The position numbers and the translations under genes are program-made. A stretch of 45,590 bases of DNA from Myxococcales bacterium (GTDB taxonomy: Bacteria; UBA10199; 2-02-FULL-44-16; JAAZCA01): contig JAAZCA010000004.1 of assembly GCA_012513515.1 (NCBI GenBank), positions 1 to 45,590 on the forward strand. Reading direction: 5' to 3'. Shown one piece after another: positions 1 through 45,590 of the stretch (within the stretch, counting starts at the first letter, position 1; every line of letters begins with the position of its first letter). The notes under the pieces are model-generated. The model did not search any database and was not told where the DNA came from. It saw nothing but the letters and a program-made list of their open reading frames with translations.

Positions 1-4
1 AACC

Positions 5-77
5 CCCTCCTTGTGATTTTAATTTCAAAACCTCTCAACCGGTCGGGAGGTTTTGAAATTAAAATCACAAAGGGAGG
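5..77 (+). repeat. Long hairpin over the RBS of the next gene
   Basis: A 24-base arm at 11-34 is the exact reverse complement of 47-70, with a 12-base loop at 35-46. Past a single bulged A at 71 the pairing continues, CCCTCC (5-10) against GGGAGG (72-77). GGGAGG is the Shine-Dalgarno sequence of the gene starting at 82, so in RNA made across this region the RBS would be buried in a stem of about 30 base pairs. No U-tract follows on either strand, so it does not look like an intrinsic terminator. Related family members are encoded within 23S rRNA intervening sequences, which also form long stems; whether this is a relic of that arrangement is inference. Confidence 0.85.
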
Positions 78-81
78 CGTT

Positions 82-417
82 ATGTTGGGACATCAGCGGC
101 TTCACTGCTACAATCTTTGCCTTGGGGTGGCAAAAAGGATGCCAGAGCTAATCGGATCATGGCCCTCGGGGTCAGGCTATCTCGTGGATCAGCTTAAAAG
201 GGCCCTTTCGAGCGTTATACTTAATATCGCGGAGGGAAATGGCAGGAGGTCGCTAAAGGAGAGAAGGCGGTTTTTCGATATCGCGATAGGATCTGCTACC
301 GAAGTATCCTCGATCTTTGATGTCGCCATAGCTTATGGATATATCAGCAAGCCCATCTACGAGGAGCTTCAATCCGCGCTGCTTCAGGCGGTAAGGATGC
401 TCTACAAACTGAAGTGA
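82..417 (+). CDS. Four-helix-bundle protein (23S rRNA intervening-sequence protein family)
   Basis: A predicted 111-residue all-helical protein. The segment SSVILNIAEGNGRRS matches the conserved 'NIAEG' block of the four-helix-bundle / S23 family (TIGR02436/PF05635 type), and the length is typical. The family is known from ORFs inside 23S rRNA intervening sequences, from stand-alone copies of unknown role, and from the related Avd protein of diversity-generating retroelements. I chose ATG 82 because GGGAGG lies at 72-77; an in-frame ATG at 13 would put the start inside the hairpin arm. No rRNA or reverse transcriptase is seen beside it, so this is a free-standing copy. The function is unknown. 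The hairpin over the RBS suggests translational control or very low expression unless the stem is opened. Confidence 0.8.
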   Translation: MLGHQRLHCYNLCLGVAKRMPELIGSWPSGSGYLVDQLKRALSSVILNIAEGNGRRSLKERRRFFDIAIGSATEVSSIFDVAIAYGYISKPIYEELQSALLQAVRMLYKLK

Positions 418-671
418 TCGTCAGTCGTGATCGCTAATCGCTGATCTTTAATCCGATTTTGTAGGATTTGTCTGGAGCGAAAAATATCGTTTTTCAAATC
501 AGACTACTATTTGAATATTTATGACGACGGATAGGGAGGCGAAGTGCGCCCAGTCGACGAAAGGGGAACCCCGTCAAAATAGAAGTGAATGCAGAACCTT
601 ATTATAATTGGTTTTCAGATCTGTTTGATCGGGTCTTGATTTGTACAATTTGTCATACTCATCTGCTGAAT
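418..671. other. Non-coding stretch with small hairpins
   Basis: No convincing gene is seen here. Two adjacent small hairpins stand out: GGCG (538-541) with CGCC (547-550), then GAC (556-558) with GTC (573-575) enclosing GGGG/CCCC (563-572). Further upstream GTCTG and CAGAC flank an A-run/T-run pair around 470-510. Bases 421-450 hold loosely repeated 'atcgct' units. The region could be a small structured RNA, a leftover of a mobile unit associated with the four-helix gene, or plain spacer. I recognise no known riboswitch. Confidence 0.35.
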
Positions 672-706
672 AAAAAAAACGGAGGCGCGATAGGCGCCCC
701 CGTTTT
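672..706 (-). terminator. Rho-independent terminator of the RTX cluster
   Basis: On the minus strand the stem ACGGGGGCGC / GCGCCTCCGT (694-703 with 679-688, one G-U pair, five-base loop) is followed by a run of eight T. It sits about 20 bases after the stop codon of the RTX gene ending at 726 and closes the minus-strand cluster. Confidence 0.9.
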
Positions 707-725
707 GTCCTTTCAGGATGGTTTT

Positions 726-2696
726 TTATTCCTCGTTTTCCCCTTCGTCCTCTCCGATGAGTATGGTTTCATTGCTGTTATTGGAATTGGTCCTGCTGCC
801 GTAGGTGGGTGCTACCACGAGATCGTTTCCGTTTCCGCTGTCGATCACATAGTCCTCGGGTCTGAGGCTTATCTCGGTGAGATTCCAAATATTGCCCTCT
901 GTTGTCTCCGTAATGCCATCCTCGGTGGTGCTTACGGAACTTTTAACTAATACTTGGGCCCCATCAATCCGATGGTCTATCTTTATCACCAAAGTTTTAG
1001 CCGGTCCGGATTCCTGTGGGTCAACCAGGATTATAACGGTATTCCCGTTACCATCCTTTCCTTGATATCCGTATTCGAATCCCTCCGGGGGGTTGATCGT
1101 GATCGTGCCGCTTTGTTCTTCGCCATCGACGGCGCTTATGAAGACGTGGTCCCCTTTGCCTTCGGCCTTATATCCGCCGTAGGTTGTGGGGTCATCCCCG
1201 TTATTTCCCGAGAAGACGCCGCCTTCATGGCCATTTACGTATACGTTTATTTCGCCGGCGCTCGTTCTATTGCTTTCCTCCAGATTATTCACATCCACGC
1301 CCTGCGCCCAGAGCTGATTTTTTACGCCGAGGATGATGTCATCTCCGTTACCGCCTTCTATGTTGATAATCTGGGTCTTTACAATGGCGGCCGGTATCCT
1401 GTCGAAGCTGATGATATCGTTGCCATCGCTTCCTCTGAAGTTAAGCCTTACAATCGCATCTTCGGGGTTCTCACCATGAAAACTTCCGCTGAAGAAATTT
1501 TCGAATTTTACCTTGAAGCTTTCTCCTGCCTCATTGACGAATGTTATGACCAGAGATTTTCCATCGGAGTCGATATCGCCGAACGCCATCGTGTATCCCG
1601 GAGGCATGTCGAGGTCGATCGTTCCGCCTTCGCCGTTGCCTTCGTTCGTATATATGATCGTTCCGTCCCCCGTAGTGCCCTGGTTTATCCACTGCTCCGA
1701 TTCTATCCATGACGTGTTAGATGGTGCGCCTGCAGAGGCATTTTCTACGGTGATTTCGTGTTCGGTTACTCCTTCCCCCTTGTCGGTGGAAAATACCGTG
1801 TCGCTCTTTCCGCCACCGTATATCGTGTCATAGCCGGCGCCGCCGTTTATCGTGTCCTCTCCGCCATAGCGCTTGCTGTATGATCCGGCGAGCTCGTAGT
1901 GCTCGTCGCCCCATATCTGGTCGTTGTTGGCGCCGCCCGTGATCGTGTCGTTGCCGCCCCATCCAACGATCTTGGTAGAGCTCTGTGCGCCGAATATTAT
2001 ATCGTCACCTTCCGAGCCATGAAGGTAGAGCTGGCCTTCGGCGAGGTAGGCTTTTTTGCAGTCTATGACCACGGGCCCCTTCAGGCCGAGAGCGGATATC
2101 ACTAGCGGTTCTTTTCTTACTGACCCGTCCTTTATAAGCCAGGATTTTTTGTCGCCATTTTCGTAAATAACAGTGAGTATCAGATCCTTGCCGGAGGAGG
2201 TGAGATATACCTCGCTCATGTCTTCGCCCATCTGAAAACCGTAAACTGTGGGCTTAAGGGGATTGCCGCTGTTGGGGGGGATGATCGTTCCCATGTATTC
2301 CCCGCCTTCGGCCGTTGAGGCGACCTTTGCCGCATCGTTGGCATCTTGCTTTATGCTGTCTTCCGGGATTCCGTTCCATCCGACGTTGAGCCCCTGAGGC
2401 CAGTCCCAAATTGAGTCTTCTCCCGTACCTGCTGTTCCTCCCGCACCGCCGAGGCCGTTGGTGCGTATCGCCGTAAGGGTGGCGTTGAGGGTGAGTTTCA
2501 GTTCTTCAAAGAGGGCCCTTTTCTCATCGCTGAGATATTCGCCGTATTCCTTTTCGAAGGCGTCCATCTGTTCGAGCCTTGCGAGTATTTCGCCTTCAAC
2601 TCCGGAGGCGCTGGCGGATCCGCTAGATGAAGTCCCGCCCATCTGCTCTAATCCGCTGGTATCGATCGCCTTGGTTTTGATTGAATTTATCTTCAT
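726..2696 (-). CDS. RTX-repeat calcium-binding protein, probably secreted
   Basis: A 656-residue acidic protein. At about residues 227-302 it carries glycine/aspartate nonapeptide repeats of the RTX (hemolysin-type calcium-binding) kind, such as GSEGDDIIFG, GWGGNDTITGG and GGAGYDTIYGG. Single repeat-like pieces recur later (GGNGDDIILG, and DSGNGNDLVV near the C-terminus). The first 80 residues are low in hydrophobicity, Ser/Gly-rich, then helical; there is no Sec signal peptide. The C-terminus (GEDEGENEE) is not a clear RTX type I export signal, and no ABC/MFP/TolC genes are nearby. RTX repeats bind calcium and usually fold outside the cell; adhesin, surface-layer or enzyme-scaffold roles are all possible. 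Start ATG 2696 has AGAGGCG just upstream. It is the last gene of the cluster, 15 bases after the 806-residue protein. Confidence 0.8.
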   Translation of the reverse strand: MKINSIKTKAIDTSGLEQMGGTSSSGSASASGVEGEILARLEQMDAFEKEYGEYLSDEKRALFEELKLTLNATLTAIRTNGLGGAGGTAGTGEDSIWDWPQGLNVGWNGIPEDSIKQDANDAAKVASTAEGGEYMGTIIPPNSGNPLKPTVYGFQMGEDMSEVYLTSSGKDLILTVIYENGDKKSWLIKDGSVRKEPLVISALGLKGPVVIDCKKAYLAEGQLYLHGSEGDDIIFGAQSSTKIVGWGGNDTITGGANNDQIWGDEHYELAGSYSKRYGGEDTINGGAGYDTIYGGGKSDTVFSTDKGEGVTEHEITVENASAGAPSNTSWIESEQWINQGTTGDGTIIYTNEGNGEGGTIDLDMPPGYTMAFGDIDSDGKSLVITFVNEAGESFKVKFENFFSGSFHGENPEDAIVRLNFRGSDGNDIISFDRIPAAIVKTQIINIEGGNGDDIILGVKNQLWAQGVDVNNLEESNRTSAGEINVYVNGHEGGVFSGNNGDDPTTYGGYKAEGKGDHVFISAVDGEEQSGTITINPPEGFEYGYQGKDGNGNTVIILVDPQESGPAKTLVIKIDHRIDGAQVLVKSSVSTTEDGITETTEGNIWNLTEISLRPEDYVIDSGNGNDLVVAPTYGSRTNSNNSNETILIGEDEGENEE

Positions 2697-2711
2697 ATCA
2701 ACGCCTCTCTT

Positions 2712-5132
2712 TTACAGTTCCAGTGTCGGGTCGCTGGCCTCTTCCTCGAATGTGCTCATCTCTCCGAACATTTTCGAGAAAAACCCGTTCATTTCGTCAT
2801 CCAACATGGTCTTTTCAGCCATCACATTTTCCCACGATGCCTCAAGAATGTCGCTATTTATATCGGCTTCCTTGTTGAGTTCATTCTCTATCTTTTCTTT
2901 GGCATCCCTGACCATCGTGCTTACCATCATGACCTCATCGGGAACCTGATTTCCCTTTCCCGGTGGTATGCCTCTTCCTCCCCATTCTTTTTCGCAGAAG
3001 TCGTGGAGTGAGTATATTTGTGAAGAGGTTACATCGAAAAAATCATCGTCGTAGCTGTTTTTCCATCTATCGTATTCGGCCTCTCCATTTTCGGGCTTGT
3101 CATTTGCGTGGTTGGCGGAGTTATACTCTTCTGGGTTGGATATGTATGCCTCGGTTCCCCCTATGATCTTCACGTAGGCCTTAGGATTGGACCCTTTCTC
3201 TCCGCGTTCTGCGGAGTGAAGGCTTGGAATCTGGACTATGTTGGTACAGTTGTTAGAACCTTGGGCATCTATCCACACGAGGCTGGCGTTGGTTATGGTA
3301 TTGTTGCCCTTGCCGGCTACGACGATGCTGTTTCCGCCATTTGCCTCGACTACGTTGTTCCAAAAGGCGTCGCCTGGTCGCAAGTTTCGCAGATCCTCGG
3401 GAATTTGGCCTTCGGCGTATTTCGTATATTCATTGGCTCCCAGGGTCTTTATTATGTCGTTGTAATTGCTGCCCGTTATCGCGCCTCTCACGTCGTACAT
3501 GATAACTCCGGTCTGGAAGCTTCTTAACGGGTCCTCTTTTGTGGGCAGCGTTGATTCTGGGACGTAGCAGTCGCTTATGCCAGTGGTGTAAAAGTCGGTA
3601 AAATTGTACCCGGTTTCGGTGTTGTCTACCCATTCATTTTTAGTGGGGTCAAATGTTTTGGCAACCTGGGATGTACCGGTGAAGGCTCCGAGCGTTTCCA
3701 TAAAGGCCATATCGGCGTTTGTTTTGTCGCTGGCCGCCGGCTTTTTAATTCCGAGCTCATCGATAAGCTTTCCTTCGTCTATCTGATGACGGCAGGTCGA
3801 TATGAACTGTCCTGCATCGATTTTAACCGGCCTGGTTCTCATTGAGCCATTGAGCGCTATGCTCGCCGAGGATGCCGCAGTGTAATCCCCATTCATACAT
3901 TTGGCGGAGATGGCGCTTTTTTCCATTTTCCCGCCGATCCTTATCCTTGCAACTACGTCCATGCCATTTCTAAGCTCGAGGATATGGTAGTAGAGATTGT
4001 TGCCACTAAGGTCGGTTACGCCGCTGTCATGCGAGGTTAGGAATGCTTCGGTAATCTCGACCTGCATGTACTTTGAAATATTTCCAGGGACTTCCTGGTG
4101 GATTCCGCCGTCAGCGTTCCACTTGTCATAGGCTTCCATCTTTAAACTTCCATCTCCGTCCTTGATATAGCTGAAGGAGTCCCTCTTGCTTTCAGGATCC
4201 CTTTTCACCCAGATCGTCTGGGGGATTCCGATATCGACCGCAGCGCCCAGATAGTTGCCGGAAGTCTTGTCGAGTTTTGAGGGGTCGATTTCCATGCAGA
4301 GGTCGAAGTTGCCGTTCTCGCGGACGTAATTTCCCTTGCTGTCCTTGGTGATTTCTCCAGAGGCGTTGTCACTTCCGTAGACATCGGAGATATCGACCAT
4401 CTTTACCGCGCTATTTTCGCTGGCGAGCATCGGCTTGTATTCGGGATCGAAAAAGGGGCACTGGATGGCCTTTTTGGTCACCGGATCGACCAGGGTTGTC
4501 GTTCCATCGTCGTTTTTCTGAACTATGTAGGATCCCGCCTGGAAGGGCTTTCCTATCCAGCCGTCATTGTTGAGATCTTTGCCGTTTACAAGCTCGTTTT
4601 TATAGTTGGCGTCGAGGGTCATTTCCATCTTCTTGGTGTTTTCGATCTCCTGATTTCCACGGCCTATCGCCGCATTCACCAATTCCATGCGTTTGCTGAT
4701 AAGCGCAATTTCAGAGGCGCCGAGCGTCCCGGAGTCGAGGGCCTGCTTGTAGGAGGCCTTAAGAGTTTCCATGTCGGAGATGAATTTTTCGTATTTCGCC
4801 TTTGCAATATCCAAATAGGCAACCGCCCTTTCATCCTTGGCTAAAAGATCGTTGAGGGTAGGCGGGGCGCTTGCGAGCCAGTCCAGCGAATCGGCGCTGG
4901 GATCGGATGAAACCTGACCGTTGCTGATATCGCCGCATGTGTAGTCGTCCAAGGGGTTGGAATTCCCCGTGAAGGCGGTGGATCCGCTTCCGTCAGCCGA
5001 ATATTCGCCACCAAAGGCGTTTTCAAAATAATCGATCGTCGACTGGTCCGCCTCAGCAGTTTTAGAGGCCGACTTGTTCTTATCAGCCTCTATTCGATGC
5101 GCTTTGAAAGTTCTGAGATCATTTATATGCAT
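2712..5132 (-). CDS. Large RTX-like protein with an EF-hand-type loop, function unknown
   Basis: An 806-residue protein not assignable to a named family. The N-terminus has no signal peptide and is Ser/Thr/Asp-rich; a helical, coiled-coil-like stretch follows at about residues 90-190. DLNNDGWIG, near residue 200, fits a calcium-binding EF-hand/dockerin loop. The second half has degenerate RTX-like units (GAITGSNYNDIIKTLG; GGNSIVVAGKGNNTITNA), and the C-terminal 70 residues are acidic and helical. Its N-terminus (MHINDLRTFKAHRI) loosely resembles that of the next gene (MKINSIKTKAIDT), suggesting a common export or targeting signal. Start ATG 5132 follows GTGAGG. An upstream TTG at 5162 is less likely because the putative sigma-54 transcript would begin near 5157. 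It is probably a partner or paralogue of the downstream RTX protein. Confidence 0.7.
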   Translation of the reverse strand: MHINDLRTFKAHRIEADKNKSASKTAEADQSTIDYFENAFGGEYSADGSGSTAFTGNSNPLDDYTCGDISNGQVSSDPSADSLDWLASAPPTLNDLLAKDERAVAYLDIAKAKYEKFISDMETLKASYKQALDSGTLGASEIALISKRMELVNAAIGRGNQEIENTKKMEMTLDANYKNELVNGKDLNNDGWIGKPFQAGSYIVQKNDDGTTTLVDPVTKKAIQCPFFDPEYKPMLASENSAVKMVDISDVYGSDNASGEITKDSKGNYVRENGNFDLCMEIDPSKLDKTSGNYLGAAVDIGIPQTIWVKRDPESKRDSFSYIKDGDGSLKMEAYDKWNADGGIHQEVPGNISKYMQVEITEAFLTSHDSGVTDLSGNNLYYHILELRNGMDVVARIRIGGKMEKSAISAKCMNGDYTAASSASIALNGSMRTRPVKIDAGQFISTCRHQIDEGKLIDELGIKKPAASDKTNADMAFMETLGAFTGTSQVAKTFDPTKNEWVDNTETGYNFTDFYTTGISDCYVPESTLPTKEDPLRSFQTGVIMYDVRGAITGSNYNDIIKTLGANEYTKYAEGQIPEDLRNLRPGDAFWNNVVEANGGNSIVVAGKGNNTITNASLVWIDAQGSNNCTNIVQIPSLHSAERGEKGSNPKAYVKIIGGTEAYISNPEEYNSANHANDKPENGEAEYDRWKNSYDDDFFDVTSSQIYSLHDFCEKEWGGRGIPPGKGNQVPDEVMMVSTMVRDAKEKIENELNKEADINSDILEASWENVMAEKTMLDDEMNGFFSKMFGEMSTFEEEASDPTLEL

Positions 5133-5167
5133 AGTAACCTCACAGTCTTTTTGCCGAGGCAATATAT

Positions 5168-5183
5168 TGCAAATATCTTGCCA
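5168..5183 (-). promoter_or_regulatory. Sigma-54 (-24/-12) promoter for the large RTX-like gene
   Basis: The minus strand reads TGGCAAGATATTTGCA. Against the sigma-54 consensus TGGCACG-N4-TTGCW only the C after TGGCA differs, and the GG-to-GC spacing is exact. Transcription would start near 5157, leaving a leader of about 25 bases before ATG 5132 that includes its RBS. The surrounding 5163-5327 spacer is AT-rich and holds no gene. Confidence 0.75.
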
Positions 5184-5327
5184 AAACCGGAGTTTTCCTT
5201 ACCTAACTAACATATTGAAAATAAAAGAACTTTTTATAAAAAAGATATCAGACTCTATAAGCATGATCGCATCTTGTGGAGTTTAAACCAGTAAATGGGG
5301 GTAGCAGTCCTCAGTGATAAATCAGGA

Positions 5328-5891
5328 TCATTCCTCTTCATCTTTGGCTCTGGCATCGGCTATTTCCGCGCTGTAATAGACCTTGGATAGTTCAAGCTGT
5401 TTTACGCAGTCCGCAAGGGTGTTTTTGAGCTCTGCCAAGTGGGCATGCACATCGGGGATTAGAGATGCTGGGAGCTGGCTCATATTTTCGGGTTTTAAAA
5501 GCTTTTTCGCCTCATAGATGTGCGATTCTATGACCTTTTTAAGGGCGGAATATCTTTCGACCACCGCCGACATGTTCTTGCCCTCCGTCAGCACCAAAAT
5601 TTCTCTTTGAAAATTAGGTACATATGGAAGAGTGTGCTCCACGTACTGATCCGGTATCACCAGGCCGTCCAGAATTTCGGCGATTGCATCTTCCCTTGTT
5701 ATCGTGGGGCCGGAGGAGGAGGCAGTTTTGCCGGATACGAGTGTTTTATACCCCTCCTGTGTCATTTTTTCATATTTATCCACCTTCATGGTCTGAATAG
5801 AACGGGCCTTTTCTCCATTCTTCTCTTCAGCCCTGTTTCGAAACTCATCCCGGTGGACAATCGAAACTTTAGTTTTTAATTCTGCGCTCAT
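5328..5891 (-). CDS. Helical protein of the RTX cluster, function unknown
   Basis: A 187-residue, soluble, charged protein with no signal peptide, membrane segment or motif that I recognise. Residues 1-55 are highly polar; about residues 65-90 (TREDAIAEILDGLVIPDQYVEHTLPYV) look globular, and the rest is strongly helical with heptad-like spacing and an acidic end. The start ATG 5891 has GGAG about eight bases upstream. It lies 13 bases after the 89-residue gene and in front of the large RTX-like gene, so the two small proteins are probably co-expressed with it. A chaperone or export-adaptor role for the large neighbours is a guess from size, charge and position only. Confidence 0.65.
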   Translation of the reverse strand: MSAELKTKVSIVHRDEFRNRAEEKNGEKARSIQTMKVDKYEKMTQEGYKTLVSGKTASSSGPTITREDAIAEILDGLVIPDQYVEHTLPYVPNFQREILVLTEGKNMSAVVERYSALKKVIESHIYEAKKLLKPENMSQLPASLIPDVHAHLAELKNTLADCVKQLELSKVYYSAEIADARAKDEEE

Positions 5892-5904
5892 AGAAGTTCT
5901 CCAA

Positions 5905-6174
5905 TCAGCATAGCTTTATTATTTCCTCAAGATCGGCTAGAGCCCTGTCGATTTCATCCTTTATCGGAGCAGCCTCGGATTTATTCAAATAACCTTGTAA
6001 TTCTAACATCTTAAAGAGCTCCTTTTTACTTTGAAGGGAGTCGTAGAGGTCTGTTGCTTCCTCTCTTTTGACCTCCGGTTGTGCCACAACCTTTGTCTCT
6101 GGCGGGGCTGAAATCGATGCCTCATCCGATGGCATAGAAACGATTTTGTTCGCTCTTATCTCTGTGTCCTTCAT
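5905..6174 (-). CDS. Small helical protein, first gene of the RTX cluster, function unknown
   Basis: An 89-residue protein. Residues 1-40 are Pro/Glu/Ala-rich and likely disordered; residues 41-89 form one or two helices (YDSLQSKKELFKMLELQGYL... LADLEEIIKLC) ending in a single cysteine. There is no signal peptide. ATG 6174 is preceded by GGAGG at good spacing and by a -24/-12 element at 6217-6232, so it is the likely head of the transcription unit. I know no homologous family. A small acidic helical protein at the head of a secreted-protein cluster could be a chaperone or regulator, but nothing in the sequence proves it. Confidence 0.6.
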   Translation of the reverse strand: MKDTEIRANKIVSMPSDEASISAPPETKVVAQPEVKREEATDLYDSLQSKKELFKMLELQGYLNKSEAAPIKDEIDRALADLEEIIKLC

Positions 6175-6216
6175 ATCGTGATCCTCCGGGGGAGTTGTAT
6201 CCCCGCGCGATAGGTA

Positions 6217-6232
6217 TGCAAATAGGCTGCCA
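6217..6232 (-). promoter_or_regulatory. Sigma-54 (-24/-12) promoter of the RTX cluster
   Basis: The minus strand reads TGGCAGCCTATTTGCA: TGGCA and TTGCA are perfect and the GG-to-GC spacing is exact; the two bases after TGGCA differ from consensus. The predicted start of transcription is near 6206, about 32 bases before ATG 6174, with the GGAGG RBS between. The 6233-6354 stretch upstream is where activator sites would be expected; I saw no obvious dyad matching those in front of the activator gene at 33989. Confidence 0.75.
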
Positions 6233-6354
6233 TAAATGACATAGGTAATAAAATCCTTATTAGTTGGGATGTTATCATGGCTATCTAATGTATTAAGTTA
6301 AGCTTTAAATGGTTGGAAAGGGTGCTTCTGGCCACAAACTGAGGGAGAAAGTCA

Positions 6355-6978
6355 TCAGGGTACGAGCTTGGAAGCGAGTTCCCTGAGTTTTTTTATCTGA
6401 CCTAATAACTTATCGAGCTGTTCGATATCTTCGACAGACCTCGTTCTTTTGCGTTTTTTCGGTCGCGCTATGGAGAGGGCCTGCTGCGTGAGCCTGTCGA
6501 CCTCTTTGATTATTTCCGATGGCGTAGGGGAGGCGCTCTTCTTTGCCCCGTGATAGGATTTCTGTTTTTTGTAATGCCGCCTGCCGCTTGTGGAAAAATG
6601 TTTTTCCAGGACGATATGCAGATTTTCCAGGGTCTCCCTAGTCTTCGAAAGATATTCAATCGCTCCCTGCTTGATTATCTCGGCTGCGAACTTTTCATCC
6701 CCCATGCCGCTGATGACTATTATCGGAGTCTCCGCGGCGATTTGAACGATTTTTGGGAGATGGATCGTTATCTGACTTCCTGACAGCATACCCGCTGTGA
6801 TGATTATGTCGTAGGCCGATTGCCCGAGAAAATCGAGGGCGTCTTCTATCGAGTCAACCGCGTTTATGATAATCGGGGAAAAATGCCGATCGAGGACCTC
6901 GGTTATGAGCTCGGCATGATGAGGATTTTCCTCAACTATTAAAACGTAACGGGGTCTTCCGAGACTCCTCGAGTTCAT
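6355..6978 (-). CDS. Pseudo-receiver protein with a basic C-terminal tail
   Basis: A 207-residue protein with a CheY-like receiver fold at about residues 10-125. The acidic pocket is EE (16-17), and the conserved Ser (VISG, residue 90) and Lys (YLSK, residue 112) are present. The phosphoacceptor position is alanine (YDIIITAGML, A62, codon GCG), so ordinary phosphorylation should be impossible. Residues 130-207 are Lys/Arg-rich (KKRKRTR) and helical, with no recognised output domain; nucleic-acid or partner binding is possible. It begins 16 bases after the metK stop, so it is probably co-transcribed with metK, and it lies upstream of the RTX cluster on the same strand. A link to either neighbour is inference. 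Confidence 0.75.
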   Translation of the reverse strand: MNSRSLGRPRYVLIVEENPHHAELITEVLDRHFSPIIINAVDSIEDALDFLGQSAYDIIITAGMLSGSQITIHLPKIVQIAAETPIIVISGMGDEKFAAEIIKQGAIEYLSKTRETLENLHIVLEKHFSTSGRRHYKKQKSYHGAKKSASPTPSEIIKEVDRLTQQALSIARPKKRKRTRSVEDIEQLDKLLGQIKKLRELASKLVP

Positions 6979-6994
6979 CTGAACCTCGATGGTG

Positions 6995-8164
6995 TTAGAT
7001 GTTGAGCATGTTTTTCAGCGCTTCTACCTTGTCGGTTCTTTCCCAAGTGAAATCCGGGTCATTCCTGCCGAAGTGACCGTAAGCCGATGTCTTGCTGTAA
7101 ATCGGGCGCAGAAGATCAAGGTGCTTGATGATGCCTGCGGGCTTCATCGGGAATATCTCTTTGATCGCCACGAGTATTTTCTCGGGATCGACTTTGCAGG
7201 TGCTAAAACCGTTGAGCATCACGGAGACCGGTTCCGGATATCCTATCGCATAGGCTATCTGAATTTCGCAGCGGTCGACGGCGCCGGACGCTACGACGTT
7301 TTTCGCGATATAACGTGCCATATAAGATGCGCTACGGTCGACTTTCGATGGATCTTTTCCCGAGAATGCGCCGCCGCCATGGCTCCCCTGTCCGCCATAG
7401 GTATCGACTATGATCTTTCTGCCGGTCAGCCCGCAGTCGGCATGGGGACCGCCGCGCACGAAAGAACCTGTCGGGTTTATCAAATAGCGGGTACTGCTGT
7501 CCAAAAGATTTGTGGGAAGAACCGTACGAACGACCTTTTCGATCAGCGTTTTTTCTATTTCCTCGTGTGAGACGTCGGGCTTGTGCTGGGTCGATAGAAC
7601 GATCGTGTCTATGTGAGTAGGGCGGTTGTTTTCATATTTTATCGTCACCTGCGATTTTCCGTCCGGGCGAAGAAATTCGATCTCCTTGTTCTTGCGCGCC
7701 TCGGCCAGGCGCTTGGTCAGGCGATGAGCGAAGACCAGAGGCATCGGCATCATCTCTTCGGTTTCGTTTGTCGCGAATCCGAACATGAGTCCCTGATCGC
7801 CAGCGCCCTGTTCCTTGAATATACCTTTGCCTTCGCTTACTCCCATATCGATGTCGGGGGACTGGCGATCGAGGGAAATTACGACTCCGCAGGTTTCCCA
7901 GTCGAAGCCCATCGAGTGATGGCAATACCCGATGTCGCGGATGGCATCTCTGACCACATCCGGATAATCGATTCTGGCAGTCGTGGTGATTTCGCCGGCG
8001 ACCATCGCCAAGCCTGTCGTGACGAGGGTTTCGCACGCGACGCGGGCGTTTTTATCCTTTTCCAAAATAGCATCCAAGATGGAGTCGGATATCCTGTCGG
8101 CCACCTTGTCCGGGTGCCCTTCGGTTACCGATTCTGAGGTAAAAAGATATGATTTCATTGACAT
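6995..8164 (-). CDS. metK: S-adenosylmethionine synthase
   Basis: This 389-residue cytosolic enzyme makes S-adenosylmethionine from methionine and ATP. Family signatures are clear: [16 protein letters not shown] near the N-terminus (ATP/methionine site), [12 protein letters not shown], and the phosphate-binding [17 protein letters not shown]. Length is standard. ATG 8164 was chosen because AAAGGAAG lies about seven bases upstream and a good sigma-70 promoter stands at 8210-8239; the reading frame is open further upstream, but that extension has no family similarity and would cross the promoter. I saw no SAM riboswitch in the short leader. The pseudo-receiver gene follows closely downstream. 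Confidence 0.97.
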
Positions 8165-8209
8165 TTTTGTACTTCCTTTCCGCTTTGAGCTGCCGAAAAA
8201 ATTTTGCGC

Positions 8210-8239
8210 ACTATAAGCAGAGCGTATCCAGGCTGTCAA
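8210..8239 (-). promoter_or_regulatory. Sigma-70 promoter of metK
   Basis: On the minus strand TTGACA (8234-8239) and TATAGT (8210-8215) are separated by 18 bases, which leaves a leader of about 40 bases before metK. It also marks a transcription boundary with the ptsI gene, whose stop is at 8312. Confidence 0.75.
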
Positions 8240-8311
8240 GGAGGATTTAGCGGCTAACGTTTTGATCTTTTTAAACATTTCGGATCCTAATCGCAACTTT
8301 TCAGGTGAATT

Positions 8312-10084
8312 TCAGCTGCCGACTATGTGCAGTTTTTTCACTTCTCCGGGGAGGATTCCGCTCGTGCGCCTCTTTAGATATTTCAGGACCTCGTCGCCGG
8401 TTGAAAGCGTGAGAATTTTTGGAACGAGTTTTTCCAGCTGGGATTTCGATATCGATCTTAGGATTTTTTTCACCCTGGGTATGGAGATCGGGTTCATAGA
8501 TAGCGAGTCCAGTTCCATTCCCACCATCAGGCTTATGGCGAGAGGATCTCCGGCGAGTTCTCCGCACAGGGAGACCGGTATGCCGGCTTTTTTTGCGGCG
8601 CGAACGGTTCTATGTATCATCCTGAGGACTGCCGGATGAAATGGGTTGTACAGGTGCGAAACGTGCTCGTTTATGCGGTCGATTGCGAGGCTGTACTGCA
8701 CGAGGTCGTTCGTTCCTATCGAAAAAAAATCGACCTCCTTCGCCATTTCGTTGGCCATCATCACTGCGGATGGGATCTCGATCATTATCCCGATTGGAAT
8801 ATTTTTTTCATAGGCTATCTTCTGCTTGTCGAGATCGGCTTTGACCTCGTTTATGATCTCTTTGGCACGAATTATCTCTTCCATGCTGCTTATCATGGGA
8901 AGCAGGATCTTCAAATTTCCATATCTGGATGCGCGAAGCAGGGCGCGCAGCTGGGCTTTAAAAATTGGAATTTCTTTTAGACAAAGCCTTATGGCTCTAA
9001 ACCCCAGCGCCGGGTTAGCCTGCAGGTCATATCTCTGGCCAAGAGGCATTTTATCGCCGCCGAGATCTATCGTCCTTATGGTGACCGGTCGTGGGGCCAG
9101 CCTTTCGAGCACTTCGACATAATTTTTAAACTGTTCCTCTTCAGAGGGTTCGTCGAGTCTGTTCAGAAAAAGATACTCTGTTCTATAGAGGCCGATTCCT
9201 TCTGCGCCGTGATTGATCAGTGAGGATATCTCTTCGACGAGCTCCATGTTCCCTTCGATGTGGATCTTGAATCCATCTTTGGTTGAGCCGGGGAGATGGG
9301 TGTCTTGCATCAGTATCTGTTCTATCGCCAGATAATTTTCCTGTGTTGAAACGTAGTGATCGCGCTCCTTCGCAGAGGGTGAGGCTATCGCTATCCCTTT
9401 CATTCCATCCACGATGACGACCTCACCATCAAGCACTTCATCGAAAACACCCTTGATTCCGAACAGAGCTGGGATATCAAGCGCCTTTGATATGATAGCG
9501 GTGTGCGAGGTTTCTCCGCCGCCCTCCATGAGGAAGCCCTTCACTTTTTCCTTGGCGAGATTTGCGACCTCGGCGGGGGAGAGATCTTGAACTATGAGGA
9601 TCAGGTCGCCGTCGGGGAGCTCCGAAAGTGAAATGTTTGTTTCCCCCATCAGGTTGTCCATTATCCTACGTCCGACATAATCTATGTCATGTTGTCTTTC
9701 TCTGAAATAAATTTCATCGACGTTTAGAAATGAGAGCTTGAGGTTCGCCAGCGTTTTATCTAGCGCCCATTCGGCATTGATTTTATATTCGCGGATGTTG
9801 TTTATGACCGACTGAACGAGCATGTCATCCTGCAGAAACATGCGGTGAGATTCCAGGATTTTTATCTGATCATGCCCCTGGAATTTGCACATCTTTCCCT
9901 GTATCGCCTCCAGCTGTTCGCGAGATTTTCTCAAGGAGTTTTTGAAGCGGATGACCTCTTCTTCGACGGACTGATTCTTGATCCAGTATCTGATGTAGGG
10001 AATGCTGCGACTTTGCAATCTGAAAGCTTTGCCGATGGCTATGCCAGGGGAAGTAGCAACCGATCTGAACTTGCGTGTTTTCAT
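8312..10084 (-). CDS. ptsI: PTS enzyme I (phosphoenolpyruvate-protein phosphotransferase)
   Basis: A 590-residue enzyme that transfers phosphate from phosphoenolpyruvate to HPr. The active-site histidine sits in GGGETSHTAIIS; the PEP-binding barrel carries GIGLYRTEYLFLNR, ITIRTIDLGGDK-type and SIGTNDLVQYSLAIDR blocks and the catalytic-cysteine region PVSLCGELAGDP. No N-terminal GAF domain is present, so it is the plain EI and not the nitrogen-type PtsP. ATG 10084 follows AGGGGAAA and lies 14 bases after ptsH. As the last gene of the block it supplies phosphate to HPr and the two EIIA proteins encoded upstream. Confidence 0.96.
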   Translation of the reverse strand: MKTRKFRSVATSPGIAIGKAFRLQSRSIPYIRYWIKNQSVEEEVIRFKNSLRKSREQLEAIQGKMCKFQGHDQIKILESHRMFLQDDMLVQSVINNIREYKINAEWALDKTLANLKLSFLNVDEIYFRERQHDIDYVGRRIMDNLMGETNISLSELPDGDLILIVQDLSPAEVANLAKEKVKGFLMEGGGETSHTAIISKALDIPALFGIKGVFDEVLDGEVVIVDGMKGIAIASPSAKERDHYVSTQENYLAIEQILMQDTHLPGSTKDGFKIHIEGNMELVEEISSLINHGAEGIGLYRTEYLFLNRLDEPSEEEQFKNYVEVLERLAPRPVTIRTIDLGGDKMPLGQRYDLQANPALGFRAIRLCLKEIPIFKAQLRALLRASRYGNLKILLPMISSMEEIIRAKEIINEVKADLDKQKIAYEKNIPIGIMIEIPSAVMMANEMAKEVDFFSIGTNDLVQYSLAIDRINEHVSHLYNPFHPAVLRMIHRTVRAAKKAGIPVSLCGELAGDPLAISLMVGMELDSLSMNPISIPRVKKILRSISKSQLEKLVPKILTLSTGDEVLKYLKRRTSGILPGEVKKLHIVGS

Positions 10085-10098
10085 CGGTTTCCCCTGTA

Positions 10099-10362
10099 TT
10101 ATTCTTCCCCGAACTTGTTTTCTATGAGGTTGTGGAGCGCTTCGAGCGCTTCCTTCGAGTCGTGTCCCTTTGCGGTTACCGCGATCTTTGTTCCCTTGGA
10201 GGCGGCGAGCATCAGGACCCCCATGATGCTTTTACCATTCACCTTCATTTCATCTTTCTGGACCAATATTTCAGATGAATACCTGTTCGCTATTTTTACG
10301 AACGCGGCGGCGGCTCTGGCGTGTAAACCCAGTTTGTTTTTGATCTCGAATACCTGTGTCAT
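10099..10362 (-). CDS. ptsH: Phosphocarrier protein HPr
   Basis: An 87-residue HPr. The EI-dependent phosphorylation site is the histidine of NKLGLHARAAAAF, and the regulatory serine lies in NGKSIMGVLML, the site used by HPr kinase. Both sites are intact, consistent with hprK two genes upstream. The start ATG 10362 follows AGGATG. It lies nine bases after the EIIA(Man) gene. In a system without a visible sugar permease, HPr most likely passes phosphate to regulatory EIIA proteins. Confidence 0.96.
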   Translation of the reverse strand: MTQVFEIKNKLGLHARAAAAFVKIANRYSSEILVQKDEMKVNGKSIMGVLMLAASKGTKIAVTAKGHDSKEALEALHNLIENKFGEE

Positions 10363-10371
10363 TGGTTCATC

Positions 10372-10806
10372 CTATCTGTCGGTTTTTGTTCCGGCCTCGG
10401 TTCTTTTGAAGCCGCTCAATACGTTGCTTGCTATGACTATGTTTCGCTGTCCGTACTGGTGTATGAAATGCACCGTATCGTCGAAACCTGCGTCTTCCCT
10501 CGCTGCGGCCAGTTTTATGAGCATGGGCATGTTGAATCCTGATATGACCTCGATGCGGTGCGGTTCGAGAAAGGAGAGGCATATGTTGGAAGGAGTTCCT
10601 CCAAACATGTCAGTGAGTATCAGAATGCCGTTGTCTGTATCCACCGACTGTATTGCGTCGGCGATCTGTTTGCGTATGAGTTCAGGCGGGTTATCGGATT
10701 CCACTGACACGCTGCACATATTGGTCGCTTCGGGAATTATCCTCTTTGTTGCGCTGACCATCTCGCGGCCTATATTTCCATGAGATACCACCACTACGCC
10801 TATCAT
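10372..10806 (-). CDS. PTS EIIA, mannose family
   Basis: A 144-residue EIIA(Man)-type protein. VVVSHGNIGREMV holds the phosphorylated histidine, and ILTDMFGGTPSN is the conserved family block. No EIIB, EIIC or EIID gene lies nearby, so this is one of the orphan EIIA(Man) proteins common in proteobacterial rpoN/pts clusters and is probably regulatory. ATG 10806 follows GGAG at six bases and starts one base after the hprK stop, so translation is probably coupled. Confidence 0.93.
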   Translation of the reverse strand: MIGVVVVSHGNIGREMVSATKRIIPEATNMCSVSVESDNPPELIRKQIADAIQSVDTDNGILILTDMFGGTPSNICLSFLEPHRIEVISGFNMPMLIKLAAAREDAGFDDTVHFIHQYGQRNIVIASNVLSGFKRTEAGTKTDR

Positions 10807-10807
10807 A

Positions 10808-11773
10808 TCACTCCAATTCCCCCCATATCTTCTTCCCCTGACTTTCCATCATTATGTGTTCAGAAAGTTTTTCCTGAAATTTTTGTGCCGAGTGATGGCC
10901 GCCCAATTTTAGCAGGAGATTTCTGGCGGCTACTTCTATTATTGCTGAGAGATGTCTTCCGGGGCGGACCGGTATCTGAACTAGCGGCAGCGATACGTTG
11001 AGGATCGTGTAACGCTGCTCGTCTATCCCCAGCCTGTCGTATTCTATTTCGGGATTCCACTCAGTGAGCTCAATCACCATTTCGATGTATTTCTTGTCTC
11101 TGACAGCGGAGATCCCAAAAAGGTCTCTGATGTTGATTATGCCGAGGCCCCTTATTTCCATGTGATACTTTATTATTTCCGACCCTGAACCGTACAGGCT
11201 GGAAGGGGGGCGTTTTCTTATGTTGATGACGTCGTCGGCGACCAGCCTGTGACCGCGTAATATCAAATCCAGTGCGCATTCGCTTTTGCCGATGCCGCTT
11301 TTCCCAACTATCAGCACACCGATTCCAAAGATGTCCAGCAAAACACCGTGCATGCAGGAAGTAGCAGCGAGGCTTTCTTCCATGAATCGGGTTATCCTGT
11401 TCACGAATGTGGATGTCAGAAGCTTCGTTTTAATGAGAGGGATCTGCTGCTTGCGGCAGAATTCTTTCAGTAGGGGTTGCGGGCTGGCTCCCCTGGTTAT
11501 AATGATGCAGGCGATGTCGATGCCGCGCATGGCGGCGAGGACCTTCTTTAATTTTTGAGGGGAGAGGCTGTTCAGATAATCCATCTCGGCGCGTCCAAAG
11601 ATCTGGATTCTTCCCGGATGCAGGTTGGAGCTATCCCCTGTCAGTGCTAACCCCGGTTTTTGAATTCTCGGAATGACCAGCTTTTTGCCAAGTCCGCCCT
11701 TGCCGGTTATCAGCTCCATGTGGAGCCTGTGCTTTGTGTCCTTCAGCAAATTGATTACCGGGATATTAAGCAT
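10808..11773 (-). CDS. hprK: HPr kinase/phosphorylase
   Basis: A 321-residue bifunctional enzyme that phosphorylates and dephosphorylates the serine of HPr. The N-terminal domain (about 1-130) is followed by the P-loop IVGKSGIGKSECALDL, then LVADD and the family signature IEVAARNLLLKLGGHHSA near the C-terminus. Both halves are present and length is normal. It overlaps the end of ptsN by one base (TGATG), implying translational coupling. In Gram-negative bacteria HprK is usually tied to regulation rather than carbon catabolite repression through CcpA. No rapZ gene is seen in the cluster. Confidence 0.96.
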   Translation of the reverse strand: MLNIPVINLLKDTKHRLHMELITGKGGLGKKLVIPRIQKPGLALTGDSSNLHPGRIQIFGRAEMDYLNSLSPQKLKKVLAAMRGIDIACIIITRGASPQPLLKEFCRKQQIPLIKTKLLTSTFVNRITRFMEESLAATSCMHGVLLDIFGIGVLIVGKSGIGKSECALDLILRGHRLVADDVINIRKRPPSSLYGSGSEIIKYHMEIRGLGIINIRDLFGISAVRDKKYIEMVIELTEWNPEIEYDRLGIDEQRYTILNVSLPLVQIPVRPGRHLSAIIEVAARNLLLKLGGHHSAQKFQEKLSEHIMMESQGKKIWGELE

Positions 11774-12234
11774 CAGATGTTCTTATCCTCATCCACTAGT
11801 AGTTTATACATTTCACTTCCATCGGAGGCATCGAGCAGGGCTTTGCGAATGTGCTCTTCTTTAAGCAGCCTCGAAAGACGGGCGAGAACCTTGAGGTGGT
11901 GTCCGGCGGCGAATTCAGGCGCTAGAAGAACGAAAAAAATTTGTGCGGGTTTTCCATCGTGGGAATCGAATTCTATTCCGCTGGGCTTGGTGCCGCACGC
12001 TACTACCACTTTATCCAATCCGGGAACCTTTCCGTGCGGTATTGCTACTCCATCCTGGATACCGGTGCTTCCAAGCCTTTCCCTATCCATTAGAATTTCA
12101 GCGACCTTCGCCGGGTCGAGGGAAGGGGCTATGCTGGATATATTCTCCGAAAGCTCGTTGATAACTTCGGGCTTCGTATCGGAGTTAAGCCCCGGCCAAA
12201 ACATCTCAGGACGGAGCACCTCGACTAAATGCAT
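11773..12234 (-). CDS. ptsN: PTS EIIA-Ntr regulatory protein
   Basis: A 153-residue EIIA of the fructose/nitrogen type. GVAIPHGKVPGLDKV contains the phosphohistidine. In proteobacteria PtsN is the output of the nitrogen PTS and affects potassium transport, envelope stress and sigma-54-linked functions; its position in an rpoN-hpf-ptsN cluster is typical. The ATG 12234 follows AAGGTG. Upstream, at 12247-12258, lies a perfect palindrome TGTTTTAAAACA of unknown meaning. Confidence 0.93.
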   Translation of the reverse strand: MHLVEVLRPEMFWPGLNSDTKPEVINELSENISSIAPSLDPAKVAEILMDRERLGSTGIQDGVAIPHGKVPGLDKVVVACGTKPSGIEFDSHDGKPAQIFFVLLAPEFAAGHHLKVLARLSRLLKEEHIRKALLDASDGSEMYKLLVDEDKNI

Positions 12235-12319
12235 AAGCTATCACCTTGTTTTAAAACAGTTTTGAATGGGGCTAGCTATCGCAGATACCCTTAAAAAGCA
12301 AGCCGTTTCTGGGTAGTGG

Positions 12320-12628
12320 TCATTTCCCTTTGCGGCGCGTGACACGCTCTTTGTCCTTGCTGAGCTGGCTTTCTAGGCGGTGAATCGCCCCCTCGACGGA
12401 GGCGTACATATCGGAGCTTGTTTCGGTACCAAAGTACCTCTTTCCTTTTACGTTGAGTGTGACCTCAGCCAGGTGTCTGGGACCCTCCACCTTGAAGACC
12501 ATGTGAGCGATGGCGTTCTGGTTGACTAAGTATTTGCCGATTTTTTTGAGCTTTTTAAGGGTGTGCTCCTTCAGCGCTTCGGTTGAATCCATATTTCTGA
12601 AAGTGAATGTCGTTTCAAGTGGCGTCAT
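12320..12628 (-). CDS. hpf: Ribosome hibernation promoting factor, short form
   Basis: A 102-residue protein of the HPF/YfiA family (sigma-54 modulation protein). It binds the 30S decoding centre and helps ribosomes dimerise or go silent in stationary phase. The start (TFTFRNMDSTEALKEHTLKKLKKI) and HMVFKVEGPRHLAEVTLNVKG match the family's beta-alpha fold. It is the short form, without the C-terminal dimerisation domain of long HPF. ATG 12628 follows AGGAGGAA, 17 bases after rpoN. Confidence 0.93.
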   Translation of the reverse strand: MTPLETTFTFRNMDSTEALKEHTLKKLKKIGKYLVNQNAIAHMVFKVEGPRHLAEVTLNVKGKRYFGTETSSDMYASVEGAIHRLESQLSKDKERVTRRKGK

Positions 12629-12645
12629 GGTAAGTTCCTCCTGGG

Positions 12646-14124
12646 TCAGTCCCGCATTCTTCTTCTGGAAGAGGGGAGTATGCGAAGCATCTCTCTGTAT
12701 TTGGCAACCGTTCTGCGGGCTATGTCGATATTTTTCTGTTTAAGAAGGTCGACGAGCTGTCTGTCGGATAGGGGTTTTTTGGGGTTTTCCGCCTCGATGA
12801 ATTTTTTGATCATCAGCTTTACCGCTTCGGAAGCGACCCCTTCGCCATCGATGTTGTTTATTCCGCTGTTGAAGAAAAACTTGAGTTCGAAGATCCCGCG
12901 TGGGGTGTGCATGAATTTATTCGTTGTGACGCGACTTATGGTGGATTCATGCATTTCAACATCTTCAGCGACGTCCCTTAAAACCAGGGGCTTGAGGTGC
13001 GCGACTCCCTTATCGAAGAACTCACGCTGGAATTTAACTATGCTGTGAGAAACCCTATACAGGGTGCGTTGACGCTGGTGTATGCTTTTGATCAGCCACA
13101 TGGCTGCGCGCATTCTCTCCTGAATGTATTCCTTGGTATGCTGACCGACATTGGATCCCTTCATTAGGGCTCGCCGATAAAAGTTGCTGACGCGAAGTTT
13201 CGGCATGCCATCCTCATTGAGCGTGACGAGATACTCGTCGCCGATTTTTTTTACGTACACGTCAGGAACTATGTAGTGTGCCGCGTTTTCAGCGAAGGGG
13301 CGTCCGGGCTTGGGTTCCAGCTCGGAGATTATGCGTGCCAAAGTTTTTACCTTATCCAGCTCGATCGAGAGTTTTTTGGCAATGGCGGAATAATCGTGTT
13401 TTTCCAACTCATGAAGATGATTCGATATCATCTTCATGAGGTGCTCGTCATCGTGCCCCAGCATCTTTAACTGGATGAGCAGGCATTCTTTAAGATCCCT
13501 TGCAGCGACGCCGCTTGGGTCGAACTCCTGGATTTTCTTAAGAACTGGCAATACCTGCTCAGGAGATGAGTTGGACTTGGAAGCGATCTCTTCGATCGTA
13601 GCCTGAAGATAACCATCGTCGTTTATGTTGCCTATGATCTCCGTTCCGATCAGCCGTTCTTCCTCGCTGAACTGTGACAGATGAAGCTGCCAGAGCAGGT
13701 GCCCCTGAAGGGATTCCGTTTGACGCAGCACATTTTCGAAGGGCTGCATATCATCGGCGGAACGGGCCTCGCGTTCCACCTGATAGCCCGGTGCATTATA
13801 GATATTGAGGTAGTTTTCCCAGTCGAAATCCTTTGGCTCCTTGAGGTCCCCCTCCTTGGAGCCTATCTCCTCATTCTCATGTTCCCTGTTTTCTTCTCCG
13901 GATTGGGTCTCCTCGTGTTTTTCCGATTGTGTTTTCTTTTCCGCCTCGGAGTCGTCGGGAGTGGCCTCCGCATCTTCAAGCATTGGATTTTCAAGCAGTT
14001 CTTTCTCAACGAGGCTGGAGAGCTCCATTTGAGAGAGCTGCAGGAGTTTTATCGCCTGTTGGAGTTGAGGAGTTACTACTAGTTGCTGTGCAAGCTTTAA
14101 GCTTTGTTTCAGTTCGAGGGGCAT
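12646..14124 (-). CDS. rpoN: RNA polymerase sigma-54 factor
   Basis: A 492-residue sigma-54. Region I (LKQSLKLAQQLVVTPQLQQAIKLLQLS) is the Gln/Leu-rich activator-responsive segment; an acidic region II follows (about 50-100), then the core-binding domain, a helix-turn-helix around DVEMHESTISRVTTNKF, and the RpoN box ARRTVAKYREML near the C-terminus, which reads the -24 element. All parts are complete. A sigma-70-type promoter is seen at 14145-14173. This factor is the natural reader of the -24/-12 sites found at 5168, 6217, 18918, 33944 and 43305. Confidence 0.97.
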   Translation of the reverse strand: MPLELKQSLKLAQQLVVTPQLQQAIKLLQLSQMELSSLVEKELLENPMLEDAEATPDDSEAEKKTQSEKHEETQSGEENREHENEEIGSKEGDLKEPKDFDWENYLNIYNAPGYQVEREARSADDMQPFENVLRQTESLQGHLLWQLHLSQFSEEERLIGTEIIGNINDDGYLQATIEEIASKSNSSPEQVLPVLKKIQEFDPSGVAARDLKECLLIQLKMLGHDDEHLMKMISNHLHELEKHDYSAIAKKLSIELDKVKTLARIISELEPKPGRPFAENAAHYIVPDVYVKKIGDEYLVTLNEDGMPKLRVSNFYRRALMKGSNVGQHTKEYIQERMRAAMWLIKSIHQRQRTLYRVSHSIVKFQREFFDKGVAHLKPLVLRDVAEDVEMHESTISRVTTNKFMHTPRGIFELKFFFNSGINNIDGEGVASEAVKLMIKKFIEAENPKKPLSDRQLVDLLKQKNIDIARRTVAKYREMLRILPSSRRRMRD

Positions 14125-14144
14125 GAGCTACCTTTTCTCCCTGC

Positions 14145-14173
14145 ATGATAGTTCCAGAAGAGGTAAAAGTCAA
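14145..14173 (-). promoter_or_regulatory. Sigma-70 promoter of rpoN
   Basis: On the minus strand TTGACT (14168-14173) and TATCAT (14145-14150) are 17 bases apart, placing the start of transcription about 15 bases before rpoN's ATG. It would drive rpoN and probably hpf and the pts genes. Confidence 0.65.
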
Positions 14174-14239
14174 TTGCCGACCTCGATTGAGGTTAGGCAG
14201 AACTGTCGAGAATTACAGGTAATATGTAATTTTACCGAT

Positions 14240-14400
14240 TCATCTGTGTGCAACTGGAAACATAGGTGAAATTTCATTATGGGGACATGGGTAACATATT
14301 TTAAGTGACGATCAGCTTATCGACCGGAGTAAACTTTCGTGTTTTTGCGTCGTAAAACCCATGGTCGTAGTTCATAAAGCTGATTTTTCAGAGGTTACTT
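14240..14400 (-). mobile_element. Probable insertion-sequence remnant (transposase tail and end repeat)
   Basis: The minus strand between a stop at 14390 and a stop at 14301 can be read as 28 residues, KISFMNYDHGFYDAKTRKFT and eight more. From memory this resembles the C-terminal tail of IS481-like integrases (SFM-YD-G-FD pattern). Just beyond the stop are two related motifs, TGTTACCCATGTCCCC and TTCACCTATGTTTCC, of the kind found at ends of such elements. No transposase body is present, so it would be a decayed fragment. The rest of the 14174-14475 spacer holds an AATTACA/TGTAATT dyad (14211-14231) and no gene. Confidence 0.4.
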
Positions 14401-14475
14401 AATTCGATTGGGCTCATGGAGTTAGGAAAAACTTCAGCAATTTGTTTGATACGTTTTTTGGCAGAGGAGGGAAAA

Positions 14476-14503
14476 AGAAGGGAAGCCGGGTGGCTTCCCT
14501 TCT
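14476..14503 (-). terminator. Rho-independent terminator of rplM-rpsI
   Basis: A perfect 12-base-pair stem, AGAAGGGAAGCC (14476-14487) with GGCTTCCCTTCT (14492-14503), four-base loop, followed on the minus strand by a short T-run. It lies about 25 bases after the rpsI stop. Confidence 0.85.
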
Positions 14504-14528
14504 CGTCGGATATGCTGAAATTCGAATA

Positions 14529-14954
14529 TTAACGTTTCGAATACTGCGGACGACGGCGTGCCTTGCGGCGTCCGACCTTGCGGCGTTCCTTTATTCTGTC
14601 ATCTCTGGTGAGAAGGCCGTCTGTCTTGAGGGGTTTTCTCAGGTCGGGATTCATGTTGACCAGCGCCCTGGAAATTCCGTGTCTTACCGCCCCGGCCTGG
14701 CTGGAAATTCCGCCTCCGATGACGTTGACAAGCACGTCGAACTTTCCGGCGGTTCCTGTCACCTCAAAGGGTCTGTCCACAGCCATCTGAAGGGTGGGGC
14801 GAGCGAAGTAGAGTTTCATCTCCTTGCCGTTGACATCTATTTTTCCTTCCCCTGGTGAAAGCCTGACCCTCGCGATAGAGGTCTTGCGTTTTCCAGTCGC
14901 CAGAAATTCGTTTTTCTTTTTAGCTCCTGCTTGTGCTGTTCTTGTCTGAACCAT
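14529..14954 (-). CDS. rpsI: 30S ribosomal protein S9
   Basis: A 141-residue S9. The signature block GGGISSQAGAVRHGISRAL and the C-terminal DDRIKERRKVGRRKARRRPQYSKR are diagnostic; the final lysine-arginine tail reaches the decoding region. ATATGRKTSIARVR-like text appears as ATGKRKTSIARVRLSPG. ATG 14954 was chosen to give a normal length with a purine-rich AGAGAAG upstream; the frame runs further upstream across the end of rplM, which is not plausible as coding. It follows rplM by 17 bases, the conserved L13-S9 operon. Confidence 0.96.
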   Translation of the reverse strand: MVQTRTAQAGAKKKNEFLATGKRKTSIARVRLSPGEGKIDVNGKEMKLYFARPTLQMAVDRPFEVTGTAGKFDVLVNVIGGGISSQAGAVRHGISRALVNMNPDLRKPLKTDGLLTRDDRIKERRKVGRRKARRRPQYSKR

Positions 14955-14971
14955 ATTTGTCTTCTCTTCGA

Positions 14972-15415
14972 TTAAAGGTTGATTGCCACCGGGTTTTGCG
15001 CAGCATGGGGATGCTCTGTACCCGCGTAGATCTTCAGTTTCTTCATCATATTCTTCGAAAGAGCGCTCTTGGGCAGCATTCCCCATATCGCCTGTTCGAG
15101 AACCCTTTCAGGGTGCTTCTCGAGCTGCTTTTCAGCGGTTATTTCTTTAATGCCGCCTGGGAATCCGGTGTGGTGGTAGTATTTCTTCTTCTCGAGCTTT
15201 TTGCCCGTGAACTTCACCTTCGCGGCGTTTATGACCACCACGAAATCGCCGTTGTCGAGGTGGGGGACGTACTCAGGGCGGTGTTTTCCCCTGAGGATCT
15301 GCGCTATCTTGGATGCAGCGCGCCCGACCACCTGATTTTCGACATCCACCAAAACCCAGTTCCTGGTGGCATTTTCCCTGGTCACCATAGTCGTTTGTTT
15401 GCTGTAACTGTTCAT
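14972..15415 (-). CDS. rplM: 50S ribosomal protein L13
   Basis: A 147-residue L13, an early-assembly protein of the large subunit. RNWVLVDVENQVVGRAASKIAQILRGKHRPEY and YYHHTGFPGGIKEITAEKQLEKHPERVLEQAIWGMLPKS match the family closely. I prefer ATG 15415 (AGAGAG upstream); a TTG two codons earlier and an internal ATG at 15388 are alternatives, the latter closest to the usual family start. Confidence 0.95.
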   Translation of the reverse strand: MNSYSKQTTMVTRENATRNWVLVDVENQVVGRAASKIAQILRGKHRPEYVPHLDNGDFVVVINAAKVKFTGKKLEKKKYYHHTGFPGGIKEITAEKQLEKHPERVLEQAIWGMLPKSALSKNMMKKLKIYAGTEHPHAAQNPVAINL

Positions 15416-15455
15416 ATTCAACTCTCTCTGTAACTTAACTTATTGAAAAACAAAG

Positions 15456-15477
15456 AAAAAACCCTTTGCTCGAAGGG
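15456..15477 (-). terminator. Weak intrinsic terminator after iscS
   Basis: On the minus strand a short stem CCCTT / AAGGG (15473-15477 with 15462-15466) is followed by six T. It lies between the iscS stop and rplM. The stem is short, so efficiency is doubtful. Confidence 0.45.
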
Positions 15478-15538
15478 CGCGAAAATCTATAGGGAAAAAG
15501 GGGGGTAAGTCAAGGGAAATATTGCAGTTAAAAGGGAT

Positions 15539-16693
15539 TTAACAAAATGGCGAAAGGGCTCTGAGGCGCTCTATGATCGAGGGGAGCTTTTCCAGTATGA
15601 AATCTATCTCACCGTCGGAATTATAGCGGGATAGCGAAAAACGGATGGATCCGTGCGCCCTTGTAAAAGGAATACCCATCGCGATCATCACGTGCGAAGG
15701 ATCCAGCGACCCCGAGGTGCAGGCGGAGCCCGATGAGGCGCAGATTCCATGCTCGTTCATCATGAGGAGGATGGCTTCCCCTTCAATTCCCTCGAAACCT
15801 ATATTGGTGGTGTTTGGGAGCCTGCTCTTCGTATTCCCATGGACGAATGATTTTTTAATCGAGCTGAGGAGCCCTGTTTCGAGGCGATCGCGCAGGAGCT
15901 CCATCCTTCGTATCTCGGATTTCATGTCATCCATCGCGAGTTCGCAAGCCCTTCCAAAGGCTACTATAGAGGCGACGTTTTCGGTTCCTCCGCGTCGGCC
16001 CTTTTCCTGATGTCCGCCGATGAGGAGGGGATGAAAGGGGGTTCCTTTTCTTACGTAGAGGGCGCCGACCCCCTTTGGGGCGTGAACTTTGTGTCCCGAT
16101 ACGGAGAGGTATGTGACCGGCGTTTCAGCCATGTTGATCGGCAGTTTTCCCAGAGCCTGGACCGCATCGACATGCAGAGGGACTCCGCGCTCGCTGCAGA
16201 TTTCGGCTATCTTCTTTATCGGAAAGATCACTCCCGTTTCGTTGTTGGCCCACATTATCGAAACTATTGCGGTCTGGCTGGTTATTGCTCTTTCAAGTTC
16301 CGATATATCAAGATTTCCATCAGCGTCCACCTTCAGGTAACTCGCCCCGTATCCATCTCTTTCCAATTTTTTTACAAGATTGAGGACGGCAGGGTGTTCG
16401 ACGCTCGATGTAATGATATGGCGTTTTTCGGGGCTTGCCGCCAGCGCGGATCTTATAGCAGCGTTATCGCTTTCTGTGCCGCAGCTGGTGAAGATTATCT
16501 CACTTGGGCTGGATGCCCCAAGTATTGTAGCGATCGAGCCTCTTGCCTCATCTATGTGTTTGGCAACCTGTCCGCCAAAGGTATGTATGCTGGAGGGATT
16601 GCCCCAGTAATTATTCAGGAAAGGGAGCATGGCATCTATGACTTCGGGAGCGACTTTCGTCGTCGCATTGTTGTCCACATACACGATGCTCAT
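15539..16693 (-). CDS. nifS: Cysteine desulfurase (NifS/IscS type)
   Basis: A 384-residue PLP enzyme that removes sulfur from cysteine for Fe-S cluster assembly. YVDNNATTKVAPEV opens the fold, the PLP lysine lies in SVSGHKVHAPKGVGALY, and the catalytic cysteine loop is GICASSGSACTSGSLDPSHV. The CASSGSAC form and NifU partner place it with the NIF-type (group I) desulfurases. It overlaps nifU by four bases (ATGA), so the two are translationally coupled. In non-nitrogen-fixing bacteria such a NIF pair can be the housekeeping Fe-S system; no nitrogenase genes are seen here. Confidence 0.94.
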   Translation of the reverse strand: MSIVYVDNNATTKVAPEVIDAMLPFLNNYWGNPSSIHTFGGQVAKHIDEARGSIATILGASSPSEIIFTSCGTESDNAAIRSALAASPEKRHIITSSVEHPAVLNLVKKLERDGYGASYLKVDADGNLDISELERAITSQTAIVSIMWANNETGVIFPIKKIAEICSERGVPLHVDAVQALGKLPINMAETPVTYLSVSGHKVHAPKGVGALYVRKGTPFHPLLIGGHQEKGRRGGTENVASIVAFGRACELAMDDMKSEIRRMELLRDRLETGLLSSIKKSFVHGNTKSRLPNTTNIGFEGIEGEAILLMMNEHGICASSGSACTSGSLDPSHVMIAMGIPFTRAHGSIRFSLSRYNSDGEIDFILEKLPSIIERLRALSPFC

Positions 16694-17556
16694 TCCTTCA
16701 CCTCCTCGACCTTCATGTACGGTGAGACCTCTTTCCTGATCTCCTTTTCCACGAAGCTACGCAGTGTGTTTGATGACGAGGGACAGTTCTTGCATGCTCC
16801 ACGCAGTTTCACCAATATGGTATCATTATCGATATCCACCAGCTCTATATCGCCGTGATCCTGTTGAAGGGCGGGGCGAATGCGGTTTTCAATTATTTTT
16901 TCTATGAGGTGGAGTCGTTGCAGGTTCGTCATGCCGTCCACGGGAATTTTATTTGGTTCGCTCTTCGCTCTTTTCCCCTTGTCCTTCATCAGATCGGCCT
17001 GTGCCCGGTCAATTACCTCCTGGATTTTTCCTTTGCACTGTTCGCAGGCTCCGCCTGCCTTGGTGTAATTTGTAACCTGTTCGACTGTTTCCAGTTCGTT
17101 TTCCTTTACGACCCGCCTGATTTCAGGCTCTGTTACGCCAAAGCATTTGCAAACGACTTCGCCTTCGAGTTTGTGCACCCTGTGCATTTCACCGTTGAAA
17201 TTTTCTATGGCAGCTTCGAGCGCCTCTCTACCCATGACCGAACAGTGCATTTTTTCCTCTGGAAGACCTCCGAGGTAGTCGGCTATTTCCTTGTTGGTTA
17301 TGGAGAGGGCCTCTTCAAGGGTTTTCCCTTTTATCATTTCGGTCAGGGCGGAGCTCGACGCTATTGCCGATGCGCAACCGAAGGTCTTAAACTTTGCATC
17401 GACGATTTTTCCATCGGAGCCGAGACGGAAAGTTAGCCTCAGCATGTCGCCACAGGCAAGCGATCCGACCTCGCCGATTCCATCGGGATTTTCTATTTCA
17501 CCTACGTTTCTCGGATGAAGAAAATGATCGACGACTTTTTCCGTATAGTTCCACAT
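16690..17556 (-). CDS. nifU: NifU, three-domain Fe-S scaffold
   Basis: A 288-residue scaffold for Fe-S clusters with all three NifU domains. The IscU-like domain (about 1-125) has its three ligand cysteines in GSLACGDML, KTFGCASAIA and KMHCSVMG. The central BFD-type [2Fe-2S] domain (about 130-190) has VCKCFGVTE and AGGACEQCKGKI. The C-terminal NFU domain (about 210-280) has the cluster-transfer CxxC in GACKNCPSSSNTL. The ATG 17556 follows GGAGCG, and the gene begins three bases after the MerR regulator. Together with the desulfurase this forms a compact NIF-type assembly operon. Confidence 0.95.
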   Translation of the reverse strand: MWNYTEKVVDHFLHPRNVGEIENPDGIGEVGSLACGDMLRLTFRLGSDGKIVDAKFKTFGCASAIASSSALTEMIKGKTLEEALSITNKEIADYLGGLPEEKMHCSVMGREALEAAIENFNGEMHRVHKLEGEVVCKCFGVTEPEIRRVVKENELETVEQVTNYTKAGGACEQCKGKIQEVIDRAQADLMKDKGKRAKSEPNKIPVDGMTNLQRLHLIEKIIENRIRPALQQDHGDIELVDIDNDTILVKLRGACKNCPSSSNTLRSFVEKEIRKEVSPYMKVEEVKE

Positions 17557-17559
17557 AAT

Positions 17560-18066
17560 TTACGCTCCAGTTTCAGTTGTGAATTCATCGATACCGACCA
17601 ACGATGTCATGATTGTTTTGACGCTTTGATCGCCAGAATCCCTCTTGAGCAAGCAATTTTTACAGGAGGAATTGTTCTCCTTTCCCTCGCAGCCCTTGCA
17701 TTGCGAGAGAAATTCCAGGAGCGCATCTATTTCGGATATTCCATTCGATAGCTTTGTAATCTGCCGTTCGAATTCCTGTTTCATATCGTCGAGGGCCTTT
17801 TGAAATGCCGCGATCGTCTCCGGGTCCGCTATGCTGGCTCCGGGGGAGAGTATCCGCTTGATCTCCGATAGCGAGATTCCGAGATCGCGAAATCTGGCTA
17901 TGAGTTTTAACAGCTCTATATTTTCTGTCGAATAGAGACGGAAGCCGCCATCGCTGCGCAGAGGGGTTATAAATCCGAGCTCCTCATAATACCTTATCGT
18001 CCTTTGGGAGAGCCCCGTCAGATTTGATAGCTCTCCTATAAATAACTTTTTTTGTTGCATATTCAT
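17560..18066 (-). CDS. MerR-family regulator with a cysteine-rich tail, first gene of the Fe-S operon
   Basis: A 168-residue regulator. Residues 8-75 form the MerR winged helix (FIGELSNLTGLSQRTIRYYEELGF... GFRLYSTENIELLKLIARFRDLG), then a long dimerisation helix. The tail has a four-cysteine pattern, CKGCEGKENNSSCKNC, able to hold zinc or an Fe-S cluster. Being first in an operon with nifU and nifS, it may play the part IscR has elsewhere, sensing Fe-S status; this is inference. I place the start at ATG 18066. No RBS precedes it and the promoter -10 ends only six bases upstream, so the mRNA may be leaderless. A second ATG two codons on is also possible. Confidence 0.8.
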   Translation of the reverse strand: MNMQQKKLFIGELSNLTGLSQRTIRYYEELGFITPLRSDGGFRLYSTENIELLKLIARFRDLGISLSEIKRILSPGASIADPETIAAFQKALDDMKQEFERQITKLSNGISEIDALLEFLSQCKGCEGKENNSSCKNCLLKRDSGDQSVKTIMTSLVGIDEFTTETGA

Positions 18067-18072
18067 GTCGGC

Positions 18073-18106
18073 AGTGTACGCCAACATTAACGTTAACGTC
18101 AATGTT
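18073..18106 (-). promoter_or_regulatory. Promoter and palindromic operator of the MerR-nifU-nifS operon
   Basis: The 24 bases at 18083-18106 form a palindrome whose arms, AACATTAACGTT and AACGTCAATGTT, match at 11 of 12 positions. On the minus strand it overlaps a -35 (TTGACG, 18097-18102) and most of the 18-base spacer in front of a -10 (TACACT, 18073-18078). A dyad inside an elongated spacer is the classic MerR arrangement, and points to autoregulation. Confidence 0.7.
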
Positions 18107-18184
18107 TAAATTGCAGTGCTGGGGGATGGTTTAAATATTAAAGTCGTTTTTTAGGTGTTTAATACTAATAACTTGATTTTTATA

Positions 18185-18862
18185 TCATACTCTTCTTGCA
18201 TGTTCGGGGAGAGGGGGGGCTGCCTTATGGCTTACAAATATATTTATCATAGTCTGAGTATATGCCATGACCCCCGGAACGTAGTTCTGAGTCTCCTTAA
18301 ATGGAGGGATTTTGTTGCCGTATTTTTCTACGTTGTGTTCGCCGGCGTTATATCCGGCCAGGGCAAGGCTCATATCCCCTTTAAACTTATTCAGGAGCCA
18401 GCGAAGGTACTTGGTTCCGCCATCTATGTTCTGCTTGGGATCAAAGGAGTTTGTAACCCCGAATCTTTTTGCGGTTCCGGGCATAAGCTGCATCAATCCT
18501 CTTGCCCCACAGTGGGAAACGGCCCTGTGCTGAGCACCGGATTCCTGAAGGATTACGCCGCAGATAAGCTCAACCGGCACATTATATTTGCGGGCTGCTT
18601 CCTCTATGTGAGGGGCGTAGCTGGCAAGCCTTCTGGCCTGTGTTTCGGTTATTTTTCTGGACTTTGCCAGCCTTGGTGGCTGCTCCCTCCTGGCGGCCCG
18701 TATTTTTTCGGAAAACTGAGGTCTTTCTTTGGATTCCTTGGCGGGGAGCTTCTTTACCACCTCTTGTGAGAAGGGGAGTGAGCTTCTCCTGGAAACACGC
18801 TTGCTTTCAAGGAAGCTTCCAAACTGCTCCGCTATTCTCTGTGCCTTTATCTGCTCGCTCAT
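18185..18862 (-). CDS. Lytic transglycosylase (SLT domain)
   Basis: A 225-residue protein with a C-terminal SLT (Slt70/MltE-like, GH23) domain at about residues 80-215. The catalytic glutamate is in GVILQESGAQHRAV, followed by GARGLMQLMPGTAKRFGV and LALAGYNAGEHNVEKYG, all family motifs. It cleaves peptidoglycan glycan strands. No Sec signal peptide or lipobox is seen: residues 1-75 are polar and basic, which is odd for an enzyme acting in the periplasm, and recalls transglycosylases tied to secretion machines. ATG 18862 follows GGAGAAGG; an upstream start in the same frame lacks an RBS. A weak -24/-12 element lies at 18918-18933. Confidence 0.88.
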   Translation of the reverse strand: MSEQIKAQRIAEQFGSFLESKRVSRRSSLPFSQEVVKKLPAKESKERPQFSEKIRAARREQPPRLAKSRKITETQARRLASYAPHIEEAARKYNVPVELICGVILQESGAQHRAVSHCGARGLMQLMPGTAKRFGVTNSFDPKQNIDGGTKYLRWLLNKFKGDMSLALAGYNAGEHNVEKYGNKIPPFKETQNYVPGVMAYTQTMINIFVSHKAAPPLPEHARRV

Positions 18863-18917
18863 CTGCCTTCTCCATGATCGATGGCGCCTGTTATGCCATC
18901 TATCCGGGGTGCAGATA

Positions 18918-18933
18918 TGCAAATACCATACCC
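18918..18933 (-). promoter_or_regulatory. Possible sigma-54 (-24/-12) promoter of the transglycosylase gene
   Basis: The minus strand reads GGGTATGGTATTTGCA. The GG/GC spacing and TTGCA are right, but three of the -24 bases differ from TGGCACG. Transcription would start near 18907, some 45 bases before ATG 18862. Confidence 0.4.
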
Positions 18934-18955
18934 AAAGTCAGTCTAGATTTGTATT

Positions 18956-20650
18956 TTAATCTTCTTCGTAAGGCTGTGTATCTAAAGACAAATTTTCAGA
19001 ATCTTCCGATTCCTCATCCTGTTTTTCTTCGGGTTCCTCTCCTTCTGCCTGATTTGTTGGGGTTGGCTCTTCATCCGATGGGGGCTCTTCTCCCCGGATA
19101 GAGCTTTCCTTCGGGGTGACATAGAAGAAGCGCTGTTCCTTGATTTCTTTGCTGGCGTTTCTGTCCCTTATGCTCAAGGTGACCGTATATCTTCCGGGCT
19201 GAGCGTCCGCCGGAAGCGCTATGTTATTTTCAAAACGAATGGCACCCGAGCGCTCTAACTCGGAGTTGAACTCGTTTATATTCTCAAGCTTGAGTCCGAC
19301 ATTTCCATCCGGATAAGTGATACTGAGATCTTCCTGAATCCACGCTTTTCCATCGCCGAGCATGTAACCATCGACGTCGAATGTCATGTAGACCGATTCC
19401 CCGGGTTGATATATCGAGGGCTGCCTTGGCGAGCGATGTATCCCTTCGGAAAACTGGAAGTCCACGACCCCGAGCTCTTCAAGGGGTTCAGCGCGTGCAG
19501 AGGATAGCGAAGCTGTCATGTCGATGGAAGGGAGAAAATTTATTTTGAAATCGGACCTTGTCAGATTGTAGGGGTTGTTTAGTCCGAAGTAGAGAAAGGT
19601 TCCGGATATTATCAGCCAGAAGGCAAGGATCAAAAATCCGCTCATCTCCCGCACCGCCTTTATTACAATCGTGTTGGCGGAAGAGTCTCCCGGCCTCTGT
19701 TTTCTAGATGAAAAGAGGGCGGTCGCAAATCCCATGAAGTTGTTGTCGAAGGGGCGCCATAAGGTTCTTATTACGACAGAAGGGAGGTCGGCCGCGAAAC
19801 CTTCTTCGGAGGATATGCTGAGCCCCAAAATCCATTTACCGGGCGAGGAATGTGATATGATCTCGGGGATTGCGAAAAATAGGAAGAGGATTATCGGCAG
19901 AAAGAGTATCTGGATCATGCTCGATATGGGAGTTTCCGGGCTAAGCAGGAGCGCATAGCCTGAAAGCAGGACTGCAAGTATCGCTATGTCAATCGCGAAG
20001 GCTGCGGTTCGTCTTGTGGCGGATGCTATGATTTCAAGAGAGAGGGCGAACTGTTTTCTGAAACGAGACGGCCTTTTGAGAACCATGGTGCGGGCTGCCA
20101 GATCGCCGAGCCTTCTGCTCCAAGGGGTGTTTTCCATTAGCCCCGTCAAAATAAGGGTGGGGAAAAGGATTATATCAAGCGGACGAAGAATATTTCTGGC
20201 CAGAGTGGAGAGAAAGGTCATTTCGGCTGCGTCCGTTTTCATGACGGAGAGGCGACAGAGCATTTTTCCGAGAGTCGCTGAGAATATGAATTCCCCGAGT
20301 ACAAAATAAAGCAGGGCGATGAGTAAAAAGATGCCGTTTAGCAGTATCCCGTGAATCCCCGCGGCTGGGATAGGGCCTGCGGCGCTTCCCAATGCGATGG
20401 CTCTATAAAATAACATCAGGGGCCAGTAGGCTGTGTATAGGACCATGAGGTCGATCGAGAAGGCCGCAAAACGATCTCTTAATTCAGCGGGGTAGGGTGT
20501 GCCGGGATCTTCCGCGTTTTTACCCGATCCGAAAAAACTGTCGGGAGCTGCGGGCGTGGGAGGCTCGGTCCAGTCATCTCCAAGCGGGGTTTCTATGTCG
20601 CCGACGTCTATCAGGTCAGTCTGGTCTGTCCTCTGTATGTCAGGTTCCAT
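18956..20650 (-). CDS. Membrane protein with two RDD domains and an acidic C-terminal tail
   Basis: A 564-residue integral membrane protein. Two RDD domains are visible: the first begins near residue 57 (ELRDRFAAFSIDLMVLYTAYWPL) and the second near 210 (ATRRTAAFAIDIAILAVLLSGYAL), each with several hydrophobic helices. Another membrane helix near residue 340 (MSGFLILAFWLIISGTFLYFG) leads to an extracytoplasmic beta-rich region (about 395-510; PGESVYMTFDVDGY... PGRYTVTLSIRDRN) and a Glu/Asp-rich end. Single RDD domains occur in transport-like and unknown proteins; the tandem form with a periplasmic sensor-like part is unusual. It overlaps the phosphodiesterase gene by 11 bases, so it is last in the prmA-rsmE-glpQ unit. 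Function unknown. Confidence 0.8.
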   Translation of the reverse strand: MEPDIQRTDQTDLIDVGDIETPLGDDWTEPPTPAAPDSFFGSGKNAEDPGTPYPAELRDRFAAFSIDLMVLYTAYWPLMLFYRAIALGSAAGPIPAAGIHGILLNGIFLLIALLYFVLGEFIFSATLGKMLCRLSVMKTDAAEMTFLSTLARNILRPLDIILFPTLILTGLMENTPWSRRLGDLAARTMVLKRPSRFRKQFALSLEIIASATRRTAAFAIDIAILAVLLSGYALLLSPETPISSMIQILFLPIILFLFFAIPEIISHSSPGKWILGLSISSEEGFAADLPSVVIRTLWRPFDNNFMGFATALFSSRKQRPGDSSANTIVIKAVREMSGFLILAFWLIISGTFLYFGLNNPYNLTRSDFKINFLPSIDMTASLSSARAEPLEELGVVDFQFSEGIHRSPRQPSIYQPGESVYMTFDVDGYMLGDGKAWIQEDLSITYPDGNVGLKLENINEFNSELERSGAIRFENNIALPADAQPGRYTVTLSIRDRNASKEIKEQRFFYVTPKESSIRGEEPPSDEEPTPTNQAEGEEPEEKQDEESEDSENLSLDTQPYEED

Positions 20651-21395
20651 CTCTTTTTCCCCCTATGTACTCGGTTACGAAAAGCAAATCGTCGGTGAAT
20701 ATCCCATCAACTTCCAGAGAAATTGATTTTTCAATTTCATCGCAGGTGTTCACGGTCCACGCGTAAAGAGGGCAGCCGATCTGTCGTACCCGTTTGGCTG
20801 CGCGGGCTGAAAGAGTTTTTATGTTTCCATGAATCCCCGAAAGATGCGTGAGTCTAGCAAAAGTTTTTGGAATAAAAAAGAGAAAAGCCGGGTAAGCTAT
20901 GACGTAGGCGCGACGAAGCTTCGGATAGCTCCAGCTGAGCTCGTAGAGCATTCTCACGCTAAACGACGAAGCTGTTATCCTGTCAGCCATCTCAGAATTT
21001 TGCAGGATGTCGCCTATCACCCTTGCCGCTTTGGATATTTTCCCGGACTGGATTTTTATTTCAACGATCAAATCAATATTTTTATAACGAATCTCCGATA
21101 GAACTTCTTCCAGAGTTGGAATTTTAGTTCCGGCAAATTTATCAGAGAAGTGAATGCCGAAATCCAACTCCCGTATTTCCCGAAAAGTGATATCTCCCAC
21201 ATTTTTTTTACAACCTGTGAGGATGGAGAGATCTTCATTGTGTGTGACTACAGGAACATCGTCCGATGTCAGCATCACATCTATTTCGATGGCGTCAGCG
21301 CCGAGTTCAACCGCTCTGGAGATCGCCGGGATGGTGTTTTCAGGAGCCTCTCTGCAGGCCCCTCGGTGGGCTATGATCAGCGGCTTCTTGGACAT
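20640..21395 (-). CDS. Glycerophosphodiester phosphodiesterase
   Basis: A 251-residue GDPD-family TIM-barrel enzyme. IIAHRGACREAPENTIPAI contains the catalytic HRG and the E-N-T block, AIEIDVMLTSDDVPVVTHNEDL the metal ligands and second catalytic histidine, and DLIVEIK the downstream glutamate and lysine. It hydrolyses glycerophosphodiesters to glycerol-3-phosphate and an alcohol. No signal peptide is present, so it is cytosolic (UgpQ-like). It starts three bases after rsmE and overlaps the RDD gene. Confidence 0.9.
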   Translation of the reverse strand: MSKKPLIIAHRGACREAPENTIPAISRAVELGADAIEIDVMLTSDDVPVVTHNEDLSILTGCKKNVGDITFREIRELDFGIHFSDKFAGTKIPTLEEVLSEIRYKNIDLIVEIKIQSGKISKAARVIGDILQNSEMADRITASSFSVRMLYELSWSYPKLRRAYVIAYPAFLFFIPKTFARLTHLSGIHGNIKTLSARAAKRVRQIGCPLYAWTVNTCDEIEKSISLEVDGIFTDDLLFVTEYIGGKRDGT

Positions 21396-21398
21396 ATT

Positions 21399-22139
21399 TC
21401 AACTGCCTTTCATGTTGCCAAGTTCATACTGCCATATCGTCACTGCTGCTATGGCGGCCGTTTCAACCCTGAGGATTTGCGGTCCAAGCGATACGCTGGA
21501 GATCCCGCTTTTGGAGGCCATTTCAACTTCCTCTGGAGCGAACCCGCCTTCCGGACCTATCAGCAGAAGATGTCCTGATTTTTTTTTCGATGACTTGAAA
21601 TATTCAGGGAGAGTCATTAGCGCCTTTCCCTCGTAGAGCATGGCCCTGTTTTCAGATTTCATCTCCGTGTTGCATAGGGTCTCAAAGGGAAGCATTTTTT
21701 CAACGCATGGAATAATTGGAAGCCCCGACTGTTTCGCTGCGGCGATTGCAATTTTGTTCCACCGCTCATTCTTTGAGGCGGAGGACTTTGCCAGATGTGG
21801 CAGGCTTCGCTCGCACTTGACCGGAATGATTCGCCTGCATCCCAGCTCCACGGCTTTTTGAATGGCGATTTCAAATTTTTCGCTTTTGAAGATCGAGAGG
21901 GCCAGTACGGGCGGTTCTGTCCGAGTTGCTTTTTTGATAGCGCTCCTGACGGATATTCTTACAGCTTTGCTGGATGTGCCGTCTATTTCGGCCTTGAATG
22001 AATTCCCGAGTCCGTCGGAAATTTCGATCCAATCTCCGGCTCTTAGTCTAAGCACGTTGCTGATGTGATGCGCATCGCCGCCGAGCAGTTCGATTTTACA
22101 GGGAGGGGCTATTTTTTTGTCGATAAAAAAATGTGGCAT
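21399..22139 (-). CDS. rsmE: 16S rRNA (uracil-1498-N3)-methyltransferase
   Basis: A 246-residue SPOUT methyltransferase. MPHFFID opens the PUA-like N-terminal domain; HHISNVLRLRAGD and the SAM-knot motif LLIGPEGGFAPEEVEMA with LGPQILRVETAAIAAV are diagnostic. It methylates U1498 of 16S rRNA. I chose ATG 22139, which overlaps the prmA stop as TAATG and has GAGG upstream; the longer open frame would add residues with no family match. The prmA-rsmE pair is a widespread gene order. Confidence 0.95.
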   Translation of the reverse strand: MPHFFIDKKIAPPCKIELLGGDAHHISNVLRLRAGDWIEISDGLGNSFKAEIDGTSSKAVRISVRSAIKKATRTEPPVLALSIFKSEKFEIAIQKAVELGCRRIIPVKCERSLPHLAKSSASKNERWNKIAIAAAKQSGLPIIPCVEKMLPFETLCNTEMKSENRAMLYEGKALMTLPEYFKSSKKKSGHLLLIGPEGGFAPEEVEMASKSGISSVSLGPQILRVETAAIAAVTIWQYELGNMKGS

Positions 22140-22999
22140 TATTCGGATTCCTCTGTTGTGAATGTCATCGAACTCCATTCCCCCATTTTGTCGTGCCTCC
22201 GGAGCGAAAGAGTTTCCGAGAAAATCTTTAGAATATCATCGGCCTGATCGTGAGTTATTCCGGAGAGTACAATGCTTCCACGCGGTGCCAGGATATTTAA
22301 CAATTCATCCCTGAGCTCTGTCAGGGTAGATAGGAGTATGTTAGCCACCACGACATCGTACCTTTTTTTCACCATGGAGATGTCGGCTAAAACCTTTATC
22401 TCCGGCATGCCGTTTAGCGAAAAATTTTCCGAGGCTATCTCCGCTGCGACAGGGTCGTTTTCGACTGCGGAAATCGGACTGAACGCGAGCTTTCCGGCGA
22501 CCATCGCCAATATGCCACTGCCTGTTCCGACATCTATTAGGGATCTTCGCTCACCCCTGCGGCTGAGCCTGTGGATTTCTGAAGCGCAGAGTTTGGTGGT
22601 GGGATGCAGCCCTGTTCCGAATGCCATCTTTGGATCTATTATTATTTTATTTTCGGACGGGACGGCTTCATCTTCCCATGTTGGAGATATCGTGATCCCT
22701 GGGACTATTTCAAATGGCGAAAACCACTGTTTCCAGCTCTCTGTCCAGTCGTCTAGCTCGGCTGTTTCATATGACGCTCTGACTTTGGAATTTTCCGGCA
22801 AGATGAGAAATTGGTCGAAGATTTTTTTGAGTTCTATCAAATCAAACCGATCCGGATCATAGTAGGCTGTAAGGAGCGTAGTATCTTCTTTATCCTCCTC
22901 CATTATTCCCGCCACTTCGGTGTCGTGTAAAAAAACGGTGAGCTTCTCGATCGTGGTCTTGGGGGATTCAAATTTTGCAATATGCCAAAGCTTTCCCAT
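22139..22999 (-). CDS. prmA: Ribosomal protein L11 methyltransferase
   Basis: A 286-residue enzyme that trimethylates ribosomal protein L11. The N-terminal substrate domain is followed by the class I SAM-binding core: DPKMAFGTGLHPTTKL (PrmA signature), LIDVGTGSGILAMVAGKL (motif I) and VVANILLSTLTEL, where NIL replaces the NPPY of other families. Length is normal. It heads a minus-strand unit prmA-rsmE-glpQ-RDD. The RBS is poor (GGCGG), and the divergent gene at 23112 shares its upstream region. Confidence 0.93.
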   Translation of the reverse strand: MGKLWHIAKFESPKTTIEKLTVFLHDTEVAGIMEEDKEDTTLLTAYYDPDRFDLIELKKIFDQFLILPENSKVRASYETAELDDWTESWKQWFSPFEIVPGITISPTWEDEAVPSENKIIIDPKMAFGTGLHPTTKLCASEIHRLSRRGERRSLIDVGTGSGILAMVAGKLAFSPISAVENDPVAAEIASENFSLNGMPEIKVLADISMVKKRYDVVVANILLSTLTELRDELLNILAPRGSIVLSGITHDQADDILKIFSETLSLRRHDKMGEWSSMTFTTEESE

Positions 23000-23027
23000 T
23001 ATAACCGCCAGTCTGTTTGACCGCCCT

Positions 23028-23056
23028 CTCTATCATGTGATACTTTTGTCATCAAG
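23028..23056 (-). promoter_or_regulatory. Possible sigma-70 promoter of prmA
   Basis: On the minus strand TTGATG (23051-23056) and TAGAGA (23028-23033) are 17 bases apart, about 30 bases before the prmA ATG. The -10 is a poor match. Confidence 0.4.
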
Positions 23057-23111
23057 AAATATGAGCCCCATTTTGACCTTAAACGTTGCACGGGCTTCTC
23101 AAGGGGGAACC

Positions 23112-23804
23112 ATGGAGGAGTTGAAGCAGGCCGCAGCGTGCGCTGATGCCCCTGCGTTGGAATTCGAAAAAGAGGGGAACTGGATCGAGGCCTCTTTGAA
23201 AACTCTTCAGCAGATGCTTTTTCACCCCACTTCATTTTTTAAAGGAGTGGGGGCCGGTGCGGGAGTGAAGCGCCCTCTGCTTTTTTCACTGGTTCTCTTC
23301 TACATCATGGTGATGAGCGCAGCGGCATATCAGTTGGGCTTTCATGTTTTTTCCGGAGCGGCTAAGCGCCTGACCGAGCATGCGGCAGCCGATGCTGTCG
23401 CTGCTATTCTAGGTCTTCCTGTCGGAATTCTCTTTTTGGCTCTGTTCCTCATAGTAGGTCTTCCAATCCTATCCATTTCAGGCAACCTGATAAAAGCGGG
23501 GATGTACCATATCTGCCTGTTGATACTCGGCGCTGCCACTCGAGACTTTACGACCACATTTCGGGTGGTTTGCTATTCATCTGGAATTCAGGTTCTGCAG
23601 ATTGTTCCAGTCATTGGAAGTATAGCTGCTTACATATGGGGGATCGCGTTGGATCTCATAGGGCTGCGTGAGGCACACGGGACGACTACCGGCAAGAGCC
23701 TTCTGGCGGTATTTCTTCCCATGCTGCTTTGCTGCAGCTTTTTAGCCATCATCCTGTTTCTGATAGCTGGAGGAGTTTTTGCTGCAGTGCTCAAGGGATG
23801 GTAG
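23112..23804 (+). CDS. YIP1-family integral membrane protein
   Basis: A 230-residue membrane protein. After a polar N-terminus of about 55 residues come an amphipathic region (LKTLQQMLFHPTSFFKGV, the typical 'P-FF' entry of YIP1 proteins) and about five hydrophobic segments (LFSLVLFYIMVMSAAAYQLGF; AAILGLPVGILFLALFLIVGLPIL; a central TTTFRVVCYSSGIQVLQIVPVIGSI; a C-terminal LLAVFLPMLLCCSFLAIILFLIAGG). YIP1 proteins in bacteria have no settled function. ATG 23112 was chosen for the AGGGGGAA RBS; the open frame upstream overlaps prmA and its promoter. It converges with the next gene, seven bases between stops. Confidence 0.8.
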   Translation: MEELKQAAACADAPALEFEKEGNWIEASLKTLQQMLFHPTSFFKGVGAGAGVKRPLLFSLVLFYIMVMSAAAYQLGFHVFSGAAKRLTEHAAADAVAAILGLPVGILFLALFLIVGLPILSISGNLIKAGMYHICLLILGAATRDFTTTFRVVCYSSGIQVLQIVPVIGSIAAYIWGIALDLIGLREAHGTTTGKSLLAVFLPMLLCCSFLAIILFLIAGGVFAAVLKGW

Positions 23805-23810
23805 AGGAAC

Positions 23811-24587
23811 TCAGCGTTCAGCGAATCCTTTGAGTCTCAGTTCACCCAAGAGCTCGGAATTCGCAGGGTTGGAGGAGAGCCTCAGCAGCACGGCCTTCAG
23901 TTGGGCAATTCCTTTCCAGCTGTTGTCGAAGCTTACAAGGCTTGCGCTTGGCACCTCCTTTGAGTGAGAAATAAATTTTATCGACTTGCTCCATGCGGAA
24001 GGGATTCTTTTCAGGGAGAATGCCTCGGATGGTGTGAGAATTGCGTACCCCTTTTTCTTTCCGCTGCCTATCCGTTGCAGCTCCAGCAGGATTTGGCTGC
24101 TGCTCCTTAAGGATATCTTTTTGGGGAGGTTTGGGAAGAGGTATTCGCGGATGAAATTTTCCGATAATGGCTCACTCGTAACGATTTCAGCACCATCTTG
24201 TAAAGTTGGCGTGGCCCCTACGAGCGAATACTGTTCCAAGGGCTTGCCGGATGGCTCCGGAAGGGTGGCGAGTATGGTCTCATATTTTCCAAGCTTTGCT
24301 CCCTCCTGAACCAGCGCCGGATGGCTTATGATGGCGAGTTGAGGGTGCTCCTTCCAGATGAACTCCAGTCCTCCGGCCACGCTGTTAAAGTATTTCCCGG
24401 ATACCGAAAAAGGTTTGATCTGGGCATTTATCGTATCGCAGAAAAGATCGATCAACGGCTGGGCCTCTGCGGTGTTTCCAGCTTCGCCTGGATACCAGAA
24501 AATTATCTTTGCCTCGTTCGCCGCGGATGCAGGGGTGGCTATCGATGCCAGCAGGAGGGCAACTAACAGCGTTATCGTTTTCATCAT
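23811..24587 (-). CDS. Periplasmic protein resembling phosphonate/phosphate-type binding proteins
   Basis: A 258-residue exported protein. A signal peptide is clear (MMKTITLLVALLLASIATPASAAN, cleavage after ASA). The mature part has the alternating alpha/beta look of a periplasmic binding protein (KIIFWYPGEAGNTAEAQPLIDLF; LAIISHPALVQEGAKLGKYETILATL; SEPLSENFIREYLFPNLPKKISLRSS), similar in style to PhnD/TAXI-type sensors. No permease or ATPase gene is adjacent, so a transport role cannot be assumed. ATG 24587 follows GGAG; a sigma-70-type promoter is at 24635-24663. Confidence 0.65.
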   Translation of the reverse strand: MMKTITLLVALLLASIATPASAANEAKIIFWYPGEAGNTAEAQPLIDLFCDTINAQIKPFSVSGKYFNSVAGGLEFIWKEHPQLAIISHPALVQEGAKLGKYETILATLPEPSGKPLEQYSLVGATPTLQDGAEIVTSEPLSENFIREYLFPNLPKKISLRSSSQILLELQRIGSGKKKGYAILTPSEAFSLKRIPSAWSKSIKFISHSKEVPSASLVSFDNSWKGIAQLKAVLLRLSSNPANSELLGELRLKGFAER

Positions 24588-24634
24588 AGTAGGAACTCCA
24601 GTCTGCCGACTATTCATGGATGGTCGGTCGCTGG

Positions 24635-24663
24635 ATGTGATTGAAAAGAGGGGTTCTTGTCAA
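24635..24663 (-). promoter_or_regulatory. Sigma-70 promoter of the periplasmic-protein gene
   Basis: On the minus strand TTGACA (24658-24663) and TCACAT (24635-24640) are 17 bases apart. It is nearly back to back with the plus-strand promoter at 24686. Confidence 0.5.
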
Positions 24664-24685
24664 GCGCTGTCGACCGCAATTGTTT

Positions 24686-24714
24686 TTGACAGATATCAGA
24701 ACCGATGGTAATCA
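24686..24714 (+). promoter_or_regulatory. Sigma-70 promoter of the glycosyltransferase-asnB-leuS-holA unit
   Basis: TTGACA (24686-24691) stands 17 bases before TAATCA (24709-24714). The -35 is perfect, the -10 moderate. The RBS GGAGGAG and the glycosyltransferase ATG follow within 35 bases. Confidence 0.5.
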
Positions 24715-24742
24715 TTTGCAAATTTAGTCGGAGGAGCGCCCG

Positions 24743-25732
24743 ATGAACCCGTTTCAGGAAACCGCCAGCAGACCCTATGACGTCTCTGTCATAGTGCCGT
24801 TTTACAACGAGATCGAGAATCTTGAACAACTGTACAAAGAGCTTAAACAGGCGCTGGCCCCTACCGGCAGAAGCTTTGAGATTCTGTTCGTAGATGACGG
24901 CTCCAGCGATGGCAGCAATGGCTTGGTTGAAAGGCTGGCTGAAGCCGACGATGATGTGAAGCTGATACAGTTCACCAGAAATTATGGACAGACTGCAGCT
25001 ATGGCGGCCGGTTTTCACTTCGCTAGGGGACGTATATACGTAGCTATCGATGCCGACAACCAGAACGATCCGATGGATATTCCCAAACTCCTGGACATGA
25101 TCGACCAGGGGTGTGATGTCGTATCCGGCTGGAGGAAAAACCGGAAGGATCGGATTTTCACCAGGAGGATTCCTTCAATTCTTGCAAACAAGCTTCTCTC
25201 GAAGGTGACCGGAGTGCGCTTGAAGGATTATGGATGTTCTTTAAAGGCCTACAGGGCGGAGTATATAGATTCCATTTCCCTCTATGGTGAAATGCACAGG
25301 TTCATTCCTGCTTATGCCGCGATGGTAGGTGCGAAGGTGGTGGAGGTTCCAGTAAATCATCGCGCAAGAACGCGGGGGAAGTCGAAATACGGCTTGAACA
25401 GGATATTCAAGGTCGTGATCGACCTCATGACAGTAAAATTTCTCTCAAGCTACCTGAATAAACCCGGCTATGTCTTCGGCGGCGCAGGGTTCGCGCTTTG
25501 TTCGATGGGACTCCTTTCAGCCGCGGAGGTGATCCTTGAGAAATTTATTGCGGGCACATATGCACACAAAAATCCGTTTCTTCTTCTTGCCGTTTTTCTC
25601 TTCTTCCTCGGAGTGCAGTTCATGCTGATGGGGCTGATCGCCGAAATTCAGGTTCGTACGTATCATGAATCTCAGGGGAAAAAGACCTATCTCGTTAAAA
25701 AGACCGTCAACATCCAATCCGAGGCGGAGTGA
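24743..25732 (+). CDS. Family 2 glycosyltransferase, polyprenyl-phosphate type
   Basis: A 329-residue GT2 enzyme with a C-terminal membrane anchor. The GT-A fold shows SVIVPFYNEIENLEQL, LFVDDGSSDGS, NYGQTAAMAAGFHFARG and the DxD-like IDADNQNDP; after RARTRGKSKYGLNR (a conserved basic block) come two membrane helices (about 235-260 and 270-300). This layout matches DPM1/ArnC/GtrB-like enzymes that load a sugar on undecaprenyl phosphate at the inner membrane. The RBS is GGAGGAG. It is followed after four bases by asnB; such glycosyltransferase/asnB pairs often belong to envelope-glycan modification. Confidence 0.9.
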   Translation: MNPFQETASRPYDVSVIVPFYNEIENLEQLYKELKQALAPTGRSFEILFVDDGSSDGSNGLVERLAEADDDVKLIQFTRNYGQTAAMAAGFHFARGRIYVAIDADNQNDPMDIPKLLDMIDQGCDVVSGWRKNRKDRIFTRRIPSILANKLLSKVTGVRLKDYGCSLKAYRAEYIDSISLYGEMHRFIPAYAAMVGAKVVEVPVNHRARTRGKSKYGLNRIFKVVIDLMTVKFLSSYLNKPGYVFGGAGFALCSMGLLSAAEVILEKFIAGTYAHKNPFLLLAVFLFFLGVQFMLMGLIAEIQVRTYHESQGKKTYLVKKTVNIQSEAE

Positions 25733-25736
25733 GCAG

Positions 25737-27632
25737 ATGTGTGGAATATGCGGAATAGTTTTTGACGATCCAGGCCGGGAGATCGACATCTCCATCCTTA
25801 AAAAAATCAACAGGACCATGATACATCGAGGTCCCGACGATGAGGGATATTATCTGGGGAAGGGCTGTGGACTTGCCATGCGACGCCTATCCATAATCGA
25901 TCTGGAGGGGGGGCATCAGCCATTTTCTTCGGAGGACGGTGGGATCGTGTCCATATGCAACGGAGAGCTTTACAACTTCAGGGATATAAGAAGTGAGCTT
26001 TTGGCCGGCGGACACCTTTTGAAAAGCAGGAGTGACGCCGAGGTCCTTCCTCATCTATATGAGAGGGATGGGGCTGGTCTGGTACACCATCTGAAAGGGA
26101 TGTTCGCCCTTGCCGTTTGGGACGATAAAGAAAAAACGCTGATCCTGGCAAGGGATAGAATGGGGCAGAAGCCGCTTTACTATCTCTATCATGATGGAGC
26201 TTTGCTTTTTGCTTCCGAACTGAAAGCCTTGCTTGAGTATCCAGGTTTTCATCCAGCGTTGAACAAAAAAGCTCTCGCGAAATATTTCGCGTATGAGTAC
26301 GTCCCTGCGCCCGATAGCATATTCGAAGGGATCAGCAAGCTCGAGCCGGGACATCTTCTTCATTTCAAGGCCGGAAAAATATCAGTAAGGCGTTACTGGG
26401 ATCTTCCGGTCGGTGAAGAACTCAACATCGGCGAATCGGAAGCGCGCGATAGGTTCATGGCGCTGTTTGACCAGTCGGTGCAGAGAAGGCTGATAGGCGA
26501 TGTTCCTCTCGGCGTCTTCTTGTCTGGCGGGCTTGATTCATCTTCAGTGGTCGCCATGATTGCAAGACACCGTGAGGCAAAAGAGATAAAGACCTTTTCA
26601 ATTGCATTCAGCGAAAAATCTTTTGATGAGTCATCCCATGCCAGGTCGGTCGCCAGACATTTCGGGACGGATCACAGGGAGGAAGTTCTTTCTCCTGAGA
26701 ATTTGATAGCTCTTTTCCCGGAGGTAACGGCGTTGCTCGATGAGCCGCTTGGTGATGCTTCTATCATACCGACCTATGCGCTTTCGCGTTTCACCAAAAA
26801 ATATGTCACGATTGCGCTAGGGGGGGACGGTGCCGATGAGCTCTTCGCTGGATACCCCACATTTCAAGCCGAGCGTTTCGCCAACTATTACAGAAAAATT
26901 CCTCGGCTAATAAGGAATGGAGTTATAGAAAGATTTATTTCCAATCTTCCCACATCGGATGAAAATATAAGCCTGGATTTTAAAATAAAACAGTTCATCA
27001 AAGGTGCCGGCAGGGAAGATATTTCTCGTCATGCTACATGGATGGGATCTTTCTCAGAGGAGGAGCTTAAAAAACTTCTTTCTTTCAACCCGTCGCATGG
27101 GCTTTATGAAGATACGGCGCGTCATTTCAAAAATTCGATGCTAGCCTCCAAAGGCAACCGCGTTCTTTATTCTTACAAAAAGCTCTATCTTGCCGATGAC
27201 ATCCTTACAAAGTTGGATCGGGCCTCCATGTGGAATTCTCTCGAGGCGAGAGCTCCGTTTATGGATCATGAACTGGTTGAATTCGTCTTCCGCCTTCCGT
27301 ACACCTTTAAACTGAGAGGCATGACGATGAAGTATCTTCTGAAAAAATCTTTTGAGGAGATCCTTCCAAAGGGAATAGCACGCCGTTCGAAGAAGGGATT
27401 TGGAATTCCCCTGGCGAAGTGGATAAAGGGCCCCATCAGGGAGATGACCTGTGATCTGCTTGCTTCTGAAAAGATAGCTCGGGAGGGATTTCTAAATCCA
27501 GAATATGTTTCGGAAATCCTCGACAGGCATTTGAGCGGCAAAGAGGATAACAGAAAGAAACTATGGACCCTGATAATATTTGAGAAATGGCTTGAAAATT
27601 GGGGTGCTAGGGTTTTTGCCAGGCCCGAATAA
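25737..27632 (+). CDS. asnB: Asparagine synthase, glutamine-hydrolysing
   Basis: A 631-residue enzyme. The N-terminal glutaminase begins [11 protein letters not shown], with the nucleophile Cys2 exposed after Met removal, and [15 protein letters not shown] and NGELYNF follow. The synthetase domain has the PP-loop [16 protein letters not shown] and, further on, [20 protein letters not shown] 25737 is fixed by Cys2; the frame upstream overlaps the glycosyltransferase end and is not coding for it. The product may make asparagine or amidate a sugar or lipid-linked substrate, since this XrtA/exopolysaccharide-like subgroup often sits with glycosyltransferases; the sequence alone does not decide. 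Confidence 0.94.
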
Positions 27633-27646
27633 AAACGGAGAAGATA

Positions 27647-30079
27647 ATGCAAGAGAGAAATTACGATCCGCAAAATATAGAGAAAAAATGGCAACGACGA
27701 TGGGAGGATGAAAAGTCCTTCAAAGTCGATGAAGGAGGGGAGGGTGAAAAGTACTATCTCGTCGAGATGCTCCCGTATCCCTCGGGACGAATCCACATGG
27801 GGCATGTGCGTAATTATACGATAGGGGACGTCGCTGCCAGGTACCGCATTATGAAGGGCGTGAAAGTCTTGCATCCCATGGGATGGGACGCCTTTGGAAT
27901 GCCGGCCGAAAATGCTGCGATCCAACGTGGGGTTCACCCGGAAGATTGGACCTACCAAAACATAGATTACATGCGCGGCCAGCTCAGGAGGCTTGGATTT
28001 TCGTACGACTGGGATCGCGAGATAGCGACGTGCCATCCTGAATATTATAAATGGGAACAGCTAATTTTCACTAAGATGTATGAGAGGGGCTGGGTTTATA
28101 AGAAGACCTCGCCGGTCAACTGGTGCCCGAAGTGCCAGACCGTTTTGGCTAACGAGCAGGCCAGCCGGGGTGTTTGCTGGCGCTGCGATTCAAGCGTAGA
28201 GATGAGATCGATGTCGCAGTGGTATTTCAAGATTACCGATTATGCCGATGAACTTCTTCGTGATATCGATGAAAAATTGACCGGATGGCCGGAACGCGTC
28301 CGGATAATGCAAAAGGAATGGATAGGTAAAAGCGAGGGGGCCAATGTAGATTTTGCCATAGATGGTTCCAGCGAAAAGGTTTGCGTATTCACGACTCGTC
28401 CGGATACCCTCTTCGGGGCCACGTTTATGTGCGTTTCCTGTGAACATCCCATAGTTGATGAAGCGATGAAAGATCCTGCGAGAAGGAATGAGATATCTGC
28501 ATTTATAGAGAGGAGCTCGAAGATAGATCATCAGGCCCGCCTTGAGGACAAATACGTGAAGGACGGGGTTTTTATTGGCAAGAGTTGCATAAATCCTATG
28601 ACGGGCATGAAGATGCCGATATATGCCGCAAACTTCGTCTTGATGGATTATGGCAGCGGTGCGGTCATGTGCGTGCCTGCGCATGATCAAAGGGATTTTG
28701 AGTTTGCCAAGAAATACGATCTTCCTATCAAGGTTGTTATAGAGCCCGAAAATTCGAAACTCGATGCGACTACCATGACGGCGGCCTTTGTCGATGATGG
28801 AATTCTCAGGGACTCAGGGGAATTTACCGGAATGAATTCCAGAAAGGCGATCTCAGCGATTTCAGATCACCTTGCCACAATCGGCGCTGGCGGGAAATCG
28901 ATAACATATCGTCTCAAGGACTGGTGTCTTTCCAGACAGCGCTATTGGGGTGCGCCGATTCCGATCATCTACTGTGATAAATGCGGCGCAGTCGCTGTTC
29001 CGGAAGTGGATCTGCCAGTGAAGCTTCCGCGAGATGTCAGCCTCACGGGTGCCGGAGGTTCGCCTCTGGCAAAGGATGAATCTTTCGTGAACGCCAGTTG
29101 CCCCAACTGTTCCGGTCCTGCCAAGCGAGAAACGGATACTATGGACACCTTTGTCGAATCATCCTGGTATGTTCTGAGGTACGCCTCCCCCAGATATGAT
29201 GCTGCTCCGCTCGACAGGGAAAAGGTTGAATACTGGCTTCCTATTGATCAGTACATAGGCGGAATAGAGCATGCGGTGGGGCATCTGATCTACTTCAGAT
29301 ATTTCACCAAAATATTGAGGGACCTTGGCTATATATCCCTCGATGAGCCGTGCAAGGATCTCATGACCCAGGGAATGGTCTACAAAGACGGCGCCAAAAT
29401 GAGCAAGTCAAAGGGAAACGTCGTCGACCCTGATGACATGATCGCCAAGTATGGGGCCGATACCATGAGGATTTTTTCTCTTTTTGCAGCGCCCCCGGAA
29501 AAGGATCTTGAATGGAACGATCAGGGGGTTGACGGTTCGTTCAGATTTCTTGCGCGTATCTGGAGATTTGTCGCCGAGCATATCGACTCCGCATCCGACC
29601 CGGATTCATCGGCGGAAGAGAAGCGCTGGATGCACAAGACGATAAAGAAAGTCACCGAGGATATAGAGAGGTTCCATTTCAACACAGCCATCTCCGCGAT
29701 AATGGAATATCTGAATTTTATCATCGCGCAGGGTGTGGCAAAGACAAGCAAAGAGGCTGTCAGGATGCTGGCTCTTCTGATTTCACCCTTCGCACCACAT
29801 ATGGCTGAGGAGATATGGGAATGGATAGGTAATTCCGAAATGATTGTCAGGCAGAGCTGGCCTTCTTATGATCCGAGCTTGATCAAAAGCGATACGGTGA
29901 CGGTAGTGGTACAGATCAACGGTAAGCTGCGCGACAGAATAGAGGCCCCATCCGATATAGAAGATGAAGCGCTTAAGAAGATGGCCGTTGAAAGCGAAAA
30001 GGTCGCTTTGGCCCTAGCTGGCGTAAATCCAAAGAAGATAATCGTAATACCGAAAAAGCTCGTAAACATAGTGATATAA
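27647..30079 (+). CDS. leuS: Leucyl-tRNA synthetase
   Basis: An 810-residue class I synthetase. The HIGH-type motif is in [20 protein letters not shown] and KMSKS is [17 protein letters not shown] zinc-like CPKC...CWRC group and the CP1 editing domain ([18 protein letters not shown], with [19 protein letters not shown]) are present, as is the C-terminal [13 protein letters not shown]. It is at the short end for the bacterial family. ATG 27647 follows CGGAGAAG, 14 bases after asnB, with holA two bases after it. Confidence 0.97.
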
Positions 30080-30081
30080 CA

Positions 30082-31110
30082 ATGGCGAGAATGGACGTTA
30101 CAATATTGGACAAGGAATTAAGGGCCGGCAAGATTCATCCTGTCTATACGATAGTCGGTGAGGAATATCACCTCGTCCGTACTGCTGTTGATATATTAAA
30201 AGAAAAAATCTGCGGTTCTGAACGAAACGAATTTTCAACAATCCTTTTGGATGCCGCATCATCCGACGCATCTAGAATACTTCCCTCTTTGCAGACTCCA
30301 TCCCTCCTTGCGGGCAAAATTCTGGTTCAGGTTAAAAATCTTCACAAACTCGACAAGGAGCTGATTGAAGAGCTTGTTTCATATCTGAATGATCCGTGCG
30401 ATAGCAGCGTCCTTCTCCTGATTGCAGAGAAGCTCGATGGCAGGACGAAGTTTGCACAGGTTTTGGAAAAGAGGGGAGCGATCATCGAATGTAAGCCGCT
30501 TTTTGACAACAAACTTCCCAACTGGTTGAATATAGAGTTCAAACGGCACGGGCGGCAAATCTCTCAACAGGCGGCTTCATTTCTTGCAGATATGGTAGGT
30601 AATGATCTTTCCCAGTTGTCGTCCGCCATCGAAAAGATAGTCCTTTATGTAGGTGATAAGAAGCTCGTCGATGTGAGGGATATTGAACAGTCCATCACGG
30701 AAACTCACCAGCGCACTGTCTTCATGATGACGGATGCTGTGGGGGAACGTAGTATTTCTCGGGCTATGGCGCATCTGCATAACATAATAGATAACGGTGG
30801 GGCGCCTTTGCTTCTTCTCAATATCCTTACAAAGCATTTCAGAATTCTTTCGAAGGCGAAGGAGATAAGCGGACGAATGAATAATCGTGCCGATATTGCG
30901 CGATATATCGGAGTCAATCCATTCTTCGCTCAGAAATACATTTCCCAGGCTGCAAATTTTTCGAGGGCTGAGTTAAGGCGCGCTTTCCGGATTTTGCATC
31001 GATGTGATCGGGAGATAAAATCAAGCAGGCTGCCAGATGAGAGGCTGCTTGAAAGAGCTCTGATATCCATAATGGGGGATAGGGATAGGCGGGCGGTTTT
31101 AAAAAATTGA
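30082..31110 (+). CDS. holA: DNA polymerase III subunit delta
   Basis: A 342-residue clamp-loader subunit. The N-terminal part (IHPVYTIVGEEYHLVRTAVDILKEKI) matches the family's opening 'Y-l-l-G-e-e-l-l' pattern; the middle has EKRGAIIECKPLFDNKLPNWL and ISQQAASFLADMVGNDLSQLSSAIEKIVLY, and the C-terminus the helical collar (LLLLNILTKHFRILSKAKEI). It opens the sliding clamp with gamma/tau and delta-prime. The start is two bases after the leuS stop, so translation is probably coupled; there is no separate RBS. leuS-holA neighbourhood is common. Confidence 0.93.
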   Translation: MARMDVTILDKELRAGKIHPVYTIVGEEYHLVRTAVDILKEKICGSERNEFSTILLDAASSDASRILPSLQTPSLLAGKILVQVKNLHKLDKELIEELVSYLNDPCDSSVLLLIAEKLDGRTKFAQVLEKRGAIIECKPLFDNKLPNWLNIEFKRHGRQISQQAASFLADMVGNDLSQLSSAIEKIVLYVGDKKLVDVRDIEQSITETHQRTVFMMTDAVGERSISRAMAHLHNIIDNGGAPLLLLNILTKHFRILSKAKEISGRMNNRADIARYIGVNPFFAQKYISQAANFSRAELRRAFRILHRCDREIKSSRLPDERLLERALISIMGDRDRRAVLKN

Positions 31111-31128
31111 TTTTGCAGGGCCCTCTTT

Positions 31129-31158
31129 CTTGAAAAAGAGATTTTCGACACCATATAT
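31129..31158 (+). promoter_or_regulatory. Heat-shock-like promoter of clpB
   Basis: CTTGAAA (31129-31135) and ACCATAT (31150-31156) are 14 bases apart, close to the sigma-32 pattern CTTGAAA-N11-16-CCCATNT. A sigma-70 reading, TTGAAA with ATATAT 17 bases on, is also possible. It lies directly before the clpB RBS CGGAGG. Confidence 0.6.
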
Positions 31159-31175
31159 CTCTTCACGGAGGACAG

Positions 31176-33755
31176 ATGCGTTTCGACAAACTTACACTCA
31201 AAGCCCAGGAGGCTGTTCAATCTGCGCAGGACCTCGCTGGAAAATTCAATCAGCAGGAAGTTTCGCCGGAACATCTTTTGGTCGCCCTAATAAATCAGGA
31301 TGGGGGGGTCGTTTCTTCCATACTCAACAAGGTTGGCATCGATCGTCGTACGCTCTCCGATTCTCTGATGGATGAAATTAAAAAGCTTCCTCAGGTGAGC
31401 GGTGCGGCTGCAGGTCAACTTTATATTTCGTCTAATCTGAAACGAGATTTTGACGAGGCATTCAGGGAGGCCTCATCATTGAAAGACGATTTCATTTCGT
31501 CGGAGCATATCCTGATAGCCATAGCTGAGAATAAATCCTCGAAGGCAGGTGAAATTCTTCGCGCTAGCGGCGTTACAAAAAAGGTAGTCCTTGCTGTCTT
31601 GAAAGATATCAGGGGGCCCCACAGGGTGACCGATCAGGATCCCGAGGGGAAATATGAAGCTCTCAAAAAATATACCCGGGATCTTACCGATGCGGCAAGG
31701 CAGGGAAAGCTCGATCCGGTCATAGGAAGGGATGACGAAATTCGCAGGGTCATTCACGTTCTTTCCAGGAGGACGAAGAATAATCCAGTTTTAATAGGAG
31801 AGCCGGGCGTCGGCAAGACGGCCATCGTCGAGGGGCTCGCGCAAAGAATAATGTCAGGGGATATTCCTGAATCGCTGCGGGACAAACGTCTTCTTTCCCT
31901 CGATCTCGCATCGCTTGTGGCAGGCGCCAAATATAGAGGGGAATTCGAAGACCGCCTGAAAGCCCTGCTCAAAGAGGTTTCCGGAAGTGGAGGAGAGGTC
32001 GTTCTTTTTATAGATGAGCTTCATACCCTGGTCGGGGCCGGTGGCGCAGAAGGGGCGATAGACGCATCAAATATGCTAAAACCCGCGTTGGCGAGGGGTG
32101 AGCTGCGCTGTATCGGTGCAACGACTCTCAATGAGTACAGAAAATACATAGAGAAAGATGCAGCACTCGAAAGGAGGTTCCAGCAGGTCTACGTCGGTCC
32201 TCCATCGGTTGAGGAAACTATCGCTATTCTAAGAGGGCTCAAGGAGCGTTACGAGGTTCATCACGGAGTGAGAATTCAGGACTCCGCGATTATAGCGGCT
32301 GCAACCCTTTCGGACAGGTACATAGCCGACCGTTTTCTTCCCGACAAAGCCATAGACCTTGTAGATGAGGCCGCTTCAAAGTTGCGCATTGAAGTCGATT
32401 CTATGCCGGTGGAGATAGACGAGATAGAGCGCGAGATCATGGGAAAGGAGATCGAATGTACCGCCCTGAAAAAGGAGAGCGACAAGTCGAGCAAGGAAAG
32501 GCTTGCCATCCTTGAAAAGGATATCGCGAATCTCAGGGAAAGCTCTCGCTCTCTGAAGGCACACTGGCAGCAGGAACGGGATAAAATAAAGGCCATCAGG
32601 GATGCCAGAGAGCGTCTTGAACAGACAAAGTCGGAGCAAGAGAGGGCGGAGCGCAAAGGGGATTTGAGCAGAGCAGCAGAATTAAAATATGGAATCCTTC
32701 CATCTATTATAAGGGAAATAGAAGCTGAGGAAAAATCGCTGGAGCTTCTGCAGAAGGATAAAAGAATGCTCACCGAGGCAGTCACAGATGAGGATATCGC
32801 TCAGATAGTTTCAAAATGGACCGGAATTCCGGTTTCCAGAATGATGGAAGGAGAAATTCAGAAGCTAGTCCACATAGAGGATAACCTGCGAAAAAGGGTG
32901 GTCGGACAGGAAGAGGCGCTCGAGAAAGTCGCATCAGCTGTGAGGCGTTCAAGGGCGGGTCTGCAGGATCCGAATCGTCCTATCGGTTCATTTATATTTA
33001 TGGGGCCGACCGGCGTTGGCAAAACAGAGACAGCGAGGGCGCTTGCGGAATTTCTTTTCGACGATGAAAGGGCGATGGTCAGGATAGATATGAGCGAGTT
33101 CATGGAAAAGCACTCTGTGGCGAGGCTCATCGGTGCTCCTCCAGGCTATGTCGGTTATGAGGAAGGTGGATATCTTACTGAGGCCGTGCGCAGGCGCCCT
33201 TATTGCGTCATCTTGCTGGATGAGATTGAAAAAGCGCATCCGGATGTCTTCAATATATTCCTCCAGATCCTCGATGACGGCAGACTGACCGACGGGCAGG
33301 GGAGGACGGTAAATTTTACAAATGCCGTGCTCATAATGACCTCCAACATCGGCAGCCAGTACATAACGGATGTGGCTGGCGATGCAGAAAAGGTAACTGA
33401 AAGAGTTCTCGCTGCGATGAAGGAACACTTCAGACCCGAATTCATAAACAGGGTTGATGATCTCGTGATATTCCATCCGTTAAAAGAGGAACAGATAAGG
33501 GAGATAGTGGATATACAATTGAAAAAGCTTCTCACCATGCTGGCCTCAAGGCATTTAACCCTCGAGGTGAGTGATGCGGCCAAGGGATATCTTGCTTCGA
33601 AGGGCTGGGACCCTGTCTATGGTGCAAGACCTCTGAAGAGGGCTATCCAGAAGTACCTCCTAGATCCACTTTCGACCGCCATTTTGGAGGGGGATCTCAA
33701 GGAGGGGGATGATAAAAAGGCTGACTTTGAGGGGGGCAAACTCATTATTAAATAA
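31176..33755 (+). CDS. clpB: ATP-dependent disaggregase ClpB
   Basis: An 859-residue Hsp100 chaperone that works with DnaK to rescue aggregated protein. Order: Clp-N double repeat (1-145), AAA+ 1 with Walker [19 protein letters not shown], the long coiled-coil middle domain (about 400-530) that distinguishes ClpB from ClpA, and AAA+ 2 with [17 protein letters not shown] and Walker [16 protein letters not shown]. Length is normal. ATG 31176 has CGGAGG upstream and a heat-shock-like promoter, consistent with stress control. Confidence 0.97.
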
Positions 33756-33832
33756 TTCCTTTAATATCAAGCATATATCCTATAATTATAAAGTGTAGCA
33801 TTAGATATCTCTTTCCCATCTGAATCCATATA

Positions 33833-33894
33833 ATGTTCTAATATAAGAACATATCCTGTTTTTAGAACATATTTGTGTTTTATATTTAGAACAT
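33833..33894 (+). promoter_or_regulatory. Upstream activator dyads of the sigma-54 activator gene
   Basis: Two dyads share the form TGTTYT-N6-AGAACA: one at 33834-33851 (extended to perfect ATGTTCT...AGAACAT) and one at 33876-33893. Their centres are 42 bases apart, about four helical turns. A third AGAACAT half site is at 33864-33870. Relative to the predicted start near 33970 they lie at about -128 and -86, the normal distance for enhancer sites of sigma-54 activators. The whole 33756-33940 spacer is markedly AT-rich and has no convincing gene. Confidence 0.6.
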
Positions 33895-33943
33895 CTTGGC
33901 TAAAATCAATCACAACTGGTTGAATTGAAAAGGCTCGTGATTG

Positions 33944-33959
33944 CGGCACGGATATTGCT
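33944..33959 (+). promoter_or_regulatory. Sigma-54 (-24/-12) promoter of the activator gene
   Basis: CGGCACGGATATTGCT matches TGGCACG-N4-TTGCW at every fixed position but the first, with exact GG-to-GC spacing. Transcription would start near 33970, 19 bases before ATG 33989, leaving AAAGGAG as the RBS. This also rules out in-frame starts further upstream. Confidence 0.8.
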
Positions 33960-33988
33960 TTGTGCCGGCCAAAAAAAGGAGACCGTTT

Positions 33989-35368
33989 ATGGGAAAGAGA
34001 AAGCTGCTCTGCATAGATGACGACAGGGACTTTTTGATAGCGCTGAGGCTCCAACTTCGAGAGCAGTTCAGGCTCTTCGTATCGGAGGGAATAGAGGAGG
34101 GGCTGAAAATTGCCGAGGTAGAGAACCCCGACCTCATCCTTCTCGATGTTAAATTGGAATCCGGAAGCGGAATAGATGCGATACCAAAGATAAAGAGCAT
34201 GATGCCCGACCCCGATATCGTGATGATTTCCGGTGCACGCGATCCCAAGCTCATAGTTCAGGCTATCCGGGCCGGTGCCATAGATTATCTGACCAAACCC
34301 TTCGACCTGAACGATCTTCTGGCAATTTTTGAAAAGCAGAGGGAATCAAAAAAGATTAAAGAGCGCTATCAAGCCTTGGTTCAGTCTCAAAACGAGGAGA
34401 TTGCCGGACAGGAGATCATCTATAAAAGTTCCTCAATGCGTCGACTCTTTGAACAGGCCGCGCGGCTTAAAAATCATGAGGCCAACGTGCTTATCGTGGG
34501 TGAAACCGGAACTGGCAAGGAGCTTTTGGCCAGATTTATCCACGATCAGGAGGGGAAGGGATTGCAGCGCCCCTTTGTGGCGGTCAATTGCGCTGCTATT
34601 CCGGAACAGCTTTTGGAGGCGGAGCTCTTTGGGGCCGAGGTCGGTGCATATACAAGTCTCCAGAAGAGAAGAATAGGGAAGTTTGAGCTCGCCGATGGAG
34701 GAGACATATTTCTTGATGAAATAGGATCGCTGAGGCTGGATCTGCAGGCAAAGATATTGAGAGTTCTGCAGGAAAAAGAGTTTTCGCGTTTGGGGAGCAA
34801 TGAAACTATCAAAGCGAATTTCAGAGTCATTGCGGCGGCAAATGTCTCACTGGATGAAAAACTCGGGCGTGGCGAATTCCGCATGGATCTGTATCACAGA
34901 ATAAGGGTGATACAGTTGAATATACCGCCGCTTCGCGATCGCAAGGAGGATATAGCCGAACTGGTTGAGTATGCCATGAATAAATTCAGTCGGGATGGGG
35001 TTAGGAAAAAGATCACTCCTCTCGCAATGGTCAAGCTTGTGGAATATCAATGGCCTGGAAACGTTCGCGAGCTGATAAACGTGGTCCACAGCCTGATAAT
35101 CCTCTCCCGCGGGGATCTGATCGATGAATCATCCTTTCCATCATGGGTCATGAACGGAACAGTTCCTGATTCAAATGGAAAAAGACACGGAGATCGTCCC
35201 GTTGACTGTTCATCTATCACATTGAAGGAGTATCTGGCTCAGGCTGAAAAAATTTACATACGGACCGCATTGGAGAATTGTAGAGGGGACAAGTCAAAAA
35301 CTGCGCGGATGTTGAACATGGGCAGGACCACTCTTTATGCGCGGCTTAAGGATCTGGGAATGATGTGA
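33989..35368 (+). CDS. Sigma-54-dependent response regulator (NtrC family)
   Basis: A 459-residue activator. The receiver (about 3-118) is intact: acidic D10-D12, phosphoacceptor D53 in LILLDVKLESG, S81 region and K103 in LTKPFD. The AAA+ domain (about 145-370) has Walker A GETGTGKE (171-178) and Walker B GGDIFLDEIG. The sigma-54-contacting loop, normally GAFTGA, reads GAYTSL (219-224): the threonine is kept but the last G and A are changed. The C-terminus ends in a Fis-type helix-turn-helix (KSKTARMLNMGRTTLYARLKDL). ATG 33989 has AAAGGAG and follows a -24/-12 promoter and paired dyads, so it is probably autoregulated. No sensor kinase gene is adjacent, so the partner is unknown. Confidence 0.92.
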   Translation: MGKRKLLCIDDDRDFLIALRLQLREQFRLFVSEGIEEGLKIAEVENPDLILLDVKLESGSGIDAIPKIKSMMPDPDIVMISGARDPKLIVQAIRAGAIDYLTKPFDLNDLLAIFEKQRESKKIKERYQALVQSQNEEIAGQEIIYKSSSMRRLFEQAARLKNHEANVLIVGETGTGKELLARFIHDQEGKGLQRPFVAVNCAAIPEQLLEAELFGAEVGAYTSLQKRRIGKFELADGGDIFLDEIGSLRLDLQAKILRVLQEKEFSRLGSNETIKANFRVIAAANVSLDEKLGRGEFRMDLYHRIRVIQLNIPPLRDRKEDIAELVEYAMNKFSRDGVRKKITPLAMVKLVEYQWPGNVRELINVVHSLIILSRGDLIDESSFPSWVMNGTVPDSNGKRHGDRPVDCSSITLKEYLAQAEKIYIRTALENCRGDKSKTARMLNMGRTTLYARLKDLGMM

Positions 35369-35470
35369 TGTATGTTGATTTTATTCTTGTGATGCCGATA
35401 ATGCGGCAATGGCTCGGAATGGATTCGGCTTCATAGAGCGCATTGCTGGCTACTACACACCATGCGTGTC

Positions 35471-35516
35471 ATTCCCGCGGTCTTAAGCCGCCGCCTTTGG
35501 CGGGGCAGGCGGGAAT
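35471..35516. repeat. REP-like GC-rich hairpin
   Basis: ATTCCCGC (35471-35478) pairs with GCGGGAAT (35509-35516), enclosing a second hairpin CCGCC-TTT-GGCGG (35491-35503). The 'gtcattcccgc ... gcgggaat' form is a common dispersed intergenic repeat in proteobacteria and candidate lineages. It lies in the 35369-35641 spacer, which has no gene. Confidence 0.7.
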
Positions 35517-35542
35517 CCCGTTTCAACCGTTCGCCAGTTGCG

Positions 35543-35570
35543 AGTCACCAGTCACAAGTCACAAGTCACG
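35543..35570. repeat. Four tandem copies of a 7-base unit (AGTCACN)
   Basis: AGTCACC, AGTCACA, AGTCACA, AGTCACG follow one another without spacing, 27 bases after the REP-like hairpin. Such arrays mutate in copy number; no function can be read from it. Confidence 0.75.
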
Positions 35571-35619
35571 GCTGTTACGAGGATGACAAGCGCATAGTTT
35601 TTAGAGGCGCCCTGAATTT

Positions 35620-35639
35620 GCTGATTTTTCAGAGGTTAC
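35620..35639 (+). repeat. 20-base repeat, also at 14379-14398
   Basis: gctgatttttcagaggttac is found identically at 35620-35639 and 14379-14398, both on the plus strand. Here it provides the AGAGG RBS of rnr; at 14379 it lies in the insertion-sequence-like debris and precedes no gene. It may mark the edge of a dispersed element. Confidence 0.65.
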
Positions 35640-35641
35640 CT

Positions 35642-37648
35642 ATGAGAAATAAAAGAAATAGTCGCGGCAACAAACCTCATTTCGGAAAGATCCCGTCAAA
35701 GGGATCTTATCGAGTCTCTCGAATGTCGAACTCTTCTCAAAAGGAACGTGCTGGAGAACTTTCCATCCATAGAGAGGGATATGGTTTTGTAGTTATGCCC
35801 GACCCCGATTCTTCAGATATATTTGTGCCGGCAAGATATATCGGCGATGCGATGGACGGTGATATAGTAGAGGTGAGAATTTTCTCATCCGGCGGGCGGC
35901 GTCCCGAGGGTAGGATTTCAAAGATTTTGGAGAGGAAGAAAAAACTACTAATCGGCAGGATCGAACGCCGTCATGAAAAGTTTTGGGTGATCTCCGACGA
36001 TCTTAAGGTGCGTTATAGAATTCTCATCGACGCTTCTGATCTTTCCAGTGCAAATGATGGAGATAACGTGGTTGTCGAGATCACGCGCTATCCCGCTGGC
36101 GATTCTCCTCCAAAGGGGATAGTAAAGGAGGTCTTGGGCAGGCGAGGGGAATACAAAACGGAGAAGCTCGCCCTTATCATCAGGCATTCGCTGCCTCGCA
36201 GTTTCCCCCTCTCAGTTGAAAAGGAGGCGGAAAGAACATGCAGGGAGATAGAGAGATCAACCCTGCTCGAATCCGAGGATCGTGCTAATCTCCTTCATCT
36301 TCCCTTTGTGACGATAGATGGCGAGAACGCCAGAGACTTCGATGATGCCGTCTATGTTGAAAGGGCAGACGGAGGCTACAGGCTTTATGTTTCCATTGCG
36401 GATGTTTCACTCTATGTTCGTCCGGGCTCCGAAGTGGATCAGGAGGCTTTTAGAAGGGGGACCTCCGTATATTTTCCGGATCAGTGCATCCCCATGCTTC
36501 CGGAGATATTGTCAAATGAGAAATGCAGTCTGAACCCGGATGAACCGCGAGCCACGGTAACGGCCGAGCTGTTAGTTTCCAATGACGGGCGCGTCAGCCG
36601 GGAGAAATTTTACAGGAGCCTTATCAAGAGCAGGGCTAGAATGACCTATACTGATATCAGGAAGATTCTGATCGATAAGGATGAGCAGTCTATTTTTAAG
36701 TACGGGAATTTGTACCGGATGATATCCCTTATGAAGGACTGTCACGATTCCTTAAGAGCTGCAAGGCTTGCGAGAGGCTCGGTTGATTTCGACCTGCCCG
36801 AGGCCGATATAGTCATGGGCATGGATGGCGGGATATCCTCTATCGTCAAGGCGGAGCGTCATGTCGGTCACATGATGATAGAGGAATTTATGGTCGTTGC
36901 GAACGAGGCGGTCGCCAGATTCCTAACTGAGAATGAAAGAGGGTGTATATATCGCGTTCATCAACCTCCTCCGCCCGACAAACTAAAAGAGCTCTCTCTC
37001 TTTCTCTACAACCTTGGATATAAATTTCCTTTCTCAAAGACTGTAAAGGCTGGCCACTTTGCCAGCGTGATTCGGGCTGCGCGCGGGCGCCCTGAAGAGA
37101 GGCTGGTCAATCATTTCATACTGAGGTCCATGGCGCAGGCGGCATACAACAGTGAGAACCTGGGTCATTTTGGACTGGCATCCGAATGCTATTGTCATTT
37201 TACCTCTCCGATCAGGCGATATCCAGATTTAGAGGTTCATAGACTTCTGACTTCTGCGAAAAGAGGGATAAAATCTTCCAGGCTTATATCTATCTCTGAG
37301 ACTTCTTCGCTGAACGAGAGGAGGGCCATGGAGGCTGAACGTGAGATGACGAAGCTATTCTCCGCATTTTTCATGAGAGAAAAGGTGGGGGAGGAGTTCG
37401 ACGGGATAATAAGCCATGTCACGAAATTCGGCTTTTTTGTCGAACTAATGGATTTTTATGTCGAGGGGCTCGTCCATATAACCTCACTTTTTGACGATCA
37501 ATTTTATTTCGATGAAAAGAGGATGGAGTTGGTGGGGAAAAAGAGGGGAAGCAGACTTCGCATAGGTGATAAGGTCCGGATCGAAGTTGCCGGTGTAGAT
37601 ATACCCGCCAGAGAAGTAAATTTTGAGTTAGTAGCTCTTCCAGTCTAA
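35642..37648 (+). CDS. rnr: Ribonuclease R
   Basis: A 668-residue 3'-5' exoribonuclease of the RNB family. Cold-shock-like domains occupy about residues 35-200; the RNB catalytic core begins with FVTIDGENARDFDDAVYVER (the DxxxxRDxDDA metal site) and includes YCHFTSPIRRYPDLEVHRLL; an S1 domain (EEFDGIISHVTKFGFFVELMDFYVEGLVHI) ends the protein. The N-terminal 30 residues are basic. ATG 35642 has AGAGG at six bases; the open frame further upstream runs through the REP-like and tandem repeats and is not credible as protein. Confidence 0.95.
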   Translation: MRNKRNSRGNKPHFGKIPSKGSYRVSRMSNSSQKERAGELSIHREGYGFVVMPDPDSSDIFVPARYIGDAMDGDIVEVRIFSSGGRRPEGRISKILERKKKLLIGRIERRHEKFWVISDDLKVRYRILIDASDLSSANDGDNVVVEITRYPAGDSPPKGIVKEVLGRRGEYKTEKLALIIRHSLPRSFPLSVEKEAERTCREIERSTLLESEDRANLLHLPFVTIDGENARDFDDAVYVERADGGYRLYVSIADVSLYVRPGSEVDQEAFRRGTSVYFPDQCIPMLPEILSNEKCSLNPDEPRATVTAELLVSNDGRVSREKFYRSLIKSRARMTYTDIRKILIDKDEQSIFKYGNLYRMISLMKDCHDSLRAARLARGSVDFDLPEADIVMGMDGGISSIVKAERHVGHMMIEEFMVVANEAVARFLTENERGCIYRVHQPPPPDKLKELSLFLYNLGYKFPFSKTVKAGHFASVIRAARGRPEERLVNHFILRSMAQAAYNSENLGHFGLASECYCHFTSPIRRYPDLEVHRLLTSAKRGIKSSRLISISETSSLNERRAMEAEREMTKLFSAFFMREKVGEEFDGIISHVTKFGFFVELMDFYVEGLVHITSLFDDQFYFDEKRMELVGKKRGSRLRIGDKVRIEVAGVDIPAREVNFELVALPV

Positions 37649-37766
37649 AATTTTGCCTAGCATTCCCCTAGCATAGTTAAAGCCCTATATCATGAAATTC
37701 CTAAATTTAATTCCAGAACTTCATTGCAACATCCCTTTTTTAAACGGGTTTAGGGTTTTAATTAGC

Positions 37767-37796
37767 TTGACTCAAATAGAGATGAAGAATTATTAT
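37767..37796 (+). promoter_or_regulatory. Sigma-70 promoter of zapA
   Basis: TTGACT (37767-37772) and TATTAT (37791-37796) are 18 bases apart; the RBS GAGGAGG and GTG 37829 follow. It could also supply transcription into the 6S RNA. Confidence 0.55.
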
Positions 37797-37828
37797 GGAC
37801 TCGAATTTTCAATGAGGAGGCCGATACA

Positions 37829-38107
37829 GTGAAAAGAACTATGGAAATATCGATCATGGGCCAGAAGTTCATGATCAAAAGCGATTCTGACGATGATTAC
37901 GTGACGCATGTTGCGAAATACGTCGATCAGAAGATCAACGAGGTCCTCCAGAACACCAAGTCCGTCGCTTCTCTGAACGTAGCTATATTGGCAGCCATGA
38001 ATATTGCGGACGAATACTTTAAATTTCAAAGAGATAAGAAGGAGCGATTCAACAAGGTTGAAAAGAAGATAGAGGATCTGATAGAATTGATCGACCTTCA
38101 GATATAA
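37829..38107 (+). CDS. zapA: Cell division protein ZapA
   Basis: A 92-residue FtsZ-ring stabiliser. MKRTMEISIMGQKFMIKSDSDDDYVTHVAKYVDQKINEV matches the ZapA globular part and NVAILAAMNIADEYFKFQRDKKERFNKVEKKIEDLIE the coiled-coil dimerisation helix. The start is GTG at 37829 with GAGGAGG eight bases upstream; an ATG four codons later is less well placed. Its position before a 6S RNA and fau is the conserved proteobacterial order. Confidence 0.93.
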   Translation: MKRTMEISIMGQKFMIKSDSDDDYVTHVAKYVDQKINEVLQNTKSVASLNVAILAAMNIADEYFKFQRDKKERFNKVEKKIEDLIELIDLQI

Positions 38108-38131
38108 CTTGATCTTTTACAAGATGGCCAA

Positions 38132-38328
38132 GAGTTTCCCCTGCGGGATTTGTGCTTGGTATCCGCTATTTTAGAACCGATATTTTAAAATAGGGGATTA
38201 TCCCTTGCTGCGGTGTGCATGCCTCCACCGTATGGTTTGGAGGAAGCCTAAAGCAGCGATATGATCACCCACCTGTAAAGGTCGGGTTCATAAATACCGA
38301 TGCCACACGGTTCATGCGGGGGATTTTT
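38132..38328 (+). ncRNA. ssrS: 6S RNA
   Basis: The apical part GGTGTGCATGCCTCC ... GGAGGAAGCCTAAAGCAGCGA closely follows the 6S consensus (GCATGC, a short hairpin, GAAGCCTtAAA, CtGCGAc). GCTGC and GCAGC close the central bubble. The outer stem can form between TCCCCTGC near 38137 and GCGGGGGA near 38320, giving about 195 nt, the usual size, and a T-run follows at the 3' end. Placement between zapA and fau is the classical locus. 6S RNA mimics an open promoter and holds sigma-70 RNA polymerase in stationary phase. The exact ends are estimated; an alternative outer stem (ATCCCTTGC near 38200) would make a shorter RNA. Confidence 0.85.
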
Positions 38329-38552
38329 TTATGTTTTTCAAACTCTTCGCCGATCTTGGTTGAAAAATTTTATTTCATCCACTATAGGATACCCTGCTGT
38401 TTTGTTTTTTGCGTTGAAAATGGTTTGATGGCGGGTTGCTGCGGCCGTAATTGGCTGATTTATATAGGATAATTTGCGATTTACGAATAGTCCATCCCCC
38501 GCTATATCAACCCTTCGATTTTTGAGCTTAGACTGGATAAGGGGGAGTTGTG

Positions 38553-39119
38553 ATGGAAACGAGGCTTCAGCTTTACAACAGAATGCTTTCCACGCGCGAC
38601 GAGCTTTCCTCTGATTTTGTTGAATCCGCCAGCAAGGAAATTCAAAAAAAGTTTTTTATTCTAGAGGAGTACCGCCTTTCCAGGCGAATAGGCCTTTATG
38701 CCCCTTATCAAAACGAGGTAAGAACCTCCTTAATTTTTGAGGAGAGCGATAGGAATAGGAAAGAGCTCTATTTTCCGGCTGCGAGGGGAGTTGCCGATGC
38801 CGTCAAATATTATCGCATTCAGGATCTAAAAGAGCTGGAGAGACGTGAAAATGGTTCCATGGAGCCGACAGGCAAACAGAGTTCTCTCAGGGATATAAAT
38901 ACCCTGGATATGATAGTGATACCGGGTGTTGCCTACGACCTCGCCGGCGCCCGGATCGGTTTTGGAAAGGGTTTTTATGATACCTGCTTGAACGAATTTT
39001 GCGGTGAGAGGATAGCGCTTGCCTACGATTTTCAAATCGTTTCAAAGCTTCCGCATCTCTCCGGCAAGGGCAGGGTCGACTGGATCATCACTGAGAAGAG
39101 GATGATCCGTATTGACTGA
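38553..39119 (+). CDS. fau: 5-formyltetrahydrofolate cyclo-ligase
   Basis: A 188-residue enzyme that converts 5-formyl-THF to 5,10-methenyl-THF using ATP. SRRIGLYAPYQNEVRTSLI is the N-terminal folate region, and IVIPGVAYDLAGARIGFGKGFYD the ATP/phosphate signature. ATG 38553 has GGGGGAG at five bases; a GTG one codon earlier is too close to the RBS. The 38329-38552 spacer between 6S RNA and this gene shows no gene or clear promoter. The E. coli equivalent (ygfA) is likewise downstream of 6S RNA. Confidence 0.92.
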   Translation: METRLQLYNRMLSTRDELSSDFVESASKEIQKKFFILEEYRLSRRIGLYAPYQNEVRTSLIFEESDRNRKELYFPAARGVADAVKYYRIQDLKELERRENGSMEPTGKQSSLRDINTLDMIVIPGVAYDLAGARIGFGKGFYDTCLNEFCGERIALAYDFQIVSKLPHLSGKGRVDWIITEKRMIRID

Positions 39120-39197
39120 AATTGTACGGACAGCGCGCTGCGCATCCCTTCTGGTAGTCATGAGGGCTCGGCGTGCATTCACATATAGGAGGTACCT

Positions 39198-40766
39198 GTG
39201 ACTGTAGAACTTTGGCAATTTATTATGTTTGTCGTAGCAGCGGTGGTTTTAGGGCTGCTGGTTGGTTCGCTGATAAGAAGAAGGTTTAGCAAACGTAAGA
39301 TGGAGGAAGCCGAGGCGAAGGCCTCAGCGTTGGTTAAAGAAGCTTCATATTCCGCCGAAAACATAAAGAAGGATGCGGAGCTTGAAGCCAAGGATATCAA
39401 GCTAAAGGCCAGAAGCGAGCTTGAGCGGGAAAGTCAGGAAAAACTCAAAGAGTTGCAGGCGATGGAAAAACGCCTTCAGCTCAAGGAGGACAATCTCGAA
39501 AAGAAGTTCAATCTTCTTGAGAAGAAAGAGGAGGAACTTCATAGGGCTGAGCAGTCGAATGTCGATCGCAAAAAGCATGCCGAGGCCCTTGAGAAACGCT
39601 ACATGGAACTTGTCACGGAGACGAGAAAACAGCTTGAGCAGATTGCTGGGATATCCTCGGAAGAGGCGAAACGTCAGCTCATCGATTCGATGGTTGAAGA
39701 GGCGAAACAGAACGCCGCACGCTTCATACTGGAGATCGAGGAGAGGTCGAAGGAGGATGCACAGAAAAAATCCAGACACATCATCGCTACGGCGATGGAG
39801 AGGATGGCATCCGATTATGTCGCCGAAAGGGCGATATCGGTGGTCCAGCTTCCTAACGATGAGATGAAGGGACGAATAATCGGTCGCGAGGGAAGAAATA
39901 TTCGCGCACTTGAAGCGGCCACCGGCATCGATGTCGTGATCGATGATACCCCCGAGGCGGTAATACTCTCGGGCTTCAATCCGGTCAGAAGAGAGGTCGC
40001 CCGAATCGCAGTATCGAATCTCATAGCCGACGGCAGGATTCATCCTACGCGCATCGAGGAAATGGTTGAGAAGGCCGAAAAAGAGGTTGACGCCACCATC
40101 AAGGAGGCTGGTGAACAGCTCTGCCTGGAATTGAACGTTCCGAACCTGCATCCTGAATTGGTGAAGCTTCTTGGTTCGCTTAAGTATCGCTACAGCTTTG
40201 CTCAGAATGTCCTTCAACATACCAAGGAGGTCGCTTATATCGCGGGTATGATGGCCTCGGAGCTGGGCATAGATGAAGCGAAGGCGAGAAGGGCGGGGCT
40301 TTTGCACGACATAGGCAAGGCTGTGAGCCATGAGGTCGAGGGAAGCCACGCCTTGATCGGCATGGAATACGCAAAGAAATATCGCGAGGATCAGGAAGTG
40401 GTTCACGCAATAGGTGCGCACCATGAGGATATAGAGCAGAATACGGTCTTGGACCTTGTCATCGACGCAGCGGATGCTCTTTCAGGGGCTAGGCCAGGGG
40501 CGAGAAGAGAGGTTCTGGAGGCCTACGTTAAGAGGGTCGAGGATCTTGAGAAAATTTCTCAGTCCTTCAAGGGCGTAAGCAAGGCCTATGCTATTCAGGC
40601 CGGTCGCGAAGTTCGAGTAATGGTCGTCAACGATCAGGTCAGCGATGCCGAGGCTGTTGTGCTTTCTAAGGATATCGCCAAGAAGATTGAATCGGAGATG
40701 ACCTATCCAGGGCAGATAAAGGTCACAGTCATACGTGAAACGAGGGCGACCGAGTTCGCAAAATAA
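39198..40766 (+). CDS. rny: Ribonuclease Y
   Basis: A 522-residue membrane-anchored endoribonuclease that starts bulk mRNA decay. Residues 5-27 are a membrane helix, 30-200 a long coiled coil, about 210-275 a KH domain ([28 protein letters not shown]) and about 335-430 an HD domain ([25 protein letters not shown], with AHHEDIE). All parts are complete. The start is GTG 39198 with AGGAGG upstream. The ymdB-type gene follows after 15 bases, a conserved pairing. Confidence 0.97.
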
Positions 40767-40781
40767 GTTTGAGCTTAATCA

Positions 40782-41579
40782 ATGTCTAAGATCAGGATTC
40801 TTGTTGTAGGAGATATATTCGGAAGACCGGGGCGGCAGATCTTTCACGATTTGCTTCCCGGCCTTATTCATCAACACCGTGTGGACTTTGTCATTGCCAA
40901 TGGCGAAAACGCGTCAGGCGGGCGAGGTATCACGTCAAAAAACGCCGATGAAATATTGCAGAGCCCTGTTAACGTTCTGACTACTGGCAACCACATATGG
41001 GAGCATGATTCTATCAAGCCGTATTTTGAAACCCATCCGATACTTCGTCCGCATAATGTCGATAGTGCGCTCCCTGGTAAGGGATGGGGGGTCTTTACTT
41101 CATCCTCAGGCTGCAGGGTCTGCGTCGTCAGCCTGCAGGGATGCGTATTCATGGATGACAAGGGGATGAAGGCGATGAATCCATTTCAATCTATGGATAC
41201 CTTGTTAAAGGAAATTTCGCCGATTTCAGACATCATCATAGTTGACTTTCATGCCGAGGCGACAAGCGAAAAAAGGGCGCTTGCTTGGCATCTCGATGGA
41301 AGGGTAAGCGCCTTGCTCGGAACTCATACCCACGTCCAGACCGCCGATGAAGAGATCCTCCCGAACGGGACCGCCTATATATCCGATATCGGCATGACGG
41401 GGCCGCACGCCTCTGTGATAGGGCTTGCCAAAGAGGTAGCAATTTTGAAATTCCTCACCGGTGAGAAGAAGAAGTTCAAGGTTGCGGAGGAAGGTCTGGC
41501 ACTCAATGCTGTGCTATGTGAATTTTCCATCCAAACAGGCAAGGCCCTCTCCATAGAGAGAGTCAGGGCTACAAACTAG
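40782..41579 (+). CDS. ymdB: YmdB-type metallophosphoesterase
   Basis: A 265-residue protein of the TIGR00282 family. ILVVGDIFGRPGR, VIANGENASGGRGIT, LTTGNHIWEHDSI, DFHAEATSEKRALAWHLDGRVSALLGTHTHVQTADE hold the paired-metal ligands. In Bacillus YmdB hydrolyses 2',3'-cyclic nucleotides and influences biofilm formation and rny function. It sits 15 bases after rny, so the two are probably one operon. Its stop is five bases from the stop of the convergent lipoprotein gene. Confidence 0.94.
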   Translation: MSKIRILVVGDIFGRPGRQIFHDLLPGLIHQHRVDFVIANGENASGGRGITSKNADEILQSPVNVLTTGNHIWEHDSIKPYFETHPILRPHNVDSALPGKGWGVFTSSSGCRVCVVSLQGCVFMDDKGMKAMNPFQSMDTLLKEISPISDIIIVDFHAEATSEKRALAWHLDGRVSALLGTHTHVQTADEEILPNGTAYISDIGMTGPHASVIGLAKEVAILKFLTGEKKKFKVAEEGLALNAVLCEFSIQTGKALSIERVRATN

Positions 41580-41584
41580 AACCA

Positions 41585-43273
41585 TCATTCAGTGGTATTT
41601 CCGCGTTCATCAAAAAAGATTATTCTTGTTTTTTTCCCATCGTGGTTGATCATAGCAAGGTTGGGCATTGATGTGGCGAGCACCTTGTCACCATAAGAGA
41701 GATTGTAATTGAATGTGAGCGGGGAAAACTCTAGAAAGTGATTGATCACAGTTCCGTCATTTGCATCCACCACATCCAGGGTAGTTCCCCGGTGTATGGG
41801 TGCAGAAACATAGATTTTGTCACTACCGTTTGTTGTCAAACCAAACGGGATGGAGGTTGGCAACCCTCTACTATTTATCTTGATTGGAAATGTAGCCCAT
41901 GTCATAGGAAGGTCCCATAGAATCATACCGTCGGGGCTAAGGCTGGACACGCTCAACGAGACCTCTTCCTCAAGGTATGTAGCTATGATATTGTCATTAA
42001 GGCACTCAAGGGAGTTGATAACGGAGGGATGATCTTTCGAGCGCAGAAGGTCAACGGCGTTGTTGATGAGATCTGGCTCTCCGATATTATCTGGACCTTC
42101 TACAGGGATTATGAAGGACATGTAACCATTATCAGTGTCGTAGCTCGCAGCTGCTGCGTAGTACGTGCCATCGCAGTATTGCAGATCCATTATTCCGCAG
42201 CTATTATCACCATCGTGAGTCCCACAAACTGGTTTTACCTCAACCTCATTATTAAGGTCGAGATCGGCGACTAGGATGTAAGCACCGTTGCGCTTTGTTC
42301 CAGCAGGATCATCAGGCATTTCGACGGTCATTGGGATGTAGAGCTTATCTCCGAATATTCGCATATTTGGTAGGCCTACGAATCCTTTATCATTCCAGGG
42401 GGCGTAGGAATGGTTCATACCAACAACTGGAAGTGTTTTTTTGAATTGGAGAGCGTTGCCATCATACTCAAGCTTGTGCAAGTAGTAACTAGACTCATCG
42501 CCGCCTTTCTCTCTCTGATGACCGAGTGCATAGATAGCGCTGTCCTTATCTACCACGATTGACGTAATTGAGTTAAATTCATAGTTAATAGGGCCCGGCG
42601 CGATAGCAGGTCCGCCAGTGGTATTTTCCGGTTGGATCAGTTGCTCAAGCTTCCACTTGAATGAATTCTCGTCGAATCCAACTATCCCTATCATTGGGGT
42701 GAGCTCTTCAGGATCTCTATCAGCATTGTTTCCGGCAACTACGAATTTATCACCTATTGAACTGACCACAGGCAGAAAGTGATTTGATATGGTCAACGCT
42801 CCCGCCTTTGCAGCTCTGAAGCTTAGAGTATTTTTCTGTTCTCCAAGTTTTTGATAGATCCCGTCGGCAATGAAGAGAAAATCGGATGTCATTTGCAAAT
42901 CGTATTCGCGATATGGTTCGAGAAGAGAGAGGGTTTCGATCGTCATCTGATAGGCCCCAAGTTCCTCTCTGTAGTCTATCCCACTCCTAAATGGGATCTC
43001 CTCGCCATTGCTCTTTTTGGTAATTTTAATCCCTTCCGAGGAATGATCGAGAAGGGTAACTATCGGTGTGAATGTGATTACCATATGTCCGTCGAGCGTG
43101 AGGATGGAGCCATCCGATGGCATGAAGGAGGTCACCAGCTGATCGAAGCTGTACGAGGTCATCTGTGCATTTTCTATGGTGTTCGGAGATGAAATTCCGG
43201 AAATCAGCTGACATGATTGGCTAAGCCCTAGCACAAGAAGCGCCACAAGAATTTTTATCGGTGAATATCTCAT
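41585..43273 (-). CDS. Large exported lipoprotein-like protein with an Ig-like domain
   Basis: A 562-residue exported protein. MRYSPIKILVALLVLGLSQSC is a signal with a cysteine at position 21; the lipobox (LSQSC) is atypical at -3, but the context fits a lipoprotein. Residues about 45-135 (FMPSDGSILTLDGHMVITFTP... YDLQMTSDFLFIADG) look like a bacterial Ig-like (Big_5) domain. The rest, with repeated 'K-YV/KLYIP' strands and short loops (DKFVVAGNN; DSAIYALGH; GDKLYIPMTVE; SDKIYVSAPIH), suggests a beta-propeller. No enzyme motif is seen. Start ATG 43273 follows GGGAGGG and a -24/-12 promoter; an upstream in-frame extension would lie above that promoter. Base composition is more AT-rich than its neighbours. 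Confidence 0.75.
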   Translation of the reverse strand: MRYSPIKILVALLVLGLSQSCQLISGISSPNTIENAQMTSYSFDQLVTSFMPSDGSILTLDGHMVITFTPIVTLLDHSSEGIKITKKSNGEEIPFRSGIDYREELGAYQMTIETLSLLEPYREYDLQMTSDFLFIADGIYQKLGEQKNTLSFRAAKAGALTISNHFLPVVSSIGDKFVVAGNNADRDPEELTPMIGIVGFDENSFKWKLEQLIQPENTTGGPAIAPGPINYEFNSITSIVVDKDSAIYALGHQREKGGDESSYYLHKLEYDGNALQFKKTLPVVGMNHSYAPWNDKGFVGLPNMRIFGDKLYIPMTVEMPDDPAGTKRNGAYILVADLDLNNEVEVKPVCGTHDGDNSCGIMDLQYCDGTYYAAAASYDTDNGYMSFIIPVEGPDNIGEPDLINNAVDLLRSKDHPSVINSLECLNDNIIATYLEEEVSLSVSSLSPDGMILWDLPMTWATFPIKINSRGLPTSIPFGLTTNGSDKIYVSAPIHRGTTLDVVDANDGTVINHFLEFSPLTFNYNLSYGDKVLATSMPNLAMINHDGKKTRIIFFDERGNTTE

Positions 43274-43304
43274 GATCCCTCCCTTTATCGCTGGAAGAGT
43301 ATTT

Positions 43305-43320
43305 TGCAAGATCGATGCCA
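43305..43320 (-). promoter_or_regulatory. Sigma-54 (-24/-12) promoter of the lipoprotein gene
   Basis: The minus strand reads TGGCATCGATCTTGCA: TGGCA and TTGCA are perfect, spacing exact; the two bases after TGGCA are off consensus. Predicted transcription start is near 43294, 20 bases before ATG 43273. Confidence 0.7.
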
Positions 43321-43501
43321 TCGATCTTGTCCTCGCTGCCAACTATAACCTATTAATATTAAAAGGTATAATGATTTTTTATCCCTCTCCGTTTCAGAAT
43401 AAAGTTGCTGATCCATATACTGGTGACGGAAAAATGACGGCAGCTTCTCAAAATGTGAAGTTGGAGCGCTTTGAACAGTTTTAAAGCCAGCAAAGGGTCG
43501 A

Positions 43502-43529
43502 TTGACAAGCTCTTACTGCCATCGATCAT
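43502..43529 (+). promoter_or_regulatory. Possible sigma-70 promoter of tyrS
   Basis: TTGACA (43502-43507) is followed after 16 bases by GATCAT (43524-43529), about 45 bases before the tyrS ATG. The -10 is only fair. The 43321-43501 spacer otherwise holds no gene. Confidence 0.4.
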
Positions 43530-43574
43530 CTCCCTCTGGACATGCCCCACCATCTTCTGTAGATTGCGCCAGCT

Positions 43575-44777
43575 ATGAAGATAAAACACAGCGTAGAGGA
43601 ACAGCTGAAGGTCATAAAGAGAGGGGCTATCGACCTGATCGGCGAAGAAGAACTCATCAAAAGGCTTGAAAAGGGAACCCCCTTGCGAGTCAAGATCGGA
43701 TTTGACCCTACCGCCCCTGATCTGCATCTGGGCCATACGGTGGTAATGCAGAAGCTTCGGCAGTTTCAGGATTTGGGGCATAAAGTTATTTTTCTTCTGG
43801 GTGATTATACTGCGATGATCGGCGATCCATCCGGGAGAGATGAAACGCGCCCGACCCTCTCTGAAGAAGTCGTGAAAAAAAATGCCCAGACATACGTGAA
43901 GCAGGCTTCTAAGATATTGAATATTGAGGATGCCGAGGTGCGTTTCAATTCAGAGTGGCTTGGAAAGATGAGCGGGCCGGACTTTCTTAGGCTTTCGTCC
44001 AAATATACAATAGCACGCATGATGGAAAGAGATGACTTCAAAAAGCGATATACGCAGGGGCATCCTATTCGTATTCACGAGTTCATCTATCCTTTGCTTC
44101 AAGGTCATGATTCTGTGGTACTGAAAGCCGATATCGAGATCGGTGGCACTGATCAGATATTCAACTTGTTGGTGGGTCGTGAACTTCAGAAGGAAGAGGG
44201 GCAGAGTTCGCAGATTGTGCTCACCATGCCGCTTCTTGTCGGCACGGACGGCGTGCAGAAGATGAGCAAGAGCTATGGTAATTATGTAGGTATCAACGAG
44301 GCTCCGCGCGAAATTTTCGGCAAGCTCATGTCTATTTCAGATGAGCTCATGTGGCGTTACTACGAACTTCTTTCCAATCTTTCAATGAATGAGATAGAGG
44401 AACTCAAAAGCGAGTTGGCGCTCGGAAAAATTCATCCAAAAGTTGTTAAAGAAAATTTTGCGATGGAGATCGTCGCTAGATTTCATTCTGAAGAGCTGGC
44501 GATCAAAGCGCGAGATGAATTCGAAGAGATTTTCGGCAAGAAGGGCAAGCCGGATGAGATGGAAGAATTTTCCATCTCCCGCCATTCTTCACTCGTCGAA
44601 ATTCTTTCCGAGCTCGGACTCTGTTCGAGCAAATCGGATGCTCGGAGGATGATCTCCCAGGGAGCCGTGAGGCTCGATGACGCTAAAATAGACGCAATCG
44701 ATTTCAAGATGACGAAAAAAGGACCCTGCATTTTACAGATCGGCAAGAGAAAGTTCGCCAGGCTGATCGTAAGCTGA
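43575..44777 (+). CDS. tyrS: Tyrosyl-tRNA synthetase
   Basis: A 400-residue class I synthetase. [30 protein letters not shown] carries the HIGH-type motif HLGH (51-54), followed by [20 protein letters not shown] is present in [15 protein letters not shown]; the C-terminal S4 RNA-binding domain ([30 protein letters not shown]) is intact. The [13 protein letters not shown] form belongs to the TyrZ-like branch of bacterial TyrRS. No clear RBS precedes ATG 43575. No terminator is obvious before the rRNA promoter. Confidence 0.96.
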
Positions 44778-44885
44778 TTTTTATTTTTGGAGAGTGTTTG
44801 TAACTATTTGATTTACATGGATGTCTTAGCTGTCGCCCGCTTCCTTCGTTTTTTTGAAAAAAATGTTTTTTTTATGAAATGTTTG

Positions 44886-44914
44886 TTGACACAGGGGAAC
44901 ATATTCTGTAGAAG
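44886..44914 (+). promoter_or_regulatory. rRNA operon promoter
   Basis: TTGACA (44886-44891) and TAGAAG (44909-44914) are 17 bases apart. The -35 is perfect. It precedes a leader of about 240 bases ending at the 16S gene. The spacer 44778-44885 has no gene. Confidence 0.55.
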
Positions 44915-45017
44915 ACGCCTCACGCTTTTAAGGCATCCCCAGAGGGACTAGTTAAAAAGCCTGAAATATCAAGAAGTTAAGGCAGTTCCCGACTAGGGAA
45001 TGTTCCTTTCTGCGGTC

Positions 45018-45142
45018 TGCTCTTTGAAAACTGAATAGCGAGTCATAAATGGCAAACGTTGAATTATACCGTTTAAATGGGCTCCCATCTTTCGAGATGG
45101 GAAGTATCAAGATAACAAACGCATCATTGAAAAATGAAGCGT
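45018..45142 (+). promoter_or_regulatory. rRNA leader: boxA and processing hairpins
   Basis: TGCTCTTTGAAAA (45018-45030) is a classical boxA, bound by NusB/S10 for antitermination. Two hairpins follow: CCCATCT-TTCG-AGATGGG (45084-45101) and ACGC-A-TCATT-GAAA-AATGA-A-GCGT (45119-45142). They lie between boxA and mature 16S, where leader structures assist folding and processing. Confidence 0.8.
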
Positions 45143-45158
45143 CTTTATTAACAGAATT

Positions 45159-45590
<432 letters not shown>

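Follow-up and report, generated by a model that had tools for sequence, protein, structure and literature searches.

Control of iron–sulfur (Fe–S) cluster assembly is primarily ascribed to IscR and SufR and is largely open in most Gram-positives (PMC8593673); the papers that we found assign it to IscR, RisR, or SufR, and none of them to a MerR protein. In the stretch of 45,590 bases analyzed here (the window), a gene for a MerR-type regulator is located directly ahead of nifU and nifS, which raises the question of whether a MerR protein may govern Fe–S assembly and, if so, through which DNA site and which signal. No MerR regulator of Fe–S assembly was found described in the open-licence literature, nor was a curated family found for this particular kind of regulator.

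The merR–nifU–nifS operon and its putative regulator

The operon lies on the minus strand and begins with the regulator gene merR (17560–18066; 168 amino acids), assigned by its Pfam MerR domains and its orthologues. It is followed after a gap of 3 nt by nifU (16690–17556), encoding a full-length, three-domain scaffold protein (NifU_proper, 382 bits, above the cut-off), and then by nifS (15539–16693), which overlaps nifU and encodes a cysteine desulfurase (curated model FeS_nifS, 604 bits, above the cut-off). A terminator-like hairpin with a T run, recognized by pattern match alone, is located 3′ of nifS (15461–15478, minus strand). Likewise on the minus strand, and 118 nt upstream of merR, lies a lytic transglycosylase (SLT) gene, slt (18185–18922), which occupies the same position in the relatives L004–L007. 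Seven orthologues of the regulator were found among 46 genomes of the same class, clearly separated by score (at least 207 bits, versus 77 for the next match). nifU comes after merR in every orthologue, and nifS too where the sequenced stretch examined is long enough. The original prediction that the MerR gene heads a NIF operon is thus confirmed, with nifU–nifS downstream in the window as in 7/7 class orthologues, and the order merR–nifU(–nifS) kept in 8/8 genomes.

Full-length NifU is encoded in 10 of the 46 class genomes, and the MerR protein in eight of those ten and in none of the rest, most of the genomes compared being drafts and counts inside one class not being independent. A normal SufBD pair is found in none of the ten NifU genomes (one weak partial SufBD match occurs in G001), and a SUF system in 35 of the 36 remaining ones. 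As for the NIF genomes without the MerR protein, G043 has an Rrf2 gene with a C-x7-C-x5-C motif directly after nifU–nifS (L209, contig C158), as if the regulators had been swapped, and G045 has the order nifS–nifU with no regulator recognized alongside. In the source genome, SufBD was not found, and merR–nifU–nifS is the only complete Fe–S assembly system found. Its only Rrf2 gene (L033, G000:C36:7655–8038), which encodes three cysteines, is preceded by an rpoD-like sigma gene and followed by a VKOR/DsbA-like gene, and is not near Fe–S assembly genes. From these findings, Fe–S assembly in this organism seems to depend mainly on NIF, with the MerR protein as the apparent regulator.

The N-terminal helix-turn-helix domain places the regulator in the MerR family, with 69.9 bits against MerR_1 (PF13411; cut-off, 21.6) and with 52.1 and 28.1 bits, both above the cut-off, against the Pfam domains MerR (PF00376) and MerR-DNA-bind (PF09278); it falls outside every curated equivalog. 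No match to the Rrf2 domain, by which IscR and RisR are recognized, was found in Pfam. Membership of SoxR was rejected (40.6 bits versus a cut-off of 116.9), the C-x2-C-x-C-x5-C pattern also being absent, as was membership of the metal sensors CueR, ZntR, CadR, and MerR, for which the best score was far below the cut-off (70.6 versus 147.4, for CueR); the relatives of the regulator likewise remain below the cut-offs of curated MerR-type equivalogs. The C-terminal tail, CKGCEGKENNSSCKNC (codons 123–138; 17653–17700, minus strand), contains four cysteines (Cys123, Cys126, Cys135, and Cys138) arranged as C-x2-C-x8-C-x2-C. All four are unchanged in 8/8 orthologues, despite only 31–37% identity to the window protein, and in 16/16 members of a wider set (21–37% identity), and the CxxC…CxxC tail foreseen from the window withstood this comparison, in which variable cysteines would have told against it. 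Solved relatives retrieved by a PDB profile search stop short of the tail, at about position 122 of the profile, and a single-sequence AlphaFold2 model (mean pLDDT, 69.7; pTM, 0.46) was too poor for judging a metal site. In the phylogenetic tree, the own-class regulators form one group (support, 100/97), and a single clade of all tail-bearing MerR proteins is neither supported nor rejected (p-AU, 0.33).

Operator, promoter, and start codon of merR

A 24-bp palindrome, AACATTGACGTTAACGTTAATGTT, occupies positions 18083–18106 and is assigned as the operator by its uniqueness in the window and its conservation. Its two 12-nt arms are complementary at 11 of 12 positions and joined with zero spacer; no second such repeat is present in the window, and a chance palindrome was ruled out, as ten dinucleotide shuffles of the window gave none. 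The operator is kept in 7/7 readable promoters (those of the window and six orthologues; the upstream sequence of L008 reads N), with orthologue sites that are ACCTTGACGTTAACGTTAAGGT-like and a −35 hexamer that begins 8 nt before the dyad center in all six readable cases. The palindrome across the −35 and spacer had been proposed from the window, and its conservation and uniqueness bear this out. In the whole source genome, the merR site is the sole exact match; a wider regulon was dismissed there, as allowing up to two mismatches added one repeat-like site only. In the L006 operator (G003:C77:4818–4839), another palindromic match overlaps the first at an offset of 6 nt.

The −35 hexamer TTGACG (18097–18102) lies within the operator and is separated by an 18-nt spacer from the −10 hexamer TACACT (18073–18078), which is followed by six bases (GCCGAC) and the ATG start codon (18064–18066; all minus strand), so that the ATG falls where +1 is expected. 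Promoter-like matches by consensus alone are about as frequent as expected by chance (4 versus 3.3), and the promoter call is credible because both hexamers are conserved with the operator in the orthologues. The −10-to-start distance is 6 nt in 6/7 promoters, the window included, and 8 nt in L010. At the 6-nt place, GTG replaces ATG in L005, where the sole earlier ATG sits within the −10, and in L006 and L007 in-frame stops inside the promoter exclude an earlier start. No Shine–Dalgarno sequence was detected at the merR start in 7/7 loci, with pairing energies to the 16S tail that lie between +1.5 and −3.9 kcal/mol, against a random median of −2.35 kcal/mol. In the window, the values are −1.5 kcal/mol for merR, −6.8 kcal/mol for nifU, and −13.1 kcal/mol for nifS, and nifU has a Shine–Dalgarno sequence in all compared loci (−6.8 to −13.2 kcal/mol).

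The original description of a −10 about six bases before the ATG, and of no ribosome-binding site, is therefore upheld, and the leaderless translation suggested with it is made probable at the sequence level by the −10-to-start distance and the missing Shine–Dalgarno sequence. As the best reading, the merR message is probably leaderless or nearly so, with its start predicted at the ATG itself. It is distinctly improbable that merR is expressed from an upstream promoter instead, for example by read-through from slt, with the palindrome promoter being minor or false. The position of slt on the same strand, 118 nt upstream, and the chance level of consensus matches would suit such an arrangement; however, the 6-nt spacing shared by 6/7 promoters (L005 having GTG at exactly this place) and the joint retention of −35, operator, and −10 argue against it, and a longer leader would bring no gain with no Shine–Dalgarno sequence at any of these merR starts.

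Relatives and operators in other classes

A profile search over 385 genomes gave distant MerR proteins with the same tail, and two classes were then searched, in which tail-bearing relatives head the SUF operon at 26 loci and the ISC operon at 41. In the SUF class, 27 of 47 genomes have a tail-bearing MerR protein, whose gene precedes that of an A-type carrier and/or sufC in 26 loci and iscS in the exceptional L158. Matches were obtained in 147 of 193 sampled genomes of the ISC class, which has large genomes, and the gene precedes iscS in all of the best 30 loci; the main loci were chosen by score, and ten lower-ranked ISC loci behaved alike. The gene order is MerR, A-type carrier, small unknown gene, sufC, and sufB-, sufD-, sufS-, and sufT-like genes in L211, and MerR–iscS–iscU–iscA–hscB–hscA–fdx, the layout of IscR, in L212; these names were given from translations, and Pfam backs the A-type carrier, ABC ATPase, and desulfurase in matching loci. 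For tail-less MerR proteins, no Fe–S assembly neighbors were found within ~1.5 kb in 45 loci (some duplicates).

The tail as a sure sign of an Fe–S operon is ruled out by 16 tail-bearing loci with other neighbors, namely five next to sigma-70 genes, L107, and L199–L208. In the sigma-70-linked loci (L106, L108, L109, L121, and L124; longer stretches, L213 and L214), a MerR gene with the four-cysteine tail is directly before a sigma-70 family gene, most of them having a similar upstream palindrome, and a sigma factor could in this way come under the same signal. L199–L208 form a separate tail-bearing group in the ISC-linked class, with neither Fe–S genes nor the family operator nearby; a folE-like gene is next in L207, and the neighbors vary elsewhere in the group. 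In L107 (G137:C31), the upstream palindrome is perfect but of another sequence, ATACAGTAACGTTACTGTAT, and neither Fe–S nor sigma genes occur within 1.5 kb.

With a matrix built from the seven own-class sites alone, scores exceeded the 99th shuffle percentile in 85% of upstream regions in the SUF class and 78% in the ISC class; the corresponding share was 0% for the paralogue group L199–L208 and 13% for tail-less MerR proteins. Since the tail-less L115 and L118 carry a similar palindrome upstream, this operator type is not exclusive to Fe–S regulators. The refined family operator, derived from 78 sites, is ACYCTNACGYWWRCGTNAGRGT. With one mismatch allowed, it was found in one copy each in 9 of 12 genomes tested (2.7–13.3 Mb), every copy being just upstream of the MerR gene of the Fe–S operon and at no other place, and the reversed control gave no matches. 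The sites of the three remaining genomes diverge by more than one mismatch. Judged from these sequences, the regulator and its operator look like a private pair.

The position of the operator relative to the promoter varies by clade. It overlaps the −35 in the own class, L158, and L106, and the −10 in most loci of family f278 (the −10 ends 10 nt before the center), and runs from about +1 onward in the SUF class (the −10 ends 20 nt before the center in 11/12 promoter-called loci, the twelfth being L158); the promoter spacers are near-optimal (17–18 nt) across clades. Classical activation by MerR proteins requires a dyad inside a spacer of 19–20 nt, a geometry that is typical of activators and not a requirement for the MerR fold family, whereas in the window the −35 begins 8 nt before the dyad center. 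Occlusion suits every operator position and hence suggests repression, and the geometry favors a repressor over a SoxR- or MerR-like activator.

Proposed role and comparison with known systems

We consider it rather likely that the protein is a dedicated MerR-type autorepressor of merR–nifU–nifS that senses Fe–S supply through its four cysteines. The regulator dimer would bind the 22–24-bp palindrome, with a half-site of about ACCTTNACGTT, and thereby cover the −35 and the −35-proximal portion of the spacer, blocking RNA polymerase. The four C-terminal cysteines would sense Fe–S supply, most likely through a labile Fe–S cluster. Repression would hold while clusters are plentiful and be lifted upon loss of the cluster, and the regulator, scaffold, and desulfurase would then be made together, from a message that probably starts at the start codon. 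This would be a negative feedback as in IscR, RisR, and SufR, built on an unrelated scaffold. The operon, the operator, the conserved cysteines, the single target, the repressor-compatible geometry, and the co-occurrence with NIF are all found in the genomes themselves; we infer that the protein represses, what it binds, and which way it responds, the Fe–S signal being deduced from the target operons, as in IscR, RisR (PMC9973013), and SufR (PMC8593673). Of the alternative Fe–S sensor originally proposed, the regulator role fits, as the MerR protein occurs only with NIF in its class and G043 has Rrf2 instead; the binding of a cluster by the cysteines is presumed, the tail being present also in MerR proteins without Fe–S neighbors.

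It is unlikely, if plausible, that the protein is a dedicated NIF repressor whose cysteines bind zinc, as a structural site or Zn sensor, or form disulfides, and that it answers a metal or an oxidant. Two CxxC pairs with 8 residues between them likewise fit a zinc-binding pattern, such a tail is also present away from Fe–S genes, beside sigma factors and in L199–L208, and metal sensing is common among MerR proteins. Nevertheless, the targets are three kinds of Fe–S assembly operon in three classes, no metal efflux or uptake genes were seen alongside them, and the ZntR, CadR, CueR, and MerR scores are far below the cut-offs. A classical MerR- or SoxR-type activator, which untwists a long spacer upon effector binding, would agree with the MerR fold and domains and with the mode of action of most characterized MerR regulators, but is very unlikely in view of the 17–18-nt instead of 19–20-nt spacers, the dyad that, depending on the clade, is centered near the −35, on the −10, or from about +1 onward, and the missing SoxR cysteine pattern and low SoxR score mentioned above.

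Beyond the single locus, and returning to the sensing autorepressor, we lean with some reserve toward an undescribed family of MerR-type Fe–S sensors in at least three classes, whose members would be dedicated repressors of NIF, SUF, or ISC operons, hold a cluster through C-x2-C-x8-C-x2-C, and recognize ACYCTNACGYWWRCGTNAGRGT, having reached this role beside Rrf2 proteins (IscR and RisR) and SufR. A MerR lineage occupies the place of the Fe–S controller before all three kinds of operon, and the defined 22-bp operator offers one testable target per genome. As the protein is common in the large-genome class (147 of 193 sampled), a cultivable test organism probably exists. If the proposal is true, control of Fe–S assembly would join the roles of MerR proteins, and it would become apparent how a MerR protein can work by simple repression from operators that shift in position; the locus also offers a conserved, probably leaderless regulator start.

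Like IscR (Rrf2; iscRSUA–hscBA–fdx), the regulator is encoded by the first gene of its own predicted Fe–S target operon and has C-terminal cysteines, and the MerR protein of L212 takes the place of IscR before iscSUA–hscBA–fdx; it differs from IscR in its unrelated fold family, its C-x2-C-x8-C-x2-C arrangement, its operator, and its single target. With SoxR, a MerR-family protein with a [2Fe-2S] cluster bound by C-x2-C-x-C-x5-C, it shares the MerR scaffold and a C-terminal four-cysteine site, whereas SoxR is an activator with an operator within a long spacer, and the score of the regulator is far below the SoxR cut-off. The operator of LiuR may be similar to that of merR. RisR of Myxococcus xanthus is a dedicated Fe–S repressor of the Rrf2 family outside the IscR group, which represses in the holo form and controls isc and suf jointly, MerR proteins being absent from the text of that paper (PMC9973013); the present regulator is likewise predicted to be a dedicated Fe–S repressor, but is not an Rrf2 protein. 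SufR, the [4Fe-4S] repressor of suf with a C-x12-C-x13-C-x14-C site (PMC8593673), resembles it as an autorepressor (predicted here) at the head of an Fe–S operon, and differs in DNA-binding family and cysteine pattern. Finally, CvkR, a MerR-type repressor of the type V-K CAST translated from a leaderless mRNA (PMC9938897), has another target, the motif AnnACATnATGTnnT, and no recognized effector site, and provides a precedent for the combination of MerR-type repressor and leaderless message that is predicted here.
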